This document shows positions 1-30,838 of a stretch of 30,838 nucleotides of DNA, one piece after another. A program made the translations under genes and the position numbers. Source of the stretch: a virus. Where the stretch lies: positions 1-30,838 of the IMG/VR virus record IMGVR_UViG_3300031521_000262. The stretch is one strand, 5' to 3'. The notes below the pieces were generated by a model. It was not told where the DNA came from and did not search any database. It worked only from the letters and a program-made list of their open reading frames with translations. Within the stretch, counting starts at the first letter, position 1; every line of letters begins with the position of its first letter.

Positions 1-192
1 ATAATCATCCATAATGGACATTTCTCCAAAGAATCCTCCATCAATTCCTGTTCGCTTATCTACAGTTCCAAATACTGTCATTGGTCCTGGAGGTCCTTGT
101 GGTCCGGTTGGTCGAACTACAATAGTAATTGGCGTCTGCTGTGACGTAGTTACTCTTTGAACCGTCTGTTGTTGTACTGTTATGACTGTCAT
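1..192 (-). CDS. Partial structural protein with collagen-like stretch
   Basis: Minus-strand reading frame that starts at the ATG complementary to 190-192 and stays open to the window edge (64 codons, C-terminus missing). The N-terminus is Gln/Thr/Val-rich, followed by a short Gly-Pro-rich collagen-like run (TGPQGPPGP) near residues 35-43. Such runs are common in phage tail fibres and other virion proteins, and the gene lies in the packaging/structural block, so a virion protein is inferred. Its ATG overlaps the TGA of the upstream gene (ATGA), indicating translational coupling. Exact role unknown. Confidence 0.6.
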   Translation of the reverse strand, partial: MTVITVQQQTVQRVTTSQQTPITIVVRPTGPQGPPGPMTVFGTVDKRTGIDGGFFGEMSIMDDY

Positions 193-587
193 ACTTCTGG
201 AAGTTTTGTAAATTGATGTACTATTTCCAAATCTCCTTTTACAATAGTGACAACATCTTCTATGTCTGCATCATCCGTGTACATAATAATTGTTAAATGA
301 TACCTGACAGAAGACTGTCCAAATTCAAATAACGGCGGCAAACTCATATCCTCTGATGCTTTATACAAAGTTATACCTGTAATCAATGAGCTGTCAGTAT
401 CTGTTTTCATCAACGATTGATCATCCTCACTAAATTCTAATACAACATCGGAGTCTGGAGTTTCTCTAACTTGGCATGTCAATCTTTTACCATCTAATGA
501 GATTCCTTGTATTTCAAAAGACTCATTAAATTCATCAAATTGGTACACTTGATTAAAATGTATAACTCCTGGAATGATTGATGGCAT
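189..587 (-). CDS. Hypothetical phage structural-region protein (132 aa)
   Basis: An acidic 132-aa protein without signal peptide or membrane segment. The pattern of alternating hydrophobic and polar residues (for example LTCQVRETPDSDVVLEF near residue 36) suggests a beta-rich fold. It lies eleven bases after the large terminase gene and overlaps the next gene by four bases, so it belongs to the same late transcription unit. The LTCQVR...LEF pattern loosely resembles N-terminal domains of phage baseplate or upper-tail proteins, but I do not recognise the family. Virion or virion-assembly role is inferred from position only. Confidence 0.6.
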   Translation of the reverse strand: MPSIIPGVIHFNQVYQFDEFNESFEIQGISLDGKRLTCQVRETPDSDVVLEFSEDDQSLMKTDTDSSLITGITLYKASEDMSLPPLFEFGQSSVRYHLTIIMYTDDADIEDVVTIVKGDLEIVHQFTKLPEV

Positions 588-598
588 GTCTTTATTTT

Positions 599-2128
599 TT
601 AAATGATTCTACTAACATATCTTCTGCCAGACAAATGGTTAAATGCTGCGGCACTTGCATCTACCTGATCTTTAAATTTCCCAAATGGAAAGAATCTGTG
701 TTCATCCACATAAGAGGCATTCCAAGAAGCATTCATTAAAGTTAGTGCTCCAACATTTACCTGAACACTATAAGGATCCGCTCTAAATATTTTATCTCCT
801 GTTGGACGGTCTGCATAGCAGGCATATCCTAGAAGATTGCGTATTGTTGATTCGGCACTTTCTTTGCCTCCAGAGCCAGGTTCCTGCTCGATGTAGATTA
901 GTGTACTCGTTCCATCATTTCGGGCTGTGTCGAGGATAATTCGCTCCCGTTCGTTTGTTCCCCATTGCCCCCGCTTAACATCCAAAACTAAAAAGCGGTT
1001 ATTTGTTAATCTTGCCATGTGAACACCTACCGTGTATGCTCCTCCGTCAGCCGTTGCTGCCTTATCCCAATATCTGATCTTTTGAAGGATCTCATTGTCT
1101 TTAGGCATACTGGAAGTGTAATTAAAATGATCTGTCTTGAACATACCTCCACCTGCGGGTGTCGGGTCTTGTCCAATTTGTCCAGCAAATCCGTATTGTC
1201 CTAAGTCAGCTTCAAGATCATTTAAGTTTTTCCAACTTAGGCGATTTGCGTCCAGTAATCCATCGATATAAAATTTCTTTAACTCTGGAGGATTTACTCT
1301 GTGTCCATAATTTCTGATTTCCCCAGGTAAACATATATTGCGAACGTTTTCTTTCTTCTTCTCTAAAATGTGTCCTGTCGGATCGTCCTGGTGTAATCTC
1401 TGCATAACTCCAACAACTACGGAAATACCTTTATCCGTCTTTCTGGTTGGAAGTGTTCTGTCAATCCAGTTATTTGCAGTTTCTCTTTCTTTGTCTGATA
1501 CAGACTGTGTCGGGTTAAGCGGATCATCCCATATTATAATGTCTGCATGGAATCCCATCAATGTGCCACCAACTGATGTACTGTATCTGTTCCCACCTTG
1601 AGCCTGTCTGGGCATCTTCCCATTTGGATGTTCTATTAATTTGACGATCTTGAAGTTTGATTTTGTGTCTTTGTCTTCTTTAATCATCAAATCGGGATAC
1701 ACATCTTTAAATTGATCAGAACGAATTAGATCCCTGGAATATTCTGCAGACTCTAAACTTAATGCTGAAGAATAACTTGCTGTAATGAATCTCATCCAAT
1801 ACCACCGTGTCCAGCACCAGGCTGGAAACATAATTGAACATATCAACGTCTTAGACGTTCCTGGAGGTACATTAATAATCAAATCGTGATCTTTTTGAAC
1901 CCTGTTTCCTACGTTAATAGCTATTTCAGAAAGTTCGTTACAAAACACGTCCATGTGCCAGTTCCATACTAGCTTTTGATTACAGACAACAGGCCAGAAA
2001 TACTGTACAAAGTGAGCAAAAGACCGGTTATTGAGTTCTCTTATAATTGCAAGAGGGTTATTGACAGCGATCTGAACTCGTTGTTCTCTTGGAAGTACAT
2101 CTGCTATGGCTGTGTCTGTGGTAACCAT
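599..2128 (-). CDS. Terminase large subunit (TerL)
   Basis: The DNA-packaging motor: ATPase plus headful or site-specific nuclease, acting at the prohead portal. The ATPase domain has a Walker A-like motif VPPGTSKT (residues about 87-94) and a Walker B IIIWDDP (about 197-203). The C-terminal RNase H-like nuclease domain shows the first catalytic aspartate in RYWDKAA (about D355), an acidic strand IYIEQEPGSGG (about 413-423) and a late aspartate in DQVDASAAAF near 490. At 509 aa it is a full-length TerL. It follows the small-subunit gene with a four-base gap. The Ser-Lys-Thr form of the P-loop is usual for phage terminases of this group. Confidence 0.95.
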   Translation of the reverse strand: MVTTDTAIADVLPREQRVQIAVNNPLAIIRELNNRSFAHFVQYFWPVVCNQKLVWNWHMDVFCNELSEIAINVGNRVQKDHDLIINVPPGTSKTLICSIMFPAWCWTRWYWMRFITASYSSALSLESAEYSRDLIRSDQFKDVYPDLMIKEDKDTKSNFKIVKLIEHPNGKMPRQAQGGNRYSTSVGGTLMGFHADIIIWDDPLNPTQSVSDKERETANNWIDRTLPTRKTDKGISVVVGVMQRLHQDDPTGHILEKKKENVRNICLPGEIRNYGHRVNPPELKKFYIDGLLDANRLSWKNLNDLEADLGQYGFAGQIGQDPTPAGGGMFKTDHFNYTSSMPKDNEILQKIRYWDKAATADGGAYTVGVHMARLTNNRFLVLDVKRGQWGTNERERIILDTARNDGTSTLIYIEQEPGSGGKESAESTIRNLLGYACYADRPTGDKIFRADPYSVQVNVGALTLMNASWNASYVDEHRFFPFGKFKDQVDASAAAFNHLSGRRYVSRII

Positions 2129-2132
2129 AATC

Positions 2133-2765
2133 CTATCCTTCAGGTAACTGTTTCAATCCTAATTTCTTCATCACCATTAACTCCTCGAATGACATGTCAG
2201 ACAAATCAAGTCTGTTAATGTTGACGTTTAATGTGGAATTATTCTCGCTGATAGATTTCTCAACAAAGCGGTTCGGAAATCTCGTCTTAAGAAGAAATAT
2301 AGCAGCATTGGCATTTGGCTGGATATTCTTCCGTATGTACTTACGGTTCTTGACGTATTCTTCTCCATTCTTCTTCACACCACGTTCCTCAGCAAATTCT
2401 TCAACCTCATACCCAACAGCTTGTTTGTTCAGACTAGCAACAAGTTCTTGTCCGTTCAAATCTCTCCCAGCATACAGCGCCCTCTCAAGCTCTGGATATA
2501 AGTGTATGTATTTAGTCAACGTCTTAGGGTGCATACCATAGAACTCGGCAATCTCTTCATTCTTTAATCCGAACTTCGCCATCTTCTCAACTTCTTCCGT
2601 CATATAAGGATGGTACTTCCCAGGTCTGCCCATCAACGTCTTAGGCTTATCGTACAGGAAGTCTACCTCCTCTTCTTCTGGGATAGATCTAGTCTCGAGT
2701 ATGTCATCAATCTTCTCGATCTTGATGCTTCCTTCTTCCCTAGTTCTCGTTCTTTTACGTTCCAT
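2133..2765 (-). CDS. Terminase small subunit-like DNA-binding protein (TerS)
   Basis: A 210-aa protein directly upstream of TerL. It has a charged N-terminus (residues 1-45), then a helix-turn-helix region (about 55-92, with GLKNEEIAEFYGMHPKTLTKY) of the type used by small terminases to bind pac/cos DNA. A C-terminal region follows with GYEVEEFAEERG and NANAAIFLLKTRFPNRF; the second phrase is typical of TerS proteins, whose C-terminal part reads like '..P....AIF.LKNR.P..W'. Recognition of phage DNA and loading of TerL are the known roles of the family. First gene of the minus-strand late unit, transcribed away from the 1.1-kb intergenic region. Confidence 0.85.
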   Translation of the reverse strand: MERKRTRTREEGSIKIEKIDDILETRSIPEEEEVDFLYDKPKTLMGRPGKYHPYMTEEVEKMAKFGLKNEEIAEFYGMHPKTLTKYIHLYPELERALYAGRDLNGQELVASLNKQAVGYEVEEFAEERGVKKNGEEYVKNRKYIRKNIQPNANAAIFLLKTRFPNRFVEKSISENNSTLNVNINRLDLSDMSFEELMVMKKLGLKQLPEG

Positions 2766-3374
2766 GATTGCGATCTATTAGTATTTATTGCCGTTTTACG
2801 GGAGTGTGTTTTCTGTCATCAGGCTGTTTCTCAGTTGCAAGACACCCAAACTTTATATAATGTAGTACAGAGTGCTTTATCGTTGACGAACCGGGTTCTA
2901 CTATCAGAAAAATATTTGAAATATGAAAGACCGGTTATTCTATTGAGAATATATTTGAAAAATTTGTCGGCGGCGTTCGGGGGCTTTTTGCTGGTTTCGG
3001 GCATTCAAATGAGGTGCTCCATAACACCTGCTTTCGCTGCCGTTCTCCGCCGTCATCTGTCTTCGTCTACTGTCAACTATCATCTTATCGTCGTTAGTGC
3101 CGTCTATAGCAAGGTATCCCTATTGTCAGCCGTCATACACTACCTCCTGTCTCCTGTGCTATCACTATGCCTTCTACAACCGTGTAATCAGCTGCCTCCT
3201 ATCTGCCGCGTATGTCGCAGGGCCGCGCCGTCGTTTATTATTCTCCATTGTCTTTTATAACCCTTTTTACTATGCTGTTATACTGTATTACACCCTATAT
3301 CTAGTACCATACATATATTAAGTATATTGCCTGCATAGTACTATCTTATACGGGGTTTAGTTCATGTATTGTAG

Positions 3375-3538
3375 GCTGTTATTGGTATGTGTTCTTACTT
3401 TTATTTTGTCCCCAGTAAAGTTAAGCTAAAATTTTTATATGGTTTCACTTTCGTTTAACATTAGGTTTATATGGTACGTTTGTTGTTTTTTTATTTGCTG
3501 AGGTTTAACTGCTCTTACTGTTAAGCTGTTATTGGTAT
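3375..3538. repeat. Short direct repeats in the divergent intergenic region
   Basis: The 14-mer GCTGTTATTGGTAT occurs at 3375-3388 and 3525-3538, exactly 150 bases apart. Between the copies TTTATATGGT occurs twice (about 3435 and 3466). Both fall in AT-rich, gene-free DNA between divergent operons, a position typical of regulator- or initiator-binding sites. Two copies each is weak evidence. Confidence 0.4.
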
Positions 3539-3683
3539 ATAGATGTTGTAGAGCTATCAGCATAAAGTACTATTTTTTACATTTATTTTATTTGGAGTGT
3601 AACTATATCAACCATTCTGCGTATAATTGCATGACGGACGGGGGGGAGGGGATGTAGCAGGCGGTCAGTGTTCTTTAACATGT

Positions 3684-3766
3684 TGGTGGAAAGTCCTAGT
3701 ACTAGAAAAGGCGGGTCGTACCCATAGCTGGCAACAGAGCCAGTATTCATTTACAGGTTATGGGGT
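3684..3766 (+). ncRNA. Candidate structured RNA
   Basis: GC-richer island in AT-rich non-coding DNA with consecutive helices. CTGGC (3728-3732) pairs with GCCAG (3739-3743) around the loop AACAGA. An enclosing helix CCCATA (3721-3726)/TATGGG (3759-3764) surrounds it. GGGT/ACCC (3713-3716/3720-3723) is an alternative hairpin. Upstream, GGTGGAAAGTCC (3685-3696) resembles the conserved GAGGAAAGUCC block of RNase P RNA, but the rest of that RNA is absent. Function unknown; could be a leader RNA of the gene starting at 3858. Confidence 0.3.
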
Positions 3767-3842
3767 AGTGCTGCTAATAAATAGTAAGGCGAGAATTGTG
3801 CTTTAAATGGTGTTTAATTAGTTATTATTTTATTAATTTTTA

Positions 3843-3863
3843 TTAAAACTTACGAAAATGACA
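3843..3863 (+). promoter_or_regulatory. Conserved start-site block, copy 1
   Basis: TAAAACTTACGAAAATGACA, which includes the ATG at 3858-3860, is identical at 5031-5050 and 6995-7014. Related forms (AACTTACAAG, AACTTATAGA, AACTTACTGAAT, AACTTACAAAA, AACTT) precede the starts at 5481, 6149, 7636, 8649 and 12565. It replaces a Shine-Dalgarno sequence and fixes the start codons of these genes. Confidence 0.6.
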
Positions 3864-4442
3864 AAAAGTAGAAAAAATGCTAAAAATTTGGTTATTGGTA
3901 CAGTTAATAACGCAAACGTTTCTAACGGTATTGCAAGTTCAAACAAAGCTGGTGCGGTAGCAACTGCCAACGTATTAAAAAAACTTACTGAGGAGCGCGA
4001 AACGGCTAGATTGGCTAAATTAGCTGCCGCCCCTGAACGTAGTAAAAAAGCTGCTTTGTTGGTTACGGAACGCAAATTAACAAATATGCTGAAAACGGCA
4101 GCGGTTAAAAAAGCTGCAAAAAAGGACAAAAAGAGCTCCACTAATGCCACGAAAGCTGCTAAATACGGTAGCATATACGAAGGGGTTAAAAATATGCATC
4201 TTTTGGCTGCTATGCTGCTTAAAAACAAAGCCACACAGGCTGAGATTGCGAAGGCGTTTATTACTGCTTATGGTTACAAAAATGTAACGGATTTGACTTT
4301 TATTGCTGGGCGTATTACAATTTACTTAAAGCATGCAACGACGCTGGATTTGCTTAAAGGCTTGCAAGCTGCTGCCGTTGTGCCTGCTGTTATTAACGAA
4401 CCGGCTGCTGAGGCTGTTAAAACTGCCGACGATGCAAAATAA
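3858..4442 (+). CDS. Lys/Ala-rich protein with shared C-terminal domain (paralogue A)
   Basis: A 194-aa basic protein. Residues 1-100 are low-complexity Lys/Ala/Asn-rich and resemble histone H1-like tails. Residues about 103-160 form a small folded domain, KYGSIYEGVKN...AYGYKNVTDLTFIAGRITIYL. It matches the C-terminal domains of the genes at 6149 and 23448: all three have an aromatic/Tyr helix, then (V/I)TD.(K/T)F(I/V)..R..IY(M/L). The Lys/Ala tail suggests nucleic-acid binding, possibly phage DNA condensation; this is inference. Start chosen from the TTAAAACTTACGAAAATG block. It is the first gene of the rightward early unit and is somewhat richer in G+C than its neighbours. Confidence 0.75.
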   Translation: MTKSRKNAKNLVIGTVNNANVSNGIASSNKAGAVATANVLKKLTEERETARLAKLAAAPERSKKAALLVTERKLTNMLKTAAVKKAAKKDKKSSTNATKAAKYGSIYEGVKNMHLLAAMLLKNKATQAEIAKAFITAYGYKNVTDLTFIAGRITIYLKHATTLDLLKGLQAAAVVPAVINEPAAEAVKTADDAK

Positions 4443-4548
4443 CACTACTACCCAAAAGGACAGCATAGCGAATGCGATTTTTGTTATTGCTGGTGTTTGT
4501 TACATTGCGGCGCTTATATGCTGCACCATATTTAACAATTTAGGTTAA
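4432..4548 (+). CDS. Small single-TM peptide (38 aa)
   Basis: A 38-aa reading frame overlapping the last 11 bases of the preceding gene. It has a polar N-terminus (MQNNTTTQKDSIAN), then one predicted membrane segment (about residues 14-33: AIFVIAGVCYIAALICCTIF) and a short tail. A terminator hairpin follows eight bases after its stop. Small single-span proteins are frequent in phage early regions. No family recognised; the out-of-frame overlap and hydrophobic segment support a real gene, but it is short. Confidence 0.5.
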   Translation: MQNNTTTQKDSIANAIFVIAGVCYIAALICCTIFNNLG

Positions 4549-4556
4549 CTGCTCAC

Positions 4557-4588
4557 AAGCTGCAAGGTTTATACTTTGCAGCTTTTTT
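4557..4588 (+). terminator. Rho-independent terminator
   Basis: AAGCTGCAA (4557-4565) pairs perfectly with TTGCAGCTT (4576-4584) across a 10-base loop, and the T run continues to 4588. It closes the 3858-4548 unit. Confidence 0.8.
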
Positions 4589-4674
4589 ATGGCTATACGG
4601 TAACGTATGGCTTTTTTTATGGGGTTATCGGCTAGAATAGGCTGTTTTGATGCTATTTGAACGTGGATTATACT

Positions 4675-4734
4675 GCTGATGTGTATTGCATTGCCCCATG
4701 CAATAATAAGGCAATGTATGCCATCAGCTTTTTT
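4675..4734 (+). terminator. Second, longer terminator hairpin
   Basis: The outer stem GCTGATG (4675-4681)/CATCAGC (4722-4728) and the inner stem CATTGCC (4689-4695)/GGCAATG (4710-4716) form an interrupted hairpin followed by six T. It may be a second stop signal or the end of a short untranslated RNA. Confidence 0.65.
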
Positions 4735-4963
4735 AGCTTTAAAACAAGCTGTTTTCAGCAGGAGAATAGTGTTTTAATACTAACTACTGCCTTCACAGTA
4801 TAGTGTATGACAGGCGCGAATTCGTGTTATGCTGCTTTGAGGCACTTTTTGTGCTCTTTAGCAGAACCTTTTTGCTCGTTTTAGGCCTAATCCTAGTGCT
4901 CAGAATCAAATCTACCAGAGTTTTGTTTACCTAAAGATAATTTGCATTCTTTTGCAGATACCT

Positions 4964-4994
4964 TTTGATATGTGTAACAATCACTCTACATTTG
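4964..4994 (+). promoter_or_regulatory. Bacteroidetes-type promoter
   Basis: TTTG (4964-4967), 19 bases, then TACATTTG (4987-4994). This matches the known Bacteroidetes sigma factor consensus TTTG-N19/20-TAnnTTTG, 50 bases before the start at 5045. Confidence 0.6.
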
Positions 4995-5044
4995 CGTATA
5001 ATATACAGCATCCACAATACAGCGGCTGGTTAAAACTTACGAAA

Positions 5045-5215
5045 ATGACATCAATAGAAAAGTTAAAGAAAATCTGTCAAGATCACGGATTTGTAGTGAA
5101 CGGTAATTTTGTTGAAGGCCCTGTGTACGATACTATCCACGATGTGTGGGAGGTAGAATTAGTAGACCTTACAATTATCACAGAAAAAGGTCTTTATGAA
5201 TGGTTAGGTTATTAA
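5045..5215 (+). CDS. Hypothetical small protein (56 aa)
   Basis: A 56-aa acidic protein (MTSIEKLKKICQDHGFVVNG...). The start is fixed by the TTAAAACTTACGAAAATG block shared with the genes at 3858 and 7009; an in-frame ATG at 4952 lies inside the promoter region and is discarded. No TM segment or known motif. The EGPVYDTIHDVWEVEL part is likely beta-rich. First gene after the promoter at 4964. Confidence 0.6.
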   Translation: MTSIEKLKKICQDHGFVVNGNFVEGPVYDTIHDVWEVELVDLTIITEKGLYEWLGY

Positions 5216-5234
5216 ACTATTAAAAACAGATACC

Positions 5235-5411
5235 ATGAAATGGAGTGAATATATTGCCAAGAGGGAAATCATCCTCGAAAGATTTGAGGAAGGTAAGATA
5301 TCCGAAGAACGGATGGACGTGCTGTTAAAGCGATTAGATAATCAGAAACTAATCGTCGGAATAGAACCCGATGAGGAAGTCACTTGGACAGATTTACTAG
5401 CTATACTTTGA
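5235..5411 (+). CDS. Hypothetical small protein (58 aa)
   Basis: A 58-aa, highly charged, predominantly helical protein (MKWSEYIAKREIILERFEEGK..., with EERMDVLLKRLDNQKL). The helix pair suggests a small dimeric or coiled-coil protein. It starts 19 bases after the preceding stop and probably shares its transcript. The 69-base gap to the next gene holds GTCTAA (5413-5418) and TTAGAC, which can pair. Not recognised. Confidence 0.55.
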   Translation: MKWSEYIAKREIILERFEEGKISEERMDVLLKRLDNQKLIVGIEPDEEVTWTDLLAIL

Positions 5412-5480
5412 AGTCTAACCGATGACGTCTTAGTGACAGAAACGCTGTGAAGCGTCTTAGACATTTAAAAAACTTACAAG

Positions 5481-5756
5481 ATGAAAAGGTACTGTCAATT
5501 TTTAAAAATGAGTACTGGGTATGTGGAAGGTTCTATTCCTCCAATATTTAGTGAAGAAGAAAAATACCCAATAGATGCTTTAGGCACTGACGGTGTATTT
5601 GTATTAGATGCAAGAAAATCTCTATTTAATCAAGTTGTTGATATAGAGCTTAGAGCTGCCCAATTAGAAAATGTTCAGCATTTTATAGGTTTTAAGATTA
5701 TTGAAAGTGTCAATAACAGATACGGAGGACAAATAATATACCAAGATTGGTTTTAA
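5481..5756 (+). CDS. Hypothetical protein (91 aa)
   Basis: A 91-aa soluble protein with no TM segment. Hydrophobic beta-type stretches (GVFVLDARK, HFIGFKIIES, GQIIYQDWF) suggest a small alpha/beta fold. The start is supported by the AAACTTACAAG block directly before the ATG. No family recognised; early-region position suggests a host-takeover or accessory role, which is only inference. Confidence 0.6.
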   Translation: MKRYCQFLKMSTGYVEGSIPPIFSEEEKYPIDALGTDGVFVLDARKSLFNQVVDIELRAAQLENVQHFIGFKIIESVNNRYGGQIIYQDWF

Positions 5757-5902
5757 TCTAATTATTTCCTGACAAACCAGTGCTCAAAAAAGAATCTACG
5801 AGTGACAGCAAAAATATATTTGATACCATTTGGATATTGTTTTTCACCACCGTACATTTACAGTAATTATTGCAGCAGTACACATTGACTAAAATCAAGA
5901 TT

Positions 5903-6064
5903 ATGGTAAAACAAAAAGAATTGACTATGGATGAGAAGGTTGCTATTGTTTGTGGACATTTGAACAAGGCGGCTGACAAGAAAGCAGTACAGGAAATAAC
6001 CCCTGAGGTTGCTACCAAAACAAACAAGAAGTTGATTAAAGAATCTCAAGTTAGTACAAATTAA
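5903..6064 (+). CDS. Hypothetical small Lys-rich protein (53 aa)
   Basis: A 53-aa reading frame started at the ATG in the ATTATG context (5903), which matches the start context of many genes here; the frame is open further upstream without a better start. Composition is Lys/Glu/Thr-rich (MVKQKELTMDEKVAIVCGHL... KTNKKLIKESQ). Its stop is followed two bases later by the tRNA-like minihelix at 6066. Not recognised. Confidence 0.5.
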   Translation: MVKQKELTMDEKVAIVCGHLNKAADKKAVQEITPEVATKTNKKLIKESQVSTN

Positions 6065-6065
6065 A

Positions 6066-6110
6066 TCTGGAACGGTTCTAGTTAGGGAGGGTTCGAGTCC
6101 CTCCTCCAGA
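6066..6110 (+). ncRNA. tRNA-like minihelix (acceptor stem plus T-arm only)
   Basis: TCTGGA (6066-6071) pairs with TCCAGA (6105-6110). A perfect 6-bp T-stem GGAGGG (6086-6091)/CCCTCC (6099-6104) encloses the canonical T-loop TTCGAGT (6092-6098). Acceptor and T-stem 3' strands are contiguous, giving a 12-bp coaxial helix as in tRNA. Only 14 bases (6072-6085) sit where the D-arm and anticodon arm should be. No encoded CCA. It could be a processing signal read by RNase P or RNase Z in the polycistronic RNA, or a tRNA remnant. The structure is seen directly; function is unknown. Confidence 0.55.
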
Positions 6111-6148
6111 ACTCAGCAATATTGCTGTAATCAAAAAAAACTTATAGA

Positions 6149-6808
6149 ATGAAAAACAAGAAATCGAAAAAGAATCTTCAGAAGGTTCTGAACGTCAGTG
6201 CTGAACAAAGGGCTATCGAAGCTGCCATTGAATTGGAAGCAAAACAAGCAAAGAAAGTGACTACTGCTCCAAAAGCAGAAGTTGAACACAAAGTTGTTAT
6301 CGCAAAAGAAGGTGAAACAGGTTCACAACTGCGGAAACGGGTTATTGTAGCACAGACAAGCGAAAAAGCTGCAAAGGTTAATCCGGAGTTAAAAGACAAA
6401 GTGAATTCGGCTAAAGAAGCTACGAAAGAAACACCGAAAGGGGTTATGGCTGCAATTGCTAAGGCTAAAGCTGCAAAGGCTGACAAGGCTGTGAAAGAAG
6501 GCAAGACGGTTAAAGCAAAGAAAGCTGATAATGCTGGTAAATACATCAACAGTATTACTTCGATGGAAAAGCTCGGTGAGTTTTGTCATGCACAAGGTTG
6601 GAAAGAGGACAGCAAAGAAACGATTGCTGCTTACGTTGCCGGATACGGATTGAAAGGTGTTACTGACATGAAGTTTATTACCCCGAGAATTGCGATTTAT
6701 ATGAACATCGCTCGGAAACGTGCTGCAAAGACTCCAGCCGTACTTGACAAGAAAGAACAAGCTGTTAAGAAAGAAGAAAAGGTTGAAGCAAAAACATCAA
6801 AGAAATAG
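6149..6808 (+). CDS. Lys/Ala-rich protein with shared C-terminal domain (paralogue B)
   Basis: A 219-aa basic protein. Residues 1-130 are Lys/Ala/Glu-rich and low-complexity (AIAKAKAAKADKAVKEGK), like histone H1-type tails. Residues about 131-190 carry the domain shared with the genes at 3858 and 23448 (KYINSITSMEKLG...GYGLKGVTDMKFITPRIAIYMNIA); the match to paralogue A is clear in YG.K.VTD..FI..RI.IY. A Lys-rich tail of 25 residues follows. Start supported by AAAACTTATAGAATG. Probable nucleic-acid-binding or scaffold protein by composition; function unproven. A terminator follows at 6833. Confidence 0.75.
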   Translation: MKNKKSKKNLQKVLNVSAEQRAIEAAIELEAKQAKKVTTAPKAEVEHKVVIAKEGETGSQLRKRVIVAQTSEKAAKVNPELKDKVNSAKEATKETPKGVMAAIAKAKAAKADKAVKEGKTVKAKKADNAGKYINSITSMEKLGEFCHAQGWKEDSKETIAAYVAGYGLKGVTDMKFITPRIAIYMNIARKRAAKTPAVLDKKEQAVKKEEKVEAKTSKK

Positions 6809-6832
6809 GTCTCTGTAGACTGTATGTCTGAT

Positions 6833-6862
6833 CCCTCGTACTGCTAGACGGTACGGGGGTTT
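6833..6862 (+). terminator. Terminator hairpin
   Basis: CCCTCGTAC (6833-6841) pairs with GTACGGGGG (6851-6859) with one G-U pair, followed by TTT. The T run is short, so termination may be partial. It lies 24 bases after the stop of the preceding gene. Confidence 0.6.
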
Positions 6863-7008
6863 GGCGGTGAAAGGTGTCTCAGTATCCTTTTATCGGATGA
6901 ATTTTGGAGTTGTGCTTTTGAGAAGTACCGATTAAACAAAAACCTGAAAACGGACAAATAAGTTAAAAGGTTCTGACAAAACCGATTTAATCTTTAAAAC
7001 TTACGAAA

Positions 7009-7227
7009 ATGACAAACATTGAAAAGGCTTTTAGCTTAGGCATATTGGATGACTTGCAAGAGAATCATTCCGATGAGACTATTGAGAACATGACAACCGA
7101 GGAAATTTTAGATGCTTGGTTGCAATGGGAAGGTATTATTGGGTTTACAGACAAAATCATGTCTATCGTTAGGACATTTGATGAGATAGACGAAGAAGAG
7201 TTTGGGAGGGATGATGATGGGAACTAA
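7009..7227 (+). CDS. Hypothetical acidic protein (72 aa)
   Basis: A 72-aa, strongly acidic, mostly helical protein (LDDLQENHSDETIENMTTEEILDAWLQWEG; tail DEIDEEEFGRDDDGN). Small acidic phage proteins sometimes mimic DNA or block host nucleic-acid-binding enzymes; that is only a possibility here. The start is fixed by the TTAAAACTTACGAAAATG block. Its 3' end overlaps the start of the lipoprotein gene downstream, which uses a GGGAGG sequence inside this gene as its ribosome-binding site. Confidence 0.6.
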   Translation: MTNIEKAFSLGILDDLQENHSDETIENMTTEEILDAWLQWEGIIGFTDKIMSIVRTFDEIDEEEFGRDDDGN

Positions 7228-7447
7228 ACTATTTACTCTGATCCTAATTGCAGGTTTGTTATGCTGCAAAAAAGAGGCTCTACCTCCTGCTCAAGAAAAA
7301 GAATCTACCTTCGAAAGACCTTACAAAGTTGAGGTACTGAACGATCATCAGGTAAATTGCACTTATCAAGGAGATACTGTATCTCTATTTTTTGAGAATG
7401 CTTACAGCTTGTCTGAAGAGACTGTTGTGTACATCAAGAAAAACTAA
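7217..7447 (+). CDS. Small predicted lipoprotein
   Basis: A 76-aa protein with an N-terminal signal sequence (MGTKLFTLILIAGLLC) ending in a lipobox-like LxGLLC followed by a second Cys and a Pro/Glu-rich linker, then a small beta-type domain (KVEVLNDHQVNCTYQGDTVSLFF). Expected to be lipid-anchored in the host envelope. Small phage lipoproteins often act in superinfection exclusion or lysis; neither is shown. Several in-frame ATGs exist (7211, 7214, 7217); 7217 is chosen because GGGAGG ends seven bases upstream. It overlaps the previous gene by 11 bases. Confidence 0.6.
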   Translation: MGTKLFTLILIAGLLCCKKEALPPAQEKESTFERPYKVEVLNDHQVNCTYQGDTVSLFFENAYSLSEETVVYIKKN

Positions 7448-7453
7448 ACCGTT

Positions 7454-7564
7454 ATGAAAACAAAAGACTTTTATTGTAAATTGGTTATTGCCGCACTTGT
7501 TACGGTATTTATCTTTGGAGTGTTCTTTATTCTTGCGTTCCATAACGTAGACACTTTACTCTAA
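7454..7564 (+). CDS. Small single-TM peptide (36 aa)
   Basis: A 36-aa peptide with a basic N-terminus (MKTKDFYCK) and one membrane segment (about residues 9-29, LVIAALVTVFIFGVFFILAF). It starts six bases after the lipoprotein stop in the GTTATG context, so the two envelope proteins are probably co-translated. Holin-like size and topology, but no other lysis gene is nearby; function unknown. Confidence 0.5.
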   Translation: MKTKDFYCKLVIAALVTVFIFGVFFILAFHNVDTLL

Positions 7565-7582
7565 ATTTATTTTTGCAATCAG

Positions 7583-7613
7583 TTTGGAGTTCTAAAACTT
7601 ATTAATTACTTTG
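7583..7613 (+). promoter_or_regulatory. Candidate promoter
   Basis: TTTG (7583-7586), 20 bases, then TACTTTG (7607-7613), a one-base-shorter form of the Bacteroidetes -7 element TAnnTTTG, located 22 bases before the start at 7636. Confidence 0.45.
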
Positions 7614-7635
7614 TATTTTTATAAACTTACTGAAT

Positions 7636-7908
7636 ATGAAACGACAGAAAATCTATGTTGTGAAATCCTCCATGAGGAGAACTTCTTCTACAGAAGGGTT
7701 TGTGTGGTGGGAGACATACGGTGTCTTCTCTTCCCGAAAAACTGCTTTACTTGCTATCGAACAATCATTTAAGATTAACAAAGGATGGAATTGGACTGCA
7801 GATGTGTACAATCCCGATCATTTTGATTATGACTTACTCAGCACAGACGGAACTCCATGTAAGACTAGAGTAATTATTGAGACACACATTTTAAATAAAG
7901 GATGGTGA
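7636..7908 (+). CDS. Hypothetical protein (90 aa)
   Basis: A 90-aa soluble protein rich in Trp and Tyr (FVWWETYGVFSSRKTALLAIEQSF..., NKGWNWTADVYNPD). The pattern of strand, helix, strand resembles small phage 'response to host' proteins of no known function. AAACTTACTGAATATG precedes the start. Its TGA is overlapped by the next start (ATGGTGA). First gene of a run of four tightly packed genes to 8559. Confidence 0.55.
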   Translation: MKRQKIYVVKSSMRRTSSTEGFVWWETYGVFSSRKTALLAIEQSFKINKGWNWTADVYNPDHFDYDLLSTDGTPCKTRVIIETHILNKGW

Positions 7909-8093
7909 CTATGAGCAGATCTTACTTTATTATCCAATTTAATGAAACTCCCGAGCAATTTCAGGCAGAGCCTTTAATGCTAGATGATTGTAATACTGCA
8001 TGGTTTGGATCTTATGCAGATGCAAAACTAACAGGAGACGATCTTTGCGGGGAGTTAGACGTTGATTACATCATTTGTGAAAAACCTCAATAA
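7902..8093 (+). CDS. Hypothetical acidic protein (63 aa)
   Basis: A 63-aa acidic protein (SYFIIQFNETPEQFQAEPLMLDDCNTAWFGSYADAKLTGDDL). It overlaps the previous gene by seven bases; an alternative ATG at 7911 would give 60 aa. No TM segment, no known motif. Probably co-translated with its neighbours. Confidence 0.5.
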   Translation: MVTMSRSYFIIQFNETPEQFQAEPLMLDDCNTAWFGSYADAKLTGDDLCGELDVDYIICEKPQ

Positions 8094-8095
8094 TT

Positions 8096-8365
8096 ATGGC
8101 AAACATTAATCCTATCAGAATAGCGATTGAAGGTCTCCTAGAGACTAATTTCTCTACCTCGTATGTGGACAAATGTCCGACAAAGAAACATCCAGACAGG
8201 TACAGGTTAAAATTGACTCCTTACGGCACAGCTCACAAAAAGAGAGAAGCTAAGGTTGAAAAATTACCTCATGTACTTAAAGTGGAATACACTGACGGAG
8301 GATTTAGAACACCTCCAGGTATTGCTATTTACTTTGATTGTAAACCCTCAATAATAAAGGTATGA
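8096..8365 (+). CDS. Hypothetical basic protein (89 aa)
   Basis: An 89-aa basic protein. Helical start (NPIRIAIEGLLETNF), a Lys/Arg-rich middle (CPTKKHPDRYRLKLTPYGTAHKKREAK) and a beta-type C-terminus. Two bases after the preceding stop, and its TGA overlaps the next ATG. A nucleic-acid-binding role would fit the charge but is not shown. Confidence 0.5.
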   Translation: MANINPIRIAIEGLLETNFSTSYVDKCPTKKHPDRYRLKLTPYGTAHKKREAKVEKLPHVLKVEYTDGGFRTPPGIAIYFDCKPSIIKV

Positions 8366-8559
8366 ACAAAATAACAATTCTCGAAGATGACTTAGGTTGG
8401 AAAAAAGTATGGGACTCATTAAATGATGAGACTGCTTTTGAGACTTTTGAAGAAGCAGAAGAGTACATTGCCGACATGGCTGACGATTATGAGTATTTAC
8501 TTGTATCTATAGGAGACATTATTTACTTGTACGAAAAGAAATTAGACATTAAACCATAA
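8362..8559 (+). CDS. Hypothetical acidic protein (65 aa)
   Basis: A 65-aa, very acidic protein (LNDETAFETFEEAEEYIADMADDYEYLLVSIGDIIYLYEKK). ATGA overlap with the preceding gene. Last gene of the 7636-8559 unit, followed by hairpins at 8551-8589 and the terminator at 8591. Not recognised. Confidence 0.5.
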   Translation: MNKITILEDDLGWKKVWDSLNDETAFETFEEAEEYIADMADDYEYLLVSIGDIIYLYEKKLDIKP

Positions 8560-8590
8560 CGGTTTTCCGTAAGTTTTCCTTTATGGTTTG

Positions 8591-8618
8591 CCTCCTACTC
8601 GAAAGGGTAGGGGGTTTT
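8591..8618 (+). terminator. Terminator hairpin
   Basis: CCTCCTAC (8591-8598) pairs with GTAGGGGG (8607-8614) and is followed by TTTT. Directly upstream AAACCATAA (8551-8559) pairs with TTATGGTTT (8581-8589), a second hairpin spanning the stop codon of the preceding gene. Confidence 0.7.
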
Positions 8619-8648
8619 GTCGGTATAAATTGATAAAAACTTACAAAA

Positions 8649-8882
8649 ATGGCTAAAAAGAAATTAGTTCTCTCCGTAGGTGTCACTACCATTGTATGCT
8701 GTTTGATAAATACATTATACTGGTTAGACAATAAAGACACATTAGACTGGAATGAATTACATTTGCAGTCCTCAATTGAAACTTATCTAAAGAACATCGG
8801 TGTGCTTGACTCTAACGGAGCATATCCTTCAGATGTTATTTTTACAAAGAGAATTCAAAACTGTATTAATCAACATAATTAA
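8649..8882 (+). CDS. Small membrane-anchored protein (77 aa)
   Basis: A 77-aa protein with a basic N-terminus (MAKKK) and one hydrophobic segment (about residues 6-26, LVLSVGVTTIVCCLINTLYWL), then a polar domain (DNKDTLDWNELHLQSSIETYLKNIG...). Predicted inner-membrane anchor with a soluble C-terminus. Start supported by AAAACTTACAAAAATG after the terminator at 8591. Not recognised. Confidence 0.55.
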   Translation: MAKKKLVLSVGVTTIVCCLINTLYWLDNKDTLDWNELHLQSSIETYLKNIGVLDSNGAYPSDVIFTKRIQNCINQHN

Positions 8883-8892
8883 AACTAATATT

Positions 8893-9174
8893 ATGACACT
8901 AACTATTACAGAATTGATTGATGAGTTAAAAGACATCAGAAGAAACTTTGGAGATATTGATGTTTGGTCTAGTTCCAATTATGGAGACTATCATAACACT
9001 GAACAATTAGTTCCTATTGCAGAAGTAGTTACATGTATTCCTATCAAAGAAGCTTACAGCAGATCAGGATTAGGAATGCCTTCTCAAAGAGATGAGGAAG
9101 ACGAAGATTTTGATAACAGTCCTCATGATGCAAAAGTTGGTTTAGTTTGTGTTTTACGATATACTCAAGACTAA
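8893..9174 (+). CDS. Hypothetical acidic protein (93 aa)
   Basis: A 93-aa protein started at the ATTATG-context ATG, ten bases after the preceding stop; a longer frame from 8800 would overlap that gene out of frame. The opening TLTITELIDELKDIRRNFGDIDVW is a recognisable phage small-protein pattern ('L...L......G...V', often beside replication or metabolism genes), and a later VGLVCVLRYTQD gives a terminal strand. Function unknown. Confidence 0.55.
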   Translation: MTLTITELIDELKDIRRNFGDIDVWSSSNYGDYHNTEQLVPIAEVVTCIPIKEAYSRSGLGMPSQRDEEDEDFDNSPHDAKVGLVCVLRYTQD

Positions 9175-9305
9175 TGAGAAACGACATTAAATTATTTTGG
9201 AAATATGTAGGAATTATGTTCTTGGCTATTGTTGTACTTTTTGTGATAATGGCAGGAGAGACATTGATTCCTTTAGTTGTTAAATTTATCATTAACCTAT
9301 TCTGA
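9174..9305 (+). CDS. Small single-TM peptide (43 aa)
   Basis: A 43-aa peptide whose ATG overlaps the preceding TAA (TAATG). Residues about 11-29 form a membrane segment (YVGIMFLAIVVLFVIMAG), and the C-terminus (LIPLVVKFIINLF) is hydrophobic as well. Two-helix hairpin or one TM plus an amphipathic helix. Not recognised. Confidence 0.5.
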   Translation: MRNDIKLFWKYVGIMFLAIVVLFVIMAGETLIPLVVKFIINLF

Positions 9306-9307
9306 TT

Positions 9308-9568
9308 ATGTCAAGAGAAACATTTGCCACAGTATGGGATCCTACTCCAGGAGAGAATCCTGTTGCTCATTGCTGCATCAGATATGCAGATGAAGGATGC
9401 TATAGAAATCAGACATTATCAGGTGCAATGTATGTTTCTGATTTGTTTGAGAAATGTTCATGCAATGTATATGACATCTCAGGTGTTGTACTTGTTTATG
9501 AATTGACTGAAGAGAATATTTTAATACGCGGCGGTAAACTTATACGTCCTGCGATATGTGTTCAATAA
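9308..9568 (+). CDS. Hypothetical Cys-containing protein (86 aa)
   Basis: An 86-aa protein with Cys residues near 22, 23, 31, 50 and 52 (AHCCIRYADEGC, CSCNVYD). The pattern could bind a metal or form disulphides but does not match a known zinc finger. It starts three bases after the preceding stop in a GATTATG context. Function unknown. Confidence 0.5.
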   Translation: MSRETFATVWDPTPGENPVAHCCIRYADEGCYRNQTLSGAMYVSDLFEKCSCNVYDISGVVLVYELTEENILIRGGKLIRPAICVQ

Positions 9569-9582
9569 TTAATATTTAGAAA

Positions 9583-9750
9583 ATGAAAAAATGTATCATC
9601 TTGATTTTATTTTTGTTTCTTTTTTCCTGTGTCTCAAGTAAAGATTACAACAATGGTAAAAGAAGATATCAAAGGTATTACCCTTCCATGAAGAATACTA
9701 ACTATTTCTGGTACAATGCAAGTAATAGAACCTATTATTTTAAATGGTAG
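9583..9750 (+). CDS. Small predicted lipoprotein (55 aa)
   Basis: A 55-aa protein with a classic lipoprotein signal: MKKCIIL, a hydrophobic core and the lipobox LFSC (Cys at about residue 18). The mature part is a basic, Tyr/Asn-rich peptide (KRRYQRYYPSMKNTNYFWYN). Second small lipoprotein in this region. Ends with TAG. Role in the host envelope inferred from the signal only. Confidence 0.55.
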   Translation: MKKCIILILFLFLFSCVSSKDYNNGKRRYQRYYPSMKNTNYFWYNASNRTYYFKW

Positions 9751-9797
9751 AAAGTTAGAATACAATAACAAGTTTAACAAGGAATAACAAGTTAAAT

Positions 9798-9823
9798 TTC
9801 AGCACGTTTTTCTGCTGAATTCA
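9798..9823 (+). promoter_or_regulatory. Hairpin/operator-like element before the helicase gene
   Basis: TTCAGCA (9798-9804) pairs with TGCTGAA (9813-9819). The right arm contains the palindrome TGAATTCA (9816-9823), which recurs twice at 15776 and 15833 in front of another gene block. Confidence 0.4.
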
Positions 9824-9840
9824 ACACTAATTTTATAAAA

Positions 9841-12558
9841 ATGTATAACAGTACTCCTACAAAAAGTAACGCTGAAAAAGCTGTGAAACTAGCAGAGCTT
9901 AAAAACGGTACACCTGTTTGTAGAATTGAGTTTCCCTACAACCAAGAAGACCTTAATAGGGTACGAGGTTTAAGGGAACGAAAATACTATCCAGAAGGTA
10001 AATACTGGACATGTCCTGTAGATGTTCCTTCATTGGAACTTCTAGCAGAATGGGGATTTAAACTTGATTCTAATTTACAAGCTATCCTAGATCGCTCAAA
10101 AGTATCTATCACAGATGTCAAGGAAATTAAAATACCAGGATTAAAAGGGACGTTAAGACCGTTTCAAAATATTGGTGTTAGTTTTATTGATGCTAAGAAT
10201 GGTAGATGTTTAATTGCAGATGAGATGGGCTTGGGTAAAGCACAACCTTGGTACACCAAAGTACTAACACCTTCTGGATGGAAGCAGATAGGTAATCTTT
10301 CTTTAAAAGATCAAGTATTTGGATCTGATGGAATATCTCATAAGTTAAAAGGAATCTACAATAAAGGAAATAAGAAAGTGTATAAGGTTACATTTTCTGA
10401 TAAAACTTCTGTAGAATGTTGTGAAGACCATTTATGGACGATTTACTCTCCTAGAGACAAATGGATGGGATTTCCTAGTAAGACTTTTCCATTAAAAGAA
10501 ATTATGAAAATGCAATTAAAATCAGATAAGAAATCTAAGGCTAATTTAGTCTTTATACCTATGCTTTCTGATGCAATTGACTTTCCAGAAAGGAAATTAA
10601 TTATTCCTCCATACACAATGGGTGCTTTATTAGGTGACGGAGGTATTTCTAAAGGAGTTTGTTTTTCTAACACAGATTCTGATATTATTGAAAGAGTTGG
10701 AAACGAACTGCTTCCATTGGGGTACACATTGAAAAAAGACAAAGGTGAGAATTGTGATTTCCATGTAGTGCATACAAATCCAAAAGACAAGTCTAAAATT
10801 AATGAAATAAAAAACATTATCAGAAAGTATAGATTAAATGTTACTTCAGAATACAAGTATATTCCTGATGATTATAAATTTGGTTCTATAGAACAAAGAG
10901 CTGAACTATTAAGAGGACTTCTTGATACAGACGGTTATGCAAGTTTAAAATCTGGAGTTATTCAATTTACGTCTGTTTCGGAACAATTATGTGACGATGT
11001 TGTTTTTTTAGTTGAGTCTTTTGGAGGTATTGCAAGAAAGAAATCCTATCCTGGAATACAAGTTTGTCCAAATGGAGACAAGAAAATAGGAAAGATAGCT
11101 CATTCACTCACAATAATGATGCCGAAAGGAAATAATCCTTTCTTTTGCATAAGAAAAAGAACCTCTTGTAAAGAGAAAGTAAAATACAGTCCTGCAAGAG
11201 CTATCACAAAAATAGAGTATGTAAAAACAGATTTATGTTTCTGCATTTCTGTAGACACAAAGGATCATTTATATGTCACAGAACATTGTATATTGACACA
11301 TAATACTGTCCAGGCTTTAGCTTACCTACAACTGCATAAAGAACTTCGGACAGCAATCATTGTCGTTCCTGCTTCTTTAAAACTTAACTGGCTAAGAGAA
11401 ACATTTAATTGGATACCTAATTCTCAGGCAGAAGTATTAACAGGAAGAACTCCATACAAAACGACTGGAAAGATTCTTATTCTTAATTATGACATTTTAG
11501 AAGCTTGGGTACCTTATTTGATTAAGATTAAGCCAAAGATCCTAATAATGGATGAGGTACATTGTATTAAAAACGGTGCTGCTAAAAGAACAAAGGCTGC
11601 TAAGAAATTAGGTAAAGTTGTAGAACACATTATTGGTTTATCTGGTACTCCTGTACTTAACAGACCGATTGAAATATACAATGCTGTATCAATGATAGAT
11701 CCTACTGTATTAGGTTCTTATTTTGTATTTACGAAGCGTTATTGTGATGCTAAGAAATCTATATGGGGTACAAATGTACAAGGTGCTTCTAATGTTGAAG
11801 AGTTGCACAGGAAACTGACAAGTACTGTCATGTTAAGAAGACTGAAGGTAAATGTTGCAAAAGATTTGCCAGACAAACAGACAGCTTTTGTACCTATTGA
11901 GTTAGACAATTGGGCTGAGTATGTTTATGCAGAACGAAACTTTATTAAATGGGTAAGTGAAACGAAAGGTACTGCCGCAGCAATTAGAGCTTCCAATGCA
12001 GAAACATTAGGTCAGATTAATGCTTTAAAACAATTGGCTGTAAAAGGTAAAATGGCTAATGTTATATCTTGGATAGAAGAGTTTATTGACTCAGGTGAGA
12101 AGCTTGTATTGTTTTGTACTCATACAGCGACAATTGATGCTATAATGACAGCATTTCCAAAGATATCTGTTAGGTATGATGGAGGTGTTAATCAATCAAA
12201 CAGAGACAAAGCAGTAACATCATTTCAGACAGACGTTAGAATTAAATTATTTGTTGGGATGTTAGATGCTGCTGGAAATCCTGCAGGAGTAGGTTTAACA
12301 TTAACCGCAGCTTGGTCCACAGCAACAATTGAATATCAATACACCCCAGGTGTACATGATCAAGCAGACGACAGAATACACAGGATTGGACAAAAGAATG
12401 CCTGTACCAATTATAAATTGATTGCAGCAGGTACAATTGAAGAAAAGATTGCAGCTTTACTAGATAAGAAACGTCAAATTGTAGACGGTATATTAGATGG
12501 TAAACGTACACCTGCAGAATCCTTACTAATGGAACTTATTAAATCTTACCAAAAATAA
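9841..12558 (+). CDS. SNF2-family (SMARCAL1/HARP-like) DNA helicase with intein
   Basis: A 905-aa precursor: 550 aa of helicase after removal of the 355-aa intein (residues 134-488). The N-terminal part (about 17-60, with FPYNQEDLNRVRGLRERKYY and WTCPV) resembles a HARP-like domain. The helicase core shows motif I split as DEMGLGK/T across the intein, motif II DEVH (MDEVHCIKNG), motif III LSGTPV, and motif VI DDRIHRIGQKN. These motifs define the SNF2 branch of superfamily 2. Such enzymes use ATP to translocate on duplex DNA, and SMARCAL1-like members anneal or remodel forks. It is placed just ahead of the replication genes. Activity requires intein excision, since the P-loop is otherwise interrupted. 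Confidence 0.92.
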   Translation: MYNSTPTKSNAEKAVKLAELKNGTPVCRIEFPYNQEDLNRVRGLRERKYYPEGKYWTCPVDVPSLELLAEWGFKLDSNLQAILDRSKVSITDVKEIKIPGLKGTLRPFQNIGVSFIDAKNGRCLIADEMGLGKAQPWYTKVLTPSGWKQIGNLSLKDQVFGSDGISHKLKGIYNKGNKKVYKVTFSDKTSVECCEDHLWTIYSPRDKWMGFPSKTFPLKEIMKMQLKSDKKSKANLVFIPMLSDAIDFPERKLIIPPYTMGALLGDGGISKGVCFSNTDSDIIERVGNELLPLGYTLKKDKGENCDFHVVHTNPKDKSKINEIKNIIRKYRLNVTSEYKYIPDDYKFGSIEQRAELLRGLLDTDGYASLKSGVIQFTSVSEQLCDDVVFLVESFGGIARKKSYPGIQVCPNGDKKIGKIAHSLTIMMPKGNNPFFCIRKRTSCKEKVKYSPARAITKIEYVKTDLCFCISVDTKDHLYVTEHCILTHNTVQALAYLQLHKELRTAIIVVPASLKLNWLRETFNWIPNSQAEVLTGRTPYKTTGKILILNYDILEAWVPYLIKIKPKILIMDEVHCIKNGAAKRTKAAKKLGKVVEHIIGLSGTPVLNRPIEIYNAVSMIDPTVLGSYFVFTKRYCDAKKSIWGTNVQGASNVEELHRKLTSTVMLRRLKVNVAKDLPDKQTAFVPIELDNWAEYVYAERNFIKWVSETKGTAAAIRASNAETLGQINALKQLAVKGKMANVISWIEEFIDSGEKLVLFCTHTATIDAIMTAFPKISVRYDGGVNQSNRDKAVTSFQTDVRIKLFVGMLDAAGNPAGVGLTLTAAWSTATIEYQYTPGVHDQADDRIHRIGQKNACTNYKLIAAGTIEEKIAALLDKKRQIVDGILDGKRTPAESLLMELIKSYQK
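10240..11304 (+). mobile_element. Full-length intein with LAGLIDADG endonuclease, Walker A insertion
   Basis: A 355-residue in-frame insertion between Lys133 and Thr489. The N-terminal block is AQPWYTKVLTPSGWK, which starts with Ala instead of Cys/Ser; block B is near CEDHLW. The two dodecapeptide blocks LLGDGGI (about 130-136) and LLDTDGYAS (about 227-235) mark a DOD homing endonuclease. The C-terminal block DHLYVTEHCILTHN ends in His-Asn and is followed by Thr+1. All splicing features except the usual first nucleophile are present, so splicing presumably follows the Ala1 (class 2-like) route. Insertion in a P-loop is a favoured site for inteins. Confidence 0.92.
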
Positions 12559-12564
12559 AAACTT

Positions 12565-12906
12565 ATGAAAGACAAGAAAGTTATTGTTCCTGGAGACGAG
12601 TTTACCGTAGACTTCATTAAGAATGAAAAAGGCGGACGTCCAATTTGTAGAGTAGAAGGTATTGTATCCTTTTTAAATGACAATCACAGAAGCTTTATTG
12701 CTCCTGGTAGCTCTTGGATTGTTAGAGTCGATCTTGTTAAAGACAAGACATTGGTTGTAACTCCTCTGGTAAAAGTTGCTACTCCAAAAGAGAATGCTAT
12801 TACTCTGAAAGAGAAAATAGAATCTCTAAAACCAGAAAAGAAAGAACGTGTAAAAGAACACAGAACGTTTCAATATTATTCAAAACAAGAATTAAAAACC
12901 CTTTAA
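12565..12906 (+). CDS. Hypothetical protein, possible small beta-barrel (113 aa)
   Basis: A 113-aa protein. Residues 5-68 alternate hydrophobic and polar residues with Gly/Pro turns (PGDEFTVDFIKNEKGGRPICRVEG, APGSSWIVRVDLVKDKTLVV), resembling a TRAM/OB-type beta-barrel. Residues 80-113 are a Lys/Glu-rich helix. The barrel resemblance suggests RNA or DNA binding, but the match is only by pattern. AAAACTT lies directly before the ATG, six bases after the helicase stop, so it is probably co-transcribed with the helicase. Confidence 0.55.
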   Translation: MKDKKVIVPGDEFTVDFIKNEKGGRPICRVEGIVSFLNDNHRSFIAPGSSWIVRVDLVKDKTLVVTPLVKVATPKENAITLKEKIESLKPEKKERVKEHRTFQYYSKQELKTL

Positions 12907-12916
12907 AAATTACATT

Positions 12917-13132
12917 ATGGAAACTGTAGAAAATCCTTTATTGAATTTGAGGAAGTTGATGATCAATCATGTACACAGCGTCAACAGGTGTTTGTCTGTA
13001 GAGTATCTTGAACAACAAGATAATGAAATTCTGCTTGCAAACTGCCATCCTACCGAAAGGGAGTATTACACAAAGGAATTGAACTATTGTCAAAGAGTAG
13101 CAACTAAAAAAGAAAAAGTAACGGAGGAATAA
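12917..13132 (+). CDS. Hypothetical protein (71 aa)
   Basis: A 71-aa mostly helical protein (NPLLNLRKLMINHVHSVNRCLSVEYLEQQDNEILLANCHPTEREYYTKEL). No TM segment. It starts ten bases after the preceding stop in a CATTATG context and is followed three bases after its stop by the next gene. Not recognised. Confidence 0.5.
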   Translation: METVENPLLNLRKLMINHVHSVNRCLSVEYLEQQDNEILLANCHPTEREYYTKELNYCQRVATKKEKVTEE

Positions 13133-13135
13133 GCC

Positions 13136-13435
13136 ATGGCTTTATCTAGAAAAGAAATAGAAAAGAGAGCCATAGCAAAAGAAAAGAAGATTGCCAAAGG
13201 AAAGCGTAAACCATTAAAGATTAAAAAGTCTGAACTGCATCCTAGAAAAGTATTGATAAACATCAATAGTTCTGACGGGGATACTTTCAATCTTCTTGCT
13301 TTAGCAAAGAAATGGTCTATCCAACTGCAACTGAATTATAACCTCATTTATGAGGAAATGACTGCTTCTGATAGAGAACATCTTTTAGAAGTATTTAAGA
13401 AACATTTCGGAACATTTGTAACTTTATATGAATAG
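13136..13435 (+). CDS. Hypothetical basic protein (99 aa)
   Basis: A 99-aa protein with a Lys-rich N-terminal third (residues 1-40, IEKRAIAKEKKIAKGKRKPLK), then an alpha/beta-type region (KVLININSSDGDTFNLLALAKKWSIQLQL) and a helical C-terminus. The middle segment is reminiscent of small phage proteins of unknown function found near replication genes. The basic N-terminus may contact nucleic acid. Ends with TAG, five bases before the next ATG. Confidence 0.5.
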   Translation: MALSRKEIEKRAIAKEKKIAKGKRKPLKIKKSELHPRKVLININSSDGDTFNLLALAKKWSIQLQLNYNLIYEEMTASDREHLLEVFKKHFGTFVTLYE

Positions 13436-13440
13436 AAATT

Positions 13441-14139
13441 ATGAAACATTTTAAATTAACAACAGAATCAAAAGTAAATTTTTTAAGAACTACTTTGTTT
13501 AGAATAGAACTTATTGTTGATTGCAAATGGGGTTCTGTAGGAGATAAAGGAGGGTGGGTAGAAAAAGAAAATAACCTATCTGGCGATGCCTGGGTATCTG
13601 GCAATGCCAGGGTATCTGGCGATGCCAAGGTATATGGCGATGCCTGGGTATCTGGCGATGCCGAGGTATCTGGCGATGCCAAGGTATATGGCGATGCCAA
13701 GGTATCTGGCAATGCCTGGGTATCTGGCAATGCCTGGGTATCTGGCGATGCCAAGGTATATGGCGATGCCAAGGTATCTGGCAATGCCTGGGTATCTGAC
13801 AATGCCAAGGTATATGGCGATGCCTGGGTATCTGGCGATGCCGAGGTATCTGGCAATGCCTGGGTATCTGGCGATGCCAAGGTATATGGCGATGCCGTTT
13901 GTACTAAAAGATGCTTTACCTTAAATTTTGTCTACTTTTTAACATTAACAGACAATCACATACAATACGGCTGTATTAGGAAGACAATACAAGAATGGAT
14001 TGACTGGCTTGCTGACATTAATGCAGTAATAAAAACTCCTAGAGGCACTCCTAAATTCAAGTTAATTGAAATGTCTTTAAATTTAGCTATTGAACAGTGG
14101 AAACAATTAAATCAAAATAACAATGAGTACTTTTGTTGA
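13441..14139 (+). CDS. Hexapeptide-repeat (beta-helix) protein
   Basis: A 232-aa protein. Residues 1-45 form an N-terminal cap ending in GDKGGWVEKENN. Residues 46-153 are 18 perfect-length hexads of the type V(S/Y)G(D/N)A(W/K/E/R), predicted to fold as a solenoid beta-helix with a Val and an Ala stacked per turn. Residues 154-232 form a C-terminal part that starts hydrophobic and ends helical (IQEWIDWLADINAVIK). Repeats of this kind occur in many phage and Bacteroidetes proteins of unknown function, often in adhesion or scaffold roles. GC content of the repeat block is far above its surroundings. It overlaps the next gene by 17 bases. Confidence 0.75.
   Translation: MKHFKLTTESKVNFLRTTLFRIELIVDCKWGSVGDKGGWVEKENNLSGDAWVSGNARVSGDAKVYGDAWVSGDAEVSGDAKVYGDAKVSGNAWVSGNAWVSGDAKVYGDAKVSGNAWVSDNAKVYGDAWVSGDAEVSGNAWVSGDAKVYGDAVCTKRCFTLNFVYFLTLTDNHIQYGCIRKTIQEWIDWLADINAVIKTPRGTPKFKLIEMSLNLAIEQWKQLNQNNNEYFC
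13576..13899 (+). repeat. 18-unit tandem repeat of 18 bp
   Basis: Eighteen contiguous 18-bp units (type GTATCTGGCGATGCCTGG), each encoding one hexad. Tyr-containing units fall at positions 4, 7, 11, 14 and 18, an alternating 3/4 spacing that points to duplication of a larger 7-unit (126-bp) block. The array contains no stop codon in at least two other frames. Confidence 0.9.
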
Positions 14140-14965
14140 TAAATTAACATTTGAGATCCAGGAATCTCCCGTATTATATGACATAAACGGAAATGTCCTG
14201 ACGAGTAAAAACCACAAAGTACTGTCTCGTTCAGATAACGGAACAGAACTGTCTGTAATGAAGAACAGTTACTATCCTACCTATAATGCTCACTTTATGC
14301 AATCTACTGAGACAATGAAAAAGATCTCAGGATTTGACATTACAGGGTACTCTGAAATTAATAATGGAGCAATTGTTATTTCTCATCTAAAGAATACTGT
14401 TAAAGATCTTAAAATTGGGGGTCATCCGATACAGGATTATTTGATACTCGGAAGTTCTTGTGACGGGAAGTACGCTTTCTTTATTGGAACGACTACCGTA
14501 CTGCTAAGGTGCACAAATCAGTTCTCAAATATTTCCAAAATTAAGAAAGTAAGGCACACAAAATCTGCTCCAAAGAAAATTGAGGAGTTATTGAGGTCTT
14601 TGGAAGTGTATTTCCAGAACAGGGATACAATGTACAAGAACTTTGAGAAGATGATTAAGGTTAAAGTAGATGAGGAAGTCAAAGAACTTGCTATTAATTA
14701 TCTGCTTGACTTGGATCAACAGGAAATGCTTGACGGGAATGTGTCTACACAGAAATTGAATCAGGCAGAACAATTGTACCTTGCTATGGGTTCCGAAATG
14801 GATGCTGTTGGACAAAACCTTTGGGGTATGTTTAACGGTGTAACCTATTATACCACACATGTATTGAAACAGAAAGAACCTGTGTTTGGCAACTTGTTTG
14901 GTGCTACTGCTAACTTGAATAAGAAAGCATACAGGTTTGCTCTTAACCAACTGCAATTATCCTAG
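14123..14965 (+). CDS. DUF932-like phage/plasmid protein
   Basis: A 280-aa protein with the layout of the DUF932 family. The N-terminal domain has the typical phrase of target sequence then strand (NHKVLSRSDNGTELSVMKNSYYPTYN), a central part with GSSCDGKYAFFIGTTTVLLRCTNQF, and a helical C-terminus with GNLFGATANLNKKAYRFALNQL, as in family members ending '..G......K..A...'. The family is common in phages and plasmids, and its biochemical function is not established. Starts inside the end of the repeat-protein gene (AACAATGAG). Confidence 0.75.
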   Translation: MSTFVDKLTFEIQESPVLYDINGNVLTSKNHKVLSRSDNGTELSVMKNSYYPTYNAHFMQSTETMKKISGFDITGYSEINNGAIVISHLKNTVKDLKIGGHPIQDYLILGSSCDGKYAFFIGTTTVLLRCTNQFSNISKIKKVRHTKSAPKKIEELLRSLEVYFQNRDTMYKNFEKMIKVKVDEEVKELAINYLLDLDQQEMLDGNVSTQKLNQAEQLYLAMGSEMDAVGQNLWGMFNGVTYYTTHVLKQKEPVFGNLFGATANLNKKAYRFALNQLQLS

Positions 14966-14968
14966 GAT

Positions 14969-15541
14969 ATGGAAGAGACTAAGATTTGTAAGAAGTGTGT
15001 TATTGAAAAACCTTTATCTGATTTTAGAATAATAAAAGGTAATAAAGGTAATTCATGCACCTACTCTTATTGCAGATCTTGTGAAAATTGTGCGTCAAAG
15101 GAGTATCGTTTTTTTAATAAAGAAAAAATAGGTAATAAAAAAAGGGAAAAGTACCTCTTAAATGAAGAATATAGAGAAAAAGAAAAACAACATAAAAGAG
15201 ACACCTGGAGGGTTAACTATGATAAAGATCCTGCTTTTTATTTAAAAAAATCCAAAGATTATAGAATTCTTCATCCAGAGAAAATATCTTCCCATAATAA
15301 AAATTACAGAAGAAAAAATATTGAAAAAATCAAAATAAGAGGTGCAATATATCGAAGTTCTAATATTGAAAAATCTATAGAACGTAGTAGAATAAGGGTT
15401 GCCTTGTTACCAGACAATTATATTGCATCTATTTATAAAATACCTACTTTTATTTTAAAAGAAAATTATAAAGAATTCATAGAAATAAAAAGACAAATGA
15501 TTCTCATAAAAAGAGAAATTACAAATCAAAAACCAAATTAA
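14969..15541 (+). CDS. Zinc-ribbon protein related to phage HNH-endonuclease accessory proteins
   Basis: A 190-aa basic protein. Residues 7-41 form a zinc ribbon (CKKC...CRSCENC) of the type that precedes HNH homing nucleases in phages ('C..C...KPL..F'). The remainder is Lys/Arg/Asn-rich and helical. The last 35 residues (IPTFILKENYKEFIEIKRQMILIKREI) match the common ending 'I..ELIE.KR....KR.I' of that group. No HNH catalytic His-Asn-His is visible, so it is either a nuclease-less relative or degenerate. Very AT-rich coding with many AAA/AAT codons compared with the neighbours, consistent with independent acquisition. Confidence 0.6.
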   Translation: MEETKICKKCVIEKPLSDFRIIKGNKGNSCTYSYCRSCENCASKEYRFFNKEKIGNKKREKYLLNEEYREKEKQHKRDTWRVNYDKDPAFYLKKSKDYRILHPEKISSHNKNYRRKNIEKIKIRGAIYRSSNIEKSIERSRIRVALLPDNYIASIYKIPTFILKENYKEFIEIKRQMILIKREITNQKPN

Positions 15542-15543
15542 TT

Positions 15544-15753
15544 ATGGCACAGAGTAATGTTACTGACTGGAAGTCTTTAAACTCCAAGATGTGTGAAGTA
15601 TTTAACGGTGTCTTGAATAAGACAATTGATCTAAAAGAAGCTCAGGTAGCCATTAATGCTGCTGACAAGATGCTTAAAACTCAGACAACAAAAATCAAAA
15701 CACTTCAGTTGTCTAAAGAAAATCAAGAATTACTTCCTTTTATGAAGGGATAA
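15544..15753 (+). CDS. Hypothetical helical protein (69 aa)
   Basis: A 69-aa helical protein (SLNSKMCEVFNGVLNKTIDLKEAQVAINAADKMLKTQTTKIKTLQLSKENQELLPFM). The pattern VLNKTIDLKEAQVAINAADKML is frequent in small phage proteins beside replication genes. No enzymatic motif. It is two bases after the preceding stop in an ATTATGG start context and is the last gene before the promoter/operator region at 15775. Confidence 0.55.
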   Translation: MAQSNVTDWKSLNSKMCEVFNGVLNKTIDLKEAQVAINAADKMLKTQTTKIKTLQLSKENQELLPFMKG

Positions 15754-15774
15754 AAATCCTAGCTTATTTTTCTC

Positions 15775-15845
15775 GTGAATTCAGCGTTATATTTTACAGG
15801 TGTACATTTGCACAACTTTGTATTTTTAATGCTGAATTCACTTTG
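15775..15845 (+). promoter_or_regulatory. Promoter/operator region with perfect inverted repeat
   Basis: GTGAATTCAGC (15775-15785) and GCTGAATTCAC (15831-15841) are perfect 11-bp inverted copies. Each contains the palindrome TGAATTCA also found at 9816. Between them lies TACATTTG (15803-15810), a -7-type element, and TTTG motifs occur at 15817 and 15842. The arrangement suggests a repressed or activated promoter for the block starting at 15880. Confidence 0.5.
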
Positions 15846-15879
15846 TATTTACACTGAATTTAAACTGTAACTATCCGCA

Positions 15880-16056
15880 ATGGGCAAACGTATAAAAAAA
15901 CTTCCAAAAAGAGCTTTAAAATATCTGAGGCCGTTATTAGTAGAAGCCTCCTCAGACTGGGTAGAATTAACCTGGGAAAATTATAATGAGGAATTAGAAA
16001 AGGCTTTTCGTGCAGGTATTGAATATTGTATTAACCAAATAAACATTAAGAAATGA
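15880..16056 (+). CDS. Hypothetical small protein (58 aa)
   Basis: A 58-aa protein: basic start (MGKRIKKLPKRALKYLRPLL) followed by an acidic helical part (WVELTWENYNEELEKAFRAGIEYCINQI). It is the first gene after the promoter region at 15775-15845. Its TGA overlaps the next ATG (ATGA). Not recognised. Confidence 0.55.
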   Translation: MGKRIKKLPKRALKYLRPLLVEASSDWVELTWENYNEELEKAFRAGIEYCINQINIKK

Positions 16057-16226
16057 GCCGCAAGACACCGCCTAGAGACATTCACATTCCTAATCAACCA
16101 GAAACAGCTGGATGGTATTGGAACCGTAATGGGGAACCTAATCTATCTCCATTAGAAGATGAAGTAAAGAAAAGACAAAGATTAGCAAGAAGAGCAGCAG
16201 AACGAAATAAAAAACCTAAAAAGTAA
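16053..16226 (+). CDS. Hypothetical basic small protein (57 aa)
   Basis: A 57-aa basic protein with Pro-rich N-terminus (RKTPPRDIHIPNQPETAGWYW) and a Lys/Arg-rich helical tail (KKRQRLARRAAERNKKPKK). Its ATG overlaps the previous stop. The tail would suit nucleic-acid contact. Not recognised. Confidence 0.5.
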   Translation: MSRKTPPRDIHIPNQPETAGWYWNRNGEPNLSPLEDEVKKRQRLARRAAERNKKPKK

Positions 16227-16230
16227 AATT

Positions 16231-16644
16231 ATGATTATTCCTGTATTTGAATCAATCGGAGATATCTTCAATGACAAAAAGTTTAAAGCTCAGTTATCCG
16301 GAGAGCTTGCTGGTAAGAAAAAAGCAAACGACAAAACTTTGCAGAACTCTAAAGCTGGCAGTCGTTTAAGACGAGATGCTTACATCACTTTAAGTGAATT
16401 AGGTTTCCTTAATTGGGATAAATTGACAGTAGAGTTTTTAAAGATTGAGAACAAAGAGTCAAAATTCTCAGTAAGGGAACGAGATTACATCCACGGCCTC
16501 GTTGAGCATTGTATTGTGGAAACTTTGCAGTACTACGAAGAATTGAAAAAGAAAAGTATCAAGGAAGTTGAAACAAGAGTTCCTGAAGTAGTTATGCCGA
16601 AAAAACCTCGCAAACCAAGAGCTAAAAAAGTAAAGGAGGAATAA
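16231..16644 (+). CDS. Hypothetical protein with basic tail (137 aa)
   Basis: A 137-aa protein. The centre is helical (AYITLSELGFLNWDKLTVEFLKIENK..., VRERDYIHGLVEHCIVETLQYYEELKKK), and the C-terminal 20 residues are a Pro/Lys/Arg tail (MPKKPRKPRAKKVKEE). It starts four bases after the preceding stop in an ATTATG context. Immediately upstream of the primase pair, so a replication accessory role is possible but unproven. Confidence 0.55.
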   Translation: MIIPVFESIGDIFNDKKFKAQLSGELAGKKKANDKTLQNSKAGSRLRRDAYITLSELGFLNWDKLTVEFLKIENKESKFSVRERDYIHGLVEHCIVETLQYYEELKKKSIKEVETRVPEVVMPKKPRKPRAKKVKEE

Positions 16645-16645
16645 G

Positions 16646-16846
16646 ATGAAAAAGAAAGTATCAGAATTCGTAAAAAAGTTCTATTGTGTTACTCGTTATG
16701 ACGGGAAGACAAAGACAATGTTTATTACCCGATCAAAAATCTACAACTTGAAAAAATTAAAGGAGTTAGGTGCAATTACCATTACTGATGTACACAGAGA
16801 GATTCTTAAAGAGTTTGGTTGGGGATTATCGTTCACACTTGCCTAA
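16646..16846 (+). CDS. Hypothetical basic protein (66 aa)
   Basis: A 66-aa basic protein (MKKKVSEFVKKFYCVTRYDGKTKTMFITRSKIYNLKKLKELG). Unlike most genes here it has a strong Shine-Dalgarno-like sequence, AAGGAGGA, seven bases before its ATG. Its TAA overlaps the primase ATG (TAATG), so it is probably coupled to primase translation. Not recognised. Confidence 0.55.
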   Translation: MKKKVSEFVKKFYCVTRYDGKTKTMFITRSKIYNLKKLKELGAITITDVHREILKEFGWGLSFTLA

Positions 16847-17775
16847 TGGACATCGAACAAATTTATGATGATTATAGTGTAGATCATAAATCTGAGGGCC
16901 ACAAGCACACCAGGGACGGATGGGTCAACTCACCCTGCCCTTGGTGCTCTAGTGGTTCTGGACACGATGGTTATCACTTAGGGTATAACCTACAAGGAGA
17001 CTTCTTTACTTGTTGGCGGTGTGGATTTCATCCCACAGCCTCAACCTTAGTGAAACTTTTAAATCTATCAGAACGAGAAGTCTATGCAATTATAAAGCAA
17101 TACGGATCTTCTATATTTATACCTAAGTCTGAAAAGGTAATTAAAGTAGGGCAAAAAATACTAAAACTTCCAAGCAACTGTTCTCCGATGGCTTTTAATC
17201 ATATTAAGTATCTCAAGAAAAGAGGTTATGATCCTGCTATGCTAGAACAGAAATGGAAACTGTTAGGGTCTGGTCCTATTAGCTTACTTAAGACTGAAGG
17301 CAAACAACTAGATTACAAACACAGGATTATCATTCCATTTATCTGGGATGATGACATAGTTAGTTTTGACTCTAGAGACATTACTGGTAAAAGTCCTTAC
17401 AAGTATATGGCTTGCCCAGAATCTAGAGAAAAGATTTCCCACAAAGACATCTTGTATGGGGATCAAACTGCATGGGGTGATCAAGGTATTATTGTTGAAG
17501 GACCTACCGATGTATGGAGATTTGGTGATCAAAGTTGTGCTACCTCAGGGATTAAATATAAGCCCAAACAGGTAAGATTGATTGCAGGTTTCTTTAAACG
17601 TATTTTTGTCTGCTTTGATGGACAGGAATCTCAGGCTTTAATTGCTGCTAACGAATTAGTCGCAGATTTAAAGTTCCGGGGTAAGGATGCTATTAGAGTA
17701 GATATTACTGATGATCCTGGGAGCATGTCTCAGGAGCAAGCTTCAAACATTGTTAATGAACTTTTAAATTTTTAG
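16846..17775 (+). CDS. DNA primase (CHC2 zinc finger plus Toprim)
   Basis: A 309-aa DnaG-type phage primase that makes RNA primers for lagging-strand synthesis. The zinc-binding domain has Cys31-x2-Cys34 and Cys56-x2-Cys59 (CPWCSSG...FFTCWRCGFH). The Toprim core shows IIVEGPTDVWR (Glu218) and IFVCFDGQESQ (Asp258), both typical metal-binding motifs. It is shorter than cellular DnaG because it lacks a C-terminal helicase-binding domain; the helicase is a separate gene at 19498. The start at 16846 is chosen because it begins the conserved N-terminus and overlaps the previous stop; an earlier in-frame start lies inside that gene. Confidence 0.88.
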   Translation: MDIEQIYDDYSVDHKSEGHKHTRDGWVNSPCPWCSSGSGHDGYHLGYNLQGDFFTCWRCGFHPTASTLVKLLNLSEREVYAIIKQYGSSIFIPKSEKVIKVGQKILKLPSNCSPMAFNHIKYLKKRGYDPAMLEQKWKLLGSGPISLLKTEGKQLDYKHRIIIPFIWDDDIVSFDSRDITGKSPYKYMACPESREKISHKDILYGDQTAWGDQGIIVEGPTDVWRFGDQSCATSGIKYKPKQVRLIAGFFKRIFVCFDGQESQALIAANELVADLKFRGKDAIRVDITDDPGSMSQEQASNIVNELLNF

Positions 17776-17779
17776 TATT

Positions 17780-17998
17780 ATGGCTAAAATAGAATTTGAA
17801 TTAAAAGTAGACACAACAGAACTTCAAGCTGCCTTAGTTAAATTAGGTGAGGCTTTTGCTGACTTACAAAAGGCTGCTATTAAAATAAGTACAGTCAACA
17901 AAAAGCAGCCGTTTTATCTGCGTTTCTACAACAGAATAAAACAAATATGTATAAAGTATTGCAAACGTACACAAAGGCTGAATTCGGCAGAAAAATAG
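17780..17998 (+). CDS. Hypothetical small protein (72 aa)
   Basis: A 72-aa protein: beta strand plus helix at the start (KIEFELKVDTTELQAALVKLGEAFADLQKAAIKI) and a strongly basic C-terminus (FYLRFYNRIKQICIKYCKRTQRLNSAEK). It starts four bases after the primase stop in a TATTATGG context. Not recognised; co-transcription with the primase is likely. Confidence 0.5.
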   Translation: MAKIEFELKVDTTELQAALVKLGEAFADLQKAAIKISTVNKKQPFYLRFYNRIKQICIKYCKRTQRLNSAEK

Positions 17999-18012
17999 CA
18001 TGTTATAAAACA

Positions 18013-18044
18013 TTTGTTTGTCTGTTTTATATAACATATATTTG
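18013..18044 (+). promoter_or_regulatory. Bacteroidetes-type promoter
   Basis: TTTG (18013-18016), 20 bases, then TATATTTG (18037-18044), a full match to TTTG-N19/20-TAnnTTTG. It lies 27 bases before the 47-aa ORF and about 155 bases before the replication protein at 18201. Confidence 0.6.
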
Positions 18045-18070
18045 CATCCTCTTTTAAATACAACCACGCC

Positions 18071-18214
18071 ATGCTTACTTACTTGACTAATCGTATTTAC
18101 AATATAGCCCTACCGGCTCAAATTATACCTCAAAGGTTCTTCGTCGTGGTTGTTCCTTTTGGGGTATTTTTGTGGCTGGTAGTGCTTTTTAATCTGCACT
18201 ATGGAAAGAGTTAG
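18071..18214 (+). CDS. Small single-TM peptide (47 aa)
   Basis: A 47-aa peptide with one membrane segment (residues about 24-41, FFVVVVPFGVFLWLVVLF) preceded by a basic residue cluster. Its end overlaps the next gene out of frame by 14 bases. Directly downstream of the promoter at 18013. It may act as a leader or be an independent membrane peptide; not recognised. Confidence 0.45.
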   Translation: MLTYLTNRIYNIALPAQIIPQRFFVVVVPFGVFLWLVVLFNLHYGKS

Positions 18215-19088
18215 AACCGTATTTACAATTCCCGATGCAATCAATTGCAGTAAGACAAAAGGATATACTCAAATACCAGACGAGGTACTTCGCAATCCTA
18301 AAATATCTGCAGTATCTACAAAAATATTAGGAATACTTTTATCAAACAAAGAAGGTTGGAAAAGTTATTTGACTACCTTAAACAGTATGATGAAGGAAGG
18401 GCTACATTCTATAAAAGGAGGTCTAACAGAATTGGAAACTTTAGGTTACTTAAAAAGATTCCGTTATAGAGATATAAATACCAAACAGATGGTAGGTTCT
18501 TTTTGGGCGTATGCGGACACTCCTTTAAAGTTTAAAATCAAATCTACAAAAAAGCTTCTCAGGTCTAAAGGTTTGGAGGTTATTATCCCACAGCCGGAGA
18601 ACCCACAGCCTGGGATCCCAGGTCCTGGGAAACCAACGACTAATAATATTAATAGTAAAAATACTAAAGAACAAAATAACTTTGCTTCCTTCACAGGAAG
18701 CGGAGAAGAAGATACAAATATTTCTTGGGATGGAAATCTCCATAATAGTATGTTTGATACTTTTTGGGAACTATATCCAAGAAAGACAAATAAAGGGAAG
18801 GCTAAAACAAGTTGGGAGAAACTTTGTAAGAAAGGTAAAAATGCTCCAAAATGGAGAGTTGTAGAGCGTGCAATAAGATTACAAAAGAATACAGAACAAT
18901 GGATTAAAGAAAATGGACAGTGGATCCCGTACCCTGCTACCTGGTTAAATAATAACGGATGGTTAGACACTCCAAGTACCATGGGAAGTTTTAATGAGAG
19001 GAAAAAACAAGGTGAGGTAGATGCTTACGAAGAACGAGAATTAGACCCTAAATTTAGAACCCGAGAATTAAGAGAGGAGGATTTATAA
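18201..19088 (+). CDS. Replication initiator / helicase-loader-type protein
   Basis: A 295-aa protein. Residues about 20-110 form a winged-helix-like DNA-binding domain (TQIPDEVLRNPKISAVSTKILGILLSN..., SIKGGLTELETLGYLKRFRYRD) as in phage replisome organisers. A Pro-rich linker (residues about 130-150, PQPENPQPGIPGPGKP) follows. The C-terminal domain carries FWELYPRKTNKGKAKTSWEKL and IPYPATWLNNNGWLD, a well-known signature of phage replication proteins. It probably binds the origin and recruits the helicase encoded at 19498. Its stop overlaps the next ATG. Confidence 0.75.
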   Translation: MERVRTVFTIPDAINCSKTKGYTQIPDEVLRNPKISAVSTKILGILLSNKEGWKSYLTTLNSMMKEGLHSIKGGLTELETLGYLKRFRYRDINTKQMVGSFWAYADTPLKFKIKSTKKLLRSKGLEVIIPQPENPQPGIPGPGKPTTNNINSKNTKEQNNFASFTGSGEEDTNISWDGNLHNSMFDTFWELYPRKTNKGKAKTSWEKLCKKGKNAPKWRVVERAIRLQKNTEQWIKENGQWIPYPATWLNNNGWLDTPSTMGSFNERKKQGEVDAYEERELDPKFRTRELREEDL

Positions 19089-19309
19089 TGACACAACCAT
19101 TGCATATAGGTATAATTATAAATCTACTGACTAGACCTTTGTCTTTGAAGGAGTGTTCTGTCTTATCTCTTTATTTTAAAAATACTTGGCCAGATAGGTA
19201 TGTGTTTGATAATTCAAAAGTTGTACCTGGGATGGGATCTGGTTGGTTTATTCCTAGTTATAGAAATTTAATGGAAGCAAAGTTATATACTATAGAATAC
19301 ATGAACTAA
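19088..19309 (+). CDS. Hypothetical protein (73 aa)
   Basis: A 73-aa protein (HIGIIINLLTRPLSLKECSVLSLYFKNTWPDRYVFDNSK...), without TM segment despite the hydrophobic start. TAATG overlap with the replication-protein gene and a GAGGAGG sequence upstream indicate coupling. Lies between initiator and helicase genes. Not recognised. Confidence 0.5.
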   Translation: MTQPLHIGIIINLLTRPLSLKECSVLSLYFKNTWPDRYVFDNSKVVPGMGSGWFIPSYRNLMEAKLYTIEYMN

Positions 19310-19310
19310 T

Positions 19311-19496
19311 ATGGAAAGATATAGAAATAATAAATCTGGAGAAACTTATGTTTTACTTTATTCCGATGTTATGGATGCTACGAATTACATCTCACTTAAA
19401 GGAATGTATGTTGTATATAGAAGAGAAGATAATCCAAATATAATCTGGATTAGAGAGCAGGTAGAGTTTTGTAAAAAATTTACAAAGATAGATTAA
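19311..19496 (+). CDS. Hypothetical protein (61 aa)
   Basis: A 61-aa protein with a beta-type pattern, ETYVLLYSDVMDATNYISLKGMYVVYRRED..., reminiscent of small SH3-like phage proteins. It starts one base after the preceding stop, and the helicase gene follows one base after its own stop. Not recognised. Confidence 0.5.
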   Translation: MERYRNNKSGETYVLLYSDVMDATNYISLKGMYVVYRREDNPNIIWIREQVEFCKKFTKID

Positions 19497-19497
19497 C

Positions 19498-21054
19498 ATG
19501 ATAGAAAGAACCATACTAATCGGCCTAATCACATCTACGGACTTTAACCTACGGATTAAGGACAAGTGGGATGTCTCTTTATTTGAATCTTCTACAGCTA
19601 AACGAATAGCTACCTGGGTAAAAGAGTATTTCTTAAAGTACAACAAAGCACCAGGCAAAGACATTGAAGCAATCTTTTATGAGAAAGCTAAGAATGGTTT
19701 ACCTAAGGATTTAGCTGAGGAAATAGAAGAGGAAATTTTACCTAGCTTGTCTGCACAATATGAAGATGAATCTATCAACTTAGAGTACTTGGTTGAGAAA
19801 GCAACAGATTACTTCAACGAAAGAAGTTTGTTGAGACATTCTGAGGAAATAAAAGCATTGCTTGATGCAGGTAGATTGAGAGAAGCAGAAGCAAAGGCAA
19901 GTTCTTTCAAACCTATGGCTAGGGATATGGGTAGTTGGATAGACTTGTCTGACGAGGATATAATGAAAGAGAAAGTCAAGTTAGCATTTACCACAGCTAA
20001 TGAAATACTCATACACTTTCCAAGGGAGTTAGGTAAGTTTTGGAATGAACAATTTGTACGTGGAGGATTTATTGCATTTTTAGGTCCTGAGAAACGTGGT
20101 AAGACATTTATGCTATTAGACATAGCAATTAGAGCCTGCAAGCAAGGACGCAAAGTAGCATTCTTCCAGGCAGGAGATATGTCTGAAAGTGAACAATTGA
20201 AAAGAATCTGTATTTATTTATCTAAAAAATCAAACAAAGAACAATATTGTGACGCACATTTGCAACCTGTCAGAGATTGTATCAACAATCAACTTGATCT
20301 TTGTAAACGTCCTGAAAGAGAATGTGACTCACCTAACTTGTTTAATGGAATAAAGAATACCAAATTAGAAAAAATTACTCAAGAAAATATTAGGAAAGTA
20401 GTTACATTTGAACATATCCAAGAAGCAATTAAGAATAATCCTGATCATGTACAATGTACAAACTGTAAGAAATTTAGAGGTACGATATGGGCAAAGAAAA
20501 TACCTTCTACAGAACCTTTAAACGAGCATGAAGCTTTTAGTTGGATAGATAAATTCTTTATCAAGAACAAAAAGAACTTTAAACTGTCTACTCATGCAAA
20601 CAGTACTCTTTCCGTTCAAGAATCAGAAGCTATCATGGATATATGGGAAAAGCAAGACGGGTTTATTCCTGATGTTGTTATTTATGATTATCCAGACATT
20701 ATGATAGAGCCTAATGTAACTGAGGAACGTCCAAAACAGAATGCAATATGGAAACGAATGCGAGGTGTGTCACAGAAAAGACATGCTTTAGTGATTGCAG
20801 TTACACAGGCAGATTCTGATAGTTATGAACGAGATATGTTGACAATGAAGAACTTTTCTGAGGATAAAAGAAAGTTCGGACATGTGACAGCATTTTATGG
20901 TTTAAATCAAGATCATACAGGAAGAGAAAAGAAATTAGGAATTATGAGATTGAATGAAATTGTAGTTAGGGAAGGAGGGTTTGAGACTTCCAATCAAATT
21001 TATATACTGCAAAATCTAAAAAGAGGGCGACCATTTTTAACATCATACCTATAA
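19498..21054 (+). CDS. DnaB/RecA-type replicative helicase
   Basis: A 518-aa ATPase. The N-terminal helical region (1-130) resembles the DnaB N-terminal collar. The RecA core has Walker A GPEKRGKT (about 196-203), followed by KVAFFQAGDMSE, which is typical of DnaB-like proteins, a Walker B-type VVIYDYPDIM near 395, and LVIAVTQADS. Between Walker A and B is an insertion of about 100 residues with Cys251, 261, 269, 276, 320 and 323, which may bind zinc. Probable fork helicase working with the primase at 16846 and the clamp at 29812. Confidence 0.8.
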   Translation: MIERTILIGLITSTDFNLRIKDKWDVSLFESSTAKRIATWVKEYFLKYNKAPGKDIEAIFYEKAKNGLPKDLAEEIEEEILPSLSAQYEDESINLEYLVEKATDYFNERSLLRHSEEIKALLDAGRLREAEAKASSFKPMARDMGSWIDLSDEDIMKEKVKLAFTTANEILIHFPRELGKFWNEQFVRGGFIAFLGPEKRGKTFMLLDIAIRACKQGRKVAFFQAGDMSESEQLKRICIYLSKKSNKEQYCDAHLQPVRDCINNQLDLCKRPERECDSPNLFNGIKNTKLEKITQENIRKVVTFEHIQEAIKNNPDHVQCTNCKKFRGTIWAKKIPSTEPLNEHEAFSWIDKFFIKNKKNFKLSTHANSTLSVQESEAIMDIWEKQDGFIPDVVIYDYPDIMIEPNVTEERPKQNAIWKRMRGVSQKRHALVIAVTQADSDSYERDMLTMKNFSEDKRKFGHVTAFYGLNQDHTGREKKLGIMRLNEIVVREGGFETSNQIYILQNLKRGRPFLTSYL

Positions 21055-21064
21055 ATTTATAATT

Positions 21065-21241
21065 ATGAAAGAAACACAGGAAATTCTACTGAAAATGGGA
21101 TTCTCAAATCCTAATTCAAATGTCTGGAGATCAGAGTAGTTTGGAGTACTTTTATTATTAGATACAGCTACTCCAGAAGATCTTGCAAAATTTATTTATT
21201 ACAGAGGAGTTAGAAATATTAAAGGAGTAGTTGCTCCTTGA
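21065..21241 (+). pseudogene. Small ORF interrupted by an in-frame amber codon
   Basis: The ATTATG-context start opens a frame of 24 codons ending in VWRSE, then TAG (21137-21139). The same frame then continues for 33 codons (FGVLLLLDTATPEDLAKFIYYRGVRN...) to TGA. Both halves read as one 58-residue protein with a hydrophobic strand and a helix. TAG ends several other genes in the window, so a general code change is unlikely. This is either a nonsense mutation (for example TGG to TAG), a base-call error, or programmed read-through. Confidence 0.5.
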
Positions 21242-21265
21242 ATTTATTTTTAGGTAAGCCAAAAA

Positions 21266-21279
21266 ATAATTTGCATTCT
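21266..21279 (+). promoter_or_regulatory. Promoter-like element before the RNA cluster
   Basis: ATAATTTGCATTCT is identical at 4937-4950 and close to TATATTTGCATCCT at 18037. It contains a -7-type TAnTTTG, 53 bases before the first tRNA-like RNA. No good -33 TTTG at the proper distance is seen. Confidence 0.35.
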
Positions 21280-21331
21280 ATGTAACTATCTAAATTTTTA
21301 TATGTACACTTGCTTTACAAACGTATTACAC

Positions 21332-21448
21332 GAGACTATGGTGGAATTGGCAGACACCAACCTAAAACAGTTCGGACATTGAGGTTTAAGAATAGCCGTG
21401 CTGATATATGGTTCCTCAGTTCCAGGTTCGAGTCCTGGTAGTCTCACA
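21332..21448 (+). tRNA. Oversized leucine-type tRNA-like RNA, anticodon unclear
   Basis: The acceptor stem GAGACTA (21332-21338)/TAGTCTC (21439-21445) is perfect. The D-arm GTGGAATTGGCAGACAC is of leucine type, and the T-arm is CCAGG-TTCGAGT-CCTGG. At the canonical anticodon-stem position AACCT pairs with AGGTT, but the loop is 18 bases (AAAACAGTTCGGACATTG) instead of 7. An alternative helix TGAGG/CCTCA defines a very long variable arm. Total length is about 115 bases against 85-90 for a normal tRNA-Leu. No anticodon can be assigned with confidence. Confidence 0.6.
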
Positions 21449-21459
21449 AATTTTTAATC

Positions 21460-21589
21460 GGGGGGTATCAAAATGGGTAATGTGCCTGCGGTAACGCGGC
21501 CGCAACGTAGATGGTTAACAGACGGGATTTGCTTAAGTCTGCTCGGACACGGAACATCACTGAGGAGTTTGATTCTCCTCCCCTCCACA
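21460..21589 (+). tRNA. Second oversized tRNA-like RNA
   Basis: The T-arm GAGGAG-TTTGATT-CTCCTC (21563-21580) has a 6-bp stem. The acceptor 3' strand CCCTCC (21581-21586) is followed by ACA and pairs with GGGGGG (21460-21465) with one G-U pair; this gives a 6+6 bp coaxial helix. CAGAC/GTCTG can form a 5-bp stem with a 13-base loop, where an anticodon arm might sit. CCTGCG-GTAA-CGCGG forms a hairpin near 21485-21500. The overall length of about 128 bases is far above a normal tRNA, and no anticodon is assigned. It may be a non-decoding tRNA-like RNA or part of the tmRNA precursor. Confidence 0.4.
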
Positions 21590-21611
21590 AGTTCATTCTG
21601 ATTACGGAGTC

Positions 21612-21650
21612 TGTTGTTTGGACGGCGGTTCGATTCCGCCCTGCTCCACA
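21612..21650 (+). ncRNA. tmRNA acceptor piece
   Basis: The P2 strand TGTTGTT (21612-21618) is followed by the conserved GGAC, T-stem GGCGG (21624-21628), T-loop TTCGATT (21629-21635), CCGCC (21636-21640), the acceptor strand CTGCTCC (21641-21647) and ACA. No upstream sequence within 100 bases can supply the 5' acceptor strand; the matching strand lies downstream at 21752. The acceptor piece may extend further 5' than 21612. Confidence 0.75.
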
Positions 21651-21751
21651 GTTCCGTCAAGAGAAGTTAACCCGTCACTTTAGTACGGTTTACTCTGAAG
21701 GCAACAGGTGTAGTTCGTCATCTAAACGTGGCACATCAGAGTATTTATAAC

Positions 21752-21900
21752 GGGGCAGCCTGGTTTTGACAGCAATAAGGTGAGTAATTAGTGATTTAAT
21801 TCACAAAGAATGTTCTGATTACAATCGGCAACGATTATCAAATGAAAGCCGCAGCCTAAGAGGCAGTAGTTTTCCGGTGTGGGTGTCAAAAGCCCACACC
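21752..21900 (+). ncRNA. tmRNA coding piece
   Basis: The 5' acceptor strand GGGGCAG and the D-loop-like CTGGTTTTGACA are followed by a foldable stretch (GTGA/TCAC near 21790-21804, candidate first pseudoknot). Then comes the tag frame at 21827-21859, a GCC-TAAGA-GGC hairpin over the stop, and an 8-bp closing hairpin GGTGTGGG (21876-21883)/CCCACACC (21893-21900), which probably marks the 3' end. Confidence 0.75.
21827..21859 (+). other. tmRNA proteolysis-tag reading frame
   Basis: GGC AAC GAT TAT CAA ATG AAA GCC GCA GCC TAA encodes Gly-Asn-Asp-Tyr-Gln-Met-Lys-Ala-Ala-Ala-stop. A Gly resume codon, the acidic/Asn start and the Ala-Ala end fit known tags. The usual Leu-Ala-Ala end is replaced by Ala-Ala-Ala after Lys. 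Confidence 0.7.
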
Positions 21901-21935
21901 TTATTGAAACATTAATAACACTAAAATAGAAAATC

Positions 21936-22295
21936 ATGTTCAAAATTACAAAAGAGTTTACCTGTTGTTCTAGTCATGTATTAAACGGACTACCAAAGGA
22001 ACACCCTTGTGCCAGATTACACGGCCATAACTACGTTATTAGAGTAGAGTTAATCTCAGACAATCTAAATGATGTAGGCTTTGTATTTGATTACAGAGGA
22101 CTTGACTACATCAAACAATGGATTGATGAAACAATGGATCACAAACATCTTAATGATGTGTTTGACTTTAATCCTACTGCTGAGAATATGTCAATGCACA
22201 TCTACCAGATTTTTAAATTGAGTTTACCACAGTTAAATGCAATTGAGATTTCTGAGACACCGAAAACGAATGCTCGTTACTCTTTAGAAAAGTAA
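21936..22295 (+). CDS. queD: 6-carboxy-tetrahydropterin synthase (QueD)
   Basis: Second step of 7-deazaguanine synthesis: converts dihydroneopterin triphosphate from FolE into 6-carboxy-tetrahydropterin. The 119-aa protein has the family's usual length and T-fold layout. The zinc ligands are His14 (SSHVLNGLP), His29 and His31 (LHGHNY), and Cys25 (KEHPCARLHG) is the catalytic cysteine. PTAENMSMHIY and ISETPKTNARY near the C-terminus are also diagnostic, the latter giving the substrate-binding Glu. First gene of the modification locus, three bases before queE. Confidence 0.92.
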   Translation: MFKITKEFTCCSSHVLNGLPKEHPCARLHGHNYVIRVELISDNLNDVGFVFDYRGLDYIKQWIDETMDHKHLNDVFDFNPTAENMSMHIYQIFKLSLPQLNAIEISETPKTNARYSLEK

Positions 22296-22298
22296 ACA

Positions 22299-23075
22299 AT
22301 GGAAGCTACTCAAATAATCAAAGCGTTTCCAACCTTTACTAAGATTATTGAAAGTGGAAGGTTACCTAAAGCACACATACTCCATGTGTCGGAATTCTTT
22401 TGCGACTCTATTCAAGGAGAAGGTGTTAACGCAGGAGTTCCTGCAGCCTTTTTAAGATTGAAAGGATGTGTATTGGATTGTACTTGGTGTGATACTACGG
22501 AAGTATGGAGGCAAGGAAATCCTTATACGTTTGCAGAGTTGTTTTGTCTAATGGATGTCTGCGGTTTACCAAACAAATTATTGCACGGGCAACATCTAGT
22601 ACTTACAGGAGGAAGCCCGTTATGTCAGCAGATGTCTGTGCTGAATTTTATTAATGAGTTTATCAAAAGATACTCATTCTGTCCTTATATTGAGATAGAG
22701 AATGAATGTACTATCAAGCCGATGGATGAATTGGTGCATTACATCTCATGTTGGAACAATTCTCCTAAACTTTCCAATTCTGGCAATGATGTAGATGTAT
22801 GTTACAAACCTGCAATCTTAGAAACTTTAGCTGCTTTAAATAACTCTTGGTTTAAATTTGTTATTACCAGTCAAAAAGAATGGGATGAGATAGATTGTTT
22901 ATATCTCAGTACAGGTATTATTCAAAGAGAACAAATCATTTTGATGCCTCAAGGCTCTACAAAAGAGGACATTGAAGCAAACAGAGAAATGGTTATTGAG
23001 ATGGCTATAAAACATGAGGTAAGATATTGTACCAGAGAACACATTATTGTATGGGGGAAGAAAATCGGGATTTAA
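22299..23075 (+). CDS. queE: 7-carboxy-7-deazaguanine synthase (QueE)
   Basis: Radical SAM enzyme that contracts the pterin ring of the QueD product to give 7-carboxy-7-deazaguanine (CDG). The phrase SEFFCDSIQGEGVNAGVPAAF precisely matches the family N-terminus apart from small changes. The [4Fe-4S] cluster ligands are Cys57, Cys61 and Cys64 in RLKGCVLDCTWCDT. A GGE-type SAM motif is present as LTGGSPLCQQ, with Ser in place of the usual Glu. At 258 aa it is slightly longer than most QueE proteins. It directly follows queD. Confidence 0.9.
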   Translation: MEATQIIKAFPTFTKIIESGRLPKAHILHVSEFFCDSIQGEGVNAGVPAAFLRLKGCVLDCTWCDTTEVWRQGNPYTFAELFCLMDVCGLPNKLLHGQHLVLTGGSPLCQQMSVLNFINEFIKRYSFCPYIEIENECTIKPMDELVHYISCWNNSPKLSNSGNDVDVCYKPAILETLAALNNSWFKFVITSQKEWDEIDCLYLSTGIIQREQIILMPQGSTKEDIEANREMVIEMAIKHEVRYCTREHIIVWGKKIGI

Positions 23076-23143
23076 AAATGAACAAAAAGTTACAGCATAT
23101 TACGAAAGGGTTATTTACGGTTCATTTTTTACACATTAATTCT

Positions 23144-23377
23144 ATGGAAAAAGAAAAGTCAGAATTATTAAATAAAGTTTCCAGTCTTGTTAAAACTGCT
23201 AAAAATTTATTAACAGAAATAAAAGACGATGAAATACAATCCTTTGCCAATTTATCGGAAGAGGATCAGGCTACTATTGAGGGCCAAAAATATGCCCAAA
23301 CGGCTGCTCTACTTGAGGATATAATTTATTCTTTGGAAGATGTTGTAGAAAACATCCCTAAGGCAATAGAAGACTAA
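23144..23377 (+). CDS. Hypothetical acidic helical protein (77 aa)
   Basis: A 77-aa acidic helical protein (MEKEKSELLNKVSSLVKTAKNLLTEIKDDEIQSF..., LEDIIYSLEDVVENIPKAIED), probably a coiled coil. The ATG at 23144 is preferred because the segment between the queE stop and this point reads as AT-rich leader. A start at 23078, two bases after the queE stop, would give 99 aa and remains possible. Not recognised. It precedes the third Lys-rich paralogue. Confidence 0.5.
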   Translation: MEKEKSELLNKVSSLVKTAKNLLTEIKDDEIQSFANLSEEDQATIEGQKYAQTAALLEDIIYSLEDVVENIPKAIED

Positions 23378-23447
23378 TTTTTATCCTTATACTTAAGACT
23401 TGTTAATTAGTATTGAATTAATCATTAATCATTAAAAATTCGTTAAA

Positions 23448-24275
<828 letters not shown>

Positions 24276-24302
24276 TCCATCCAATTTTTATTTAAATCTA
24301 AG

Positions 24303-24337
24303 TAAGGGAAGTTCGTGACTGTCTTCCCTTATTTTTT
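24303..24337 (+). terminator. Rho-independent terminator
   Basis: TAAGGGAAG (24303-24311) pairs perfectly with CTTCCCTTA (24323-24331), followed by six T. It separates the 23448 gene from folE. Confidence 0.8.
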
Positions 24338-24349
24338 AAACTTTAAGAA

Positions 24350-24898
24350 ATGCAAAGAACTATCGTTCAGATAATTGCGGATCAATTGTCGTATATTGGT
24401 GAAGATCCAACTAGAGAAGGGCTGTTAGACACTCCAAATCGCATTGTTAAGTCCTGGGGTGAGTTATATTCTGGCTATGGAAAAGATCCTGCAGACTTGC
24501 TTACTGTGTTTGAAGTAGGTACTTACAATCAAATTGTTTTATTAAAAGATATTGAAATCTACAGTATGTGTGAACATCACATGCTTCCTTTTTACGGAGT
24601 TGCTCATGTAGCTTATATACCCGGGGAACATGTTATTGGGATCTCTAAACTTGCAAGACTTGTAGATATGTTTTCCCGTAGGATGCAAATCCAAGAACGT
24701 ATTGGAGAACAGGTAACAGACGCTCTAATGCAATATCTGCAACCTAAAGGTGCTGCTTGTATTATTGAAGCTTGTCATATGTGCATGAGAATGCGAGGAG
24801 TAGGTAAACAAGGTTCAACTATGGTTACTTCTTCGATGAAGGGAGAGTTTTTTACCAATGCTGCTGCTAAGGCAGAATTAATGCAAATGATAAAATGA
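24350..24898 (+). CDS. folE: GTP cyclohydrolase I (FolE)
   Basis: First step of the pathway: GTP to dihydroneopterin triphosphate, the substrate of QueD. The 182-aa protein covers the whole family length. Motifs: DPTREGLLDTPNR (residues about 18-30), YSMCEHHMLPFYGVAHVAYIP with zinc ligand Cys and His, VIGISKLARLVDMFSRR, and ACHMCMRMRGVGKQGSTMVTS with the second Cys ligand. Starts 12 bases after the terminator T-run. Its TGA overlaps the following ATG. Confidence 0.95.
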   Translation: MQRTIVQIIADQLSYIGEDPTREGLLDTPNRIVKSWGELYSGYGKDPADLLTVFEVGTYNQIVLLKDIEIYSMCEHHMLPFYGVAHVAYIPGEHVIGISKLARLVDMFSRRMQIQERIGEQVTDALMQYLQPKGAACIIEACHMCMRMRGVGKQGSTMVTSSMKGEFFTNAAAKAELMQMIK

Positions 24899-25170
24899 AG
24901 ACAATTTACAAATACTCATTGGAAACAATAAAGAATCAGTTTATTGATCTTCCTGTAGATTCAAAAATACTTTGTGTTCAAACACAAAATGACACTCCTT
25001 GTATCTGGGCACTTGTAGATGATGCTGTTGCTGCATTGGAAACAAGAATCATCTACACATACGGTACCGGACATGATATACCAGATGCAGACAATTTAGT
25101 TTACATTGGTACATATCAATTGCTGATTGGAAAATTAATCTTCCATGTATTTGAAAAAGTAATAAAATGA
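24895..25170 (+). CDS. DUF7352-type phage protein (91 aa)
   Basis: A 91-aa beta-rich protein with the layout of a small family common in phages: MKTIYKYSLE..., 'LP..SKIL.VQ.QN..PC.WALVD', 'Y.TGH.IP', and a C-terminal FHVFE strand. No enzymatic function is known for the family. ATGA overlap with folE at the start and with the next gene at the end, so it is translated together with them. Confidence 0.6.
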   Translation: MKTIYKYSLETIKNQFIDLPVDSKILCVQTQNDTPCIWALVDDAVAALETRIIYTYGTGHDIPDADNLVYIGTYQLLIGKLIFHVFEKVIK

Positions 25171-25496
25171 AAAAATTTGTAGTAATCACAACAAGTTTTC
25201 CAGCCACACATAACTGGCCCTCATGCAACATTCCAGAAGTTTATTATTTAGCATCTGCTCACAGACACGTTTTCCATGTTACCATGAAGTTTAAAATAAA
25301 GCACATGGATAGGGATGTTGAGTTTATATCAGAGAAGATGAAAATAGACTCTTTTATTTCTGAGAAATACAGAGACAAACATTTAAAAGAAAAGTCTTGT
25401 GAAATGATATCTTGGGAATTAATGGAAAAGTTTAATGCTGATTTTGTGTCTGTCTTTGAGGACGGGGAAAATGGCGCTGAGATTTATAAAGATTAA
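25167..25496 (+). CDS. Possible T-fold (QueD-like) protein (109 aa)
   Basis: A 109-aa protein of a phage family that I recognise only by pattern: FPATHNWPSC..EVYYLASAHRHVFHV at the start, SCEMISWELMEKF in the middle and VSVFEDGENGAEI at the end. The HRHxFH motif followed by a long strand pair and a C-terminal Glu resembles the QueD/PTPS T-fold (His ligands, late Glu), and its place beside FolE fits. It could be a pterin- or deazaguanine-binding enzyme or an accessory subunit. The catalytic Cys of QueD is not obvious. ATGA overlap with the previous gene. Confidence 0.5.
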   Translation: MKKFVVITTSFPATHNWPSCNIPEVYYLASAHRHVFHVTMKFKIKHMDRDVEFISEKMKIDSFISEKYRDKHLKEKSCEMISWELMEKFNADFVSVFEDGENGAEIYKD

Positions 25497-25508
25497 AAAA
25501 TTAAAACG

Positions 25509-26864
25509 ATGCAAAAATATTTAAAAATAAACATAATCGATCCTTCATCGACTGAATTCAATCGCGGATCATTTTGCTACGCCCCTTACCTTTGTTACAA
25601 CTTTTTAGCACCTACAAATGATGTAACTTTGTACGAAAGCTTCCAGCCTGAGGATCTTGACTTAATAACAGACGCTGCTGTTCAAATAGTATGTTTGTGG
25701 TCTTACCCACAGATAGAAACTGCGACGTTACTGGCACAAATGTTGCCCTTTATGTATGGTAAAAATAATGTATTCTTTGTAGGGTACACTCCGCTGATTA
25801 AACAGTTAGGATTACCTCATATAGAATTGACATTGGGGTTTGATCCTTTACAAGATGAAAACAGTCTTAAAACAGCAATGTTGATGTACCCGGTTTATTA
25901 TTCTCATTTTAAAAGATTACTTTTAAGTGATTGTGACATGCACCTCAAACACTTGGACAAAGATGAGAAAGTTTACCCGCTGTTTACATCTTACGGTTGT
26001 CCGAACGGATGTGCTTTTTGTCCATCGACTACTAACTGTGGTAAACGTAGAATTGAACTTCCTTTAAAGGATGTTTTCAATATGCTCATAATGTGTACTA
26101 AACAAGAAATTAAGAACATCCATTTTACGGATGAGGATTTCTTTTATGACATTGACAGAGCAAGAGAAATCCTGTTGTATTTAAACGGAAAAGAAATGCA
26201 TCTGATTGCATTAGGATCTTCAGACAAGGTGCTTGCTTTTATTGATAAATACGGTGTAGATATTATCAAAAATGCCGGACTGGAAATTATTGAGATTGGA
26301 TTTGAATCCGGAGATGCAAAAGTTTCACAATCTATGGGACAAGGAAAAGATTTAGATGATTGTGAAAACTTAGCTGCAATTCAACACATGCTGCCATTTA
26401 AAATATTCTGGTTGCTGCTTACATTCTTTCCTGGGGAGACAATTAAGTCTTTGAACAAGACAGGAGAGTTTATGCTGGAGAATGGGTTTGAGATGGAAGA
26501 GGTTGTTGGTCGACTTCGAACAAATGGTACAAAAGGCGGACTAGGACAATTCTTCCAGAGATACGAAGGAACCTCGATCGATAATGCTGCCAATAAAAAA
26601 GGAATGACTTTAACAGAAAGACCTATTAGGTTAGTACCTTCATATTTGCCTCATAGTTTCCTCGAGAGTGTCATTACTGAATACAGCCCGAATTTGCTTG
26701 AATCAGCCTTCCCTTATTTAAACTTATACAATGTAACACTTCCTACAAAGGACATTGAAATCGGGATGACAGTAGGCGATTACATATACGGGGAATCTAC
26801 GTATGTAAAAACACAGATGGCTATCACTTTTGCCATCCTTGCACGTTTCGGAATCATTAAATAA
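25509..26864 (+). CDS. Radical SAM enzyme with cobalamin-binding-like N-domain
   Basis: A 451-aa protein. Residues 1-130 resemble the alpha/beta N-terminal domain of B12-dependent radical SAM proteins (KINIIDPSS..., VQIVCLWSYPQIETATLLAQML, VFFVGYTP). The radical SAM core has Cys164-x3-Cys168-x2-Cys171 in SYGCPNGCAFCPS, plus IHFTDEDFFYD and GLEIIEIGFESGD, both typical of this class. The substrate is unknown. Its position between FolE and the glycosyltransferase/DpdA pair suggests methylation or another C-C modification of the 7-deazaguanine base or a sugar; this is inference. Confidence 0.75.
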   Translation: MQKYLKINIIDPSSTEFNRGSFCYAPYLCYNFLAPTNDVTLYESFQPEDLDLITDAAVQIVCLWSYPQIETATLLAQMLPFMYGKNNVFFVGYTPLIKQLGLPHIELTLGFDPLQDENSLKTAMLMYPVYYSHFKRLLLSDCDMHLKHLDKDEKVYPLFTSYGCPNGCAFCPSTTNCGKRRIELPLKDVFNMLIMCTKQEIKNIHFTDEDFFYDIDRAREILLYLNGKEMHLIALGSSDKVLAFIDKYGVDIIKNAGLEIIEIGFESGDAKVSQSMGQGKDLDDCENLAAIQHMLPFKIFWLLLTFFPGETIKSLNKTGEFMLENGFEMEEVVGRLRTNGTKGGLGQFFQRYEGTSIDNAANKKGMTLTERPIRLVPSYLPHSFLESVITEYSPNLLESAFPYLNLYNVTLPTKDIEIGMTVGDYIYGESTYVKTQMAITFAILARFGIIK

Positions 26865-26874
26865 TTTATTTAAA

Positions 26875-27900
26875 ATGGTAATACTCAATATTCCTATTGA
26901 GCCGCTCGAGGAGCGATACTCAACACAATGGGACAAGTGGTTTAAAGCTGCTTTTGAAACCTCAGGCTTAGATGTTGTTCATGTTTACGGACAGGAAACA
27001 AGTGGTAAAATTAACAGTGGCAGTTTCTTGGATGTTATTGAAACAAATCAGTACAAAACATCGCAACTCCAGATGATACTAAAATTTTTGTCTGGGTATG
27101 ATAAGGAAGAAAAAATAGTATTGTTTTTTCATGATCTTTGGTTTCCTGGGCTTGAGACTATTGCATACATCCGAGAAGGGTTAGGTCTAAAGTATCTCAA
27201 GATTTGCGGATGCCTTCATGCAGGCAGTTACGACGAGTTTGACTTTTTGAATAAAAAAGGAATGACTCCTTGGGCAGAGCACATGGAGATGGGTTGGCTT
27301 AATGGGATTGTAGACAAGATTTTTGTTGCTACAGAGTTCCATAAAAGACTGCTCATTAAAACAAGGATGTGGAAAAATCCTAATAAGATTGAAGTAACAG
27401 GGTTTCCATTCTATACGGATTTTATCAACCCAGAGTTTACAAGAGAATATACTAATCGGGAAAAGATTATTGTATTTCCTCACAGACTTGATGCAGAAAA
27501 GAATCCTCAAATGTTTAATAAACTTAAAGCAGACTTAGAGGATGAGTTTTCTGATTGGAACTTTTGTATGACAAAGAAGTTCTGTGACACAAAAGACAGG
27601 TATTACCAAATACTTCAAAAAGCATACATTTCTGTATCGTTTGCTGATCAAGAGACCTGGGGTATTGCTATGCAAGAATCTGTTATATGTGGATGCTTAC
27701 CACTTGTACCAAACAGACTGTCTTATTCCGAAATGTATCTTCCTATTTTTAAATATGATTGTGAATGTGATTTAGTAGACAGAATCAGGATGCTTATTTT
27801 GCACTACCCTGACTTATCCATGAATCAACAACATTACACTATTATGAAGAAAGGAAAGGATGCTATTCCAAACATGATTAAAATCATACGAGAATTATGA
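26875..27900 (+). CDS. GT-B (family 4-like) glycosyltransferase
   Basis: A 341-aa protein with the two-domain GT-B pattern. C-terminal donor domain motifs: IIVFPHRLDAEKNPQMF (strand and loop as in '..GRL...K'), YISVSFADQETWGIAMQESVICGCLPLVPN with the Glu-x7-Glu pair, and SYSEMY. The N-terminal half has IVLFFHDLWFPG and CGCLHAGSYD, typical acceptor-domain loops. Start at 26875, after TTTAAA; an upstream frame overlapping the radical SAM gene is discarded. It overlaps dpdA by four bases (ATGA), the strongest sign that it acts on the same modification. Acceptor could be the modified base. Confidence 0.75.
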   Translation: MVILNIPIEPLEERYSTQWDKWFKAAFETSGLDVVHVYGQETSGKINSGSFLDVIETNQYKTSQLQMILKFLSGYDKEEKIVLFFHDLWFPGLETIAYIREGLGLKYLKICGCLHAGSYDEFDFLNKKGMTPWAEHMEMGWLNGIVDKIFVATEFHKRLLIKTRMWKNPNKIEVTGFPFYTDFINPEFTREYTNREKIIVFPHRLDAEKNPQMFNKLKADLEDEFSDWNFCMTKKFCDTKDRYYQILQKAYISVSFADQETWGIAMQESVICGCLPLVPNRLSYSEMYLPIFKYDCECDLVDRIRMLILHYPDLSMNQQHYTIMKKGKDAIPNMIKIIREL

Positions 27901-28967
27901 AACATTCTATCTACGATTACAAAGTCTTTATTGACTGCGGTGCACCTTCTTTGTACAACAAGTTGTCAAGGAATGTATTATCTGATGCTAAAGGCATAAT
28001 GGGTACTAAAATGAGTGAACGTAAATTTGATGATTACTCATATGTAGACAAACCGGAGTATGCAGCATATAGACAATCTTACATTGATTTCATGCTGAAA
28101 CATAGTGACGAAGTTAATGTTTACTCCAACTTAGACGTTATTAACAATCCGCAGCTTACCTACAGAAATCAAAAGATTCTTGAGGAGGCAGGCTTGCACC
28201 CTATTCCTGTTTGGCATTTAGGGAATGACGTAAAATGGTTAGAGCGTTATCTCAAGTCTTATGACTACATAGCAATCGGAGGTCTTGTACCTAACCCGAC
28301 AAGTGTTTTAATCCCTTTGCTTGATAAACTGTTTAAAGATCATTTATTAGACAGTGACGGATTTCCAAAAGTTAAGCTTCATGGATTTGCTTGTACCAGT
28401 TTACCTTTAATGAAGCGTTACTCTTGGTATTCTGTGGATAGTGCAACTTGCAGAAAACTTGCTAACTTCGGGTCTATTGTAATTCCGATCGAGGATAAAG
28501 AAAATCCGATAAGTACTTTCCAAGTATCTGCTAGACCTAAAATCATTAAAGAAAATGAATGTGGGTTTGGTTTAGAAGCTCAAGCAGGTAATTGGCTGGG
28601 AGGAATGAGTAAGCATACCAAAAAAGCATTTGACAAACGTCTTGAGAAGTATGGGATGACTATTGATCAATTAGGAGCAAGTATTATCCAACGAGTTGTT
28701 TGGAATTATCTCATGTTCTCTGAAGTTATACAGGAAACAGTTCCAAACTGGCCCTGGAGTATGCACACTAGGCAATCAACACCACCTGTACAAGGAGAAT
28801 GTCCACAATACATGACTTTTTACTTTGCTGGAATATTAAGCAAAAGTGAAGAGGATGAGTTTTGGAAAGGTGTTGCTGTTGAAAGTATCTCTAAATTAAA
28901 AGGAACTCTTAGATCCTTTTTCTACGAAAAGAATGCAGAGTATGTTTTATCACTTAAAAATACCTAA
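27897..28967 (+). CDS. dpdA: DpdA-like DNA guanine transglycosylase
   Basis: A TGT-superfamily enzyme that exchanges guanine in DNA for a 7-deazaguanine. The 356-aa protein shows the family's landmarks: FIDCGAPSL at residues 11-19 (as in 'F.DSGA', with the catalytic-type Asp), YIAIGGLVP (124-132), KLHGFACTSLPLM (160-172) and YSWYSVDSATCRK (175-187) with the nucleophile-type Asp. These distinguish phage DpdA from tRNA TGT. It is the last step of the FolE-QueD-QueE pathway in this locus. Without QueC here the inserted base may be CDG or preQ0 from a distant or host QueC. Confidence 0.85.
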   Translation: MKHSIYDYKVFIDCGAPSLYNKLSRNVLSDAKGIMGTKMSERKFDDYSYVDKPEYAAYRQSYIDFMLKHSDEVNVYSNLDVINNPQLTYRNQKILEEAGLHPIPVWHLGNDVKWLERYLKSYDYIAIGGLVPNPTSVLIPLLDKLFKDHLLDSDGFPKVKLHGFACTSLPLMKRYSWYSVDSATCRKLANFGSIVIPIEDKENPISTFQVSARPKIIKENECGFGLEAQAGNWLGGMSKHTKKAFDKRLEKYGMTIDQLGASIIQRVVWNYLMFSEVIQETVPNWPWSMHTRQSTPPVQGECPQYMTFYFAGILSKSEEDEFWKGVAVESISKLKGTLRSFFYEKNAEYVLSLKNT

Positions 28968-28969
28968 TC

Positions 28970-29077
28970 ATGGAAGAAGAGTCTCCTACTAATCAGACGG
29001 CTGCTTATGTTGTTTCAATAGTAGCTTTACTTTTATCAATTTTGAGTTTATTTTTAACAATCTGTAATAATACCTAA
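28970..29077 (+). CDS. Small single-TM peptide (35 aa)
   Basis: A 35-aa peptide with an acidic N-terminus (MEEESPTNQT) and one TM segment (about residues 11-31, AAYVVSIVALLLSILSLFLTI). It and the next gene are preceded by the identical sequence AATACCTAATCATG (28959-28972, 29069-29082), suggesting a local duplication or shared start context. Not recognised. Confidence 0.5.
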   Translation: MEEESPTNQTAAYVVSIVALLLSILSLFLTICNNT

Positions 29078-29079
29078 TC

Positions 29080-29274
29080 ATGTCAAAAGAAAGTAATTCA
29101 ACATCCGGTATAAGTTTCTTTACCGTTTTATTTATTGTGTTTTTGATTTTAAAATTAACACACACAATTGATTGGTCCTGGTGGTGGGTAACTGCTCCTT
29201 TATGGGGAGGTGTTGCTGCCGTAATTCTTGTTCTTGTTTTAATTGTTATGATTTCTGTCATCTTTAAAAGATAA
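29080..29274 (+). CDS. Small two-TM protein (64 aa)
   Basis: A 64-aa protein with two hydrophobic segments (residues about 12-27, FFTVLFIVFLILKLT; and 40-62, PLWGGVAAVILVLVLIVMISVIF) separated by a Trp-rich turn (DWSWWW). A holin-like hairpin topology, but no endolysin is visible nearby. Three bases after the preceding gene. Function unknown. Confidence 0.55.
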   Translation: MSKESNSTSGISFFTVLFIVFLILKLTHTIDWSWWWVTAPLWGGVAAVILVLVLIVMISVIFKR

Positions 29275-29278
29275 GAAC

Positions 29279-29812
29279 ATGGGACTGTTTCCAGAAGAAG
29301 AGAAAAAAGGATCAGGCTACAAAGGAGGATCAGATAAGAACTTATCTGACATCCACTCCTACGTTCTTCCTTTATTGAAAAAAGCAGGATTTGAGTGTCT
29401 TAAAGACAAGTCTGACGGTACAAGTAACAAACAAAGGATCTACTTTGGTAAAGATAAAAACAACTATTTATTGACTCAGATTATTGTTGTAGAAACTTTG
29501 CACAATATTGACAGCAGAGCCAACAGTAATATTTCTGAGGAAATGGTTGACAAAACTACCGAAGAAGAAAGAGTCGAAGCTCAATTACAGTATCTCTTGA
29601 AAAACAAAGTGTTCTTACTTTTGTATGTCAAACAGAGTAACAGGTACGTTCTATTTCCTTATACGGACATTCCTAAAGAACATTATGAGTTGACATACAG
29701 AGGACGCCCAGACAGGAAAAACAGGATGTGGATACCTGCAGAGTACTTACCAAAGTTTAAAAGAGTGTCTGAATTAGAAAAAGATCTTAAAATGTATCTA
29801 AATACCAAATAA
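29279..29812 (+). CDS. Hypothetical protein (177 aa)
   Basis: A 177-aa soluble protein. The middle (residues 42-80: GTSNKQRIYFGKDKNNYLLTQIIVVETLHN) and the later KVFLLLYVKQSNRYVLFPYTDIPKEHYELTYRGRPDRKNRMWIP suggest an alpha/beta fold that loosely recalls restriction-like or Vsr-like folds, but no catalytic triad can be assigned. Its TAA overlaps the sliding-clamp ATG (TAATG), so a replication-linked role is likely from coupling. Not recognised. Confidence 0.6.
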   Translation: MGLFPEEEKKGSGYKGGSDKNLSDIHSYVLPLLKKAGFECLKDKSDGTSNKQRIYFGKDKNNYLLTQIIVVETLHNIDSRANSNISEEMVDKTTEEERVEAQLQYLLKNKVFLLLYVKQSNRYVLFPYTDIPKEHYELTYRGRPDRKNRMWIPAEYLPKFKRVSELEKDLKMYLNTK

Positions 29813-30831
29813 TGGAAATTAACAGAATTGATCTATTAAAAGCATTGGAGATTGTCAAACCAGGACTTGCAAACAAAGAGTTGGTAGAACAATCTACCTC
29901 ATTTGCATTTATGGGAGACAAAATTGTCACATACAATGATGACATCTCTATTGCACACCCAATAAAAGGGTTAGAATTAACCGGTGCTATCAAAGCAGAA
30001 AAACTTTATCAGATTTTAGGTAAGTTTTCTACTGATACAGTAACCATGGACATCAAAGGTAGTGAAATACTTTTAAAGTCTGGTAGAGCGAAAGCAGGTT
30101 TAACTTTGCAGCAAGAAATCAAACTTCCTTTGGAAGAGGAAATTGCCTACAAGGAAAAGTGGAAAGAACTTCCAAAACAGTTTTTAGAAGGAATTAACCT
30201 TGCTATGCCTTGTGCTTCAAGGAATATGTCCCGTCCTGTTTTAACCTGCATACATATCAGGAAAGATGGTATTATTGAGTCCTCAGACGACTTAAGAGTT
30301 ATGCAGTACACAATGTCTGAAAAGATGCCTTTAGACAATATACTGTTACCTGTACCAGCTGCGGTAGTTATGTACAAACTGAAGCCTACAAAAGTAGCAA
30401 AAGGAAACGGATGGATTCACTTTAAGAATGAAGCAGGTACTGTTTTGTCTTGCAGAGTATTCTCAGATAAGTTTCCAAATACAGATCCTATACTTGACAT
30501 GAAAGGTACAAAGTTTACACTACCTAAAGAGATTGCAGGTGTGTTAGACAGAGCTGCTGTCTTTGCTAAAAGGGATCACATGTTGGATGAGACTGTTCAA
30601 ATCACTTTAGAAAGTAAAAAACTAAAGATGAAAGGAGAGTCTGAGTCAGGATGGTTTGAGGAGTCTGTTGACATGGATTACAAAGGTGAGGAAGTAGAAT
30701 TCTTTATTACCCCATACTTACTGAAAGGCATTATTAATCAGTCCTTAGAAGGCAGATTAGTTACTAACAGACTAAAGTTTAAAGGACCAAATTGGGTGTA
30801 TGTCTCAGCTTTAAAAGCATTGAAAAAATGA
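29812..30831 (+). CDS. DnaN-like sliding clamp
   Basis: A 339-aa processivity factor resembling bacterial DnaN: three repeated clamp domains with strand patterns such as VTMDIKGSEILLKSGRAKAGL, a central RPVLTCIHIRKDGIIESSDDLRVMQYTMSEKM (as in DnaN 'F.....A.D..RL'), and a C-terminal part with ITLESKKLKMKGESESGWFEE and FITPYLLKGIINQ. The length is close to the 360-380 aa of cellular clamps, slightly shorter. It should tether the phage polymerase to DNA. The gene ends a few bases before the window's end. Confidence 0.8.
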   Translation: MEINRIDLLKALEIVKPGLANKELVEQSTSFAFMGDKIVTYNDDISIAHPIKGLELTGAIKAEKLYQILGKFSTDTVTMDIKGSEILLKSGRAKAGLTLQQEIKLPLEEEIAYKEKWKELPKQFLEGINLAMPCASRNMSRPVLTCIHIRKDGIIESSDDLRVMQYTMSEKMPLDNILLPVPAAVVMYKLKPTKVAKGNGWIHFKNEAGTVLSCRVFSDKFPNTDPILDMKGTKFTLPKEIAGVLDRAAVFAKRDHMLDETVQITLESKKLKMKGESESGWFEESVDMDYKGEEVEFFITPYLLKGIINQSLEGRLVTNRLKFKGPNWVYVSALKALKK

Positions 30832-30838
30832 TACGTTC

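Follow-up and report, generated by a model that had tools for sequence, protein, structure and literature searches.

A family of minimal tRNA-like hairpins behind phage stop codons, probable gene-end signals for host tRNA-processing enzymes

We describe a family of minimal tRNA-like RNA hairpins, found for the most part between the protein genes of phages, close to stop codons and on the coding strand. The copy from which we set out lies at 6066–6110 (+) of the window, i.e., the whole stretch of DNA under analysis (30,838 bases, an IMG/VR record in full); its relatives number more than a hundred. By analogy with known substrates of RNase P, we consider it probable that each copy is a cis-acting, minimal mimic of the tRNA elbow that marks a gene end for host tRNA-processing enzymes, with RNase P as the favored enzyme and a possible further cleavage at the 3′ side by RNase Z. 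A literature search confined to open-licence papers returned no description of the element, and the phage RNA family appears to be undescribed. As a kind, however, the mini hairpins are a variant of tRNA-like processing signals, a class itself already known.

Direct reading of the 45-nt element (Table 1) bears out the architecture of the original prediction, namely a 12-bp helix of acceptor and T-arm, a loop of sequence TTCGAGT and 14 nt of linker. All 12 helix pairs are Watson–Crick, and they are split 6+6, as against the canonical 7+5. The hairpin had been placed two bases after a stop codon; the actual distance is one base, A6065, between the TAA (6062–6064) and the start of the helix at 6066. 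The linker contains the D-loop-like ACGGTT, with its GG at 6074–6075. As regards the 3′ RCCA contact, A73 and C74 are present and position 75 is T, not C. The T-arm motif GGTTCGANTCC occurs five times in the window with at most one mismatch, against 0.77 expected, and its three exact matches fall in this hairpin, in a tRNA-like gene and in a permuted tmRNA. Stop-codon readthrough into the hairpin was considered and rejected, as the frame is shut again by a TAG within the linker. Membership in the tRNA family (RF00005) was rejected likewise: the element shares with it the T-arm, the acceptor-type helix and N73, but it is 45 nt long and has neither a D-arm nor an anticodon arm, and no call at 6066–6110 came from Rfam 15 at gathering and permissive thresholds or from ARAGORN. 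Taken by itself, the hairpin has no significant folding energy (z −1.24 and −1.48 in two runs), and a competing fold is available in which GGTTCT of the linker (6074–6079) pairs with AGAACT (6108–6113) against the acceptor stem. Hence, the case for the hairpin rests on comparison.

Table 1. Features of the window at and around the mini hairpin.
Feature	Position	Strand	Remarks
Upstream small ORF	5903–6064	+	53 aa; ATG 5903, stop TAA 6062–6064
Acceptor-like helix, 5′ strand	6066–6071	+	TCTGGA; pairs with 6105–6110
Linker	6072–6085	+	14 nt, ACGGTTCTAGTTAG; in place of D and anticodon arms
T-arm	6086–6104	+	GGAGGG (6086–6091), loop TTCGAGT (6092–6098), CCCTCC (6099–6104)
Acceptor-like helix, 3′ strand	6105–6110	+	TCCAGA
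N73 (A) and C74	6111–6112	+	
Second short hairpin	6114–6127	+	CAGCA-ATAT-TGCTG; 3 nt past the mini-tRNA
Downstream gene	6149–6808	+	219 aa, Lys/Ala-rich, no assigned function; 38 nt past the hairpin

A DNA similarity search of the phage collection gave no match, and use of the downstream 219-aa protein as an IMG/VR query found no relatives by that route. A terminase search recovered 29 related IMG/VR loci, among them one (L007) with two similar mini hairpins. The motif shared by the linkers then served as a search pattern at the DNA level, both in IMG/VR and in a set with a single genome for each species; most of the viral matches fold like the window hairpin, and a second DNA pattern supplied an independent set. 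A covariance model (R1) built from 37 members, with the window copy left out, recovers the window hairpin at 35.3 bits (E 5.8e-7) and yields 139 matches at E < 5e-4, distributed over 92 loci; the T-arms of genuine tRNAs and tmRNAs get less than 20 bits from the family covariance model. Copies are present in IMG/VR phages, in Streptomyces phage TG1 and in the cultured Mycobacterium phages Cuke, Indlulamithi, Fowlmouth, Predator and those of the Wildcat type, with up to 11 per genome. About 1190 random bacterial genomes from four phyla produced one further match only; thus, this is not a general cellular element. Among cellular genomes with copies, Glycomyces species (L195, L179, L155 and L161) have a near-identical one, with FtsK-like genes just ahead of it in L195 and L179, which is probably part of an integrative element. 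The copies of the Bacteroidota genomes L165, L171, L177, L190, L191 and L194 are probably in prophages; Mu-like transposase genes are nearby in L165, L177 and L190. As to the window itself, its terminase has its nearest cultured relatives in Cellulophaga phages (about 36%), and hence its host is probably a bacterium of the Bacteroidota.

In the alignment of the 37 sequences, 98.2% of the cells are paired, with 181 double-changed cells vs 51 in shuffles. The covariation score is 0.998; shuffles give 0.18, and slid controls do not exceed 0.20. Since these members had partly been selected for pairing, we turned to two unbiased tests in which matches were picked by linker and loop alone. In the first, the acceptor forms 6/6 pairs in register in 45 of 104 matches, as against 8 of 520 in shifted registers; in the second, based on the second pattern, at least five pairs form in 66/103 matches vs 8/618 controls. 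The closest relative of the window is the record of loci L002 and L127 (terminase at 70%). The orthologous hairpin of L127 is preceded by a small ORF that ends one base before it and followed by a 52% identical homolog of the 219-aa gene; over the 12 pairs, it shows four compensatory double changes, one change to G–U and no broken pair, with linker and loop unchanged. Similarly, the orthologous copies of Cuke and Fowlmouth (GCGCC elements) have compensatory differences in the T-stem. The search for covariation in related phages, which the original prediction had called for, has thus found the pairing conserved and excludes the contrary. Judged from these sequence comparisons, which are decisive, the hairpin is real and more than a product of chance. 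The competing pairing of linker and 3′ side is also possible in L127, be it a switch or a coincidence.

The family consensus comprises an acceptor of 5–7 bp, a linker of AAYGGTT plus 3–9 nt, a T-stem of 5–7 bp and the loop TTCGATT. The stems differ in every copy; the GG or AAYGGTT motif of the linker is nearly invariant, and the loop core TTCGA is conserved. Total helix length is 11 bp in 44, 12 bp in 55 and 13 bp in 18 of the 122 members, i.e., 11–13 bp in 117/122. Past the helix, 66% of members have A at N73, 76% have C at N74 and 79% have a purine at N75, with C75 in 6%. Of 118 hairpins scanned, 111 show TC at positions 55–56 of the T-loop, and 104 of these have the GG in the linker. In Cuke and Predator, a TGCGA loop goes with AG in place of GG, very few cases that nevertheless hint at tertiary covariation. 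In its letters the linker is similar to a stemless D-loop (A14 R15 Y G18 G19 U20), and docking of G18/G19 on the T-loop, known from tRNA, could take place here too. Integron attC sites, in which conserved boxes (GTTRRRY/RYYYAAC) occupy the outer ends of the fold, were rejected as relatives: the conserved letters of the phage elements are inside, in linker and loop, and their outer stems vary freely.

The copies are on the coding strand, and most start no more than about 12 nt from a stop codon. Among the 37 matches in four annotated mycobacteriophages, 32 start −6 to +13 nt from a stop codon, where 3–4% would be expected (p 4e-7 to 3e-14 per phage), and the strand of the matches is that of the gene, the minus-strand genes of phage Cosmo included. 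An ORF-based test of the uncultured loci of the first set finds the same closeness; in the independent set, tested in the same way, 45 of 66 are within −7 to +12 nt of a stop codon. The distance varies by group, being often 0–1 nt in the Bacteroidota elements and 8–10 nt in the mycobacteriophages. Viewed from the gaps, 40 of the 59 that are 35 nt or longer in the early regions (phiC31 and TG1 included) contain a mini hairpin, about 40–50 nt ahead of the next start.

This placement would also suit a role for ribosomes or mRNA stability that involves no cleavage, with the hairpin as an insulator between stop and start or as a 3′ barrier guarding the upstream message. The tight link to the stop codon, the set distance to the next start and the stable helix of 11–13 bp are all in line with such a role; however, a plain barrier needs no T-loop, GG linker or N73–C74, and the stop distance is unequal between groups, leaving this explanation rather unlikely. 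Alternatively, the gene-end RNA might act on transcription, as a terminator without poly-U or, in the manner of put RNA with its two hairpins in phage HK022, as a cis antiterminator. The sites are intergenic, often have a second hairpin just behind and repeat along one operon, and stem-loop terminators without poly-U were reportedly described in 1995 from the early region of phiC31. Yet such a function has no need of conserved T-loop and D-loop features or of exchange with real or full tRNA-like RNAs; the approximately 45 nt ahead of the next gene leave little space for new promoters; and no U-run follows the family hairpins (T fraction 0.18, TTTT in 3/122). We take it to be unlikely as well. 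For the window copy, an intrinsic terminator was rejected, as the sequence that comes next is ACTCAGCAATATT, with no U-run.

Positional equivalence to real or full-length tRNA-like RNAs was observed in two settings. In Streptomyces phage TG1, a mini hairpin lies between gp33 and gp34. The corresponding slot of phiC31 (L205), the gp13/gp14 gap, is filled by an unannotated full tRNA-like RNA at 31424–31511 (+), with complete D and T arms and an oversized anticodon loop of 24 nt. In L007, a tRNA-Glu and the two mini hairpins are each set in one common cassette with identical leaders; what follows is N73-CAAT, a small hairpin of varying sequence and then AAAAATCAAAGAAAAATG. Mini and full forms thus appear to be interchangeable, from which it follows that decoding is apparently not the point. 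It might be supposed that the excised mini-tRNA of 38–45 nt is itself the product, e.g., as a decoy for tRNA-binding host defense proteins or enzymes. The tRNA-like elbow and the several copies per phage would agree with this, but the stems differ from copy to copy and all copies are fixed at gene ends, a position of which a decoy has no need; we consider it quite improbable. Decay of a tRNA gene with loss of its D and anticodon arms is scarcely credible: despite the tRNA-like genes and permuted tmRNA of this phage and the exchange of full and mini forms between phiC31 and TG1, compensatory change and a common linker motif in unrelated phages speak for selection on the mini form.

The original prediction had offered a tRNA mimic and a processing signal as alternatives. 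The mimic is strongly upheld by the conserved pairing, the T-loop, the D-loop-like GG linker, the helix of 11–13 bp and the replacement by the phiC31 tRNA-like RNA or the L007 tRNA. The processing signal stands in part: the position behind stop codons fits it, and model hairpins of this kind are RNase P substrates, an argument by analogy. That bacterial RNase P can cleave minimal acceptor/T-arm substrates, as the original prediction stated, is known for such hairpins: the E. coli RNase P RNA cleaves them, with measurement from the elbow (PMC11143913, PMC4919913), and in the model substrates AT1 and pMini the canonical site is where bacterial RNase P RNA cuts (PMC11143913). The window copy has the corresponding coaxial acceptor/T helix of about 12 bp ending in a T-loop/elbow. 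Since the elements keep features recognized by RNase P and sit where cuts would part genes, processing by this enzyme is the reading that we favor. Briefly, we advance the following mechanism. The element would form part of a polycistronic phage mRNA, at the junction of two genes, and its 6+6 bp acceptor/T helix, T-loop and linker GG would rebuild the elbow and acceptor arm of a tRNA, with no anticodon. Host RNase P would most likely recognize it, gauge the distance between elbow and helix end and cut 5′ of 6066, behind the upstream stop; another cut, near 6111, may be made by an RNase Z-type enzyme for tRNA 3′ ends. These cuts would separate the messages of the neighboring genes, possibly to the benefit of their expression, and the downstream mRNA would then begin with a folded structure. 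Against this reading can be set that: (i) helix length varies between 11 and 13 bp and is not fixed at 12; (ii) C74 is kept but C75 is not, so that bacterial RNase P would lack part of its RCCA contact; (iii) a hairpin starting 0–1 nt past the stop would be covered by the terminating ribosome; (iv) the window copy could adopt an alternative fold. Further, many phages have a single copy only and, hence, the element does not serve every genome as a general separator of genes.

Several known systems offer themselves for comparison. AT1 and pMini are artificial, whereas the phage elements are natural and intergenic, with a conserved D-loop-like GG linker and no CCA (PMC11143913). The mRNAs of the his operon and T4 gene 32, the C4 RNA of P1/P7 and the M3 RNA of phi80 are likewise non-tRNA transcripts, several from phages, that are cut by host RNase P; they differ in being single cases with no common element (PMC11143913). 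The M3 RNA was rejected as a relative, phi80, in which it is annotated, giving no match to model R1. The t-elements of plant mitochondria and mitochondrial tRNA punctuation are alike in that tRNA-like structures in polycistronic transcripts mark RNA ends via tRNA-processing enzymes (PMC4919922); however, they are organellar and larger, whereas the phage elements are minimal and many per operon, with a cleavage that is predicted. We would give an even chance to the broader proposal that an elbow-only mini-tRNA, exchangeable with full tRNAs, serves phages from several bacterial phyla as a general gene-end mark to RNase P and the 3′ tRNA enzyme, in effect a viral counterpart of mitochondrial tRNA punctuation. 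The armless tRNAs of nematode mitochondria, which have lost D and T arms and kept the anticodon arm, have the same size of about 45 nt; the phage element instead keeps the T-arm and has no anticodon.

If the processing reading is true, tailed phages would commonly have their operon transcripts cut gene by gene by a host factor, and the minimal substrates of RNase P would gain a class that is natural and widespread. Many “empty” intergenic gaps and some non-decoding phage tRNA-like genes, such as that of phiC31, may then be processing signals. With about ten copies each, Mycobacterium smegmatis phages in culture make the idea directly testable.

A second hairpin, differing in sequence, is found behind the mini-tRNA in the window, L127 and L007. 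In the first set, a short hairpin 3–5 nt past the mini-tRNA is enriched (z −1.15 vs −0.20, p 1.5e-7), but the independent set shows no such enrichment (p 0.55). It was therefore rejected as a universal part and is treated as lineage-specific, the best view being that some lineages have added it.

Other features of the window deserve mention. A permuted tmRNA lies at 21600–21859 (+) (Rfam RF04321, 66.6 bits; ARAGORN tag GNDYQMKAAA). Ahead of it, at 21332–21446 (+), is a 115-nt tRNA-like gene whose anticodon loop is very large; Rfam scores this gene as tRNA at 35.4 bits, ARAGORN does not call it, and it may be non-decoding like that of phiC31. Another tRNA-like stretch seems to be present at about 21460–21590. 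An apparently structured RNA at 3630–3815 (+), upstream of a 194-aa ORF, has no Rfam match, and RNase P RNA was rejected as its identity, having no Rfam support. The Lys/Ala-rich proteins encoded at 3858–4442, 6149–6808 and 23448–24275 (+), the second of which follows the hairpin, seem to have a common C-terminal domain. The helicase at 9841–12558 (+) has an intein-like insertion: residues 4–133 and 489–903 match adjacent DNA in L127, where the middle is absent. Finally, a cluster at 21936–28967 (+) resembles QueD, QueE, FolE and a relative of queuine tRNA-ribosyltransferase (a family match for the last), which suggests 7-deazaguanine modification of the DNA.

Follow-up and report, generated by a model that had tools for sequence, protein, structure and literature searches.

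Permuted tmRNA genes are on record from three main clades of bacteria as well as from mitochondria. Phages also carry such genes: Melnitz, whose two-piece tmRNA was described in PMC9004378, the pelagiphages of that study, and the cyanophages S-CAM1 and S-SSM7 all have, like the locus reported here, a permuted tmRNA gene whose 5' piece is short. Among the phage tmRNAs of the public phage database, 53 two-piece genes have been counted, with few exceptions from marine or aquatic samples (PMC9004378). The novelty in phages that the original prediction had implied is therefore forestalled by Melnitz, the cyanophages and these 53 genes. On the other hand, the main text of PMC9004378 names no Bacteroidota phage, and none of the literature searched was found to describe permuted tmRNA genes of Bacteroidota phages or of crAss-like ones; the 79 phage sequences of PMC11915505 may include some. 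The model of the Rfam family RF04321 (tmRNA_permuted; Nawrocki, Petrov and Williams 2025, PMC11915505) rests on alpha, beta and cyano sequences. The gene described here shares with this family the gene order, the tRNA-like domain and the tag frame, but it differs in having a glycine resume codon and a probable host phylum outside these clades. The form of the gene is known, while its lineage and setting are new.

The window, i.e. the whole stretch of 30,838 nt of viral DNA that was analysed (positions 1 to 30,838 of the IMG/VR record IMGVR_UViG_3300031521_000262), was scanned in full with Rfam models, and RF04321 matched at 21600-21859 with 66.6 bits (E 6e-11), against a gathering cut-off of 47 bits. 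ARAGORN also called a permuted tmRNA, with the tag GNDYQMKAAA followed by the stop, whereas the standard one-piece model RF00023, relative to which the order of the halves is reversed, stayed below its cut-off in the window. A permuted tmRNA gene in a phage, as had been predicted, is thus borne out by RF04321, including the covariance-model check of the permuted form, by ARAGORN and by the covariation described below; the placing of the two halves, with the 3' half ahead of the 5' half, likewise agrees with the sequence. The gene lies between that of a DnaB-like helicase (19498-21054) and that of QueD (21936-22295).

All parts of the gene lie on the plus strand. The 3' (acceptor) piece at 21598..21648, delimited by sequence, RF04321 and covariation but with its own 5' end undefined, comprises a distal P2 strand CTGATTAC (21598-21605), the covarying P2 strand GTTGTT (21613-21618), GGAC (21620-21623), the stem and loop of the T arm (21624-21640), the covarying acceptor strand CTGCTCC (21641-21647) and the discriminator A (21648), after which CCA is not encoded. 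Between the two halves lies an intervening segment of 103 nt (21649..21751), which would be expected to go during processing; the corresponding length is 39-266 nt among the Bacteroidota-type relatives, in contrast to 5 nt in the cyanophage genes. The tRNA-like part and spacer of the 5' piece (21752..21826), again delimited by sequence, RF04321 and covariation, begin with the acceptor strand GGGGCAG, which contributes to the G3-U70 pair (21752-21758), and continue through TGGTTTTGAC (21761-21770), the covarying P2 strand AGCAAT (21771-21776) and a distal P2 strand GTAATTAG (21784-21791).

Pairing between the halves was examined in 19 distinct permuted sequences, aligned with the halves joined and the intervening segment left out; this set includes L005, a candidate member of the Bacteroidota type with the implied tag ANDNFALAA that was later set aside as another type. 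The 7-bp acceptor stem GGGGCAG/CTGCTCC held as originally drawn: 100% of cells are paired over the 19 sequences, compensatory changes occur at 3/7 pairs, with the variants CAG/CTG, CCG/CGG, CTG/CAG, TTG/CAA, CAT/ATG and GTG/CAC, and the G3-U70 pair is invariant (19/19). The covariation that the original prediction had anticipated in both helices was therefore found for the acceptor stem, and for P2 in another register than the one proposed. As AGCAAT/GTTGTT, P2 is paired in 84% of cells with compensatory changes, and its covariation score of 0.559, compared with 0.235 in shuffles, was reached by 0/500 shuffles; the combined score of acceptor and P2 (0.424 versus 0.139) was also above all 500 shuffles. 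The register GACAGCA/TGTTGTT, paired in 48% of cells, does no better than shuffles, and P2 as first drawn is therefore wrong. Furthermore, an 8-bp helix of GTAATTAG (21784-21791) with CTGATTAC (21598-21605) extends the contact between the pieces; L011, the nearest relative, preserves this helix, with A-U in place of its single G-U. A second copy of CTGATTAC lies directly ahead of the resume codon (21815-21822); since this copy is absent from L011, the contact between the two pieces is favoured.

The tag frame (21827..21859), supported by ARAGORN and by the relatives, reads GGC AAC GAT TAT CAA ATG AAA GCC GCA GCC TAA, i.e. GNDYQMKAAA, with the resume codon GGC at 21827 and the stop at 21857-21859. 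The nearest relatives of the window tmRNA, L011/L019, which match its 5' piece at 89% over 114 nt, have the tag GNDYQMKMAA, one residue different, and the relatives in general keep tag frames with stops, with alanine as the last residue in nearly every case. For another relative, L018, the ARAGORN tag (GAPGFTDRGYVF) was judged wrong, and the context fits the frame GKVRQLIPAIQHRIAA. Past the stop codon, a stem-loop GGTGTGGG...CCCACACC is predicted by folding at 21876..21900, and may be taken as the 3' end of the transcript; it has no T run of the kind that the scan requires. A strong hairpin after the stop was found in 12/12 folded loci outside the crAss-like phages (the window included), and less so in three crAss-like ones. 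The 5' piece thus seems to end ~45 nt past the stop codon, so that the later pseudoknots known from one-piece tmRNA would hardly fit.

Two tRNA-like elements lie upstream of the permuted gene on the plus strand. The one at 21332..21446 is a tRNA-Leu-like gene (Rfam tRNA, 35.4 bits) with an enlarged anticodon loop, the ARAGORN fit of which as tRNA-Leu(aag) needs a 21-nt insert at 33/34; that it serves as a processing landmark is speculative. The other (21460..21587), recognised by sequence and fold and of unsure identity, has an enlarged middle, a GGGGGG/CCCTCC pairing that includes a G3-U70-type wobble, and a T arm AGGAG-TTTGATT-CTCCT; Rfam gave no match for it up to E 1. By hand, enlarged anticodon loops of 18, 13 and 19 nt were counted in 21332-21446, 21460-21587 and an element of L011 (~2041-1949, minus strand), respectively. 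Possibly, these genes are decoys, intron-bearing tRNAs or processing landmarks. Also nearby is a small ORF (21066-21241) that would encode one protein (MKETQEILL...WRSE-stop-FGVLLLLD...GVVAP) if not for one in-frame TAG (21138-21140). Reassignment of TAG to an amino acid was considered and rejected, as several main genes end in TAG directly ahead of the next gene, and the ORF is therefore probably a broken gene or a case of local readthrough. Downstream, QueD, QueE and GTP cyclohydrolase genes (21936-24898) suggest a 7-deazaguanine pathway, which may serve to modify DNA. Elsewhere in the window, a strongly repetitive coding stretch (13441-14139) specifies a protein that carries tandem GDAWVSGNAKVYGDA-type repeats.

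The gene is not a lone case. The group to which it belongs comprises 27 distinct sequences, which come from viral contigs, from crAss-like phages, from the phages MA9V-3 and Panino, and from a prophage of Zeaxanthinibacter. Scanning the viral contigs with a pattern found L006, L011, L014, L018, L020, L021, L023 and L024, among others, and further patterns added L070-L072 and L119-L130. A BLAST search, with the concatenated first pattern-found set as query, revealed permuted tmRNAs in the crAss-like phages cr50_1, cr60_1, cr125_1, cr114_1 and cr10_1 (Crassvirales, Suoliviridae), in Chryseobacterium phage MA9V-3 and in Maribacter phage Panino, the records of which label the gene only as SsrA. 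That five crAss-like phages, two Bacteroidota phage isolates and one Flavobacteriaceae prophage carry this kind of gene removes any notion of an isolated occurrence. The genes of these seven phages are permuted, have a glycine resume codon and belong to the same acceptor/P2 covariation set, although their tags and intervening lengths differ from those of the window. In cr114_1 (L064 1543-1614), an intact tRNA-His lies within the intervening segment; PMC11915505 called a tRNA in this position unique when it met one in a nominally archaeal case. RAGATH RNAs (RF03146, RF03098, RF03048) were observed at most ~1.5 kb from the permuted tmRNA in crAss-like phages (L061-L064, L066).

At the locus level, the window and L011/L019 have in common the order helicase, tRNA-like element, permuted tmRNA, QueD, QueE. 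Among viral contigs, the adjacent DnaB-like helicase led to no close relatives, and the SNF2-type helicase led to one, L002; whole-locus DNA similarity gave no match in phage records. In L002, the helicase (60%) and QueD (49%) flank small ORFs and the tmRNA is absent, so the permuted tmRNA is dispensable, an accessory module. The SNF2-type helicase gene of the window (9841-12558) is itself interrupted by a segment (residues ~130-490) that is intein-like and contains a LAGLIDADG domain, and L002 matches this helicase on both flanks of the segment.

The window virus very probably infects Bacteroidota, as judged from its TerL and primase matches, the rarity of Shine-Dalgarno-like motifs and the group membership of its tmRNA: the best matches of TerL are Cellulophaga phages (36%), the weak matches of the primase include a Flavobacterium phage, and Shine-Dalgarno-like motifs precede 3/29 genes, not above background. 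When the permuted-order pattern was run over genome contigs (one scan), the single match was in Zeaxanthinibacter sp. PT1 (Flavobacteriaceae), where rIIA/rIIB, primase, DnaB-like helicase, DNA polymerase and integrase genes surround the permuted gene, which thus lies in a prophage. The chromosome of this strain has its own one-piece tmRNA with the tag GEDNYALAA (RF00023, 160.3 bits). No genome but Zeaxanthinibacter exceeded the RF04321 cut-off among 395 sampled genomes of the phylum and 397 of the family of Zeaxanthinibacter, in overlapping samples with few candidates scored per genome and strict filters. The standard tmRNA model was over its cut-off in 55/60 genomes of the class. Sub-threshold RF04321 matches in Bacteroidota were considered as host permuted genes and dismissed, since ARAGORN finds a one-piece gene in 18 of the 19 that were scanned with it; in the remaining one, L054, it finds only tRNAs. 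The expectation that Bacteroidota tmRNAs are one-piece as a rule is upheld by these 18/19 calls, the 395-genome scan and the 55/60 genomes.

Part of the tRNA-like motif was set in advance by the search patterns, so the argument on lineage rests on features that they left free; unbiased in this respect are only the members found by BLAST, the identity of the resume codon and the Rfam cut-offs. The resume codon is GGN (glycine) in 17/19 of the group, with GGC in the window, and GGC in 16/17 one-piece tmRNAs of the class Bacteroidia, while it is GCN (alanine) in 19/19 other permuted phage genes. By Rfam cut-offs, the window gene is outside the three named permuted lineages: its best score with an old-style model, 43.9 bits for beta_tmRNA (RF01850), is below the cut-off of 84 bits, and neither alpha_tmRNA (RF01849) nor cyano_tmRNA (RF01851) has an over-cut-off match in the window, where sub-cut-off scores are masked by clan filtering. 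None of the 17 scanned Bacteroidota-type sources reached the alpha, beta or cyano cut-offs, whereas both cyanophage controls, which have an alanine resume codon, pass RF01851. The Bacteroidia one-piece tmRNA, e.g. that of Zeaxanthinibacter sp. PT1, shares with the window the GGC resume codon, the TTTTGACAG motif and the GTTTGGAC 3' half, but it is unpermuted, has the later pseudoknot domain, and spans ~77 nt from GAC to the tag, compared with ~40-56 nt in the group (56 in the window).

It is most likely, to judge from these sequence features, that the gene arose when a one-piece tmRNA of the Bacteroidia type was permuted, in an event separate from the alpha, cyano and beta lineages. Alternatively, a phage may have acquired a gene of one of the older permuted lineages (of alpha, beta or cyano type) from a distant host, as the original prediction had allowed, and this gene drifted later toward the Bacteroidota type. 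The short spacers ahead of the tag are alike, beta_tmRNA is the best old-style match, and in a tree computed from 63 alignment columns for 67 rows, six group members, including L011, fall weakly with the alpha/cyano set. In the same tree, however, the 23 alpha/cyano-type sequences form one supported clade and most of the group is intermixed with Bacteroidia one-piece genes; moreover, 43.9 bits is far from 84, glycine stands in place of alanine, and the 3' half is on average nearer to Bacteroidia one-piece genes in 21/27 (0.78 versus 0.70 for the window). A distant-host origin is thus disfavoured by the resume codon, the sequence of the tRNA-like domain and the failed cut-offs, and we consider it unlikely; as most members side with Bacteroidia genes and yet six join the alpha/cyano set, independent permutation is graded as likely rather than certain. 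Since related phages are permuted and the typed host genes are one-piece, the rearrangement looks like a separate, phage-kept invention. Somewhat less firmly, but with the balance in its favour, we suggest that it represents a fourth independently permuted lineage, derived from the one-piece gene of Bacteroidia and confined to phages and prophages whose hosts have one-piece genes, which would provide infected cells with a second tagging RNA, owned by the phage.

As a whole, the locus is likely a working two-piece tmRNA gene of a Bacteroidota phage, processed by the host, tagging with host SmpB, independently permuted and spread among such phages. One precursor, from upstream of 21598 to ~21900, would fold across the intervening segment, with its distant ends paired as acceptor stem and P2; tRNA-processing enzymes of the host would excise the segment, freeing both ends, and CCA would be added to the 3' piece. 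The G3-U70 wobble is the mark of alanine-charged RNAs, and AlaRS would charge the two-piece RNA at this pair. Together with host SmpB, the charged RNA would then enter stalled ribosomes, add GNDYQMKAAA and release them, presumably to the benefit of the phage. SmpB was not found in the window; the record is fragmentary, and SmpB is provided by the host. Another reading is that the RNA acts as a decoy that binds host SmpB, AlaRS or ribosomes and blocks host rescue without tagging, in the way that the DS6A phage tmRNA, which has no tag frame, inhibits host tmRNA as reported in PMC11915505. The very short 5' piece, with scant room for the usual later pseudoknots, would suit such a role, but the relatives keep tag frames with stops, nearly all alanine-ended, and G3-U70 is invariant, which makes a decoy improbable. 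Still less credence, close to none, can be given to a remnant of integration, in which unrelated 3' and 5' fragments of host tmRNA adjoin by chance: tmRNA genes are frequent integration sites (PMC11915505), but the same order recurs in phage isolates and crAss-like phages, and the covariation of the halves over 19 sequences already refutes this reading.

If the working-gene interpretation and its separate origin are true, a further permuted lineage would exist in phages and not in their hosts, which would show that permutation can happen more than once and that selection on mobile elements can maintain it, and one-piece and two-piece forms could be compared within one host cell. The crAss-like gut phages would then have an RNA of their own for ribosome rescue, with private tags, as could be tested in cultured Bacteroidota phages.
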